Notes under the pieces: model-generated
The model's input: only the letters and a program-made list of their open reading frames with translations
Told to the model about the DNA's origin: nothing
The model's database searches: none
Source: Paracyclopina nana
Lineage: Eukaryota > Arthropoda > Copepoda > Cyclopoida > Cyclopettidae
NCBI GenBank assembly: GCA_019096065.1
Contig: JAGUCH010000003.1
Span: 2,046,001-2,110,000, forward strand
Direction: 5' to 3'
DNA: 64,000 nucleotides
Program-made: the position numbers and the translations under genes
Part shown: piece by piece, positions 1-64,000 of the stretch
Position numbering within the stretch: position 1 is the stretch's first letter
Layout: each line of letters begins with the position of its first letter

Positions 1-1937
1 TGCTTCCTCAGGGTAGCCATGTTGGCCTCCAAAAATGTAGAGGCAATTGTCAAAAAAGCAACTTGATGCCGCAAAAGTTCTTGGCGGAATGCGACCATTT
101 GTCTTTTTCATGTGCCAATTTTGGCTCAAGGGATCGTAAAAAAGCAACTCCTCACTGCTGTGGAGATCATTTTCGTTTTTTGCCATGGAATTGGGTTCCT
201 TAGGCGACTATTAATAAGTTTGCATGTAAATGATATACTAAGTGCTAACATATATGAGATGAATCCTACCTTTGGCAAATATTCTATAAATCCTCCCCAA
301 ATGCCCATTTCGTGGTTGTACTCAAATGCTGCATGTCCAGATCTGCGAAAAATTCTGTCAACCCAAGTTGCTGGCATGTTGCTGAACATTGTTTTGAAAC
401 TGATACTTTTATTGGGCAGCTTTCCAATTTTCCTTCCTTTCTGCCTAAAGTTTGTGTTCTTATTATTAAGATTATGCGTATAGAAGCTCAAATTGAATCC
501 ATTTCTATCTATGGTAATGTAAGCAGATGTCGATAGCCTTAAAGTACACTATAGCATATGATGAATTAATTAATTATTGACAGATCTGAGAATCTGATTA
601 TGCAGCTTCGCTCGCTTCACATGGTAATTCATTTTTTAGCAGTATTTTCCAAACGATCATAATTTTTTTATGCCTGGAGATGAAAGCAGTCATACTAAAA
701 GAAAGCGAGCATGCATGGTGTACATGGGAAATATCTTGCCAGATCCCATCGTTGTTATCATAATTGGCTCTTATATCCCCAAGGATGAATAACTGACAAA
801 ATATTATATAAAAGAAACCTATCACGTTTATAGCCAGGATACGCGGCCTTCATGCCTGATATAAAACTGTAAGGTAACCAAATAAGTGGAATGGGTTTGC
901 CTTGAGAGCACCAGATGGAAACCTAATGAATTATGCATAGTTGAGCTGCAGATGTTTTGAGTGAAAAAGCAGGGAGTTTTCTCCTCAGCGCGTCTTGACG
1001 TAAACACTTCCAAACAGTTTGGCTATCAGTTTATTTCGTGATGACTGCAAAATCGAGGCAACTCTTGGACTTTATAGCATCACGTCTCAGAACCGAATTA
1101 AGCCCTAAAATTAAGGGCTACGTGCAAGCTCACTTTAATTTCAAATACTGTAGCAATTCATGTTTCAACAGACAATATATTTTTAGGGAAAGAAAATTGA
1201 GTAGGTATTAAATTTGCACATAGCCCTTAACATCTAAATTGAGACGGTCTACGATGGACACCAAAGGCCACCGTGGAGCCCTACAAAAGCTTGGAAATCG
1301 AGGAAATCATTGATGACGAAGATGATGTGAAACCCGAGTCCACGTGGAGGGAAATTCCAATAGTGATTGAGTGCGCGAAGAAGAAAAAACCATTTATTAG
1401 CGTATACACATTTTTCACTCTGACATCGGTCGACTATTACTTTTTCAAATTATGCCTTCGGACGACTGGAAAATAAAGTACAAAGCAATGTTACTATATC
1501 ATTTTTTGAAAATCCACTGGGAAAATTGCGCTATTCATATGCTGTGCAAGCCCATCAAAATGTAGCCCGCTTAATTAATGTGACGTCCAAAAAGGCTAAT
1601 GTCATGGCGCATGAAAGACGTGTGACATTTGCTCCCATGTCACAGCTACATTATTCACCTTTGCTATGGAAGCAAAATAATGGAAAAACGAAAAAAAGTC
1701 TCAGTTTCTTGCATGAGACGATTGTCACGATTCAGGGACTGTCTTCATGCATGATCTGTCGCTTGATAGTCAATGCACGCGCGCGCACTTTCTGCTGCTG
1801 CTGTTAAAGGAGAAACTGCAATGGAGCAGTATTTTGGGTTGGGTGCCAAGAGACCCCCTTAGGCAGAAATCAATTTCCCCATTTTCACCAATAGAAGGTG
1901 TGAAAGTTTTTTCACGTTCATTGACTCGAAAAGGGCA
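1..1937. other. Left-edge intergenic DNA, no supported gene
   Basis: AT-rich sequence with scattered stops in all frames. The open frames near 112-483 lack a family match, codon bias or splice context. A possible coding fragment lies at 1273-1392 on the + strand: it is acidic and lysine-rich and is followed by a GTATAC donor-like site, but I could not connect it to any other exon. An alternating GC run (cgcgcgc) lies near 1780. No TATA box is evident upstream of the lipocalin start. Confidence 0.5.
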
Positions 1938-3062
1938 ATGTGGTCCTTAGTGCTGATTCTCGTTTGTTCAATTGTGCTAGCAGCAGCAGCCGAAAAATGC
2001 CCAGATTTCGGCCTCATTCCTGGCTTCGAGAGGGAAGGCCTCAAAAAAGGCCAGGTATGTTGTGCGACCATAATTATTGTAAAATGTTTGAAAACGAGCC
2101 GAATTTTAGTATTTGGGCAGATGGTTCGAACAGCGGAGCCATGCTACTTTTGCTGACATTTCTGGCAAATGTTGGAGCAAGTTGTATTCCAGGAAATATA
2201 GGAACAATCCCTACGATCTGGTTCTCATCGAGGACTATGAGTCTGCTCTGTGAGTAGTTTTTGCTTGAAATTCAGCCGTGAATTCCTATATTGCTATTTC
2301 TTGCGCAGAACTGGATTTTCGCAGAGCTCTGAGAGCGAATGGTCCGTGAATTCTGAAGAGCACGACGCTAACGTCTTCGTGCCCAATAGCCGTAAGTAAT
2401 TAGGCATATACCACTTTAGCCTATACCAATTGTGCTTGATTTGCAGTGCTGAAACAAAGCGTTCGTGTGGTGGCCACAGATTATGACAGTTTTTCCATTG
2501 AGTACGCATGCTCAGATTCCTCACTGATCTCCCGCCACGGTAGGCCCACCATTTTTACTTCAGAAATAATATTTCTAATTTTCAAGTGTATTTTTCTGTT
2601 AGAAAATATTTGGCTCCTCACTCGAAAGCGAAGGCCGCCAAGAAGGGTCATTAGAAAAGCCATGAATGCCCTACGCGAATTGGGACTCAGCACAAACAAA
2701 CTCGTGAAAACAGATCAGGTAAGAAAATAGGAAATGCATGTAGGGATTTGTGATTTTTGGTGGATTTTTTATTTTAGAGCTGCAGAAATCAGCTCTCATC
2801 TCCGCCTCCATTCAAAGACTCAATTAGGCGGAATTTTGAGGCTATTGACTATGAAGAGGAATCAGCCGTGGATGCAAATGGCCTCAACCAGCAAAACACT
2901 GATTGGATCACTCCCATAGATTTGGCCAAAGGGTTTATGGGGTCCATTGCAGGAGTTGGCCAAGCCATTTTTGCCCCATGGACTTTACCAGGAGAAGCTT
3001 TCAGTGTACGTGGCCCCAAAGAGAAGCCAACAACCACCGAGGCCAATCTAGATTATTACTAG
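1938..3062 (+). CDS. Secreted apolipoprotein-D-like lipocalin with long C-terminal tail
   Basis: Lipocalins are extracellular beta-barrels that bind small hydrophobic ligands. I read six exons: 1938-2054, 2134-2249, 2309-2391, 2447-2539, 2603-2718 and 2778-3062. All phases agree and give 269 residues. Residues 1-18 form a signal peptide. A G-x-x-W element follows in exon 2 (GKCWSKLYS). Exon 4 carries the family motif TDYDSFSIEYAC, and exon 5 ends in LGLSTNKLVKTDQ, the alpha-helix and strand seen in ApoD and insecticyanin-type lipocalins. Cysteines sit near the N-terminus, in GKCW, in YAC and at the start of exon 6, fitting the usual two disulfides. Two things are odd: a basic stretch RKRRPPRR before the helix, and a tail of about 95 residues with a hydrophobic Gly/Ala-rich patch. 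A polyadenylation signal follows at 3109. The ATG is chosen because it opens the signal peptide. Confidence 0.85.
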
Positions 3063-3108
3063 CAAAAATACCAGAACAAAACTGCACTGCAGATGTTTTG
3101 CAACAATG

Positions 3109-3114
3109 AATAAA
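3109..3114 (+). promoter_or_regulatory. Polyadenylation signal of the lipocalin gene
   Basis: AATAAA 47 nt after the stop codon of the lipocalin gene. Confidence 0.7.
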
Positions 3115-3119
3115 AAAAG

Positions 3120-5090
3120 GCCGAAACAGCAGATAAATTCTATTTCTTTTTCTGCCATAAAAGTTGCCAAAGTTCTGACCATGAGGTCATTCCCTAGTAC
3201 CCAAAAGAAGAGAACCTTTATGTAACAAATTACAACAATTTTTAAATTAGTGGCGTCTAGATTAATTTCGAAATTCGAGATCAATTTTGCCTTGCTCAAA
3301 TTAAACCAAAATAATTTGAGAACGGCCTTATGTAGCTACTTTACTGCAGTAGACTTTTCGTGTCTTCTGCCCCACGTTAAAAAGGCCAGCCTTCCTTAAG
3401 GCGGGCTGGCCTTTGTTGCTCCTACTTGTCGGCCTTTCTTCAGAGTCCTGGGAGAAGCTTTCACTCGTCAGCTGCACCAGTTTGTCCTTTCAGCCACGAA
3501 TAAGCCAGCCTTTCTGGCTCTTTTCTCAAGGCAGACCGGAGCCTTTAGAGCAGCAAAGGCTGGTTTGGCTTCTAGTCAAGGCCAAAGGCCAAAACAACGC
3601 GTTCTTGAGGCTCCAGATCCTCGACGAAGCCGTGGTTGACGTCGCCAAAAGGTAGGGCACAAATTAGTTCAGGCTGGCCTTTGCACCTGGCAACAACAGC
3701 CTTCAAAAAGTGGAGCAAATAGCAATTAATTCCACCAACTGAGAACTGTCAGTGCTGAGACTGCTGAGCTCACTTGGCAGCTTGGAATTTTACCATAAAT
3801 CTTTTCAACTTTTTTGAGTTGGGGTACTTCAAGTGAGGTTGCGTGACTTTTGCAGTTACTTAAATTCCGCGGCAGCGTTGCATTCTTAATGCAGCTGACA
3901 GCTGACAATCAACATGTCGTACAAAGCAGATTCCGATACCGATGCGAGCTCAAGAAATTCCAAGTTGTATAGGTAAAACAAAGCAAGACAAACATTAACC
4001 AGTTTGCTGTGTGGACTGACTAAAACTTGTTTTTTTCGCACTAGCACATTTTCAACTGCTGTTTCCAGACACAACTTTACAATCCTGCAGTCCCCAAACT
4101 GTTTATCCACACTCATCTGCATTGTCTCATCATAAAACTAAGTTTCATAGAATCTGCATAATATTATGCATACACTTACCAAAAATAATTACTCATTAAT
4201 AGGGCACAATTATTAAATGAACCTTGAAACCACAATGGGTGCAACTTTTCAAATTGAAATTGAAATTGAAAGAAAAGTCAAAGGTTGTTGAAGAATTAAC
4301 TTTATTTAATCAATTTAGATAAAAAGTGAAACAAATGGAATGCATCAATAAAAGGCATTTGTGCATTTTTTGTGTTCGTCGATTATTGAACATAGAGCAA
4401 GATATTGACATAATGTATTACTGTAATCTTTTAAAAGCATTTTCTTAATAGCATTCAAGTCATGAATAAAAGAAGAGCTTATCAGAAGCAACTTTGTAAT
4501 TGGAGCTTTCAGAATGAAAGCACGTTAACTTTTGAAATTAGCTCTTGGACGTTTGCTATGCTTGCAAATGGGCCTTTTTATTTCCACAAGCGTTGGGTAA
4601 TGGCCGAAAAACTTTTGGCCTTGCAGAGTTTAGACTTTATCAAATTGCTTAAAATGCACTTCTTATGTACATTACATAAACATAAATAATTCAATTTTCA
4701 CTTTGTTGATCCAGTTCTAGAATTGTATAATTTGGAACTGAATGACTACAGCAAAACAAAACTTTTCCTTTTGGACATAAAAAGTTGGCAAAATTGCCCA
4801 CTTCTGGAGAATCTCATTTCATCAGCAAGCCGAGTAAATAAGAGCCTGTATAGAATGCTTTTTATGTTTGCTCCCCAAACGAGAAGATATAGCTTTTGCG
4901 CTTGCAATGAAAGGTCCTCTTCTTCAAGTCGAAAGGAGCCCAATATAGTGCCATTGGCAGCTGCTGACTTGACAATTACATACCTGACAGGTTATGTCTC
5001 TGTCTACAACTATTTTGAGCCAATTACCACACATCCCAAATATATTTTAAAATACAATAGTGTAAATTGGTCATATTGCCTTGTTTTCAG
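3120..5090. other. Intergenic or 5' leader region before the Hyperkinetic-like gene
   Basis: No supported coding gene. The part from 3370 to 3690 is richer in GC and carries many copies of GGCCTT/AAGGCC, including a hairpin at 3381-3414. An 80-codon open frame ends at 3655 next to a GTAGGG donor-like site, so this stretch may be a non-coding first exon or promoter. From 4723 a frame stays open without a stop into the coding exon at 5113, so a longer N-terminus cannot be ruled out. Confidence 0.4.
3381..3414. repeat. 11-bp inverted repeat (hairpin) of GGCC type
   Basis: AAAGGCCAGCC at 3381-3391 pairs perfectly with GGCTGGCCTTT at 3404-3414 across a 12-nt loop. A related GGCTGGCCTTT occurs again near 3673. 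Confidence 0.7.
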
Positions 5091-5112
5091 AGGAAAGGCA
5101 CCCATTGCTTCT

Positions 5113-7270
5113 ATGGACGCTATGGAAGATATGGATCTCCTTTCGGGCAGTAACACTCACTTGAGTAAATTGAGCAGCGATGGAAATGTAGCCACAGCTG
5201 GAGCAGCCTCCGTTTCGGCCTCGGTCACAGCTCCAGTCTCCATTGTGGCCTCTGGGCCCAGTGTGAAAGGGGCGGCTGCTACGATGCCCTCGGGTTTCTT
5301 CCCTGGCATCAAATACAGGCATTTGGGCAAAACTGGACTGAAAGCCTCCAACATTGGCCTAGGTACTCCAATTACCATATCATTTGGTTCTTAAGCAAAA
5401 CTCGTTAATTTATATTTTTGGTAGGATCAATGAAAGTGTTTAGCCAGGAGAATCCAGAAGCTGCTGAAGAGATCATTAGCCTTGCTTACGACTCTGGCAT
5501 CAACTTGTTTGACATAAGCGACCCGTACATGTGTGACGAGGCCGAGCGTAACTTGGGCCGAATCTTGAAGAAGAAAGGCTGGCCAAGAAGGAACTACATT
5601 ATCTGTACCAAGATCTACTGGCACAAGTGAGTACAGCGTAGGGAGTTCACTTTATTTCTCTACGCTACTTTTATTGTATTTTTCAGAACTGATTTAGCTA
5701 GCTTGTCGCGCAAAGAGATCATCGAGTCGGTGAAACATTCAGTGGCCAATTTGGGCATGGATTACATCGATGTAGCAATTGTGCACAAAAGTGACACCAA
5801 TTGCCCCGTTGAAGGTAACTAGAACCAAAAGAAGCCATCGTCAAAGCCGAATAGGAAATACAGGATGAGCAAGCCTGAAAAAAAGTATCGATGCTCAAAT
5901 TGAATGAGGATTCCAAATGGCAGAAACTTACATGCCATAAGGCTCATAATGAGGCCAAGAAGGCTGTCATCCATGTCTTCGAGCTGGGGGAGTAGCTTAG
6001 GATTATCAAAAAAATTGCTGTATCGTTAACACTGCAGCCTACCTGTTCCCTGGCATACTTTTGCTTCAGGGCTCGTTTTTCTGCCTTGCTGAGTTTCCCT
6101 GGGTCCTCAATTAGAGCAATCCTCGGATTTTCAGGATCATACTCCCTTCTGAAGTCCATATTGGGAATGAAAGCTCTGAAACAATGGTTTTATGCCATAG
6201 TAACCAGGTAGAACACAATGAGGATGCCCTGTTTAAATTCTCTGAAAAGACAAGAGAGCAATCATAATTTCTCTTTCTCTCTTTGCAGAGGTTGTCAGGG
6301 CAATGAACTTCCTGCTCAACCAGGGCCTCATCATGTACTGGGGAACGGCCAGGTGGTCTCCTTTCGAAATATTTGAGGCCTACTCAATTGTAACTAAAGT
6401 CTTGATGCAGAATGCTCAGTTTAAAAGCTATTGATGATTTTTTAGGCTCGGGAGATGCATGCAGTTGGGCCAACTTTGGAACTGAGTGAATACCACTGGT
6501 TCCATAGGGAGAAAGTGGAGCTGTACATGGCTGAATTGTACAACAAAATAGGTGATGACAGTTGTAACTAGTGAATAATTACCACATAGGAAATTTTTGA
6601 TTCATCATAATAGGTGTGGGCTTGATGACTTGGTCCCCAATCAGCTTTGGCCTCGGTCTGGATAAAGATGACAGCACTCAGCTCTTTGAAAAGCTATCAA
6701 TCAAGGTAAAATGATCTCATATTGAGTATGCTTGGCAATCTGCAGAGGCTTAATTGTTGCAGAATTACAAGATTCCCAAAATGATGGACGCCATGATGAT
6801 GCCACCACAAAACACCTTGATGAGCCAACCAACTTCTATAGCTCCAACCACGACGACCTCCGTTCGTGTGATTGATGGGACAGCCACTCCAACTGCCAAC
6901 ATGGACGTCACATCTGTGACCCAGGCGAGGATCAAAGCTTTGTCAGCAATGGCCGAAAAGATGGGCTGCAATTTGAGCCAATTGGCCATCGCTTGGCAGC
7001 TCCGGAATTCCACCTCCCAATGTGTCATTGCCAGTGCTTCGAATCCGGAGCAGCTAGTGGAGATCCTCAACAGCCTTCCGGTAAGCAAATCCGAAAATAA
7101 ACTTGCTTTTTCGTGAGCGTTATACTATTATTCCGTAGATCATCTCCAAAATCACCCACCCTGTCAATGAGGACATTGACAAGATCCTTGGCAACAAACC
7201 AGTGAGACCACCAATGATTTCCACATTGCAAACCAGATGGGCTGCTACTGGAGGAGTTCCACCTTGCTAA
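5113..7270 (+). CDS. Hk: Hyperkinetic-like voltage-gated K+ channel beta subunit (aldo-keto reductase fold)
   Basis: Kv-beta subunits are cytoplasmic NADPH-binding aldo-keto reductases that dock on the T1 domain of Shaker-type channels. I read eight exons: 5113-5362, 5425-5626, 5687-5814, 6289-6389, 6446-6551, 6614-6705, 6763-7080 and 7139-7270, giving 442 residues with consistent phases. The AKR barrel starts near residue 70 ([17 protein letters not shown]). Blocks matching the family include [50 protein letters not shown] and [10 protein letters not shown]. The end, [13 protein letters not shown], resembles, from memory, the insect Hyperkinetic C-terminus rather than the vertebrate one. Asp113, Tyr118, Lys146 and His184 occupy the catalytic positions. 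Residues about 294-350 are a Met/Thr-rich linker replacing the usual helix. An acceptor at 5090 lies 22 nt before the chosen ATG, and the frame is open further upstream, so other N-termini are possible. Confidence 0.92.
5819..6159 (-). CDS. Candidate nested small membrane protein, three exons
   Basis: It lies antisense inside the only long intron (474 nt) of the Hyperkinetic-like gene. Reading from the ATG at 6159, exons 6043-6159, 5932-5995 and 5819-5874 join with GT-AG borders and matching phases to give 78 residues. The N-terminal half is charged ([14 protein letters not shown], then a Lys/Arg/Glu helix, [16 protein letters not shown]). The C-terminal half is a predicted membrane helix ([19 protein letters not shown]) ending in FFWF. 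An open stretch upstream of 6159 could add a further N-terminal exon. I do not recognise the family. No AATAAA is visible on this strand before the neighbouring Hyperkinetic exon, which weakens the case. Confidence 0.42.
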
Positions 7271-7375
7271 CCCAATTGAGCTTAAAGATAACTTTAAAAA
7301 TCAAATTTGGTCATTTCGGCTCCAATCTCAACCTCAAGGAGTTGAACCAGTTTTAAATTATGGATATTGATTTTC

Positions 7376-7420
7376 AATAAATACCCCTATGTCACCAAAA
7401 ACCATAGCTTTTTGTTTATT
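7376..7420. promoter_or_regulatory. Paired polyadenylation signals between convergent genes
   Basis: AATAAA at 7376-7381 on the + strand serves the Hyperkinetic-like gene. TTTATT at 7415-7420 is AATAAA on the - strand and serves the MAX-1-like gene. The two 3' ends therefore meet or overlap by a few bases. Confidence 0.65.
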
Positions 7421-7504
7421 ACTATTGAAATGCTCTTTCAACAGAGTTTGTACAAGTTTCCACATCTAAAAGGTCACAGCCCAAAAATCTTGTAAATTCT
7501 TCAA

Positions 7505-10500
7505 CTACTCCAAAAGGGACTTTTTCCTGCGATTGTTTGAGCTTCTCGGTTCTGGCTTGGGAGTGTTTGGAGCCGTCGCAGAAGGCTGATGACACCTAGC
7601 CCTTGAGCTTGATCTCGAGGCTCGACTCTTGGGAGTGGCCAAGGGCGTGGAGCATGTTAAAGTCCCAGGAGCTGTTTTACCCATCATGTTCATGTAGTCA
7701 GCAATAAGCAGGGTCATTTGCAGAATCTGAAACCATAAGACAACTTTGATCTCCGGAACCGTCACTCATTTCCTAGCTAGCAAAATACCTGAGGTTTTCC
7801 TGCATTGAACAAGAGCTTAATTGTGCCTGAGCTGTCTTCACTGCTGGCTCGGTCGGAACCGGCCAAGGTTCTCCTTGGATTGACTTCTAAAGCCAAGTCC
7901 GAGGTGACAACAAGCATGAAATCTTCTTGGCAGCCTCCGAACGTGACCACAGTGTCATATGAATACTGAGCTAGAGGCTGCATCGACTGCAAGTCCAGAA
8001 TGGCAATGCCGTCTTCATTGACAGCCATCCAGACACTAGCCTGATCACCAGAAACTGGAGAGGGGCAGCCTCCATCTTCGACAACCTGATGAAAAGGAAA
8101 GCTTTAATTTCGAAGAAAATTTCCCGTGAATAAGTAGAATGGGCATACCTGGACATTGAAGAGCTGAGCTCCGAAAAACTGCCACTTTCGAGTGCAATTG
8201 AGGAAAATCCGGACACAATCATGAACAGATTTTCCTCGTAACGAAGCCCACTTTTCAATCAAATATGATTCAGCCAAATTCGTGGTTGAGGACTCGATGT
8301 ACCTCGGAGGGAAGAACTTCTCCAGAACCTCAAAGGCCACTTGCTTTTGTGCCCCCATCGAGCTTCCGGACGAGGTTTTCTCTGGCAGGCTCAAATCACC
8401 ATAATGGATCTTCAAAATGGGGGGAAAGATTCCATTGAAGGGCTATCACGGTTAAATTTCATTATGGGCCGTACCTGTGCCATCAACGCAGCCAATTCGA
8501 AAGCCAGCTCTTTATTCAGCGGGAATCTGCCTTGAACAATTTGCTTGCTGACCTGGTAAGTCAGGAGCAATCTTTCTCGATCCACCTCTCCGGCCACGTG
8601 CTTCCTCCAGAATAGCCGATTTTGGTAGACAAATCGAATGGCCCTTTTGTTCTCGAACTTGCCCATGCCTCTTTCCCTCAAGGCAGTCTCCCAACGCGAG
8701 ATCACATCACAAACCTACGAGAAAATTTGATTAATTTAAGTCGAAGCCTAGAATTTTAGAAAGCCTACTTTGTCCTCAAGGTGCAACGCGTGGTAGAGAT
8801 CTTTGTCGAGTGGATCGTCACTGTAAATGGTGAATCCGCTGAGCTCCACACTCCTCAATGACATTTCCTGATTGAGGTCCTGCAAAAATTCCCCTATTGT
8901 AGTGGAGCCATCGAATCCCACCACCTGGTAGGTGTCATTGGTAAAGTGGACTGGCAAGGCATGAGGCAGAGAATGGTGGTGAGGATTCTTGAGCAAAATG
9001 GACAGCACTTCCATCCTTGAGGGCTTGGCTTGCCTGGCGCCATTGACCACAGACCGTTCAAGAGCTCTTGCACAGTAAGCAGCATATTTTCCACATTCAG
9101 TCCTGAAAATGGAGACAATGGTACAATATTACGTATAGGCAATAGCAAATCCAATTTACTTCGAGTCCTTGTTCCGGGCAAAGTGAGCTCTGAGGAACCA
9201 TAGCACTTTGCTACTTTTAGGCACGAATATGGAGACTGCCAAGGACATGAGCATCCAGCCTTGAATGAACACGTGAGTGGAAGGATTGGCCTTATCTGGT
9301 CCTGCTGACGACGAGGAGGAGGACGAGGAGGCCGGATTCAAGCCGCCAGAGTGGTTGGCACTAATGGAAGGGGGAGCTCCGGATCCAGGGGGTGATTTGG
9401 TCGATCCATCACAGCTGAATAGCTGGGTTGCATTCATCAAGAAAGACTGGAAAAACAGAGAGAAATGTTTGATGCGTCATAAGAATAAGCACTTGAAGCA
9501 ACAAAAAAGGGGGAAACTAAATGATGAATCTTACATAAGTATGTCTGATGCCAGACTTGTTTACCTGCACCCCGTGTCGCGAGCTTTGCGTCATGATACG
9601 CGAAGTTTGCTTGCAGAGGGCACACAGTAATTCTTCTTGCAGTCCGGGATGGTCCAGACACATTTGGAACAAATTGCCAGCCAGCATCACGTGGTAGTCA
9701 ATGCCCGCAGAGTCCATCACCGCATTGGTGAATAGTAGCAGAGACTGAAAAATGCCCAATTAGTAGCAATAATTTTAATCCCAAAATATGTTCGCCCACC
9801 TTGAAGAGCTTGAGGGCTTCTGATTGAAGCTGCTCAGAGGTAAAAGTTGTCAGAGGACTAGAAATGGGATCCTTGGAGTGGACCATGAGTGGATGCCTCC
9901 AAATGGGGGACTGAGGACTTCCATCCTCCTCCATGATCTTCTGGATGAGTTGCTCGAATTGGGTGCCAGCCTTGGGATCCCCACCACTGACCACAGTCAG
10001 GTGGTACAGCCATTGCTCTTTGTCAGCTTTGCTGTTGAAAATCAAGTAAGTTGGGCCCTGTTGGTTCAAGTGGTTGGGGAAGATGCCGATGGTGGGCTCC
10101 TTGCTCCGCTCCACTGGCTCGTCCGAGTCCGAGTCTGACGAGATGTGATCCACCTCTTCCACTCGGGTGTCTCTCATGTTGATTTGTCCGGCTGGGTTGC
10201 AATCATTGGGACACTTGAAGTAGACAAACATTTTGCCCACCAAAAGGCACCACACCTTACGAGAGTGTCCGTTCTTGACTTTGAGCAGCCAGCCCTGAAA
10301 AAAGGCCTCATTTGCATGTATCGGTTACGCAGAACTCTATAAGTGTGCATTTTACCTGCAACGTGGGAGAAATGCCCTCTTCCCTGCTGAGCAACAGCTT
10401 GAGAGCATTTCTTTGCACTACGTTTTGCAGCACTCTGACCCAATCTTCCATGAGCGGCTGCGAGTCGGCAGTCAAGTAGTAAGTTTTGCTCTCGGTGGCA

Positions 10501-13500
10501 ATCTCGAAAGTATTGGCCCCATCTGCACGGGACACTCGGCATTTCTCATCCAAAATGATGAGGCCTTGAGGCTTGCGGAGCACATCATGCTGGAAATACA
10601 TTCATAATTACATATTTTTCAAAAAAAACCTTTGTGCTGTTCGGAAATACTTGGGACTTCCAGAATGACAATGTTCCGTTCCTGAGGACGAAATATCGCT
10701 TCTTCCACGACTTTATTTTCCCACCCAATTTCGTCAAGTAGCCCGACTTTTCAAGAGCCTTCTCCACATTATTGAGACTTTTCCGCGGGCTCTCCATGGA
10801 GACGAGCATTCTGCTCGGAGTTGATGGCATATTAAGGCCCAAACTGGATGACGCATCTGGCGGAATGGCATAGTCGTTGGACAAATCCGAGTCAAAAGAT
10901 GCATCTGGCGGAGGAAAAAATTGCCCATTATATCCTCCAAGCTCAAGTTTACGCGTGTACATGTGAGTTTTTATGCTACGTATCCTAGTATATACTAGGT
11001 GCAGTGAGCTACACAACACCAGATAACCCATTTCATAATTAGAAAGTATGCATATACAGTCTGACCGTTCAAAATTGGACGGTCCCGGAATCTTAACTTT
11101 TTGTCACATATTCAAGAAATACAGGACTTTTAAATGATAGCGTTGGAAAGATTGAGCCTTTTTCCATCTTTTTTGAAATAGTAGAAAACATCAATTTTGA
11201 ATTTTCCCAAGGTAATCCAGAAAATTGTCACGAAAAAACTGGTGAGTCATTTATTTTTTGATGTCATGGGGAATTCACTATAATATTTTTCATTTTGTCA
11301 GAAAACAAAAAAGATGTCTAAAGGTTCAAGCTTTCCAACGATACCCATTAAGCCACAAAATTCATGAATTCATAACACAAACTTTTGATTCCCGCACCGT
11401 CCAATTTTGAACGGTCAGACGGTATATACAGTTGTCTGGCATTGTTCATCACGCATGCAACACTCAAATTTACCCAGCAGTCTGTGATTAGTAGCAGAAG
11501 CAGCAGAAGCCTTATTTATAGGAGAAGGGCAAAGCAGAAAATGCTTAATGTTAGTTGAGGCCGGCTTAGAGTGTGGTTGGTGCTGGAGGCCAGCTCTTGG
11601 CATGGATGCGAGTGAAACGTCCCCAGAGGTCGACGAGGTCATGTTAGTTGTCGTTGCGGTGGTGTTCCGCGACGAAGACGTACCTCGAAATACGCCATCA
11701 AGGACGTCCTCTGGCTGGTTGATGTTCAGCCTCTCGGCCTCGGAGTCCGAGTCATCCGACGAGTCCTCGCCCGTGAATGGCACTGAGCGAATTTGGCTTG
11801 CGCGCTGCAAAAATGCATAAAATAAGTAAATATAAAAAAGTGTGATAATATTTCACTTACGCCTTTGACTGTAGCGTAGACTGGCACATTGATATCGGAG
11901 CCGTAGCCTCCGCGGAGGCTGGTCATGGCCTCGCAGCTGCTGTTGTTATTATGCGAATCGATGACTGCGGCATCCTTCATGCCCTCCTTGGCCACCTTGT
12001 AGATGCGGTCCTCCCAAGATGGATAACGGTGCAAAGGTGGCGGAGGCGGCGGCCTCGCGTTGACCTCAATCGACCTTGAGCTGTCCGCAGACATGGAAGT
12101 GGTCGAGGCCGTGTCCTCCAAGTTGACCAGCTTGACCTCGGCGCTGGGCGTGTAGATTTCGGAGTAATCGTGCACCTCGTCGGACATCATCAAATGAGCC
12201 TTTTTGGCGGACGAGCTCAACTTCTTGGTGATTGGCAGCGGGGCCAAAGGCATGATGAGCGACTTGTGGCGATCCGGCAAATCCTCAATAACTTCCTGGT
12301 GGTGCAATAATTTGGCCTCGCACTCCGACTCGGACCGACCTTTGTGTGACCTGCTCACGATTGGTGGTTATAAGAATGCAATATGAGAATTGTTAACTTG
12401 TACCGCGTGGCCCCATTAGTGCCCATTTTGGTGCGTGGAGGTGCAATTGGTGAGGAGGTCGCGGCTGCCATTAAGGCCTCATCTAAGGCCTCTAGGGGAC
12501 TTTTTGGACTCATTTCCACGGGCGTTTCCAGATCCACACTCCCTGAGTCGTGGCCAGCCACGGAGGAGCAGCCGTTCTGCTGCGGCCTCCGAATGACTTG
12601 TGAGCTGCTCAGGTTGTTGGCCTCGATCTCCGAGGCTGCTCGTGGTTCCTAAAAAGCAGTCATCATTACACATATTGCACTCAACGCAATGCAAGGCAGA
12701 GAGGAAACTCTTTTTGCACTGCAAACTTCGTCTGCCAGAATTTTTCCTCACTTTTGAAGAATTCTTCGTGGACCTCAGAGAAGTGGGAGCAGCAGCAGCG
12801 GTGGCCTCAAGAGGCCGCGTTGCTGCGGCTGTTGTCGTCCTCGACTTTTTGCTAATTCCAATATCTGTCAAGGATTCCTCACTGGCCACTGGATCGCCCT
12901 CAAAGCTGCCCAAAGAGGAGTCTTGCTGCAAACAAAAAGGAAGAAAAGCCATGAATTATCTCTCAAGTGTGCCTGCCTGCTGTGTAGAATATGTGTATAA
13001 ATAACAGCGTTTGTACTCCCATGGGAGCCATGTCAAAAAGGCATAATTCTTTGTTAGTAGTGGGCCTTGGCACAACATATATGGCATCTGCTGCGTCTGT
13101 TGCACTCAGAAAGTCCTTTTCAACTTTTGCTGTAATATATGCTATGCAACTTTTCAAGTGCCTCAGTATCATTATTGCCTTGATAATAAACTTGCAATAT
13201 TTTTCATCTAGGCTGTCAAGTCAACTTTTCCCGGCTTGGCTGTGTGGGTCAGTGAAATACAATGAATAATTCAAATACGTACCTCTGCCATGCTACATTG
13301 CCGACTTTTCGTTGAGGCTCCGAGAACTTGCAATTGCTCCAATCGATTCCGGAGCAATTCCATTTGGTTATTGGCCTTGGCATTTTGGACTTTGAGATGA
13401 GCGTTCTGTTCCTCCAATTCACGTAGCTTATTGGTCACCCATTCTTTGATGCGAGCAGCTTTGGCCTCCACAGCTTTAGCATCAGCCAGCCTCAAAGCTC

Positions 13501-16500
13501 TCTGTGGACAAAAATTCAAAATGTCAATGCTGCAAGGCAGCGTGATGGGAAAATGCGTACTTGAGCTTCGACCTCCGATTCCAGGGTGCGAATGAGTCGA
13601 TCCTTCTCGTCCACTTCGTGTAATTCATGGTTGCTCGAGTACAAATTACTCGAGTCACTGGGCACTGAAGTTGTTGACCATTCCACTTCATTGAGCCGCC
13701 TTTCCATTAAGCGCACCTGCAAATAATTATCGTCAGAGTTGAAATACAGCAAGAAGCCATAGCGGTGAAACCTTTCAAGTCATCATTTTCACTATGTAAT
13801 TTTCTAATAAGTTACTTCCAAGCAATATGTTGAAAGAGCCGGGCCTCATTTCCTGATATACACACTTAAAAATATCATCGTTAAGTCCTACGTAAGTCAA
13901 AGTTTGCTTTGTCTGAGCCAATAAAGTATGAGAGCAAACATTTGGCTTTGACGGTAAACAAGGTGAGGAGCCTGTCTATTTTAGGCGGGAAAATTTGAAA
14001 ATAAAGAGTTTCTCAAAGAAAAAACGAGTAGTATACTACTTGTGTAGAAGCTGTTATTTATTGGGTATTTTGGGGCTGGAAGAAGCAACAAACAGCCCTT
14101 TTTCTGTAAATAAACCATTTTGGGCAGCAACATACTGTGAATTTATTGACCTTCTAGGTCCTTGTTTATTTGATGGTTCGGAAAAATGGGACAAAGTTTG
14201 GGCCATTTCCGCGAGACTACTTCTTGAAATAATGACATGGCTTTCAAGCCAACTTTCTCCTGCTGCTGCAACATCTCCTTAAAGAAAGTAGCCAGCGACT
14301 TGATTAGGCTCTCTTCATACAAATACACTCACTTCTCTCTAGATTATTGAGGCAAAAAGGAGCTAGAGCTGGCAAAAAGTGCATCAGCCGAAATTAAACC
14401 TTAGTACATTGTCTTCAGTTTATACCGCATATTCATGAAGCTGTATAACCAGTGCGGGTATTATTGGGTAAATTTCGGTATACTACGGCAGGATTAGGTG
14501 CTCATAAAAGTTTTACCCTTCTTGCATTATATAGGAAAGTAAATGCTGCTGTTGTTTTCTCTAGTCTGCTCCGCTACAAAAATGGGCATATTGGAAAAAA
14601 CAAGTAGAAAGCAGCTAGAAATTACAACAAGGCCAAACTACCACTTAGTAGCAGCATGCCAAGAGTACAGGTTAAGTATCAAAGGCTTTGCTTCCTTTTC
14701 TATCTAACTTTGATTCTGAATTGAACGGGTAAAAAGAAAAGCAGAGGGCTTCAAAGACAGAGATAATCCTTTGGGACGCCGTCAAATCAGTCAAGTGTGG
14801 TTAGAAACTTGCCAGCTGTCGTAAATTCAGATTAATTAAAGCAGTGCCAACTTCTCGAACATATGTGATATACTTTCCAAGAGGAAGGGAGAAGGGTCCA
14901 AGGTCGGCCAATTTATAAGCCTTCGAATGCTCGATTTTTCTCAATTTGCTAGCGGCAGCCCTTGCCATTGCTTCAAGGTTAGGAGCATAATTTTGCCGAT
15001 AACAAAACGGCCAAAATAACATGCTATTCTGTTATTCCAGCCATAATACAGCACGAGCAAAAATTGAAACAAAGTCGAGTGCTTTCAAGTCAGGCACGTT
15101 ATTTAGTGTCATTAACCGCTAATTAAAGGCTCGTTTCTATGCAATTCTTTAGCAACGTCTTGACGGAAAAATATTCTATGCGCAGCGGACCCAAATAACG
15201 TCCTCAATATTGCTGTGTGGCGCAGCAACATTATCCAATGAACACTACATGAATGTGTAGCCTCCAGTCAACGTGGATACTGCTGCTGGAGATGCACATA
15301 AGGGATACAATAAATACACATCAGATACAGGCTTCGCAGGCCTTTTGGGGCCACACACACATAAACTCAAAATGACATCATGATACGGGATCTACTACTA
15401 CTACTCAAAATTCACTTTGAAAGTAACGCATAAAGGCCCAAAGTTAACCAGATCATCAATTTTTCAGCCCTGACGTCAGCAGCTGTAAACAACTTTTAAA
15501 TATCTCTTGCCTGTTGCGAAATTGAGGCTGCCAACGCGTTTCTGCTTCCGCTCGTAGGGAACGAATGTGTCAAAACCGAGGCCTTCGAGGTCGGAACGGC
15601 CGCAGCCTCATTTGTCACACTTTCATAGCCGGCCTTTTTCTTGACCTTGCACTCAACACTGACCCCCCTGCGACCTGTCCTGGGCGACCTCTCCTCATGC
15701 GACCTCGACAGCGACCTCGACTGCATCCTCGAGGCCATAGTGGGGGCCGCATAATTACTCGGGCTCCGCCGAGAAGCCGCTGCCGCAGGGTCCAGCCTCT
15801 GCGGCGGCCTCTGGAGGCTGCGCGTGCCGTCCGAGTACACACTGGGCCTCGGCCTCACATTATACACAATTCCCACTCGCGCGTCTGAGGTGAGGCCGCG
15901 AGGATTCGTTATGTAGTGGGGCATCGTGGGGCAGCAGCCTCGGAGGCTAGCTACACTGTCATCGCGTTACTTTCGAAGCACCACGCACATTTCTTCGCTA
16001 CTGCTGATCATGGCCAACTGAGGTTCCTTACTCTCCCTCCCGTCCTCACTTTTTTCCCATTTTTACACGAGTGCGCGCGCGCTGCAGCGATCGAGCTAGC
16101 TGCTGCCACTGCTACTGCTGCTGGGGTGAAAGCTCCTTCTGTTATTTGAACTGCAGGCTCTGCCTCGAGATCTGCAGTTTCCTTGACAAAAAGTGCAAGC
16201 CTTCATTCATTTATCCTTCATGCTTATGGCTCATTTTTATATGAGCAGATACTAATAATAATTACATCGAATTCTATCATTAGCCACAATCATAGTTCTC
16301 CTAGCTATTTGGTACTAGTTTTTACTAGAGGTGATCACGAAGAAAACAATTCTCATTCTATGAATGGCCACTGGTAAAATAAATAGTACAATTGTTTTTA
16401 AATATACAATTGTAGCGTTGAAGTTTGCAAGCTCGGAGTTCTTTCAGAAATAAGGGTTCTAAGGAAGATTATGAGAGGTAATGGCAAGAAAGGGATCAGA

Positions 16501-19500
16501 ATACCAATTAGATTTTGGTAATGCAAAGTAAGAGCTCCTTTTCCATCTGACCTTTCGGAAAAGGTATCAATTGAGAGAGCCTGCATTCGTAGAAAGTCCC
16601 CTCAGTCAGGGTGGCGGGCCGGGTCCGCCATCTTTTCTGCAACCCCACAACACAAATTCATGTCCTCCTCCCCTCTGATGTTTCGCACACTTTGTGATGA
16701 TATCCACATTGATTTGTAATGAGAAAGCCGACTTTGGAGGACTCAGCTCTCACCTGAGACTCTCAAATTCCTATTTTGCATGTGCCGCGGTTCAATGCCC
16801 ATTATAATACTAATATCAACCAATAGCTCTGTATTATGAAGCAATAATTCAAGGGCAGCAAAACAGCTGTTTTCAGGCTCAACCAAATCAGAAAAACAAA
16901 TACTTTGTGTAAATAATGTAGCTAATGACGATTCCCAAAAAACCGAACTCATTCAAGCTAAGATCATCAGTATCAATTACTATCCAGGAAAGCTGGCCTT
17001 AATTTTCTCGAACTAATGATATCATGAGATCGTGGAAAACACGACCCTTCATCGTGACGTCACTCACTTGTTTGAAAAGCGCGGGAGTTTCAAAAGTCGT
17101 ATACAACGGTCAAAGAAACTATTTTGCACAACTTTCTGAACTGTAGCTATAATTTACTTTGATTAATTAGCTCAAGCTTGATTGATATGAACAAAACTGT
17201 CGGCATTAGCTCGAGGATTTCAAAAGAATGGGCTACTTTTCATAAGCTGTCATATCTGGTTCAGCCAGAAAATAGTGCTTAGGACCTTGATGATCATTCA
17301 TGGTGCACTTTTCCCCATTCATACACAAATGAAAGGTTTGCTTTGATGGCTTACCTTTCCCTCGGCATCCTCAGCCCTACTTTCGGCCTCAACGACCCGT
17401 TGCTCCAATTCCGAGAGCTGAAAATAAAAACAAAACGTATTGGTGAAAAAACAAACCTATTTGCCGTCATCTTCTGTTCAGGCCGAATTGGCAGTCGGGT
17501 CACGTTTGAGTCAAGCTATGCACATGCAAGCTGTTAATACAGTGCCATAAATATAGCCTGACAAATTTTAGGCCCTTCATTGCAGAATTGCCGTATAATT
17601 AACAACTAGCTTACATTTTCAAGGCCTCCTTACATAAGGATGAGAACGACACAAGTCCAAATGTACTCCAACTCGCCAGCTAGTTATTGTAATTTTGCTC
17701 AATTCACACAGCTTTTAGCAGCATTAGTATAATGAAGGCACCAGCTTTGCTTTTCCCATTACAAATTATCCCTTTTTCTTGTGCCTGCCAACAACACCAA
17801 AGCAGTAGTCAAGGCATCTGGCAGCATGACAAAAAAAGTGCTCAGCAGTACAACACAGTTTTAGCTACTGTACTTTCTTTTTCTACGCTATTACTCCTTA
17901 TTGTGGTGGCACAAAAGAAGAAGAAGACTCCATATACTTAGCGTGGGATGATGTTCCTTTGTCAAGGCTTTTATTTATTCTGGCCGAAAAAAAATAGGAA
18001 GGTTTGACCATGCAAAAAGCCTGGTTCTTCATTTCCCAGGAATTCAATCATATTTTGGGCTTTTGCATTCCTAATTGGGATTCCCCACCGAAGTGAGGGG
18101 GAATTTTGTTATCATTTTTGCACACATCCTCCTCCTTCACTAGCTTTCCAACTTGAAGCTAGGAGGCTTTCACAAGCAGTATGAGTCATACCCTAGGGAG
18201 TCACAACCCTAGGATCAGCGCAGAAAGCTTAGATTAAAAAGCCTGCTCACCGTTGAAATTCCCTCCCATTTACTCTGCAAATTGCTAGAACACGAATTAT
18301 TTGCCAACTTCAGAGAGAAACCTTTATTGCTGCGCTGTACTACAACACCCTTGGCCCCAGAAGGGTAAGCTTAGTTCAGCAGTTGGCCGCTTCGGCTAAA
18401 GTGGCGCTGTTACTCTGCTAGCTTATTTACAGCGCCACCTATTTGGCTAAGGCACAACTAAGTTAGCTGTAAAGAATAAAAAATCTCAGTTGAGCTAGCA
18501 GGACAGTTGATGCAGGTTTTCATATGCAATATTAAGCAAAGCAGACCAATTTTATGGTACCACAAGTGTCGCAATGTCAATTCATTTGTTTTTGGCCTAG
18601 TTTTCGCAAATGATGGATGTGATGCCTTTGCTGAAAACTTTACAATTACCTTTTGAATAAGGTCATCGAGGCTTTCTTCTTCCATGCTTTGTTGGATCCT
18701 TATATCATAATTCGCATCATATGGCGTGAAATCTGGAGCCTTTTTTTATAACGCGAGAGCTTTCTCTTATTTTTTTTTTGTTGCGGGGAAAGAAGCAAAA
18801 CCAAGCAAAAAAGAGGAAAATTGTCAACTCAACCAACAACAATTCCGAAGAGCCGATCACACTGCAGTTTGAAGCATTGACAGCCATGACGTGGAGCATT
18901 TTGTGAGTGACACGAATATCTAGGGCTGCTCCTGATAATGTCAGTGAAATTGGCCAACTCTTGCTACTACTTCTATATGACATTCCAGGAAGGTGCAATG
19001 CAGAAAAGTTGGCAAACTTTTCCAGAAAATTTCCTAGTTGACAGCTAGGTCATTTCCAACCGCTAATAGCGGTTATATTCTTCAAACCACGCTGTATTGG
19101 TATCTAATCGATTTTGCGGTCAAAGGAAATAATTTATAAGGGAAAAACGTTTAACATAAAACTATAGCTATAAAATAAAATCCAGTAGCATGCTTGTACT
19201 CTGTAGTACTGCTGTAGTAAAAGTCGAACAAAAATTGACTGTTTAGTTTTTATAATTCAACTTTCTGAGGGTTCGTTTTTGCCTTTTATATTTGCCTTTA
19301 TTCAAATGATCTGGATGAGATGCAATGCCAGAGTTTAGCCCTGCAACTCCATAATTGCGGTAATTTATGGTATGACCTTATTTCCAGCAGTGATTCAGGA
19401 GATAGTATGGCTTTTTTTCGAGCAAAACCAGAGCGTGCTTTGCTACATTTATGGACTTTTTCTGTGTATAGTGGTACGTAGCAGTTGCTGCTATTTGTGG

Positions 19501-22500
19501 GAAAACTCATCTTGAGGCTAAAGAAACTTTTTCAAAAACTTCCTCCATTAAATGCTACTACTTAGAAGATTGCTGGATTTATCTGTTAAGCTAATAATTA
19601 TTTGAGCTGCAGTTACACAGAAACATGTCGCAGTACACTGTAGAATAACAAGTTTCCGTGATTGCTGATATAGCAATTATAGTTAATCTTTATCATAAGG
19701 AGTACCATGAATCGTTTGTGGTGCCATAATAACACCGACTGCCATCATAGGTAAACTGTAGCATTTATGCAACCAATGCAAGCTTTCTAAAAAGTCAGAG
19801 CTCTGACGAATCAATTAAGGCCACCGTTTCTCAACTTTGAGATGCATCATCCAACTTTCTTCTTTACTGCTTTTCATTACGGCTAATGATGCATTTGTTC
19901 CCTCCACAGCTTTAAAGTGTATGAGAATGACCCATTTTGGAGCAGTACAAAACTTGACAGCAGACAAGTGACAAAAAATGCGAAATGCTATAGTCATTAT
20001 TTTTAGCCCTCAAACTATTTCAAGGATTAGAAAATGTCTGCATTTTCCCCTGAAAAAGCTCCTCTAAAATGTGCAGTGAGGAAATTCATCTTCGTAACAA
20101 AGTTCTTTGTTTGCCCTTTACGAGAGACCGCGCGCAGTGCAAAGCTATGTCTCAACATTTATCCGGACATGACACACAAAAACGCCTCAGATATTTGATC
20201 AAGGCTGTGTGGTCATGTACACCATTAAGCACTGCGATGTTGGCAAGACTCGGTTTTTTCAACCGTTTTCACTTCTAAGAATTTCGACTCTTCGAATTCA
20301 ACTTGGAAATCCGTTGTTTTTTCAGTATACACATGCCTTAATTTTCTAGGCTCAGCTCACAGCTCAAATGAGGTAGCAACAAAGGAGATATGAGAATTAA
20401 CATGTTTTTGGGCTCTCAGTGCTAAGAAGTCATGTTTATGGGACCTTCGTTTTCATTAAATGTGCGCCTTTCTTCTTATTGAAAATTCCAGCAAAGCCTC
20501 ATATATATAGCAGCCATTTTGTCCGCAATACAACAACAGAAGAAAAGTTTCTTGCTGCTAATGTTTCATCGTCCCATTTTTGAATCATTTATAGCATTCA
20601 TGAACTTTTTGGTCACGCAATTGAGCTTTGCAGTTTTTCCAAGCCAACTTTTAGCCAAACATTCGGGGAAAATAGGCAAGCACTGCACTGTCCACTTTTA
20701 CCTTCATTGCATTGAAGCAAATAAGCAGGATTAAAAATACGAATATCCTCACACTTTTAAAAAGCCAAATTGATAGGGTGCAACCCATGGCAACAATTTT
20801 CAACCATCTCGCGAGCTCAGTCAAAGTTCAAAGAGGATAAAAGTCGATGAACTGTGTTTGCCTACTCAGTATCTACCATTCTTTTCGTGATCGTTTGCCA
20901 AGCTATTGAAGGGCAACTTTTCAAACTTTTTGCACTGTGTGGCCAGACTGGCACCTTTTTCGAAAAGAAAACTGGCCAGACAGACTTTTTGACCACCAGC
21001 ATGGAGAGAGCCTTTTCCTGCAAAAAGTTGTTCATTTTGCAGAGAAGCCTTGTCTAAACAGCAACTAAATTCTTCTTGAGAGATCGAAAACTCTTCCCAA
21101 ATCTATTCCCAGGAATCCCAGGAGATTCCAAGAACCATTTTCAAAGCTATTTCTGGGTAAACACCCACAGTGGAGAAGCTGCTTTTTGCAGCCATGCTCA
21201 CAATTCACACCATAGACAACTGTGTGGTAACACATAAAAAAGGCAGAGAAAACTTTTTAGCTGTGGATGCCGCCATTTAATAAACTCTATGAAGAAAACT
21301 TTGAAAGCTTAATGCACACTCTAGGCAAAACTATACTATATATTCCCGAATTCAGAAACTGTCTCTGGCAATGAAGGATTCCAGCCGCATATGCCTTTCG
21401 TTTGCAAAATATGTGCGTTTGTTCTGATGCAAAATGCACAGAAAGTCTGCACAAATTACATTGCATTAAGCGCGCACAATAAATACCAATTACCATGTGG
21501 TATAAAAAAGAACATAGCAATTAACGATGTACCACCATGCCTGGAATTTGTTGTTAATTAGATACACACTGGCCTAATCACTTTTCATTCAGCAAAAATG
21601 TAATAATGTAAAAGTAGCGTAGAACAAAAAGGAGTAACGTAAGCAAAATAATGGAAGGCATGCATATATTTACAAGTCTCGAATTACATCCTATTTTTGG
21701 AAACTCGTCCTTAATAGGACAAGCGCAGAGATGTTTCTGACCTTGTACTAACTGGAGCCTGCAGCACACAATTATTTGAACAAGTAGAGCTGCTAATACA
21801 AAATGCATTGCTTGCATTCACATATGTGCCCAGATAATGCATACAGAAAAAGGAAAATTTCTTAGCTTCACCGGAATAAAGCCCTGTTGTGTCATTTCGA
21901 AAAATTCGACTGCCTGAAAGAATTTTTTTTCGTTACGTAAAGCAGCCATTGTTGAAGATTAAAAAAATGAAACGGGGGCTGTGCAATGCATATAAAAAAG
22001 TTGAAACAGTTTCATGTCGTTGTGAAAACTGCAGATTGCCGGCATAAACGACGTTTTGAAGGAAATATCTCATTAGCATTTTGCTGCATTTTCAGCCCTC
22101 CCCCGCCCGTTTTTGAGCAATGCAGAGTAGGAAATTTGTATGACTGGCAATCCTTGAATAAATTGCTTTCACCAACGGCTTACCCATGTAAATTCACACT
22201 CCCATTCTGTCAGCGCAAAGAGGCTTTTGTGTGTCCAATATTGACCCTAAAAGCAAACGCGCGTTCTCTCACACGCAGCACCACTTTTATCCCAAAATGA
22301 ACAAGTTTTTTTTTACTGACAGGCCACAATAAAAGTATTCTGCACCTCAAGTCGAACGAAGCTAAATTAACGAGAAATGCCAACGTTACGAAACATTCGA
22401 GTGTGATGTAAAAAATCAATGTTTGTAATTCAGAGCAGCAAAGTTTTTGGGAGTTTCCAAATAAAAATGGAGCTTGATTAATTTTTAACATGGCCTTCGG

Positions 22501-25500
22501 AATTACCTAGCTGTTGTGACTGAACAAATGTTATTTGTGCAAACTAGCCAGCAGAGTAATTGAGTTTTGTAATTCCCTAACGCAGACCTATAGCAATGAA
22601 ATCAAATGACTGGGTACAGACTCACGTCATAAAATCACTCTTCTTTAATTTATGGATTGAGTTCTTAGCTTGAAAGAAGTTGGATGGGAATCAAGCTGAG
22701 CAGGATAAAATCTGCAAAAACCTTTTTTCCCCACATTACTGCAAAAGTTATAGTAAACAAGGCAAATTGAAATGCAGCTAGAATCAAGCTACCTCAAATG
22801 TGCTTTCTTGTATTAATGAGCACCAAAGTTTGCTGGTTCTGCCATTTGTAACCAGAACTCACTTCCTGAACCTTTAAGCAAGTTAAATATGCATACACGG
22901 AATTTCACTACCAGAGAAACTTTCACAGCTGCAGCACACTTTGATAATTCAGCCTCTATCATGCTTCCAAACTCTGCTATTAGCTTGAATTATTTTTAGA
23001 GGCTTCAAATTGACCAGAGCAAGACTTGTTTGAGTCATCATTCATTTTTGTGAGTGAGAATCAAGCACACATCAAGTGGACCCCCCCTAGTAGCATGTAG
23101 CAGTAAATGTCACAAAGCCATAAACTCTCTCCAATCAGGTTATGCCTTCTTCTCAGTCACAATGGGAAAAAAGTAAATAAGGTGGGCTCACCCAAAAAAG
23201 TGGCCATACAAAAATATTCAGCCAGGGGAGCATTTTTAAAATGGGAAAAAGTCAGCTGGCAGCTGCTGTCATTCATAGCCAAGATCCAAGGTTGTGGAGT
23301 CTCTCAGCACGCTGTGCAACCTATGCGGCGCAGCGACGATCGAGCTAGCAAACTTGGAGGAGCAACAGAGGTGTCCAGCAGTGTATAATTAGTAAGACTC
23401 CAACAAAGATGCTGTGTAGACTCTCCACTTCAGCTACTACAGGTGTGACCACGATTCTTCTCTTCATGTCACTGCTGGGACTGCTCCAAGAGGTCCACAG
23501 TTGTGCTTCCACTTCCAGAAGACTTGATGATGAAGACACCTTTGGCCAAGAAGAGGAGGGCTGTCCAGACGAGCGAAGGGGCCAGAATTTGCCCAGCAAA
23601 TGCTACAGAGATATGGCTGAGGTTTGCGAGGACTTTCACTGCGAGGAGAATGAGATTGAAATGTTCTACCCCAAGAGTTGTGAAGAAGTGCCAAGAGCCC
23701 TGGGCACCCTCAGAGAATTCGACTGCCCCTGCCTTGAAGGAGATGAACCTGTAAGCCCGTTTGTATCCATCCTTTTGCAGCTGTAAGCAGAGTATTTTTT
23801 GGCCCCACAATTGCTGGGTAGATGGCGCCACTGCATTTAAGAAAACCTGTTTCCAAATGGAAAATTTCAGAAGGAAAAATCAAACCTTTAAATGCTTCAA
23901 CTTGTGTCATTTAAAAATGGATACAAATCCAAATAATTGCTTCCCACATCCTTGCACAAGATTTTAGCTTCATTCAGCTCATCAATCCAATTTCATACAT
24001 TCAAGTGATTTCTACTTTTAAAAAAACTTGTTCTAACAGAGTGACATGACATGGTAAAACTAAGCTTCCATTTTTTCCAATTTTCAATTCAAGTAGCAAA
24101 GTTCATATTAATGAAGGCCATGAAACAAGATTTGCCATAATCTGGCGCTAATGAAGTTTCCAGCCGTCGTGGATTTGACGCTGTGTCAAAAGAAAGGAAG
24201 AAAAAGGAGGCTTCATTATGGCAGATTAATCACACGCTTCATTTGCAGGAAAAACGCTACGAAGGCTGTTTCGTTTGTGTAACAGATAACTGCGAGCGCA
24301 GGGTCACCTCCATTCGCGGTGATGTGACTTTGGACACTGTCTGTGAGGTCTACGATGATACCAAAAAGCAAAGAAGGCGTAACAAGAAGAAAAAACATGC
24401 CAGAATAGACGATGACCTTTCCACCTGTAATTACTGAAAGCGAGAATAGCGACAGAGGGCCCCAAAATAAAAATGAAAATTACATCACTGCTCGCGTCGT
24501 AAATATAAAAAGGGCTCTTCAAAAGCCACTACACAATGCAACGACTACCAACAATCATCAGAAAGTCCAATAAATTCCCACACCACCACCACGCACTCAC
24601 AATGATGTGCTGTAGTAGTCATTTTTGCTTTCTTTATTGCCTACTCAGCCATAATGAAGTCCGTATGGACATGAAGGCTCCTTCTAATGCATTGGGAAGC
24701 TTCTTCTGGCCTTCTAAGGCCCACCACCTTTTTGAATCATCAAAAGGGGAAAGTGAGAGCATTTTTAAGGGTATTTTGGCAAAAAGCTGCAACTCATAAT
24801 CTCCCTGAATGGATGGTAATGACATCCAAGGCTCCTTCTCTCCTCGGCTCATCCTCAGAAATTTTTCACCACTCAAGATGAGGACTGCTCAAGGCAGCAG
24901 CCAACTTTCAGCCACTTCTCATCAAAAATGGCTAAAGCGCCATAAGCACTTTCAAAGCCATAAATTAATCACTCGAGAAAAACAACTCACTCTATATCCC
25001 GGCCTGCTTTTTCCCCCATCTACATAAAAAAGCCTGCATATTTGGTTATTTGGGGATTTATGGATGTGAGTCATAAGTGGTATTTTATCCAAATCCTGAT
25101 TTCTAAAATGCTTTTGGCCTCTTTTCCCGATCCTGTTTTACTAAGGGTATCCCTAGATAGCCCCACTTTTTCCCAGGCTGGAATGAGATACAAGGCTTTT
25201 AGTCTGTTGACTCAGAAGTACCAGATTTCACGCCATATTGACTCAACTATACCACTTGGTATACTTTCCAGAGGGGGAAGCACAAATTCGTTGATCACAC
25301 ATCAAGCACCAAAATGCGCCACTTAAAGTCACACCACTTGAGTCGGGCAAAGCAGCGCAATCCTAAAAGTGAAGCTAAGGATTCCATAAAAGCAACCAAG
25401 AAAGCTCTAGTAAATTGCAGCTTTAGGCTGCGAGCTTTTCTTCAAGGTGAGAGAAAGTAAAATACGCTCACACACCTTGGCTTCACTTTTAGCTAGTATG

Positions 25501-28500
25501 TAGCAGCTTTTTAATTGCGCTACAGTTGATTTTCAAACAAACTCTCCAGCCTTGAAATCTGCGTGATCACTGTATAAGCACCATGGTGAGACTGAGCTTT
25601 CACTTGCGCTAGGAAAACACGGAAAAAAGCAGCAGTAGCAGCGCGCTTTGGCGCCGCTCAAGACAACAACAACCAAAGAGTAAAATTACACGAGTGGAGC
25701 TACTGCACAAAAAATCGGTGCAAAAACCATCTATCAAGCTTAATGAAACGGTTGTCCATAACAATGTAGCTGGACTGTACAGCGACTGGGTCAATACTTC
25801 CACTACAATTTATTTTCAAGCAAAAAAAAAAGCTGACCGAAATTGAGAAATAGCAATTGGTTGTCCTGTTTGGTTCACATTTATCTAGAATTGAACCGGA
25901 GCCAACAAATGTTTCACACAATTGAATTTTGAAAGTGGTACATTTATGCAAAGGTAGTGGTAATTTCTGAGACGAAAAATAGGAAGGATGGGCAAAAACT
26001 TTTAGAATATGGCTCTTTTAACTCTAAAAGTTTGCTCCAGTTTTGTTTGTGCAAGAAAAAATAAAGAGCTATTCGGGGGCCGAAATTAATTGCGGATGGA
26101 AGCAGCAATGCAAAGCAGAACCATTTTCTTGGGGCCAGAAACAGAGCCGAGATTAATGGGCGAAAAGTGCGTCTAATTTTGCACAGCAGCCTGAATGCAA
26201 ATGAAAGGAGCCCATTATGGGCAATTCTGCTAATGAAAGATACAGATAGATTGATGACTATCTAAGACATTTATTGACAAGGCCTCAGACAAGTATTAAC
26301 ATAAATTAGAAAGCTGCCAGCAATATTAGCTTCTAAGGACTCATTAATAACGCCAACCCCACCGGAATCTTCGAATTGTACATAGTTCAAATTGAACTGT
26401 GACACAACTGTGGAAATTTTGAAATGTACACAGTTAGGTAAGGGTTGTTATAGAAATGTGACAGATCTGTGAAATTGTTCTGTACATAGAAGAAAAATTT
26501 TGAAATGTGAACTAACTGTGTACATTTAGAGCACAATATGTCGATTTCTTATTGCACCTCTAACAACTAGAAATGTGACAAGCAACTTTGTGACACAACC
26601 ATGCATATATCAATTTTTTTGTTCTCTGAAACTACTATGGAGCAGAAAAGAAGCTGGAAAATGATGACGTCGCTTTTAAAATGTGGAAGTAATCATGATT
26701 TGATTTGTGACTGATGTATTAAATAACCATGTCAAATTTATTCATTTTGGAATCTATGAAATAACTTTTTCAAGTCATGAAACTACCATGCACCCATTAA
26801 ATAACCCAATAATTTTAGTAGACAGTCTTTTCAGTTACTAGATAAAATGTTCCAGAGATTAGCGCTTTCTAAATCTTAGCATTACATCTTTGATTGAAAC
26901 ATATTACAGCAAATCCATTCACATGTACTATTAATTGGAAAACTCAATTGAGAGTATCCTATGAAGTTTTCGGATCAAATTCCTTCAGCCCGACTGTTCT
27001 AATGCTATCAATTTATCTTTTATTACAAAAAACAAGTAAACACAAACAATGTTCAATAGGCTTATTGGTTGCCAAAATTGATGTAAGCTCATTATATGAT
27101 TATTATTCCTAAATTAAACAGGCCAAGTTTAATCTGAACAATATCATAACATGTGATGTCATTGGCATAGATATTTTGGATTAAGACTGAAGATGAGTTC
27201 AGGTACATACATTTGTGCTGATAGGCCAATATTTATGAGGAATATCCCTTGACTCATTCAAGCTTGAGGTCACAATTCCAAATTTTGAAATGTGAAATGA
27301 CTGTTGCTCTTAATTCTTTAAGTTATGCTTGCATGGTTGTTTAACACTTTGGTTACAATTTGTATCACATCTACATCACAGATCGGATCAGACAGAAATT
27401 TTGGGCCGGACTGTACCCTGAAATAACCATGAGAACAGATAAATAACAGTACCAATTTTAATAGTTGTTTAAGAGTACAGTAACATAACGTCTTAACAGT
27501 TGTTTACCCTTCTATGTCATAGAAGGCTTTTGAAATGTAAGCGTCACATGAACCTAATGTAAACAGTAACATCACATTTTTGCTTTCGCGACCCTTCTGT
27601 TCTGTGACACAAATGTGACTGAACTTAGCAATTCCGGTGGGGAAGAATGTTGGCTATAAATCACGCTATTTCAATGGTATCTAAGGTAAGGCACCAAGTT
27701 TTGTGTTACGTTCCATTACCTTAGTATATCAGTGCTATCAGCACTGGAATATCAAAGCAGAGTTTACCTTGAAGAGAGCCGAAGTTAGTTCTCTATTTCA
27801 CACTATAGAGGGCGCTTTCCATTTTCCACATACGAATAAACGCGCCATCTATTTGCACCTCTAACAACTAGAACCAAGATTTACGCCCAACGTGGACCTT
27901 TGTTTGATAGGAAAATATCTGTAAGCATAATTTTTCCTTTTGTCCCAAATATGTACGAAAAAATCACGGCAAAAAGGTGTCTGGTTTTTGACACCTTCGT
28001 GAGAGCATAAATCAGACTTTTTCTTGCGGGAAAGCGGGAAATTTTTATGAGGTCTGCAAGAAGTAGACAATGTCCAAGTTTATTGGATTTGTGGTTGGAA
28101 ACCGTTTTTTTAGGGTATACTAAGCCTGCATCGCACCCATTAAATAACCCTTACCATTTTCCGAGGCTAGACACGTCTTCCTCCGTTCTAGATAAAATAA
28201 TCTATATGGAATTCCCGAGCCTTTCTAAAAAGTCGTGATTTTCACAATGCCATTTTCGAACGGGCGAAAAAGGAGGCCAGCAAATATGCGAGCCAGGAAT
28301 TTGAGAAGAATCCGAGAGGATCTCGGGGAAAGTTTTTCGGATCAAATTTCCCTTCAGCCCGACATTTGATCCTGGGTACTTCCCAATTATCTCGAGAGAA
28401 GAGTCCTTGCTCCAAAAAGCCGAGAGAAGTATCCAAAATATTTGCACTAGAAGCAGTTTAGGTGTCAAGATTGATGGGGGGGAAACTTTTTTCGCAGAAA

Positions 28501-31500
28501 TTGAAATCATGACTTCTAGTATCTTATGATAAGAGGACTTGGCACTTTAGGAAAAAGTAGTGAGAAAAACATGTATTGTGAACAGAGAGCGTTTCTTCAC
28601 CCCTCTTCTTATTCAGAAACAAAAGATCGTCCATCATCATGATCTTGGGGTTGTTACCTTGCATATACCACAATATAGAAGCTGGTACAAACACACAGCA
28701 TGCTCCTGCCACCAATCAGTTTGAGTACCACCTCGATAATTCCCATGGGACCTAAACTTTAAGGGGACCCATGGGAGCAGCATCACTCCATAAAATTGCC
28801 AATTTTCAACCACTCTCTTGTGGGCAACACCCACACTTGATGATTGTTTCAATAAGAATAAAAACTTTGATTAAGAGAAATTGCATTTCTTTCCTCTCGC
28901 TCTCTTTGAGGCTGAGAAAAATGTCATCTGGTTCTGCACTCCCATTTGATTCATTCTATCACTCAAAACTTTCTCTTTTGGCAGCTAAATCATAGAACGA
29001 GTATTAGAAGACATTTTTCTGCAGCTTTCACAAAATGAAGTGTAGTGGGGAGAGGGGCAATTACTGATATTGCCAGACCAAGTTTTTCTTCATTTGGATA
29101 GACTTAAAATAGAGACTGCTTTCTTTTTTCAAAAGAAATTGATCCTCTCCAGGATCAACTTTTTCCCCGCCAGGACACATCTGGTATGTTATATCTGATA
29201 GAAAACAAAGCATTACTGGCCATAAATATGTGGATGGGGAGAGGAAAAAAAACAGTTAATGAAGATCCATCAATCACTTTTTTGAGGGCTTTCTACTCCA
29301 TGTTTTTGTCGAGCTGGGCATCAAGAAAAGCTACTACATTGATAATAGACCTAATAGGTCTTTCCTCCAAGTTTGACACTTATAGCAAATGCTTCAGGAT
29401 AAAAGGTCTATTTTTTGACAATCCTATCAAGAGAAGCCCTACATGTGACCAGAGTGAAGGGGATGAGCTGAAACAAAAAGTCTGGGACAAAACGAATTCA
29501 GGCGTACGAAAGTAACCTCAAAAGTGGACAGGGTCATGCCATAGAGGCAAAGAAGGTGACTTTTCCTTCTTGGGACAATCCAGGACCCTGCTATAATTCT
29601 CACACCAGAGCAGGCTGATCTTCCACCCAAGTTCATGATTGCTTTTTCTCCTCCCCCTAGCTACTTTAACTATACAAGTCACAGTGAGAAAAAATAGCTT
29701 CTGATCCGCACATAAAGTGCGCTCAAATCCTCCTGAAAAAGCAACCCAAGAAGCACTGAAAACCTTCAGGTATTTCATAGCCGAAAATCCTGTTTTTGCC
29801 CCACAGTGAAGTCCGTTCTATTCTGGCCTGGGATGATACTGCAGCAGATGGAAAAAGTGACTGTTCTCTGCCTTTTTACTGTTTCCTGTTCAACTTTTGT
29901 TGTTGACTGCTATCCTAAGGACATCTGCCATGTGTGTGTATATATACCTTCGGGTGGAAGACAACAACAAAGACAAAATTGAAAAGAATCTCAAGATTTG
30001 TTTGGTCACTTTGCCGCAGCAGCGAAAGAGCATTGGCCAGAAAATTGGTTGCCCCAGCTAAAAAAGCTGCTACCAGGGGAATTTTCACCACTTTTTCAGT
30101 CCTACAAGACCTAAGGCTAATCAACAAAATTGTCCCAAGCAGTTGACCACACATATAATTAGATTCATTCCTTCATGTGCATCTCTTGCTTGCTGCTTGC
30201 AATTATGCTTGAAAGCCTCTCTCGTAATTCCCTACTTCTTCACACGTACAACTCATGAATAGGGAGAACTTGATGCCATTTAGCATGAAAGATTCATGCT
30301 ATGATTTTTTCATTGAATTCATCAAGCCCAGATTTATTACACTTACAGCCCAAAAAATATGGAAGATATCGATCTTGGCCTTGTTGTTGACTTTTATTGC
30401 TAGGAAAATATGAGCGGAAGTACTCTATGGTGTTGGTAGAGCCTTCCTTCTATTCTGGAACGCTGATGATGGTCAATATTCAATATTCATGCGGGGCAAT
30501 GATGGCCACCATTTTTTATGGCAAGCCTGAATAAATGGACTGGTTGTTTACCACACAGTCTACACTTTAGGTGCATGAGAAGCTTTGGGGAAAAAGGCAA
30601 GTGAAAGGCAGAGTACAGAAGTTTAGCGAGGAAGGAACTTCCATGGATCCTCCGAAAAGTGCACTGTTATTAATGCAAATCCAATTTTTCAATGTCACTT
30701 GGCCTGTCCCTGTCCAGACATGTTCAGGCGAAAAACCTCACGAATGCACTATGCAGAAGAACCAAGACATTCTAAGAACCAAAAGCAAAAAAATGACAGA
30801 AGCTGGAGGATGCTAAAATGTCAATTTCAAAAAAGATCTTGATCAATACATACAAACCTAAAATATTCATCTTTTTTTAGCTTATGCCAAGAGGAAATTC
30901 CATACTCTGTAGCATTTTCTTTATCTTATCTGTACCTGCTCTCCCGCAACTTCTCATTTTCGTTACCCAAGCATTTTCACAATTTTACCTGGATCCCGAT
31001 TGAAGAAAAAATCAAAATAAGGGTGCCCCAGCAAAACAATGAGTGCTTGAAAAGCTTTCGACTTTTCACTTGTTTGCGTATATATACGTGTGAGTGTTGC
31101 CATGCCACACGTGTATTAGCGATCAACAGCTGACTTTATCAAGGAATGTCAGACGAAATCGGGGATTCGCCGAAGAAATGCCTCAACAATGGCAGCAACT
31201 GAATTCTATCGCTTTGGTAGTCACCCTAGGCGTTATTGCCACGTTTGTTCAAGTCTACTACCACCAAGTGCCACAGCTGAGCCGGAGCTATTTGAAAAAG
31301 GGCTGGATTGCCAAGTGTCAAAATATCTTGCTCGAATGGCAAACTTGGATACAGAAGGTCTGGAATGCGCCAGAGCCGTCTGAAGATTCTTTCAAAACTT
31401 TCGAGACATTGAAGGAGTTTGCCACAACACAAGAAGGCCACTATGGCACCTCGCAGGAGCCCAGATGGGTCAGGCCAGATAAAGTAAGAGAAAAATTAAT

Positions 31501-34500
31501 ATATATACTCAGATATAAAGCAAGGTGACTCTTGCAGGTGCAATTCAAGGTGGGAGAAGTAGTCAGTTGGAAGGAAGGCAAGGCTACAGGTGTCATTGTG
31601 GGCTGGGATGAACAGGCCAAAATGCCCCCAGGTGAGAAGCCAGATGATATTCAGCCAGACACACCGTATTACCTGATTGCCATGGACTCGAGAGAGGCGA
31701 AAGTAACGTACGACCAGCTCAGATATCTACCCCAATCTGACATAGAGCTCGTGACTCCTCCAAGGCGAATTTTGAGCTTAGTAACGAGTAAATATTTCGA
31801 GACATTCCAAAGTGGCAAATATGTGATGAGACCTTGGCTGGAGCAAATATACCCCAAAGATGTGAACTAAATTATTTTCGATATGATTGACTGCTACATT
31901 GGAAAGGAGCATGACGGAAAAGCTTCTCGATCCGGTCTAATCATCATACAGCAGCTAAGGCTTTTCCACAGCCGAGATCTGAAGGCTCTATTGGACATGT
32001 CTAACCTAAGAAGATTTCGATAGGCTTGAAAAAAGTCAAGCAATAAAAGTAAATTGAGCTGCAAGATTAATGGAATGTGATCTGAAAGTGAGCAGGAGCA
32101 TGAATGTTTGCTACCTATTTTTTGCTAGAGAGTTAGAAGTGCTTGAAATTCCATGGGAAATGTAAAAAATTGATTCAGAAAGCTCGCCTGAACTAAACTT
32201 CTTTCGAGAGTGAATCTGACCTGAAGCTGCACTCTTTTGTTGGTCTTTTAAAACGTAAGTTTTGAGCCTGCATCTGGCCGTTGACTGCAATAAAGGAAAC
32301 AATTACAGATGGCATTAAAAAAGTCCACAGCAATTCAAAGTAGAGACCCTGAAGTGGAAGTAGGGAATTCAATTATTTTCAAAGTTCAATTCTGGATATT
32401 TGGCATGCTTTGCTTTTTTATGAGAGTTGCTAGTCTGTTTATACATAAAACTTTTGCTTCTTTTTGGCTGCTCAAGCGGAGAAACCAAGATTATTCTGGC
32501 GGAGCATTTTGCTTATCTTTGCGCAAGGAAGTGCTACTAGGGCACATATAGCATATATACTCTCTGACATTGCTCGAAATTGAACCATTTAGACTGCTCA
32601 GGAAAATATATTGTCCCACCAACCCCCTGTGAAGCCAGCAAAACTTAGGCTGCTAAAACATGGCTTTCTATATTAAAGCTAGCGAGGGAAGAAGCAGCTA
32701 ATTGCTTTCAGCGCCAAAACTTCTGAAAACGAGGAAATTGCAGCAATAATTTGGTCCGAGGATCGTGAAATATGCCAGATAAACTTACTCGACTAATGTG
32801 GGAAAATAATCTAGCATGGCCCATTAATCACGCATGCAATTTTCCTGTCTTACATATAAGTACTACCTCCGATAACAGCTACACATGCAGGGAAAGACTT
32901 TAAAATTATAGACATGGAGGAAGAGAAAGCCTTTTTCATAACCCTTATTAAACGTTCCAGCTTGTCAAGTTGTGGCTGTCGCAGCGCTCACAATAAGTGG
33001 GACAAGATTACATGGCATGTATTATAAATGGCATGCTGATTTCGAGGCACAATTGCGGCGTCGTGGGGTGGAGAGTGCCAAAAACTCAGAAACCATTAGC
33101 AGTTGAAGCTGCATCAAGACAGCCAGAAACACTGCGACAAATTGGAGCTTGCGACAACCTAGCTCTCCGAAATACTCTTGTGATCCTGAGGATAACCAAG
33201 CCTGAATTGGAAGAAGACAATTGAAACCTTAGCAGCAGTAGAAAAAGCGGTGATGGGAAAAGTTGACGAAAGCTGCCACAAAGAGATTGCGTGCCATTTT
33301 GCTATTTTTTCTTGGCCGCGCTACTCTTGACCCACATTGATTGCTCAAGCACATCTTGAGCCCCAGGGAGATTGACATGTGACAAAACATGCCAAGAGAA
33401 AGATTGACCACATCAGCACGTATGGCATAAATGTGCAGTTTCTCAATACGAAGAAGTTCAAGCAGAAGCTGACATTTTCACCACTACAAATTCTCCCCCT
33501 TGCTAGCTTCTTTCTGAGGAACTGTTGCTTTGAAATTAGCTGGGAAAGTTATCATCAAAAAGCAGCAAGAAGGCAACGGGGGAACCGAGCTCTACGATCT
33601 ACTCGACTAAATGTGATAGAGTTGCCAAGTTTTGTGACGAGCAGATTAACCCTTGGAATTCGCGTGAAAAGAAGTCGATTCGGATCCGAACTGCTTTAGT
33701 TGCTGGCATTTAAAACGTTTAACCTTTCCTCTGCCACATCTTCGAAATGAGGGGAATAAATCAGCAAGGGCTTTGTTTTGAAATGAGTTTCTCCACCTTC
33801 TTCTTCTTTTTTCCAAAAATGTGCAGCCTGTGTAAGCTGTCATCCTGATTTCTTGGCCTCATTTTGAAGTTGTAGTAAGAAACTCCATTAACTCACCTAG
33901 ATACTACTCCTATGAGTGTGTGTAACTTAGCCCATCAAAAACTGCAGTTGTTAGCGCAAAAGTTAGCCTTCCGCACTTGCGAAATGCGCGAGGGGAGAAA
34001 AGTTGCTAGATATTTCACATTTTTAATTTCCAGCCTCAACTGAACTCCAACGATGCAGTTATATGCTATAACTAATTTCCACAGAGCAATGACCTTTTTA
34101 TCAGAGAAACAATTATGTACGAATGTTGACCCAGTTCACTAATTAGTTTAACCCAGGCTTTCATATTTAGCAAGTGAAACGACGAAGAAGTGAGCATTCT
34201 CCAGATGCCTAGAGTACTTTTTTGCCAAACCTTGTTGACATGGGCTGAAAACATCAAAAGATGCTAATCTTTGCACGCAAGAAACAAGAGAAAAACCTTG
34301 AAAATATCAGAAGAAAAAATTGACTAGCAAAGCACGTTCGTTGCCTTCCTACTTTGCAATTGAATCCTTTGCTACACAAAACAACAACAGTGCCTCACTA
34401 TTAAGTCGAAATCTCATACTCTTTGAGCTACTCATAGGAGAATGTTGCGGCTTTTCAGCCAAAACTGCAGATTACACTTCATAACTCGTCACCAGCTGCT

Positions 34501-35306
34501 CCTTGCAAAAAAGCCTATAGACTTTTTTTCGCACACCCCAACGAAAATCCAATCTGATATTAGCAAAAACTTTCATGTAGGCAAGAAACTTCTCGTTTCA
34601 TGCAGATACATGTGAAAATATTGCAAAACGTAATAGGCATTCCCAAGGGACTGGGGAAATTCAGTTATTGTTCTCACCTTATCTCGAAGCAGTTTCCGAA
34701 TGTTGTGCGCTTGATCGCGAAACTTTTGCAATGCCAATTCCAGCTCGATGCAACGGGCTTGCCACTCCGCCTCAGAGACCGGAGTTTCACCAGGCTTTTT
34801 GCTACCTGCTGAAGAAGCAATGGTAGAAGCCTCGGACTGGTGTAATAACATCACTGCGGAGGACTCTGAGAGGACAGAGTTGGCCGAAGGAGTCGAGTCT
34901 GCTCCTTGCGAAGAAGTGGACATGTGACTGTCACTTAATGTGGAATATCGCGGTGGCGGAGCAACATTGATCAGCTCCTCTGGATCTGAAGATTTATTAT
35001 TAAAAGATGGGGGGAAAAGTTGGAATTAGTACGATGACAAGTACCTGGTAGGAGGATCTCATTGTTTTCCTCGTCATCTCTCAACCTCTTGTACTTGATT
35101 GGAGAGTCCTCGTTTTCTTCGTGATTATTATTGATGATGTTGGGAGGCTTGGGAGGCAACTCTGGAGGCTGAACATCGATGCTATGTGCCAAAGCCTCCA
35201 ACTGAGAGGACAAAGCAAACAACTGGCTCAGCCTCGGATCGGACAAAATGGAGTATCTTGTCATCGAGCCTCTTTTTTGCTGGCAAGATTTCGTGGGTGT
35301 CATCAT
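7505..35306 (-). CDS. max-1: MAX-1/PLEKHH homologue: coiled coil, PH-PH-MyTH4-FERM
   Basis: MAX-1/PLEKHH proteins are cytoplasmic membrane-linked adaptors; MAX-1 acts in netrin-dependent motor axon guidance in worms. I read 19 coding exons, high to low: 35306-35045, 34985-34678, 17417-17355, 13716-13561, 13501-13283, 12925-12752, 12648-12404, 12350-11861, 11804-11684, 10904-10651, 10589-10356, 10294-9800, 9744-9565, 9446-9160, 9102-8769, 8714-8475, 8409-8149, 8085-7789 and 7726-7505. All phases agree, giving 1613 residues. Coiled coils span about 140-320 (including AARIKEWVTNKL). PPPPLHRYPSWEDRIYKVAK and YAIPPDA match vertebrate PLEKHH. PH1 is about 725-835, PH2 about 843-955, MyTH4 about 985-1190 and FERM about 1190-1560. 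The MyTH4 domain has a Ser/Gly/Pro-rich insert. A 3' splice site lies two bases before the first ATG, so a 5' leader exon or trans-spliced leader is implied. Confidence 0.93.
11057..11422. mobile_element. Tc1/mariner-type MITE, 366 bp
   Basis: Terminal inverted repeats of 27 bp (11057-11083 and 11396-11422) are identical except for one base near the outer end. Each holds the core GACCGTTCAAAATTGGACGG. The element is flanked by TA on both sides (11055-11056 and 11423-11424), the target duplication typical of Tc1/mariner. There is no coding capacity. It sits in the MAX-1-like intron between exons 9 and 10. Confidence 0.8.
15511..15924 (-). CDS. Probable alternative first exon of the MAX-1-like gene
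   Basis: This GC-rich open frame starts at an ATG at 15924 (MPHYITNPRG) and runs 138 codons to CAG followed by GCAAGA, a good non-canonical GC donor. The exon ends in phase 0, and the next MAX-1-like exon (13716-13561, starting VRLMERRLNE) also begins in phase 0, so the join is in frame. The product would replace the first three exons with an Arg/Ser/Pro-rich N-terminus (for example SRSLSRSHEERSPRTGRR). The alternative is an independent single-exon frame ending at 15496. No homology is recognised. Base composition differs sharply from the surrounding AT-rich intron, which favours a coding or promoter role. Confidence 0.5.
17418..23408. other. Part of the 17 kb MAX-1-like intron, nothing supported
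   Basis: AT-rich intronic DNA with short homopolymer runs (for example T-rich near 18770). I see no exon with splice context, no RNA gene and no terminal-repeat element here. Confidence 0.5.
23409..24437 (+). CDS. Secreted Cys-rich protein nested in the MAX-1-like intron
   Basis: Two exons, 23409-23750 and 24249-24437, join in phase 0 to encode 176 residues. A signal peptide covers about residues 1-31 (hydrophobic TTILLFMSLLGLLQEVHS). The mature part has about a dozen cysteines, including CYRDMAEVCEDFHCEE, DCPC, GCFVCVTDNC and a final TCNY, spaced as in a disulfide-rich extracellular domain. A basic stretch (KKQRRRNKKKKHAR) near the C-terminus could bind heparan sulphate or be a processing site; this is inference. 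The gene runs opposite to its host. AATAAA follows at 24466. I do not recognise the family; the spacing resembles a growth-factor-like or cytokine-like module only loosely. Confidence 0.78.
24466..24471 (+). promoter_or_regulatory. Polyadenylation signal of the Cys-rich gene
   Basis: AATAAA 28 nt after the stop codon. Confidence 0.65.
24480..26356. other. MAX-1-like intron, no gene seen
   Basis: AT-rich sequence without supported exons. Open frames are short and lack splice borders or a recognisable product. Confidence 0.45.
26357..27642. mobile_element. Putative 1.29 kb terminal-inverted-repeat element
   Basis: CCCCACCGGAAT at 26357-26368 is the exact reverse complement of ATTCCGGTGGGG at 27631-27642. 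Just inside both ends are stretches built from TGTGACAC/ATGTGAC-like motifs, also in inverted orientation. The interior has no transposase frame, so it would be a non-autonomous element. I see no clear target-site duplication, which limits confidence. Confidence 0.45.
26553..27010. repeat. Diverged repeat, copy 1
   Basis: Shares ordered blocks with copy 2 at 27853-28380: TGCACCTCTAACAACTAGAA, GCACCCATTAAATAACCC, CTAGATAAAAT, a TTCGGATCAAAT block and CTTCAGCCCGAC. The blocks lie at similar but not equal spacing. Copy 1 sits inside the putative terminal-repeat element. Confidence 0.6.
27853..28380. repeat. Diverged repeat, copy 2
   Basis: Partner of the copy at 26553-27010, with the same blocks in the same order and orientation about 1.3 kb downstream. 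It lies outside the terminal-inverted-repeat element, so the family is probably older and dispersed. Confidence 0.6.
28381..31077. other. MAX-1-like intron upstream of the nested YccV gene
   Basis: No supported exon. Open frames of up to 109 codons (for example near 29186-29515) lack a recognisable product or splice context. Confidence 0.4.
31078..31086 (+). promoter_or_regulatory. TATA-like element before the YccV-domain gene
   Basis: A TATATATA run about 100 nt upstream of the chosen ATG at 31178, at a plausible distance for a core promoter with a short leader. Confidence 0.4.
31178..31870 (+). CDS. Membrane-anchored YccV-like (hemimethylated DNA-binding) domain protein
   Basis: Two exons, 31178-31483 and 31538-31870, join in phase 0 to give 212 residues. 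Near the N-terminus lies one membrane segment (SIALVVTLGVIATFVQVYY). The second exon is a YccV/HspQ-type beta domain: FKVGEVVSWKEGKATGVIVG, then WDEQAKMPPGE, YYLIAMDSREAKVTYDQLRY and the signature end YFETFQSGKYVMRPWLEQIY. In animals this domain is known at the C-terminus of F-box protein 21; bacterial relatives bind hemimethylated DNA or act as protease adaptors. Here it stands without an F-box. The gene lies inside the MAX-1-like intron on the opposite strand. The ATG was chosen as the first one in frame; AATAAA lies near 32042. Its function is unknown. Confidence 0.82.
31900..34677. other. MAX-1-like intron, 5' part, nothing supported
   Basis: After the polyadenylation signal near 32042 the sequence is AT-rich with no recognisable exon, RNA gene or repeat. 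Confidence 0.45.
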
Positions 35307-35309
35307 GGC

Positions 35310-38300
35310 TGAAATGAAAAGTGGAATTCCCATTAATGTATTCACTAGCACGCGGCGAAGAAGGTCAAGAAAAAAGGGTTCGGGTAAATAGTAATTGCCT
35401 TTGGTTTGCTATGCACAACTCCCATGGGACGGGAAAATGCCGCAGTTTTTTCATGACTGAATGTGCTCGATCATCTGAAGGCAAAGTTGAGCTCAAGTTG
35501 CCTTTGAACATGGCTTTTTACTAATATTCTTGCCGAATATTGAAAGAGTTTCCAACTGGCGAGATTTCACGTGACTTTGTTAACATTGGAAATTTCTGAT
35601 GAATCGAATCTACCACGAGCCTATAGGCTTTTTCGAAAGAGCCCCAAAATCGGTTGGTTTTTAAATTCATTTCATTACATTTTTTCACTTCTAAATTATG
35701 AATCATCAGAAAATTGGCTCGCATTGGCTCTTCCACATGATTTGTGGATCCACAAATCGCTAAATTACGAATAACAAATGGCCCGAAATTGATCATCAAA
35801 ATTTGTTTACTTTTAAGAAAACTGGATGAGCTGAGAGCTGGAATCAGCTGTAGCCTGTACTGTAACTGATTCGATGAATCGTTGATTCGTTGTTAGTCAA
35901 AATCTGTATATTGCAATGCTGTTGTCTCAGACTCCGAGCCAAGGATCAAGACACAAGATCGGAGGAAAAATGTAAACCATTCCAATTCGCGAGATTAATT
36001 AGCGAAGGAAATATTCGCTTCGATAATAAGGTAAGCCAACATTGACCATTCTGAACAAATTCAGGCGTTGCTGGTTAGCATTGCGAAATGCCCAATAATA
36101 TCTTCAATTTTGCCAAAAAAATTTTTAGAGGTTGCAATAGTCAGGTTTTACCAAATCCATTATTCCAGATTTGTCAAATATTGGGTTGGTGAATCTTTTT
36201 GGGGCCGCTTTTCATGAATTCCCTTAAAAGATAAACTTAATTTGGCCTTGTGGAAAAAGCAAACAAAGTTACTTTTTTCATAAAGGTTACTTCAACATCA
36301 AAGGGCCTTTTTTTGTGTGTGTGTGTTTCCAAATGCTGTGGAAGAGTTTTCAAGCTTTTACCCTGTGCTTGTCATGGCTCTAAAAACAGCTAAGTAAGCA
36401 AGAGAGTGATTACATCTAAAGTAGTAGCAGGAAATGTCACACACTTAGCCAGGAGCAAACAAAGGCCAAGAGTAGAAGAACATTTGGCCTTGTTTCAAGC
36501 AAGAAAAAGACATTATCAAGTGTGGCAAAAATGGCTTTCAACTCACTCAATAACTTGGATGCAGACAAAAAGATGCTCTTGTTGTTTCTCACTCACAAAC
36601 CTCACAATAACAACTGAATACTTCAGCAAGAAGAGAAAGTAGGAACAGAAATCCATGAAGGAGAAAGATGATTTCAATTTTGCTGGAATTTTGCCAAAAA
36701 ATCTCTCTATTGATGTCTGAGTGCAGCAGTGCAAAATTAATTTAAGCCTCAATATTTGGCAATGCCATTAACTTCAAAGATGCTTTTAGGGCTTTAACAG
36801 TGATAGTTTTATTCCGTACGAGTAGGGCTGAAATTCCAAGGGAAAGCAGCCTTTCAAAGCAAAAACTGCCAGACTTTCACTTGCAAAGTTACGCAAAATT
36901 CCGAGCAATTTCATGCTAAACAACTTGCCTCGAGATTGATTGACAAGTTTGAATTAGCACCCCCTTTTGCCTTGAATCATTCATAACTAAACTGTGGGCA
37001 TCTACAAGACTTTGAAGAGGATTTGTAATCTTATGAAAAAAGGACATTTCACGCCATATTAGGAGGTCACTTGGCATTATTAGGTAATGTTGCAAGAATA
37101 TTAAAAAAGGTAATCTGGTTAGTGGAGCTTGTTTTAAAATCGAGAAGAGCTGCTTTTGTGCAATTTTGCAGGTGTGTGCGTTACATGACTTTCTTCAATT
37201 TTCTTTAAGCCCATAAATCATTTGGTGCGCTAAAGGTTTTGACACTTGGTCAAAAAGATTGATTCACAGCTTCCTTCCTCTTTTCTCTAGAAAAATATTA
37301 ATGGGATTTGCTACAAAAACTGGCGTCTAAAAAATGGGCTCTTTTTGTGGCAGTCGAGGCCGGGCCCAAAAACGCGTGTGATTTATGGCTAGCCATTTGC
37401 TTATTGAGGTGTTCCAAAAAGCACACAAGAGTTATTACACTGTTAGATATTGTACGTCTATTGGCAGCAACAAGGAAGCGAGCTATTTCAGCAAATCCGA
37501 GTATCTTTCGTAAGCCCATTTTTTGGCCAAATATGATACTTGAGAATCTTGCATAATGCCCTAATTTTGTCGTCTCGACTCTCAAGATTGGTTACGTGAC
37601 CAGTGAGTCAGCTGTTGCTAGCAAAACGAACAAGGAAAAGCTATTAAGACAATTAGAAGGAAAGTCACAGTGAAATAATTATTGCAATTAAAGTTATATA
37701 TTACCTGGCAGGTATGCAGTCGAAATGGGCTAATTGTGTTTGGACATGCACTGGTTCAAAAAATATTACACTCGAGCATCTCTTATGAGCGAGAGAGCAC
37801 AATTTGAACTAATACAGTCGAGGTTCGCGTCAGTGAAAGCGCGGCTACAACTGCCTTATACTTGCGCCTGTAATCCCTCTCGCGCTCCGTTACATGGAGG
37901 ATCTTTTTACCGCGCAATATCAATCACAACCCCTACATCATGTACCAGTAATAATTCATAATAAAAGTCACTTTCCAATGCTGACCTTCACGTCTGCTTT
38001 GCTCCCGTTAATTTCCATTAAAAAACACAACAAAAATTCCATTAAGCTATCAATATTAATGCACGGTCAGCAATATAGGTTTTTTTCTGCGAAATTGCAT
38101 CTTTCTGAATTGATTACACTTCTGTAGGGAATTTGTGCAGTTTCCTGATTTTGAGATGATTGGAAAAAGGGTTACTGATGATCACTCATGCTCATAAAAG
38201 TATTGGAAAGTGATAGATTTCCGATCCCCCATTCCTATACGCGATCCCAGGCAAAATGGTATCTGTCATAAACAGGCGTTGAAACTTTCGTATAAGCCTT

Positions 38301-40190
38301 CTTTTGCACACTCTCCTCCACTTATTAAAAGTTGCCCAAAGTCAATTTATCAATTGCATCACAGCAAATTGGATGTGTTCCACTGTGTTGGTTTCTGCTG
38401 ACTCACCTTACCCGATATTGTAGGTTGTCATTACTGTTAATGTTGTTGATCCAAAACACTCTAAGGCATTACTACTTCTACTATTATTATTAGAGAGTAC
38501 TTCTATAAGGGGGGAGAGCCCAAAATTACTTACACATACATATTCCCTTAATTCCCCAAAGGTGCAATTCTTTTCAGCAACATTGTTGTCTATTGAAAAA
38601 GTTCCCTCGTTGCCATTGTGTCGCTTATCATATCTTGATGACATGAACAATGTGTCTAAACTCCATTTGACAAAGTTAGTTTGGCAGCAGAAAACAAGGC
38701 TGAATACTAACAGTGTAGAACAGCTCGCAAAATTATGATCAGAGCTTTCAAACCATTAAAAATATGGCCAATCATGATGTAAGTGGATTTTTTATTACAA
38801 TTTCATTACCTTTAAAGCATGAGCTTTCCACATGTGAGATTATTTATATCAAAGCTCTCAAGTTACTTTCAATTTTGGCTCCAAGACTAGCATAAAAAAT
38901 AAAGAAATTGTTTATCAGCTCTTAGCTGTTGTGTTAGTTGAAAATGCACTTTTTATACGCCAGTTTGCTCTTGGAGTAACTTAAGCCTTCCTTCGGGAAA
39001 TGATATAACTGCTTTCTCTTTCCAACCAGATTTTATTGCTACAATTCCGTTTGGTCAAGAATATGTGGCTGAGCGCAGTAGTAAAAGCAGCTGTTTGAAT
39101 AATTGATTCAGATGCTGCTGCAGTTACAGGATAACAACATTTCCAGACAGAAAATTGGCGTTTGCTTGATTGATCCTCGAGGGCAAACACTGCGGTACAA
39201 AAATCTCCCCGACTTATTTTATTATATGAAAAATGCATGTATTGATTCGGCAGAATGATAATGAGATGATGAACAAGTGTTCATCTTGACTTTTGCTGTA
39301 ATGTTGTGCTACATATAGTGAAAGCACTTTGGGGGCTGTTTTGTGTGAAAATAACCAGCACATCCGATTTCATCAGTTGCATCCTCCACAAATGTACAAC
39401 AGCATGCTGAGCTGTCCTCTCTACTTAGAGATGCACATCTTGGCTTTGCTCTAAGAATACCTTGATTGGCAAACAAGCCTGAAAATGACATTTGCAATAA
39501 TTGAAGCCCGGTGTGTGGTGCTAATTCATTTTTATCATATTGAGTAGACTGAAAAAAATATCGGACGTCCAGAACTGACGTCCGGAGCTGCATGCTCCTA
39601 ATTATTCCTGTCCCCTGTTTTGTTGTGTTGCGCGAGTACACAGTGGACATTCTCCTAGAAGAAACAGAGCGTTTGCACAACAAGCAAGTAATTTGTAGTC
39701 AGATATGACAGTAACATGTTCCGTTTGCTTTGTTTTCCATCTCAGCAGAAAATCTCACCCAAAAGCCCAAAAAGGGGGAGGACGAACAGTCCTTCCTTGT
39801 AGGTGTCATAAACAACGTATGGCACACCCACCCACCCCTATATACTATAGTAGTAGAACTATATCGATGCTTGAAAGGATTTCTCCTACCATAAAATCCC
39901 CACTTTTCCCCAGCTTTCATCAAATAATCTGCGTCTCGCGAAAAAGCTCGACTTCCTCCCGGAATGAAAATTGCAAAATTACTTACTCAAGGAAGAAATT
40001 GGTTCGAGCAGAATTCATCAAGTTTCTCCGATACATCGATACTTTTTTCTGCACTGTCCAATTGTAATTAGATTCTGGCTGTTTGTCGATCAAAGTTCAA
40101 CGCCCCTCTCCAAGCCAAAATTGCGAGAAAAAAGTCACACTACTGCTCCTCAAACCCTTTTCCTTTTATGCTCATCCCCTGATTTCCGTA
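35310..40190. other. AT-rich non-coding DNA upstream of the MAX-1-like gene
   Basis: It probably includes 5' leader introns of the MAX-1-like gene, because its first coding exon begins with a 3' splice site. A GT microsatellite lies near 36315. A perfect 8-bp stem (CGGACGTC with GACGTCCG) lies at 39562-39584. A small - strand frame at 38650-38540 ending at a GTAAGT donor could be a leader exon but does not join in frame to the coding exon. Confidence 0.4.
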
Positions 40191-40193
40191 GAG

Positions 40194-40253
40194 TATAAAT
40201 ACATACAAAAGCAGGGATTTAGGTAGTGCACACTCACACTGTGAGTATGCACT
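40194..40253 (+). promoter_or_regulatory. TATA box followed by a 29-bp near-palindrome
   Basis: TATAAATA at 40194-40201 is followed 24 nt later by a dyad: AGTGCACACTCACA at 40225-40238 and TGTGAGTATGCACT at 40240-40253, with one mismatch and a single central base. This is the distance expected for a transcription start site. No coding frame follows directly, so the transcript, if any, would be non-coding or spliced. Confidence 0.3.
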
Positions 40254-40259
40254 GATTTC

Positions 40260-42740
40260 CTGGATGCACAGAGAAAAGTCATTATTTTTCTGATCTCGAC
40301 AACTTTGCTTATTGCTCTCAAAAAATTAAAGTGCGACTTTTTCAAAGCTTTTCTATTATGGATAGGAATTTTGCGCAGATATTAGACACAGTGAGATGAT
40401 ATCTTGATTTTGCAAAATCCTCGCAGCAGCAGATGCGCATGTGATGGGTACATAGAGAAAGCTAGAGATCAAGGGAAAGGAAAGATTAATGATGACCAGA
40501 TGATGCCAACTTAACAATAAATAAGCCTTTTTCCATTTATTACTTGCTTCACTGCAGAAATAGCTTGAAAATCCATTTCACTGGATTCAGTGGCATTCTA
40601 TCATTTCGCTTCAGTAAAATATTACGCGTTTATGGTTGCCATTTTCGTCAACTTTAAATGTCTGCGATCCATTTGTTGATATTTTCCGGTAATTAAATTA
40701 GTTTTTTTAGAGCATTGTTTCTTCTGAGGGAGAGGTTGCATTAGATGCCAAAACATGTTCCGTTATTAGAATTTTTCGCTTTTAAAAGTACATGTAAGAC
40801 TGAATAGGATTTGCAAAAAATAGCATTACTTTTTGATTATTTTTAGATATAGTATTTTAAAAGCTAGATGAGATAAAAAAGCAGAATAGGTTTGGTTTTC
40901 CAACTTTTCACATAAGGAAATCGAGGCTTAGTCTCAGTTTATTTTTTAGATTTTCACATATTTTTAAAACTCAAAGGAAAATTTTTTAAACCTCGTTTGA
41001 AATTGATACTGAGAAATGACAGTTTCACCATGCTTAATTAAAGAGGGGTGTGATTCAGTTAAGAATGTGTCATTCAATCAAAGAGCTGAATTTAATGAAA
41101 TCAATGTGGGTTGATTATTTTGTCATGTCAGTTTTCTCTTTCAACTCTCAAATTGAAAGGAAGTGGACTTTTTTTGGCCAAAATTGAAATCACATGTTCA
41201 GAGCCACAAGTTCATAGAAATGAAGTAGTCAACAAGAAAAAAAGTTCAAATTTTGCAGATTTCCTGGAAGAGAACAGGATAGAAAAATATTTTGTTCAAA
41301 CAACAACAAAGCTGTGCGGAAAACGTGTTTAAAGCATTTATTCACTCTTGATATTTAGCACCATCTTATGTAATGTACAGCTTTCGTCTTGTTTCAAAAT
41401 CTAGTATTTTTCATTTATTTCTTCCATACACTGCAAATAGTGACCTTATAGTACTTTTTCGAGCATCTCGATGCAGTACAAAGCTCCAAAGAGCATCTCG
41501 AAATTTTATTTTGGTTCACTTTAGCAAAATCTGTGATTGCACATTTTAAAAGCTGATTTTGCACCTAATATCACATCTATATTAAATCATACCTGTTTTT
41601 GCTCAAGAGCTAAATAAGTGAAGCTCATTTTACGTAAAAGTTGCAAGATTCAAGAATTGGGCCAAAATGTAATTATTTTTCACCAATGTCAAAAAGTCCA
41701 GTTTGAAAATGGGAGCAAAAGTTGCGTAATCACTCATATACATTTTGACTTTTATTTTCCTCACTCAACAAGCAACAATGTGATCTTGACCACTTTTACT
41801 ATCTGTTCAAAAAGGGGACTCGACTGGTATTTTTCATACTTCAGGTCTTCAATTTTGGCAAGAATTCGCAAATTTTCTGCTATGTCAAGCCCACCACTAG
41901 CTGAAAAGTTTGTCTTTGGGCTGCTGAGACATTATGCACTCAATGGAAACCTTTGGGCCTAAGTTTGATTTGAGTATTTGGCCTTATGCTTACTGTATAT
42001 TTTTCTCAATAAAAGGGTCTTTTAAGAAAACCCGTGCATACTAAATAAATATGCAACACCCATTGATTCAACTTTTAGTTAGTTGAAAAAACTCTTATGA
42101 TTGCAAAAGACTGAAATATTCACGTAACTTAATAGCTAGAAAGTCAATACTTCTAGCTGCCTGAAATCATGGCATTTATTGGGTATTCATCTTTGCAAAT
42201 TTTTCTTAGATCGTAACATATCCTTAAATGAAATGGTTCAGTTTTCGTATTTCTGATAAATCTATGCACTTGACTCAAAATTCATAAGGTCTTAAGAGGT
42301 GGTAAACATGGTCTACTGGAAGCTATCAAAAGTGCTCATTACTTGAAATATGATGCTTGAGAAATTAAAAAAACGCAATTTAACGGGCGGAAAAAAATTC
42401 TTCATAGGCAAACCCACCGCAATTATTGCAATGATGTATGAATGGCCTCAGATCTACAAATGTGGAAGTCTCTAAATTTGCTGAATTTATAGCAAATATA
42501 GGAAAAACATCTCCAGGAAGCTCTAATTTATTGTGCTGATTTTATTAATTTAGCTGAACTGAAGTGGCCCAAAGAATAATGTATAGAGAGTCCATTGATA
42601 ATTTTAATATTTATTTTCTTTTTCTTTCACTAAATGGTTGGTTGGTGGGTCAACTGTCCAAAATGGATAAAGGTGGGTTTTTTTGACAGCAGAAAATAAA
42701 GCAATTGTGTTTCAAAAATAATAGTGCTGGGGAAATTTTA
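40260..42740. other. AT-rich intergenic DNA
   Basis: No supported gene. A 114-codon frame at 41618-41962 has no family resemblance or splice sites. Confidence 0.45.
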
Positions 42741-42818
42741 AGGAGCATCATTAAAATCCAATAATCCGGTCTATCACACTCAATCTCAGTAATGCCATCT
42801 GTTGCCAATCGAGCAACT

Positions 42819-43058
42819 TCACCCCCATCTTCTGCCCTGCTTGTCTACACTGTTCTGCTGCCTTCTTTGCTGTTGCTGCTGAGACCAAGATTGCTGCTGC
42901 TGCTGTTGTTGGTGTTGTTGTTGGTGCTGGGGCTGCTTGTAGGAATTCTGCTGCTGTTGCTGCTGATTTCCTCCTGGAAACGCGTTGTTCCATAGGTAAT
43001 TGAGAAATCCGCCATTGGCAGAGGAAAAGTTGGCTGCTGCATTGTAAGAATTATGCAT
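42819..43058 (-). CDS. Poly-glutamine exon of an unidentified gene
   Basis: Reading down from 43058, a 3' splice site (CATTTTCAG) lies immediately before ATG. The frame encodes MHNSYNAAANFSSANGGFLN, a YLWNNAFPGG segment, then Gln-rich blocks broken by Asn, His, Ser and Arg, and ends at a stop 79 codons on. The Q tract uses mixed CAA/CAG codons, so it is not a pure triplet expansion. The ATG may be internal, with earlier exons upstream, or the start of a gene with a spliced leader. Another frame of the same stretch continues to a different stop at 42751, so an internal splice is possible. AATAAA on this strand lies near 42610. Family unknown. Confidence 0.4.
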   Translation of the reverse strand: MHNSYNAAANFSSANGGFLNYLWNNAFPGGNQQQQQQNSYKQPQHQQQHQQQQQQQSWSQQQQQRRQQNSVDKQGRRWG

Positions 43059-43059
43059 C

Positions 43060-46000
43060 TGAAAATGGAAGCAAAAAATTAAAGCATGCCACCGAAAGGT
43101 TCCTTCAAGGGGTCTCGCAACCTCATTGCCTTATCTACTTTGAATACGCTCCTTTTTTTTGGTATTTTGGCAATAAAGCCAGCAAAAAAAGGGGAAATTG
43201 GAATTTACACACTAGTCAAGCTTTGCTTGCAGCAATATCACACAATATCACACAATTCTCCATTAATACCAGTATAGTTATATCGCTTAAACGCCAGTGT
43301 GAGTATTTAATACGGATTAGTAGTTGTTACCTTGAAAGGTTCGTTTTGACTGACTGATTTGGTCGGCGTTTAATCGTAAACTGAACAGAGATGCGTCAAC
43401 TTTTCCGAGATATTCTGCGAGCGCTGCTGCTTCAGTATGAACTCAAAATACAGCCTGTCCTGTTTCCACTGAGGAATGCAACAGGACAACGCGGACTCGA
43501 GGCGAGAGTCATGTTGTTCTCATATGAAGGGAGGAGGAGGCCACCTTCTAAAAAGCTAAGTAGGCCATGAAAAACGACGACGACGGCTTGACGCAAAAAA
43601 CGAAACTTTCTACACTTCGTGGGCAACCACGTGATTTCTGTAGAGACTCTTCAACTATCAAAGATCCGCCCATTTCAATGGCAGGGCTGAAATCTGTGCG
43701 TACGCCTGGCTCCAAATGCGATACACAATAGCTGTACCGCATGTACCAGAATACAACTACTTTGCCATACATTCTAGGCCTTGTTGAGCTGCATGTTGTG
43801 TGCCAAAATATCGATGCTCAAAAGCAAGCCCAAGCAGTAATTGGATTATCTATAGACAGCAGCATCATAACAAAGACACTCCATCTACCGAGTTTTTTGA
43901 AGAAACACTTGTGAGCCGAGTTCAAAATCACATTTTGTATGCATTAGTCGAGCCACTTTATTTAGGGCAAATAGCTATAGTAAATGGTTACTTTGTTTTT
44001 ACAAATGCATAGCTTCAGGACTCTAACGTCTTGATGTTTTAAGTTTTTTGGGTATTATAGATTTAAAGCCATTTTATTTTAACCTCATAAAGTAATCCTT
44101 CACAAAAATTGATAACTCTTATGTGCTTGGGTCTTTATTTCGAACTACTTTACGAGTCGCAAAAACGCGCTAACTCAGTTTTTTTGCTCGAGCAGTGTCA
44201 GCTGAAAATCACAAATGTTGCCCATAAAGGCCGCTGGGATCGCCCTACATCAATGTTATTGTTATGACACTTATGTGAATAGTCCAACCAATCCAAGCAA
44301 TTTTGTAAAAAAAAAGTGAGGAAATGGCAATATGAACTTGCTTCATGTTTTTGTCTGATATTCGGCTAAGGGACAGGCCTTTATTTATTTTTTAGTCTAT
44401 ATGTATTATCAGTTTCGTATCTTTGGCTAAAAACTGGATCGTTAGGCAAAAGGTGCATAGAAGATGAATTATGTTGCGCCATTAAAAATATGCTGGGTGT
44501 ATGAGTATGCACTTTTAAGAAAGTTTCATCTCTACGAAATGGCATAGCAGCAAAAAATCTTGCATGCCTCAATATGGGTATGGACACAATGGAAAATTTT
44601 CCTTTTGCTGCACCTAGCTTGATGATCATGGAGATGGCATTCGTGAAATTCCGGTCACCTTTGGGGCAGTGTATTGCCCCCTCGTGACCCCAGTCGTGGA
44701 ATTAATAATCACTTTTTGATCTATTTATAGCCCTGCCATGGAATTTGGTCGGGATGTTTCAGCTGTTGCCAATTCCAGACTGTTCTAATTATTAATTAGT
44801 GAAAGTCCCCCCAATGGAGAAATTGAGTTGTTACCCCCATAAATCTGCTTCATGGGGCCCTTGAACCGCGTGGTTTTTTCCCTTATATAAAGTTTATCAC
44901 CTTGGCAGAATCCGGATAGCAGAAAATGGCTCCTTAAAAGTCCTTTGTTGTGATTTTGGAGCTTTAGACCCCCAGCAACAGTCTCAAACTCTCTATGCTT
45001 CTTCTACACCTACAGTCACTTGTGTTGCTAAACTACAATGTGGGAAATCTTCACTTTGGAAAAAAACGAAGAGTGCCTTTTCTACCCACTAGGGGGCGTT
45101 TTGAAGCATTTCTTTGGCTTCCCAAGGAAATTGCACCAATTCAATTATGCTGATAATAAACCGAGCCAATGTGGCTTTTTACTTCTGCTGGCTCAAGACA
45201 TTTGAGGTGGTGGAATTTCTGGCATTGAGCTGAATTTTACAGCGGCAAAGTTTCGAGTACTGTAAAACTCAGTGAGATCATCAGTGAGAGTGGCAGGTTA
45301 AAGCGTTTCTTGAACCCCAAAATTTCTCAATCCTCCTTGGCTGCAGTGGAATAGTTTTGTTGCGAAATTCGAGTCTTTGTTGCTAGCTCAGCTTCATCAG
45401 CTGTTTGCGTCATCAGTCACGGAACTTTTGACTCGGGCCAAAAGCAACCTTGCTGGTTCAAGGTGAATCAAATTACTGTATTCAAACTGGACATAGCTGG
45501 TCATCACCAAATGTCCATGAATTTTTATGATCTGTGCAAAATTGCTGCCCTACAGAAATTGCAAAGCAAAAAGTGGAGCCATTACTTGGAAATCGTGCAC
45601 ACTAGCGTTAACCCCTCTTTAACATCATACATATTGAGTAAATATTAAATAAGGAATAGTGATTGCAATTTCTTAGGAAATGATGGCTGATTTTTGTGTT
45701 TTAATGTCCTCAATGGAGTAACAAAATCTTCGACACCTAATCCTGATCAAACGGGTTTTTTATTAAAAAAAAGGGCAAAAAGAACAAGTTTTGGCCCCCA
45801 CCAAAAAAAAGATCATAAACAAGTGCTGTCGTATTATTAGTATTCCATATTTTTGGCGGTCTGCTTTCGAAAAGCGCCATATCCTAGGGTAAAATTTTAA
45901 TTCGGCTATTTTTTTAGAAGTGCACAATAAAATGTTGCCTGGTTCATTTAGGCATAAATTCTAAGTGAAACAAAAGGCATGGATGATGTCAGATCTTTTC

Positions 46001-46924
46001 TGGCAGGTTATTCACCTTGGAGATAATGGGAGAGAGAAGGAGCTCTTTATTTTCGGTTGATTCGTTCAGAATATGCTAGAATATTGTATCAAGTGCACAT
46101 TTGGATAAGGTAAAATGCACCTCCTTTGAATGGCTTCCTTGACACCCCCTTCTTTTTAAAAATGTGTAGTTGGGAAGTGAATACAGATGTGGCAAATTGT
46201 TTTTGGCACTTGAAAACAGCCACAGTACATTTGTTACATACGCAGACGTTTGTTCGGCAATGTCAATTCAGTTGAATAAGCCGGACAAATGAAGTGAAAA
46301 ACCATTGAGAAAAACGTAGAATCTCATATATACAGTTAATAAATACGAAATCACGCCAAACTTTTAAAATGATTATTTCATCGTTGGGCTTTCAAATACA
46401 TGTATTTTAGGAAATTGCACTGTCTGTTGTGGTAATGTGAGCTTATCCTTGTTTTGCAGCTCAATGTAGCATCTCTCTTGATATGAAAAAGATGAGGAAA
46501 TAAGGTTTACTTTTGACGTGTTGCACAAGGTACGAAGAGCAGCTAAAAAGAACCTGCAAGCATGTGTCTACAAACGTATTTTTTTACTGCATTTATTCAT
46601 GATATCCGATTGTTTTTGTGCTTTTCCTGGAATAGCAGTTGTAAAGATTAAATGCGTCGCTTCTATTCAAAGTCAACGTAGGTATATGGCCTTTTTCGTT
46701 GTGGCTCTCAGAGGAAATCTGTACACATGTAGTATTTAACACAAATGTGTCCCCGCTCGAAGAGTTTCCCCGTTTTATTTATGTAAGAGTTCAAGTTTCG
46801 CTTTCCTTCCAATTACCCCGTATTCCCCGTAACTTTTGCAGATAAATAGATTTTGGATGCCATACCCAAATAAGATTTAAAAAACTGGTTTTGTCAAAGA
46901 ACCAGTTTTAGTTTCAACCCAACC
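43060..46924. other. Intergenic DNA before the protease-kelch gene
   Basis: No exon supported by splice borders or homology. Open frames are short and AT-rich. Confidence 0.4.
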
Positions 46925-49900
46925 ATGAGCAAGTACAAACACAGTGTTGTTGTTGTCAGTGGGCTTATTTCGGTTTTGTTCTCCTCTTTTCCCCTTAGTG
47001 CTGGCCAGTTGGACACAAGTACGAGAAACAGCCTTGTTTTCTTCTGCAAATGAAAAAATCAAACCACTTTCTTCTCCGAAGGAACTTTCACGTCATGCAG
47101 AACCAGTAAAACTGACCAGGGAGAAGGAGACAGGGGACAACTAGATCAACCCTGCGTTTTTCCGTTCACTCTGAGAAATAGGACGTATTGGGCTTGCACC
47201 TATGATTACAGCCACATTACAGGTTGCGCTAATATAACATATCTTGTATAAAAGTTCGTCAAATGAATTGGGTCACATTCAGGCTACAAACCCTGGTGCT
47301 CTACCAAAACCGACAAACTGGGCAACCACATTTCGGGCGGGAAAAATTGGGGCGTGTGCGATGATTTGTACAATTGCCCCATTCCACCAAGACACTGCGG
47401 AGAACCAGTTAGAACTCGAAGGCTGCCAGACGATCGTGATGACAATGTGGACATCATACAAATGCCTTGGATGGCCTCCTTGGGCAAATTTGATGAGTAC
47501 TTCTTTCATCCACTCCAAAGCCAGAATTCATGTTCATTTTTCAGAAAGGTGTGGGGACATCAGTGTGGCGGAAGTCTGGTGACAGCCTTTCATGTGTTGA
47601 CAGCAGCTCATTGCTTCGATCTGCTGGTGGATTTGGAGGGGTACAAAATGAGGCTTGGCTCGGCTGACATGGAAGATCCAGATGAAGGCATCATTGAGCG
47701 CAATGTAGCTCGGATCATGGTGCATCCAAAGTACGTTCAACGAAGGGCCTACTTTGATGTGGGCATCGCGCTGGCTGACAGGCAGATTGAATTCACTGAA
47801 TATGTGCGGCCAGTGTGCCTACCCATGACACCCGTGGACGATGAGAATTATCTGTCTGGGGATTTCGTCACTTTGGCTGGTTGGGGACTGCAGTTCCAAA
47901 CTGCAACCAGGCTGTACGCTCCAACAAAAAGCCTCAAATTACATACGCTACAGGTATATCCATTATAGCGTGTTTTTAAAGAGTGAGTATTGTTGTTTTT
48001 TCAGGTCAACTCAAAAGAGATTTGTGAGAGCATTTTCAGCAGGGAATATTTGAAGGAGTTAAAAATACCCCTGTTCAAACTGGGTCAACTGCCATATGGC
48101 TTCCAAAGTGATATTAGTTGCGTGGGCAACGAATGGCTGCCAGCTGTAAGCAAATACATTTATGATGATGCGGTCAAATTGTAACCACTATTTTCGTTTT
48201 TCAAGGAAGGAGCTTGCGATGGAGATAGCGGGAGTCCAGTGATTCTGCGAATCTCTGGCACAGCTCGTGGCAAGCCCTATTTTGAGCAGCATTACATCGT
48301 TTCAACTGGAGTGGATTGCGAGCTGAAGGCCACAATTTACACGCGAGTGACCAACCGGGAAATCCTGCACTGGATCCAGAAAACCACAGACACGTTTCCC
48401 CTACTTATGGTCGTTGGAGGGTACAATTCAGAAAGGCAACTGATGAACGATGTGGAGCTGCTATCTTCCACGCCGAACAATGTGTGCTCCAAGCATGTGA
48501 GGCCAATTTTCGGCAAGGCTTATCAGACCTCGGATGGCAAAATTGAAAATGAGGCTGAAATGCTCGGTCACGTGGGAGTTTTTGCCAAAGATGCCCCCAG
48601 GGTGTGCGGGGGGAAAAATGCCTTTGACAACCTGGACACTTGCTATGAATTCAACAATACTGCTAACAGGTAAGAGGCTTTCTCTTTATTCCCATTGTAT
48701 CAAAGCACTTAGGTTATTAGGTGGATATGTTTGTCAGTCGATTCATTCCTAGGCTGACGTGATGTTGACAGTTGAAAGCATCCTTTACACCATTTTTCCT
48801 TCTGTGGCTTATGCGATTTGCCTTGCTAATTTCTTCATCAGTTCCGTCATCATCGTAAGCTACCTCGAATCCAAGCCACCAGGATTGCAGTCCTTTTTGG
48901 ACAGGCTTTTGCAGGACCTTCACTATTCTTTGCGCTTATTCTACTTGAGTCTAAACGCAAATAGTATCCTAGCCCTTTGGTACTTTTGGTACCCTGAAGA
49001 ACTGAAAGGTCTTCTTGACTTTGCTCTGATCCCTTCATGCATGCTTTGCCACTCAAGTTTAAGCCTGTTGACGTACTCTATTGGGAAGTACCTCAGTATT
49101 TACCAAAGTACGTTGCTGCACGACCGCATCACTGATGAGGAAAACTGCCTCAAATTCATCCGATTTTTCACGATCGCTTTCACTTTGTGTGGTTTCGCTT
49201 TAAACCAATTTTACATTGGCTCACTGCGATCCACCTTCTTTTATGGGTCTTGGGACTCTTCCTTGTATGTCAAAGGAGGGCCTTTTCCTCATGTCCTCTT
49301 GGGCCTAAATGTGATCATCATGTCTGGGCTGCAAATTCACGCGGAACTCTCGCAGGGAGATTTTTCTTACAAGTCGAAGCATCTCCGAATATTTTTGTCT
49401 TTGACCATCCTAGCTGTTTTCACTGTTATTTTGGGTCACCATAGTCTGGCCAAGGTGCAATTAAGGAAATTGGTCTTCGGTGTTTTGATAGCAGCCTTTT
49501 TTCAAATCCTGTTGCCCATTATGATGATTGCCAAAAATGAAAACTTGAAGAGTTACGCTGTCACGTGGCTCAAGAGACTCCTTGGCATTTCACATGCATA
49601 AAATTTCAGGTGGTATCCAATGCCATCAATGATCCAAAAAAGGTATCAAGGAGCGGCTGTACTAGATGACAAGGGCAATATGTGGGTGATGGGTGGCACT
49701 CACAACTCCAAAGCTGCAGACTCAACGGAGATTTTCGAGTACCAGCCGCCGCCAAGAGTCGGTAGATGGCGCAAAGGTCGACCGTTGCCTGCTGACCTCA
49801 GAGATTCCGGAATTGAAAGCCATTGTGCAGTGAGGCTCAATAACTCTCACATTTTCATAGCTGGAGGTTTTGCCAGGGCTTTTAGGCTCAGAGACTCAAC

Positions 49901-50608
49901 TCTGGACAATGACTCCAACAGGGACAGCACTGACGACATTGGTGGTAAATCTGAATAGCATGATTAATTAATAATGCTGAGTATGATGATATTCTATTCA
50001 AAGAGGTGAACATCGGTGAATTGGGTACCAATCCTAGGCTAGCCACCTTGGACAAAAGGCAAACTGATGATGATGGGTTGGGACCGATTGGAGGTGGTTA
50101 TGCTTTGAAGAGAGCATGGCTTTTTGATGGCTACTACTGGACTGAAATTGCAGATATGCACACTGTCAGAGACAGACCAGCGTGCTCAGTCTTAGAAATG
50201 CCTGATGGAACTGTAAGCTTCTCTGAAGAAGAATTATTTAAAATATTTTCAGATTTTTTCACTTTTATGCATCTATACTAAAAGGTTCGAGTTCTGGTTG
50301 CTGGAGGCTGTAAAGGGTGGTGTGCCAACAATCCAGCCATGAGCGAAGCGGAAATGTACAATCCGGAGACGAATTTATGGCAAAAAGTTGCCGACTTGCC
50401 AACTCCATTGTCTAGTGCAAGAATGGACCTACTAGATGGCATTCCAACTGTTATTGGTGGATATGACAATCGAAACCAAAATGGTCTGTTGTACCAGTAC
50501 ATGATCAATGAAGATGTATGGACACCTCATCCATCTGTACGATTAAGAGTGCCCAGAAGTAGCCCTGCAGTCTTTCAAGTTCCTAAATCATTGTTTAAAT
50601 ATTGCTAA
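46925..50608 (+). CDS. Secreted fibronectin type II - S1 serine protease - kelch propeller protein
   Basis: The signal peptide exon starts at 46925 (MSKYKHSVVVVSG...); its junction to the next exon is unresolved. Later exons are about 47124-47222, 47283-47953, 48005-48145, 48206-48669, 49610-49944, 50004-50212 and 50285-50608, all in phase. A fibronectin type II module spans the first intron: CVFPFTLRNRTYWACTYDY, then WCST and NWGVC. An S1 protease domain follows with CGGSL, TAAHC (His), DVGIAL (Asp) and GDSGSP (Ser). The same exon that carries GDSGSP continues directly into kelch sequence (LLMVVGGYN). Six GG-ending blades are visible: MVVGG, VCGG, VMGG, IAGG, VAGG and VIGG. The pre-protease site reads RTRR then LPDD rather than the usual R-IVGG. 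Function unknown; presumably extracellular proteolysis with propeller-mediated binding. Confidence 0.85.
48762..49601 (+). CDS. Intronless seven-TM protein nested in the kelch intron
   Basis: A single frame of 279 residues starting MLTVESILYTIFP lies completely inside the 940-nt intron (48670-49609) of the protease-kelch gene, on the same strand. Seven hydrophobic segments are visible, at about residues 7-30, 58-80, 88-115, 133-155, 175-195, 210-230 and 238-260. The pattern suggests a GPCR-like or other polytopic protein, but I see no DRY, NPxxY or other signature. A 3' splice site (TTCATTCCTAG) lies 9 nt before the ATG. The stop codon is only 8 nt before the next kelch exon, and no polyadenylation signal lies between, so its mRNA would have to read through or share the host's 3' end. 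A retrocopy origin would explain the lack of introns. Family unknown. Confidence 0.72.
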   Translation: MLTVESILYTIFPSVAYAICLANFFISSVIIVSYLESKPPGLQSFLDRLLQDLHYSLRLFYLSLNANSILALWYFWYPEELKGLLDFALIPSCMLCHSSLSLLTYSIGKYLSIYQSTLLHDRITDEENCLKFIRFFTIAFTLCGFALNQFYIGSLRSTFFYGSWDSSLYVKGGPFPHVLLGLNVIIMSGLQIHAELSQGDFSYKSKHLRIFLSLTILAVFTVILGHHSLAKVQLRKLVFGVLIAAFFQILLPIMMIAKNENLKSYAVTWLKRLLGISHA

Positions 50609-50990
50609 TCAATTCTTGATCCAGACCGAACCAAATACTGAAAGTTCTTTTCTTTCTGTCCTGCTCTACTTTTGGGAAAGCCAGGTACTAAAAATGAGCT
50701 AAATCTGGATCTGCTAACAAATGTCACACTTCACATGTACTCCTTTGAAAATCATGTACCCAAAATTTGGTTCCGAAAACTTTGTAAAATATAAATATAT
50801 AGTTAATTGCTTACAGATATTTTCCATTTTTATTTTTTGGCAAAAACTACAAATGGAAGCTTCATGTGCTCGCGTAGAGCCGGTCCAAATTAGAAACCTT
50901 TGGGGGTCATACCGGACTCTTCTAGAACCAAGTATTAGAAAAGGAGAGCCAGTTGTATCAACATGTATCAAACCCAGCCAAGCTATCAAC

Positions 50991-51494
50991 ATGATCACAA
51001 CCGCCTTAATTTTCCTAATGATGATCCTGGTTGAGGCCAGACCAACTACTCAAATTGAAGACGATGAAAATGTCTTCGTTGAAGAACTCAAGGTGATGGA
51101 GGTCATCAGCAATCTGGGCCACACAGTATTTGCTGCTCTCCTTGAACAATACGAAGTGGCCCATAACCTCTCCCTGGATGGCCCTTACACTGTCTTCGCC
51201 CCAACTGATGAAGCTTTCAATGACATCAAAGAACGACTGGAAGCCATGACATTCCAAGAAATTCAAATTCTACTCAAACGACACGTAGTTCAAGACTACA
51301 TAAGAATCGAATCTGTCGAAGAGGGCATGGTGGCTAAAACAATGGACACGCAAGAAGTCCTCGAGTTCAGCCAACATGACAATGGTGGGTACACATTTGT
51401 CAAAGGGGAAACCAGTCCCTGGATCGAAATCAGTTTTCCCAACGTCGAAGCAAGAAACGGGCTAGTACACGAAATCAGCAATGTCATAATTTAG
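50991..51494 (+). CDS. Secreted single-FAS1-domain (fasciclin-like) protein
   Basis: One exon encodes 167 residues. Residues 1-17 are a signal peptide (MITTALIFLMMILVEA). The rest is one FAS1 domain: VMEVISNLGHTVFAALLEQY, GPYTVFAPTDEAFNDI (the H1 motif), LKRHVV and an end block GLVHEISNVII resembling the H2 region. FAS1 domains mediate adhesion and matrix contacts; the vertebrate and insect proteins (periostin, TGFBI, fasciclin I) carry four, so this is a minimal version. The frame is open upstream to 50721, but the ATG at 50991 is preferred because it starts the signal peptide. It converges with RAMAC on the other strand, with 44 nt between stop codons. Confidence 0.88.
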   Translation: MITTALIFLMMILVEARPTTQIEDDENVFVEELKVMEVISNLGHTVFAALLEQYEVAHNLSLDGPYTVFAPTDEAFNDIKERLEAMTFQEIQILLKRHVVQDYIRIESVEEGMVAKTMDTQEVLEFSQHDNGGYTFVKGETSPWIEISFPNVEARNGLVHEISNVII

Positions 51495-51538
51495 CAGATT
51501 TTGCGGGAAATACACTGATTTTTGTACTTTGACACACA

Positions 51539-51808
51539 TCAATAGTCGCGTCTTCTGTCACGATTGTAGTGGTCATGTCTAGGCCTCCTATCATCCTGCC
51601 AGTCACGATTGTAGTGGTCATTTCTTGGCCTCCTGTCATCTTGGTAGCTGTGATGCCTTTGAGCTTGAACCACCGTGGGAGGAATTTGGCCACCGTTAGC
51701 TAGGCTTTTGCACACCCTGGCATACTCGTCATCTTTGGATGAATATCTATGCTTGAACTCCTCATTGCAATCCTGGACAAACTTCTGAGCTTCTTCTGGC
51801 GACATCAT
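51539..51808 (-). CDS. RAMAC: RNMT-activating mini protein (RAMAC) homologue
   Basis: RAMAC binds and activates the mRNA cap methyltransferase RNMT in the nucleus. This single coding exon encodes 89 residues. The N-terminal activation region reads CNEEFKHRYSSKDDEYARV and ends QIPPTVVQ, matching the RAM domain (FEEMFASRFTENDKEYQ and PPIV in the human protein). The rest is rich in Arg, Asp, Asn and Tyr (HYNRDWQDDRRPRHDHYNRD), like the RNA-binding part of RAM, and contains a short tandem repeat of DDRRPR-DHYNRD. A strong 3' splice site (TTTTTCTTCTAG) abuts the ATG directly. The upstream gene on the same strand, EBAG9, ends only about 90 nt before. The second codon is also ATG. Confidence 0.82.
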   Translation of the reverse strand: MMSPEEAQKFVQDCNEEFKHRYSSKDDEYARVCKSLANGGQIPPTVVQAQRHHSYQDDRRPRNDHYNRDWQDDRRPRHDHYNRDRRRDY

Positions 51809-51896
51809 CTAGAAGAAAAACAAGTAAAAAATCAACACAAGGTACAAGTTTAAAAAGGAAGGAACAGCAAGAACATCTGAACATCAGATATGGTGT

Positions 51897-51902
51897 CTTT
51901 AT
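51897..51902 (-). promoter_or_regulatory. Polyadenylation signal overlapping the EBAG9 stop codon
   Basis: CAATAAAG on the - strand: the TAA stop is part of AATAAA. Cleavage would fall within the roughly 90-nt gap before RAMAC. Confidence 0.6.
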
Positions 51903-52776
51903 TGAACAGGAGCATTCATCTTTCTCATTCGTCTATGTTCCCTAAGAATGTCAGTCACATCCTCTTCTTCAGCATCCCATCCAGCATTGGCATTGGACTC
52001 TCCCCAATCTTGTAAGCCCTGAAAATAAAAAAAGGGACTCGCATTATACATTTATGACAGCCAAACTATACTGGATACTCATAAATTATTGCTCTAAAAG
52101 AATGTCAATAGTGTCTATTTATACGTTGCAGCAAAAAAAGCAAAAGTTAAATACAGTCTGATTCAAAGAATTGTGAACACTTTTGCTTAGAAGCCAAAAC
52201 ATCAGTAATTTAAGTTATCTTGTCGTTGATTCATAAATTGTGAACAGCTTGTCTAAAAAGCCACTATATTAAGAGTTTTTATTTCTTTTAATTTGGCTGT
52301 CAACTGAAATAAATAGCCAAGAAGAATAAACTCACCGTATCTACAGGAGGACAACTTAAACTTGGGTCGTCAATTGAAATGCTTAGCCGGCTTTTAGAGT
52401 CACTTTTATTTTGTTGACCCACAAACACTTTGGGCTGTCTGACATTTTGAGGCTCCATGTCAGCAAAGAAATTGACATCCTCTGCACCTTGAATTTCATC
52501 TTCCTTATTGCTAGCTGCCGCTAGCTGCCTTCTGTATTGCTCAATTTTGGCAGCTTTTTCGTCTTCTTCCGAGTTCCAGTCATTGTTCCAGGACTGTTGT
52601 TGGTCAAAGTCTAAAACTGTATGATCTCTGCTATTGTTCACATCACAGCTGGGAGCCAAATTTTCTTCACTTTTACTGTAGGTAAGCTTGCGAAACCTCC
52701 GCTTGCAGAAATAATTAAAAAACCACCTAAGAGGTGACAACAATGTGAGCAAAATCGACTTGAAGATGCCGAGCAT
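51899..52776 (-). CDS. EBAG9: EBAG9/RCAS1 homologue
   Basis: EBAG9 (RCAS1) is a Golgi-anchored protein that modulates vesicle traffic and secretion. Two exons, 52776-52336 and 52018-51899, join in phase 0 to give 186 residues. The N-terminus is a signal-anchor (MLGIFKSILLTLLSPLRWFF) followed by a basic stretch. NFFADMEPQNVRQPKVFV matches the vertebrate DYFKDMTP-RKTQKIVI block, and GLQDWGESNANAGWDAEEED matches DLDTWQENTNAWEEEEDAAW near the C-terminus. The long C-terminal coiled coil of the vertebrate protein is much shorter here. The stop codon overlaps an AATAAA signal. Same strand as RAMAC and directly upstream of it. Confidence 0.85.
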
Positions 52777-53437
52777 TTTGCTCTTGTTTTGATTAAAAAC
52801 AAACTGGAATCAGGCTTCCGGCCCTGAAGCGAGCTCAACAACATTTGAGTCCAATAGTAAATTACAATTGTTGTAAAATAACCACTATTGTCTCTACGAT
52901 GACAGTTCTCCTAAAGATAGGGAAATTCAAAATAATTGTCGTACTTTTTCGGGCTTTTGAGCTCACATTCAGCTATTTTGTAACTATCATTCCTCGATTC
53001 AGGGTATTATTGACGTTTCAGTAACAGAGTTACTCGAGGTTTTTTTCGTGAACAAATTATTGCTGAGAGCGGGGCTTTTTCTGAAATAAGAATATCTTCA
53101 GGCTTATTTCGGTTTCTTGAACCAACTCCACATTTCCAGGATATCAGTTGGAAAATCTACTGGTAAATTTCCTGTTTTTGTCTTAACATTGGCATCCGAT
53201 GTAATCTGGGTTTTTTAGAATGTATGCTGTGAGTTGTGGCTTTTTACGCAAATAATTGACTCATATCTACTCGCTTGAACTAAAGTACTCATGTTTACAA
53301 TATTAAATCGAGAACTGGCTCATTTCTTTCAGAACGATTTTCCGTCAATTCACGATAGGTCAAGATATCGCATTAGCTGCGGTAGCAATTGAAATAGTCG
53401 TTTAGTATCGCGAAAATCCCACACTTTAGAGTCCACG
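52777..53437. promoter_or_regulatory. Divergent intergenic region between EBAG9 and the LRR-like gene
   Basis: A 661-nt gap separates two head-to-head starts and so probably contains both promoters. I see no clear TATA box. Confidence 0.45.
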
Positions 53438-56400
53438 ATGGCCTCTAAAACGGCTGTGGCAAATGTCGCCCGCAAACCCGTACGCAGTTTGCAGGTTTTG
53501 AGCCAAATTGAAATCATCCAGACTCTTCACAAGTCTGTGACGATCATGGAGAACAATTATATGATTAAATTCGTCGAGAAGGACTTATCGGACCACCACA
53601 AGCTGGTCGAGAGGTTAACCGACATCCGCCCCGACAAGGTCGACACGGCTGCCTTCGTTAGGGAGTTCGAAGCCAAGTTGAAGACGAAGGAAGCCGCCGA
53701 GGAGACCAGCAAGAAAAAAATGAAAGGAAGAGTGAAGTCGTCCGAAGGTAAGGCTTTGCCCCGACGTGAGGGCTTGAGGTCATCGAGGCCGAAGCCTTAC
53801 GAGGAGCAATCGCACACCCAGAAGTTCCTGGCTGCCATTGCGGACTTGAGAAAAAATAGTATTAAAGAAAAGGCCCAATTGTTCCCCCGTGGAGTATCCC
53901 CTGGGGACTTTATCAAGTACAAAAAATGCAAGTACATTGAGGACATCAAACGGGTCAGGTGTCACCTGGAGGCCAATTTGAACCGAGCCTGCATGAACAA
54001 CCTGATCGACACGCTGGAAAACATCATGGAATACAACGACCGTGATGAGTCCGGATTCTTGACATTGCTGGTAAACTTTGCCCTTGCAATGTGGAAATCG
54101 ATGCAGTTCACTTTTTGTATCATTTTCAGGCGGTTATGATCTCGTCAGAGACAACTTCAATCAACTTCGCACCTTTGAAGTTATGGAAGGCCTTGGATGC
54201 CAAACGGTTGGTCTCGAGCTCCTATGCTGGCAGTCATTATGGACTTCCTCGAGGTCCTGACTATATAGAAACGCGCACCGAGACCACGTTGATCTTGTTT
54301 GCGCTGAGGTCAGCCTCGAAACTCTCTCATCTGCAAATGGCTGGCTGTGCTTGCGACAACTTCCTTAAGGTTGTCTCTGAAAATTGCTCTGGTCTCAAGT
54401 ATATCGACTTTTCAAACTCCTATGTATCTGACTGGGGTTTCTATCACTTGGCTGGTCTCACCGAGGTTGAGAACCGTTCAGTGAGGTTGTCCCGAAAGTG
54501 CAAAAGCTCTGAGCAGCAACCGTGTCCAAAATTGAGTAGCGACCTCGTCAAAACCAAAAAGGGCTGTGAAAACCTTACCCACCTGATTGCCAACGATTTG
54601 ATGAGCATTTCGTGGCCTCCGAGGTCAAGCAAAAAGCTGATCAAGCCTATGTATTACGCCAACAACAATGGGTGTACGGATTACATGTCCTTTGACACAC
54701 GATGCCCCAAAGACAGTGGTTTTGTGATGGCTCTTCAGTATCTGCCAAAGCTTAAGGTAGTTTTCTACAGGCTTAAAGTTGCCAGAGTTGCGTTTTCTTT
54801 ACTTCTATTTTTAAGGTTTTTATGACCGAAATTGGAGGCCGCGCTGTTGAGTCACTAATATCTGACGAGTATGGTCGCGTCGCAAAACGGAAAAAGAGAT
54901 CCCTCCTGTTGCCGAATCTTGAGATGATCAGCGAGGCGAACATGGACACGGATCTTATGTGCTGCATTCTCCAGACCTGTCCCAACGTCAAGGTTATCAA
55001 GGTGAAGAGCAAGCATGTGAGCGGTGGTGAGTCCGATGAAACTTGGCTCAATGCCTTGGATCAATTTTCGCACCGACTCGAAGAGGTCAGCATCACAGAA
55101 TCGGATTTTAAAGGAGCATGTCTCGCCAACAGGCTCTTGAACCAAGAAAATGGTCGCCGATTGACACGGCTTGACTTGAGGGGACTTGGTTTCATGAGAC
55201 TGTCCTGGCTTCAGCAGATCAAGAAGAATTGTCAGAATCTTGTGTGTCTCGTGATAGGTAAGTAACCTTTAAGCTCCAAAGCTTTCTCTAATTTTCTTAG
55301 AGGGACCTAGGCACGGTTTTGGTAGATGAAAAAAAAACCCAACTTTTTAGGAGAAAGCAACGGGGCATAGCTGTGAATAACAATGTTTTATTATTATCCT
55401 TTTGTACGTATCTAACAGATCAATTAGTTCGTTGAGCCATGTTGCTCGACATTTCACCATGAGTGGATCCACACCACGGAAGTTTTAGGCATCGCTTGGC
55501 ATGCGTGTGCCGACGATTGCGTGTAGAGAGCGAATCCTGTATCGCACGGTGGAAAGTAGTCACATGGCTGTATTGGCTCCACATCAGCTACTGGTTGGGA
55601 TTCTGGTGGTACAATGTTGGGTTCACTTTCATTGGCGTTGTCTGATGTCTCATTGGTAGCCCCGGAAGTTTCCGCTGCCATTTCTTGGTCGTTCTCGGCA
55701 GCCATAGCTTGTTGGCTTCTCGTTGATGATCTTCGAGTCCACGTTCTTTTTACCCTGGCTGGTAAATTCTTGATGACAAACTCTCCGTTTTTGACGAACA
55801 CCATTTTTATCTTTGGTTTGCTGGGTTTTGGGGATTCTTTGGGCGCAGGTTTAGGCGCAGATTTAAGCGCAGGTTTTGGCGCAGGCTTAGGCGCAGGCTT
55901 AGGCGCAGGTTTAGGTAAAGGTTTAGGTAAAGGTTCAGGCGCAGGTTTAGACGAAGGTTTCTCCATGAGATTAGCCTCGAGCTCCAGCTTGGCCTTGAGC
56001 TCAGCCTTCCTGATTTCTTCCAACTCCTTTTCGTATTGTTTGCTCCATCCAACCTTAGGCTTATAGGCCACGAGAGACTCTTCAATGTATCTGGCCGTCC
56101 AACCTGACTTGATCTTGTAAGGTGACATCTTGATCCGTCCTCTCTTGCGTAGCTACTGTGGCTCGATTACAGGTGGCTGATGCTTCCGTGAGCCTGCGCT
56201 ACGCCACTCGGAAGATAGCAGTCATCCCGGAAAATCGAAAGCAGAACGGGTTGGCGTCTGCTAGAGGGAATGTTCCAGCACCTCTCAAATATTGGTCAAT
56301 CAAATGTACCTTTTCTTCATGTTGAAACGATGCGATGGTGAATTTACAGGTCGATTTTCTTGAGTTCTTTTAAAAGAAGGTATGACTCAAATGTTTTTCA

Positions 56401-57271
56401 ATATCGCTAAGCCAATCAAAAATACGTGTTACCCATTAGTCATATCAAAGCTGCAATTCTCATTACTTTTTCAGGCATCACCACCAAAACGCTACACGTG
56501 TTGTCTCCAGTGACAATGTTGGACATTGTCTGCGACCTCAATTTGTCCAATGGCGAGGGGAAAGACGACCCCCTCTTGAAGTCCCTTGAGCAGTTCCATT
56601 TGATTGGCCCATTTGGACCCGACATTTGCGGCTACATGATCAAAGGTGCCGACAAGCTGCACAACCTCGCCTTGACAATTGACTGGTTGGAGGCTCCCTT
56701 TTGTAGCGCTCAGCCAGTGTCAGACAAAGACTACCTAGGCATCGAGTACCTTAAAGAAGTCAAGAAGGTGAACGATTTGAGAAGCGTCACCGAGCTTCAC
56801 CTCGCCTCGCGGCACCGTCGAAGTCGCTCCAGATTGGGCATGAGCTGTGCACATTACATCTTGACCACCTTCCACAACTTGCAGCATCTGGGCACCTTCA
56901 AGTTTTGGAATTTGCGAGTAGAGAGGAGGAATGTGATCGAAAGTGCCGAAAAGGCCAACCGAAGGCTGAATTTCGACGAGGACCTCAAGTGCAACCGCCT
57001 TGACCTACCCGTGGCGTTCAAGAAACGCTACGTGGACAACAGGCGACACTTGTCTTGTCAGGATCCCAAGTCTCCCGTGAGCCTCAGCAATTTCGAAAAC
57101 AACAACGGAATGCTCAATGACTTCCTGGACGTTTTGGCCAATTTGCAGGGCTTCTTCGATGGCAATGGCATTGATGAGAACAGTGATTCAGATGATTCGC
57201 TGGTCGACGAGGATTTCGACAGCGATGAGGACAGTGACGGCGGGGGTGAATTTAATTTTAACCTACTCTAA
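53438..57271 (+). CDS. Leucine-rich-repeat-like protein with acidic C-terminus
   Basis: Four exons, 53438-54070, 54130-54756, 54816-55257 and 56475-57271, join with consistent phases to give 832 residues. The N-terminal 210 residues are basic and charged, with helical segments. The middle and C-terminal parts show irregular LRR-like units (SKLSHLQMAGCACDNFLKVV, CSGLKYIDFSNSYVSDWGF, RLTRLDLRGLG, LQHLGTFKFWNLRV) of the type found in F-box/LRR proteins, but no F-box is recognisable. The last 30 residues are a poly-acidic Asp/Ser/Glu tail. AATAAA follows near 57325. It may act as an adaptor or in RNA or chromatin binding; the family is not recognised. Intron 3 is long (1.2 kb) and holds an antisense gene. 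Confidence 0.75.
55454..56128 (-). CDS. Antisense nested gene with Lys-Pro-Ala repeats
   Basis: A single exon encodes 224 residues inside intron 3 of the LRR-like gene, in opposite orientation. The N-terminus carries two related units, YKIKSGWTARYIEESL and YKPKVGWSKQYEKEL, followed by a charged helix. Residues about 57-104 are a KPAP/KPLP repeat. A basic segment (VKRTWTRRSSTRSQQ), an acidic Glu/Asn/Thr segment and a C-terminal Cys-containing part (PCDYFPPCDTGFALY) follow. AATAAA on this strand lies at 55387-55392, about 65 nt after the stop, which supports a real transcript. No signal peptide or membrane segment. The family is not recognised. Confidence 0.68.
   Translation of the reverse strand: MSPYKIKSGWTARYIEESLVAYKPKVGWSKQYEKELEEIRKAELKAKLELEANLMEKPSSKPAPEPLPKPLPKPAPKPAPKPAPKPALKSAPKPAPKESPKPSKPKIKMVFVKNGEFVIKNLPARVKRTWTRRSSTRSQQAMAAENDQEMAAETSGATNETSDNANESEPNIVPPESQPVADVEPIQPCDYFPPCDTGFALYTQSSAHACQAMPKTSVVWIHSW
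55817..55960. repeat. Degenerate hexanucleotide-based repeat coding Lys-Pro-Ala
   Basis: Tandem units of 6 to 12 nt (GGCGCAGGTTTA-type on the + strand) encode the KPAPKPLP array of the antisense gene. Units vary at single bases, so the array is coding and not a recent expansion. Confidence 0.75.
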
Positions 57272-57329
57272 GCTGCTGTTCTGGATCTTCTGATACATCA
57301 TGATACATGCTTACTTTTGCTAGGAATAA

Positions 57330-59308
57330 AACAAACAAGATTTGCTTGGCTGCAAAAGCAAGCAGATTTTGGGTGTTGTCTTTTTTTAAACCACTTTTCC
57401 GTAGCCTTACTTTAATTTAGAGGAAAATGAGAAATTCATGCATTATTTAATTTGTCCAGTAGGACCCGGGATTGGTTTTGATTTTCTGGACTTTGGATGG
57501 AGCGATGAAGAATCTTCCAGTTCCGAAGAATCTTTCGATTGATATTTCACGACTTGCTGGTGCCCGATCCATAACTTCCACCCTCACACGTAGCATAAAT
57601 AATTTTCTTAAGAGCTGAAGGAGCATCACGATCTACAAGTCTCTCAATAAAAGTGCTGCTGCTGCTGCTTTGGGGAATACAAAAATTTGCAAATCGGCCT
57701 AATGAGGTAATGTGTGAAACGATTTATGCGTTTGGGACGTTTTTATGAGTGTGCGGCCCACTGTGCGCGCATATTGTTTCAATTTTTGGCAACCATATGA
57801 AATGCCTAGGTTCAGTTAAGAGCGGCCTATGCACGTCTCCAGTTGTCCGGCACGCAGAAAACGAGTTATGCCTGATTGAAATTCCTAAAATCTCTTGGAA
57901 AGTATCGACGTGTACTTCTGTAGTTGATTAAAGAAGAGGTTTTTTTTAATTAAAAAGGTAAGCCTTTAAGTCTCCTATTTTTGAGTTGTAGTGGTTTAGA
58001 AATAACTTTGATTCTCATATTTACTTCTCATCATCCATGATCTAATTCCTTTTCACAAAGGCATTGGTTGTGTGTGGTCACATTTATGATGCGAGGCCAA
58101 ACGTGATTAATATTGATGAGTATTGAGCACAAAATGGAATTCTAGAGTAGGTTTTGGCATTGTTGGGTAATTTATGATGACAGAACATGCTAGGCCACAT
58201 TCTGGAAGGCTTTTCAGAGATGATCTCATCATAGCAATGTGAGGAGTTGTGCTTTATCTTGCAGAATCATGACACTGGGTGATTTATTTGATGAAGAGCG
58301 ATGCAAAAAAAGAGTTGTCATCAACAATGCCAAATTAAATCTGAATCCATTAGGATCTCCTGAGCTATTGTCATCCCACAAAAGCTACTATTCAAGATAA
58401 AAGATAACTTTGGGAGTCGGTAGCTAAGCTGAACAACGCTTTTGAGAGTGTGTGAAATTAATTCTTATCTTCGCTTATTTGGCATGAGATTTCATTTTTA
58501 GTTTAAACACAGTTTGGCAGGTCAAAAAGCCCAAAGAACTTGTAATTGCTTTATTGTTAGGTATCCATTTTATTTAAAGGAAACTTATTTACTCCTTACC
58601 AATTAGTGCCTGTTTATGCTTATTAGGTTTAATTTATAGTTACATAGAAACATAGACGCGATCTTGGCCAAATAATGGAAAATCGCAATGCAAATATTGA
58701 TAAGGTTCATAAAATGAGACGCACAAAAACAAAGCCACTCGTCAACAATTCTCCTAACAGAAATCATGCAAGAATGATTAAAATGAAAAAGTACAGGCAT
58801 AGTCGTCCTTTTTTTTGGTAAGCTTTTTTATTTATCACACAAAACAAAATTCTCCTCTAAGATGAAATCAGCTCTGTCTCGCTAGTTTCTACTTTGATTT
58901 GAAGCACTGCGTTACACATTTCTTGAGCATCAAAAAATTTGTTATTGCTTTCAATCTTGCCAAAAATTACAAAAATGCAATAACAAGTAACAACTAGTCA
59001 ACTTGCTTGATGCTTCTGTTTGCAAAACCAGTTTACTGTTGTGGGACTTTTTTTTTCGGGCAATCCTTAAACTCAAAATCCGCCATTCTTGCATGTAAGC
59101 AAGCATCATGCAGTATTTGAAGTCCACAAGGCCATAAGTATATCAATTTTCTGCTTTTCAGTAATTGTATACTCAGAAATCTTGAGCTTCACCTCACAAA
59201 TATGAAGTTTCTGGTGAGCTCGACCTAGGAATCCGATCCATGTCGGCTTCTTCGCAATTTCGTGTTGCGCCTCAGCGGCGGTGAAACCGTGAAACGGCGG
59301 CGAAAAAG
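57330..59308. other. Intergenic DNA between the LRR-like gene and the receptor kinase
   Basis: AT-rich, with a short CTG/GCT microsatellite near 57655. No exon or RNA gene is supported. A 60-codon - strand frame at 57447-57629 lacks a convincing context. Confidence 0.45.
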
Positions 59309-62300
59309 ATGAAGCTTCTTTGGCTTCTTTTCATGTCAGTTCTTGTCGAAAAGTCTCAGAATGCGTTGGCGGAAGATCGCAACATTCACATGATCCCGAG
59401 GCATAATCGAAAAATGCGTAAATCGCGGCCTCCAGTGTTCAAAAAAGAGTGGAATGACTCGATACCGCAGCCAATTCACACCTACGCAGCCTGGCCCTTT
59501 GTTCTCAACTGTTCGGTCAAAGGCCACCCAAGGCCGGAAGTCCACTGGTCCAAAAACGGCCTTTTGATCCAGAGTGAAGATGACAGGCCGTAAGTTGCGC
59601 CTTCAACGGCTCTACTGGGTAAAGGCACCAAGGGCAAAGGCATTATGATTAAAGGCTCCCTGGTGAAAAGCGCGCTGATAACGGGCAAAGGCAACACTGA
59701 TAAAAGGCTACTTAAGCAGAATGGTATCACAATTTTTATTTATGTTGCACAAATTTATCTGTTGATATGTATTTTCTTCAAGCCGATCAAGAGGAAAAAA
59801 TGGGAGGCCAATTGCACTTTTGACCAGAGCAGCCAAGTTGCTATTATCCTTCTTTGAGTAGTCACTCCTTGAGTTGTGCAAAATGCTGAAAATAAGCGCT
59901 GTTTTTGGCGCTTTAAGTTTCCCTTGTTTGAAAACTTGCACCTTTGAGCAATGTTGCCTTAGCTCATAACGCTTAGCGTGCTTTTTAACAGGTAGCCTTT
60001 CATCGCCTTTGCCCTTGCAAAGTGGGTTTATTTGCCAATTTCACGCGCACGGAAAAAAGTTGCCAAATCAGCGTAGAACCTCTTTCTTGTTGGCTTTAAG
60101 CTAAAATTATTGCATCCTAGCGCTTGGAAAAGCAAGCGAGAGTAGCCAATTCTGGTGGATAATCAGTGTATGCTATGAGTTTGACACTCAATTGGATTTG
60201 TTTGGAATCAAAAGTTATGCTCCATTTTATGCCAAATTGCTGTTCTTCTGAGTTTATCAACTTTTTCCCAAAAATGATTTTTTCTGCTCCAAATTCGAAT
60301 TTTTATGAGTCAATTTACATTAATTTGTGCTCTTTAGATAGCCAAGAAGTCATGCAAATGAGAAACCAAAAATTGGTGCTAAAATCGGAAATCTGCAATT
60401 TGACATAATTTCTCGTACGCGTCAAATCGGCTTTTTCATTCACTTTGCTCTGGTGCCTTTGGACAGTATACTCCTATCAACATGTCAACCCAACTTTTTC
60501 GAATTTTTTAAGGCTTCATTTTTATCGTTTCAATTAGGGGCTCAAGTAATAAGTACATTTTCCTGAAAAAGAGGCAGATTCTCAAGTCGGAGGTGTCACT
60601 TCCTGGTGACAGCGGAAATTACACTTGCTTTGCTGCCAATGAGGCTGGCAGCGTGACACGAACCTTTGAGGTCAACATTGAAACCAGGACTGTAGCCCAG
60701 CCACCAATCATCGAAAAAGGTAGCCCTGGCAATCACACTGTTGTCATAGGGTCTGGTGTGACATTGGCATGTCCCATTGTCAATTCTGACCCAATGGACC
60801 CCTACGAAATTCGGTGGCTACGCATCAAGCCTGAATTTGCCGGCCTCGCGGACTTTGGGGATGCAGGAGATGTGGTTGTCTTTGATGAAATCCGCAATTG
60901 TCCTTCCACAGTTGGATCTTGCGTCGAAACTTTCTCAGGCTTTCGAATTGACAGCTCAGATGCGTTGATCTTGTCCAACTTAACCCTGGACAACTCAACC
61001 AATTTCTGGTAAATATTGAGTGCATTTTTCATTTTTCTCGAGAAATGTCTTTAATGTCATAAAATATGAAACTAATTTCTTGATTGCAGCTGCCTTGCTC
61101 AAAATATCTATGGAAGTACCCATTCATGTGGCCACGTGAAAGTTGTCTCTGAAATCATTGATCCCTCCAAGCTGAAAACATCGACTGTGGTTGGCATAGT
61201 GATTGCTGTCCTCATGGTGATTGTCATCTCAATCTCTTCGTTTATTTTCGGCTACAAGGAAATGCAGCGCCGTAAGAAAACTGAACAGTACGCCCGTTCG
61301 GTTGTGGTCTGGACCAAGAAAATCATGATTTCGTTGGAGAATGACACGAACAGCAATAATTGTTCGTTTGATTCATATCAAAGCCCCGTGGTATTCATTG
61401 AAAAGCAACGTGTCACCTCCGAATCCTCGATTGAGAGCCCCTTCGATGAATACGAATACCCCTGTGATCCCCTTTGGGAATTCGACAGAAACAAGCTCAA
61501 AATAATGGAAGTCCTTGGCGAAGGAGCCTTTGGAGTTGTGTACAAAGCTGAGGCCAAGTTTGAGGATGGCAGCAAAATTGTTGCATTCAAAACGCTCAAA
61601 GAAGGTATCACATTTCCAAAATTAACTTGTATTGTCACATTGAGATTCCTTTATGTAGGGCACACTGACAGTGATGTCATTGACTTGGTCAAAGAGATGA
61701 CAATCATGAAGCAGATTCCACGGCATGACAACATTGTCAACCTGTTGGGTGTTTGCACACAGCCCAAGGGCCAAAAGCTACTTGTCATTGTGGAGTATGC
61801 CAAGTTTGGCAACCTCAAAAATTACCTCATGGACCGACGTTACGGAGTGCGGTGCCAAAGCTGTCAGAGCTCCGATGGTTACCTCGAACCGGACCGGCAT
61901 TTACTCATCCAAGGAACTGGATGGAAGTGTCCTCAAAATTGCATTTTGAGCCTCGAAGACATGCTTAAAATTGGCTGGCAAGTAGCCAAAGGCATGGAGT
62001 ATTTGCATTTTCGCAAATGCATCCACAGAGATCTAGCAGCAAGGAACATCCTTGTGTGCGAAAACAATCTGGTGAAAATAGCAGATTTTGGAATGGCCAG
62101 GTATGACATGCTAGCAATCAATTGATTAATAGCCTAGTTTCACCTATTTAATTTTAGGAGTATCGAGGATAGTGGATACTACCGAAAACTCACCGATGGA
62201 AAGCTCCCCGTGAAATGGATGGCGCCAGAGACCCTTTTTGATGATCGAACTTATTCCAGCCAAAGTGACATCTGGTCATTTGGAATCTTACTGTGGGAAA

Positions 62301-62605
62301 TCTTTACAATGGGGGAGAGCCCATTCAAGAATATTCCTGTGGAAGTCTTCATGGAAAAGCTCAAAGATGGCATCCATTTGGAGCAACCTGATCAATGCCC
62401 CTTAAACGTCTACCAAATCATGCTGCAATGTTGGTCATTCAACCCTCAAGCAAGGCCCACGTGGCCTGACCTTGTCAATAAACTGCATTCTCTCTGTGCT
62501 AGTAAGTGTGCCCTTCTCGATTTCATGAAATTCTTTGATGCTTTTAATACCCTTTGTGTTGCAGGTGCCCAACCGTACAAATACACCACTCTCCTATCTA
62601 GGTAA
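59309..62605 (+). CDS. FGF-receptor-like receptor tyrosine kinase with two Ig domains
   Basis: Six exons, 59309-59589, 60538-61008, 61090-61604, 61659-62100, 62158-62501 and 62565-62605, join with consistent phases to give 697 residues. A signal peptide covers residues 1-21. Ig1 ([18 protein letters not shown] to [15 protein letters not shown]) and Ig2 ([10 protein letters not shown] to the CLAQN block) precede a membrane helix at about 282-306. The juxtamembrane part ends [13 protein letters not shown], as in FGF receptors. The kinase has the glycine loop LGEGAFGVV (393-401), Lys418, catalytic HRDLAARN (Asp547), DFG (565-567) and the activation loop [19 protein letters not shown] with the paired tyrosines. 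All catalytic residues are present. Drosophila relatives are heartless and breathless. The third Ig domain and the long C-tail are missing. The kinase insert carries four cysteines. Confidence 0.9.
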
Positions 62606-62676
62606 AATAAAATGTTAGTACAAATGTAATGTAGATTATAGTTTCCCCTTATGTGCATAAAGTACCATTACAAGCC

Positions 62677-62682
62677 AATAAA
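62677..62682 (+). promoter_or_regulatory. Polyadenylation signal of the receptor kinase gene
   Basis: AATAAA about 72 nt after the stop codon; a nearer copy lies at about 62606. Confidence 0.55.
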
Positions 62683-63171
62683 TCATCCTTCGTAAATTAA
62701 GGCAAGCTTGCACTACATCAGTCCTTCAGTCTGTTTAGAAGTTGTGCTCTTGATCTTGTTTTCTGCTCATACATCAAATTGTTCTGCAATATAGTATGAG
62801 CTCTAGTTATGACTAACAGGGTGACCCTATCAGCTGTTTTTTGTCAACTCTTTTATATTGCCCTGTTTACTCTGGGCCTTCCAGAAATAGCTAAATGAAA
62901 TTCTTGCGAACTACTTGTGTTAGTCATTCAAATAAATTACCATAAATGATCAACTATGATAATTAGTAGTATCACCTTTCAATTCAGCTGGCTTGAAATT
63001 ACCTGCCACTTTTTGCACAAGCTTATGTAATTTTCCATATTATAAATGGCCATTGTAAAATTGATCAAAAAATGTTCATGGCTGGATGACTTTGGTGAGT
63101 CACCCAGTAAGGCATGAGTGCTCGGCTATGTAAGTTGCCTCATCTCTGCTTAACTATCAACATTCTCTAAA

Positions 63172-63923
63172 ATGCAAAGTTTCTTCTTCGTCTTGCTCGT
63201 TTTCTTAAATGGGCAAGGTTTAATCAAGTGCAAGAAAATAAGGCATCGAAGAAGTGCAACAGGTAAAACTTGCTGTCAAAGCAGCTGAATTTATGGCAGT
63301 TACACCCAAAAAATGATGGTTTCCCTTTTAAGAGTGCTCGTCTGAAATCATTGAAGAGGAGGCCTCATTTCGAGTATTTTTGACTGTCAATGCCAAAGCT
63401 TCATATTCCTGGCAGGGCTCACTGGTTGAGCGAAAATTAGAGCTCAATTGGACCCCACCACCGGACCAAATTCAACCAGGTGATTGGGTTGGCCTTTTTA
63501 AAAGAAGGCCAAATGCACCTGCTGCAATATTGGCCAGGGTTAATGCCACTGTTGGCCAAGGCTACTTCAAAACCGAAGTTAGCTTTCCAAGGAATTCCCT
63601 AATGGGAATGAAGACTTTGAGGACAACTTGCCTGTATGGATTCATGATTGCCTACATTAGAGAGGATAGGTATGAAAAAATGATTGATCACTTTGTTACA
63701 CATAATTATGTGGATAATTGAGTGCACTTAAACCCAAATGCAATATTCATTCATTTTTCATGAGCAATGATTAAAATTTTTTTACAGGACTTTGAAGCTG
63801 AATTGCATGCGACTGAGGCCAAACTGGATGTTTGAGGATAGGCACTTAATTGGGGACATTCCTTTGCACGATCTCATGATACCTGGCACTCACAACTCTG
63901 GCATGTATGACCTAAATTTTGAG
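63172..63923 (+). CDS. PI-PLC X-domain-containing protein, 5' part (cut by window end)
   Basis: Three exons, 63172-63262, 63333-63669 and 63788-63923, join in phase; a GTGAGA donor follows the third, so the gene continues beyond the window. Residues 1-16 are a signal peptide. Next comes a beta-sandwich-like domain of about 110 residues (LELNWTPPPDQIQPGDWVGLF, a pattern seen in SKICH-type domains). After it IPLHDLMIPGTHNSGMYD marks the start of the phosphatidylinositol phospholipase C X domain, where His in PGTHNSG is the first catalytic histidine. The layout matches animal PLCXD-type secreted or luminal proteins. The second catalytic His and the rest of the barrel lie outside the window. Confidence 0.82.
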
Positions 63924-64000
63924 GTGAGACAGTTAAATGATATTTGCTTATTTGAGTTTTAATGGTTATGGGCTGAGCAAACATGCTTGAATACACAAAT

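Follow-up and report, generated by a model that had tools for sequence, protein, structure and literature searches.

Does the copepod Paracyclopina nana encode a single protein in which a fibronectin type II (fn2) domain, an S1 serine protease and a kelch propeller are joined, and if so, what kind of protease would it be? A preliminary description made from the DNA alone had proposed such a protein at positions 46925-50608, on the plus strand of the 64,000-nucleotide stretch that we analyzed (the window; C3:2046001-2110000 in the 91.95-Mb assembly of 10 contigs), and this claim has held up.

The gene consists of nine exons encoding 776 residues, with eight GT-AG introns and no stop codon before the final one, and the limits and the two exons proposed earlier (48206-48669 and 49610-49944) fit this model. 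Exon 1 (46925..47018) contains the start codon and a hydrophobic N-terminus and ends in GQLDT, with its donor at 47019. Its junction with exon 2 (47018/47082), picked among many possible ones by donor, acceptor and intron length, is where the model is least secure; the residues QLD after the hydrophobic stretch are common to two database relatives, P0001 and P0051. The fn2 domain is divided between exon 2 (47082..47222) and exon 3 (47283..47496), which also encodes Cys117, an activation segment (RTRRLPDD) lacking IVGG, and the start of the S1 domain. The protease continues through exon 4 (47545..47953), with the catalytic residues His172 (47609-47611) and Asp221 (47756-47758), and exon 5 (48005..48145), and ends in exon 6 (48206..48669), where the kelch region begins. 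The propeller extends through exon 7 (49610..49944), which starts at a split codon before Trp489, exon 8 (50004..50212) and exon 9 (50285..50608), with the last kelch blades, the C-terminal Cys776 and the stop. Seven introns are 48-72 nt long, and the eighth, between exons 6 and 7 (48670..49609), is 940 nt. Our first gene model had 792 residues, with 47497-47544 taken as coding. Because all five aligned relatives have a 14-17-residue gap opposite this segment, inside the protease, and its borders are GT-AG, we treat it as a 48-nt intron (47497..47544).

Pfam scans of the 792-residue model gave matches to Trypsin (PF00089; 97.1 bits against a cut-off of 20.6, E = 1.7e-27), to Kelch_1 above its curated cut-off (E = 5.1e-16), and to fn2 (PF00040; 26.8 bits against a cut-off of 22.2, E = 5.2e-6, covering profile positions 1-33 of 42). 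The order is therefore hydrophobic N-terminus, fn2, S1 protease and kelch propeller, with the catalytic residues in S1A order (His172, Asp221, Ser341) and four cysteines in the fn2 domain (C56, C70, C84, C104). With repeats scoring over the cut-off and a propeller fold, the C-terminal part belongs to the kelch group; its match to the Attractin/LZTR1-type kelch profile PF24981 (36.5 bits) is below the cut-off of 50. The propeller contains eight cysteines, which recur by eye in four relatives. The N-terminus is also hydrophobic in P0001 and P0051, and by eye resembles a signal peptide. Together with the fn2 domain, the paired cysteines of S1 and those of the propeller, it makes secretion of the protein likely.

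To find relatives we searched 5.8 billion proteins at E-values up to 0.001, with the single protein as query (42 matches) and with a six-row alignment (64 matches). Six database proteins have the fn2-S1-kelch order at full length, with 35-65% identity over 93-97% of the length: P0001 (65% over 97%), P0005 (Tigriopus californicus TCALIF_05926; 46% over 93%), P0004 (Tk00444, from its name taken as T. kingsejongensis; 45% over 93%), P0043 (43% over 95%), P0044 (41% over 94%) and P0045 (35% over 93%, representing 17 member sequences). The two Tigriopus proteins are gene models, each with two fn2 stretches, and the other four come from other sources as unbroken frames. That six relatives share the order at this level of identity means that the fusion is not due to chance. 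P0001 is an unbroken frame of 800 residues; its longest contig, at 2467 nt, leaves no room for the introns of the window gene, and we take it for a cDNA. Another relative, P0002, enters the propeller and then diverges from it. Behind the propeller, P0043 and P0044 have long acidic, tyrosine-rich C-terminal tails in which Cys motifs such as C[YF]xG[ED]xCC recur by eye.

The P. nana genome has at least 48 exon-level matches to P0001. Among the matches listed, two loci have all three domains, which is a lower bound: the window gene and a second copy (L009 1596-7976; C3:5997440-6003775) on the same 11.6-Mb contig, about 52% identical to it over the fn2 domain, the S1 domain and the first kelch strands. 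In the second copy, one exon ends at the codon that closes exon 6 of the window gene, and the exon with the conserved tryptophan follows about 0.5 kb further on. The fn2-S1-kelch arrangement is thus one real fused gene family, with two copies in the P. nana genome and members in two Tigriopus species, and we infer that it is of copepod type.

Could the fusion nevertheless be an artefact of neighboring genes, of the assembly or of splicing? The place to suspect a false join is the 940-nt intron, which separates two kelch exons and contains a complete foreign ORF. We reject this explanation, whose probability we regard as close to nil, on three grounds. Exon 6 carries both S1 and kelch sequence: as had been noted, a single open frame (48185-48673) spans the catalytic GDSGSP motif (Ser341, 48227-48229) as well as the first kelch GG block (LLMVVGGYN). 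The same order is present in the Tigriopus gene models and the four unbroken frames, and also in the second genomic copy. The fusion does not depend on a splice guess, given the full-length relatives, the unbroken frame of P0001 and the intron at the same codon in the paralog. Nor does an unrelated gene start at 49610, an outcome raised in the preliminary description: in all eight spliced sequences, those of the query and of seven relatives, tryptophan comes directly after the split-codon residue. The other outcome raised there, transcripts ending ahead of the kelch exons, likewise finds no support, since these exons belong to the same protein, being continuous in the relatives and in the second copy. 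A different proposal, compatible with any reading of the protease, is that the gene has two products, a short fn2-S1 protein made by reading into the long intron and the full protein made by splicing. Five of the seven partial relatives that reach the long-intron codon (P0003, P0047, P0048, P0050 and P0054) end exactly there, and the other two (P0046 and P0052) end a few codons past it; a further partial relative, P0055, ends before it. P0003 represents 36 member sequences, and retention of the intron in the window gene would add only the residues NR before a TAA stop, immediately after the first kelch strands. However, the genomic exon of the paralog L009 ends likewise, and the N-terminus of P0003 resembles intron 1 read through, so the partial proteins are more simply explained as ORFs on unspliced DNA. 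We prefer that explanation and consider a conserved short product improbable.

Its shared position in the paralog and its fit to the ends of the partial relatives indicate that the long intron is probably old. Within it is an intronless ORF of 279 codons on the plus strand (48762-49601), whose product has six hydrophobic stretches, with its stop codon 8 nt short of the 3' splice site. At 282 codons, the stop-free run at this ORF is longer than any in 40 simulated 64-kb sequences (maximum 244), though other real frames in the window are equally long. We found no relative of its product among 861 candidates from the 5.8-billion-protein set and no matching Pfam family or solved structure, and the codon bias of its frame is not clearly distinct from that of other frames. 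The ORF does match 18 other dispersed places in its own genome (E-values from 2.4e-17 to 2.4e-4), 17 of them free of internal stops and none inside the paralogous protease gene. Four of these paralogs (L011, L014, L015 and L016) are 276-326 codons long, contain seven or eight hydrophobic stretches and share the motifs K.PG.Q and Y[LI][SC]IY; one of them, L011, matches DUF6644 at 17.8 bits, under the cut-off of 27. From these features the nested ORF looks like one copy of an undescribed intronless family resembling seven-transmembrane receptors.

To place the protease domain, we made a maximum likelihood tree restricted to sequences having just one S1 match longer than 200 residues. Of the 92 sequences considered (the query plus 91 database proteins), 39 qualified; among those left out were P0008, P0010, P0015, P0028 and P0034, and also the family fragments P0053, P0055 and P0056. 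The 18 family rows among the 39 lie on one side of a single branch with support of 100/99, adjoining P0009 (from T. californicus) and P0011. Since the root is a midpoint root, calling the family rows a clade assumes that the remaining S1 domains lie outside.

The family shares with S1A proteases (PF00089) the fold, the His-Asp-Ser order, four possible structural disulfide pairs and the GDSG motif. It differs from them in mostly having GSP in place of GGP, in the propeller fused directly behind the S1 domain, and in the parts concerned with activation and specificity. S1 proteases are usually activated by formation of a new IVGG-like N-terminus after a basic residue. Counting by eye in the alignment listing, with the register of position 189 taken from an alignment to prostasin, we found neither IVGG nor Gly-Gly at the activation site of the 13 members readable there (the query, P0001-P0005, P0043-P0045, P0049, P0051, P0053 and P0056) among 21 family rows. 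Twelve of the 22 non-family rows are readable at this site, and 9 of the 12 have IVGG, the exceptions being P0011, P0028 and P0075. At position 189 there is no Asp in the 17 readable family members, which have Gly (11 members, including the query, where it is Gly335 in exon 6), Thr (4), Ser (1) or Met (1), and on this residue we rejected trypsin-like specificity. The 214-226 stretch is also shortened, being mostly VSTGxDCxLxATIYTR instead of VSWGxxCAxxxxPGVYxR. Loss of Asp189 extends outside the family, with Gly in P0009 and P0025 and Lys in P0011. P0009, one of the nearest outgroup rows, has Gly189 together with Arg-Val-Ala-Gly at the activation site, which suggests that the substrate pocket was altered first and the activation motif lost later.

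We give a probability of roughly 0.5 to the reading that these proteins are a noncanonical family of S1 proteases that are secreted and held in place by two binding domains. The protein would be secreted, and its fn2 domain and cysteine-rich, six-bladed propeller would bind matrix, cuticle or partner proteins, so placing the S1 domain, which in the structure model of a relative lies a few residues ahead of the first propeller strand, where it could cleave a nearby substrate. With Gly, Thr or Ser at position 189 and a shortened 214-226 stretch, cleavage after Arg or Lys is not expected, and small or medium uncharged P1 residues, as in elastase- or chymotrypsin-like enzymes, would be preferred. 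Because IVGG is missing, activation would probably not proceed by the usual insertion of Ile16, and ordering of the active site may fall to a partner protein or to the propeller. Docking, cleavage after uncharged residues and control by other means than Ile16 insertion are all inferred from the protein sequences. A modified form of normal activation may still apply, because pairs of a basic residue and Leu (RR|L, RK|L and similar) sit near the would-be zymogen cut in several members, and the structure models favor no particular route, since the activation segment has a pLDDT under 50 in both. A bolder version, which we think unlikely, is that the family is an extracellular S1 clade that dispenses with zymogen activation by N-terminal insertion and responds instead, allosterically and reversibly, to a ligand bound by the fused kelch propeller, with elastase-like specificity.

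The protease might instead have stopped cutting altogether and serve as a noncatalytic scaffold, a serine-protease homolog that binds while its triad persists as a leftover, in the manner of the clip-domain SPH cofactors of insects, which are serine-protease homologs that act by binding. The absence of IVGG (0 of 13) and of Asp189 (0 of 17) and the shortened 214-226 stretch are all compatible with this. So is P0045, in which His57 is replaced by Ser and Ser195 by Met; by these residues it appears to be a pseudoprotease with the domain order of the family, so that catalysis would be dispensable in at least one line. However, His, Asp and Ser are retained in all other readable members despite only about 45% identity to the Tigriopus proteins, and their CGGSL, AHC and GDSG surroundings are strongly conserved. 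Drift would not keep the triad over such deep divergence. We regard the scaffold as the chief alternative, less likely than the docked protease. At the other extreme, the protein could be an ordinary secreted zymogen of the digestive, clotting or melanization type, cut after Arg125 and activated by Leu126, with the propeller a passive addition. Its dibasic RR|L does align with K|ILNG of prophenoloxidase-activating factor I, and both Asp194 and the Cys117/Cys241 pair are present. But the residues after the basic site vary widely among members (LPD, LPE, LPN, LTD, LED, SSS, ASS, IDR etc.), none of the 13 members that can be read has Gly-Gly on the path from the first cysteine to the PW block, and in the query this path is two residues longer than in prophenoloxidase-activating factor I. 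An ordinary zymogen seems rather unlikely to us.

The likeness to factor XII and HGF activator drawn in the preliminary description stands for the pair of domain types only, with fn2 N-terminal to S1 in each case. Those proteins have EGF and kringle domains and are activated zymogens with IVGG, Asp189 and trypsin-like specificity; neither is known to have kelch repeats. The query, in contrast, has a propeller, gave no match to an EGF or kringle domain in the Pfam scan at E-values up to 0.01, and lacks both IVGG and Asp189. Among the database proteins, P0008, P0010, P0059, P0060 and P0015 (from Tigriopus kingsejongensis) have fn2 upstream of S1, as here, without kelch. They are only 26-29% identical to the query, the first four have IVGG, and all five have Asp189 where it is readable.

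Four other proteins (P0028, P0034, P0035 and P0036) contain the same three kinds of domain as the query in the arrangement S1-fn2-TSP1(0-2)-kelch, but in these S1 comes first and has Asp189, fn2 follows it, and TSP1 is present in two of the four. In a set of seven sequences, the kelch parts of P0028 and P0034 match that of the query in stray repeats only (best E = 1e-4), so a common origin is unsupported and these proteins are probably a separate fusion. Kelch propellers are best known for reading peptide motifs inside cells, and the KLHL/Keap1 proteins are intracellular E3 adaptors with BTB and BACK domains; compared with propellers of that kind (2vpj, 1u6d), that of the query is of secreted type, with the eight cysteines common to relatives. 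The query also has a kelch propeller in common with the Attractin/LZTR1-type proteins (PF24981). Attractin is an extracellular mosaic protein, and no protein of this type is known to have a protease domain.

The domain order had been put forward as one not known from described families. Our full-text literature search, judged by titles and passages and with most subscription papers and InterPro outside its scope, likewise yielded no description of it, and the word kelch is absent from the main texts of PMC8301441, PMC7201535 and PMC13389597. Judged by title, the papers that combine kelch with protease terms (PMC4265353, PMC3972170, PMC7738191 and PMC12915138) do not describe it either. The family thus presents a conserved order, with no description in the literature searched, that links a protease to a kelch propeller. 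Since no readable member has the usual S1 activation motif, it lends itself to testing whether an S1 protease can be activated without insertion of Ile16. It may also belong to a little-known secretory toolkit of copepods. According to PMC7201535, fn2 is the most expanded domain in the salmon louse, a parasitic copepod, with over 200 copies in over 80 genes and a role reported as not determined; PMC8301441 describes trypsin-LNR proteins in Oithona nana.

In the 92-Mb P. nana genome we counted 38 exon-level fn2 matches. By precomputed Pfam lists, fn2 is also combined in the database proteins with subtilase and CAP domains (P0017, P0020, P0029, P0031 and P0033), with an animal-peroxidase-type domain (PF03098; P0032) and with a C-type-lectin-type domain (PF00059; P0086), P0017 alone having been rescanned. 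Elsewhere in the window, a plus-strand frame with a FAS1 (Fasciclin) domain (50991-51494; Pfam 75.5 bits) and a hydrophobic N-terminus lies directly 3' of the protease gene. A 12-bp tandem repeat of 10.2 copies (55838-55960) is contained in a minus-strand frame (55454-56152) that reads as a Lys-Pro-Ala-Pro repeat. Further downstream, a tyrosine-kinase-type frame on the plus strand (61076-62125; PF07714, 147.6 bits) includes a hydrophobic segment and resembles a receptor tyrosine kinase exon.
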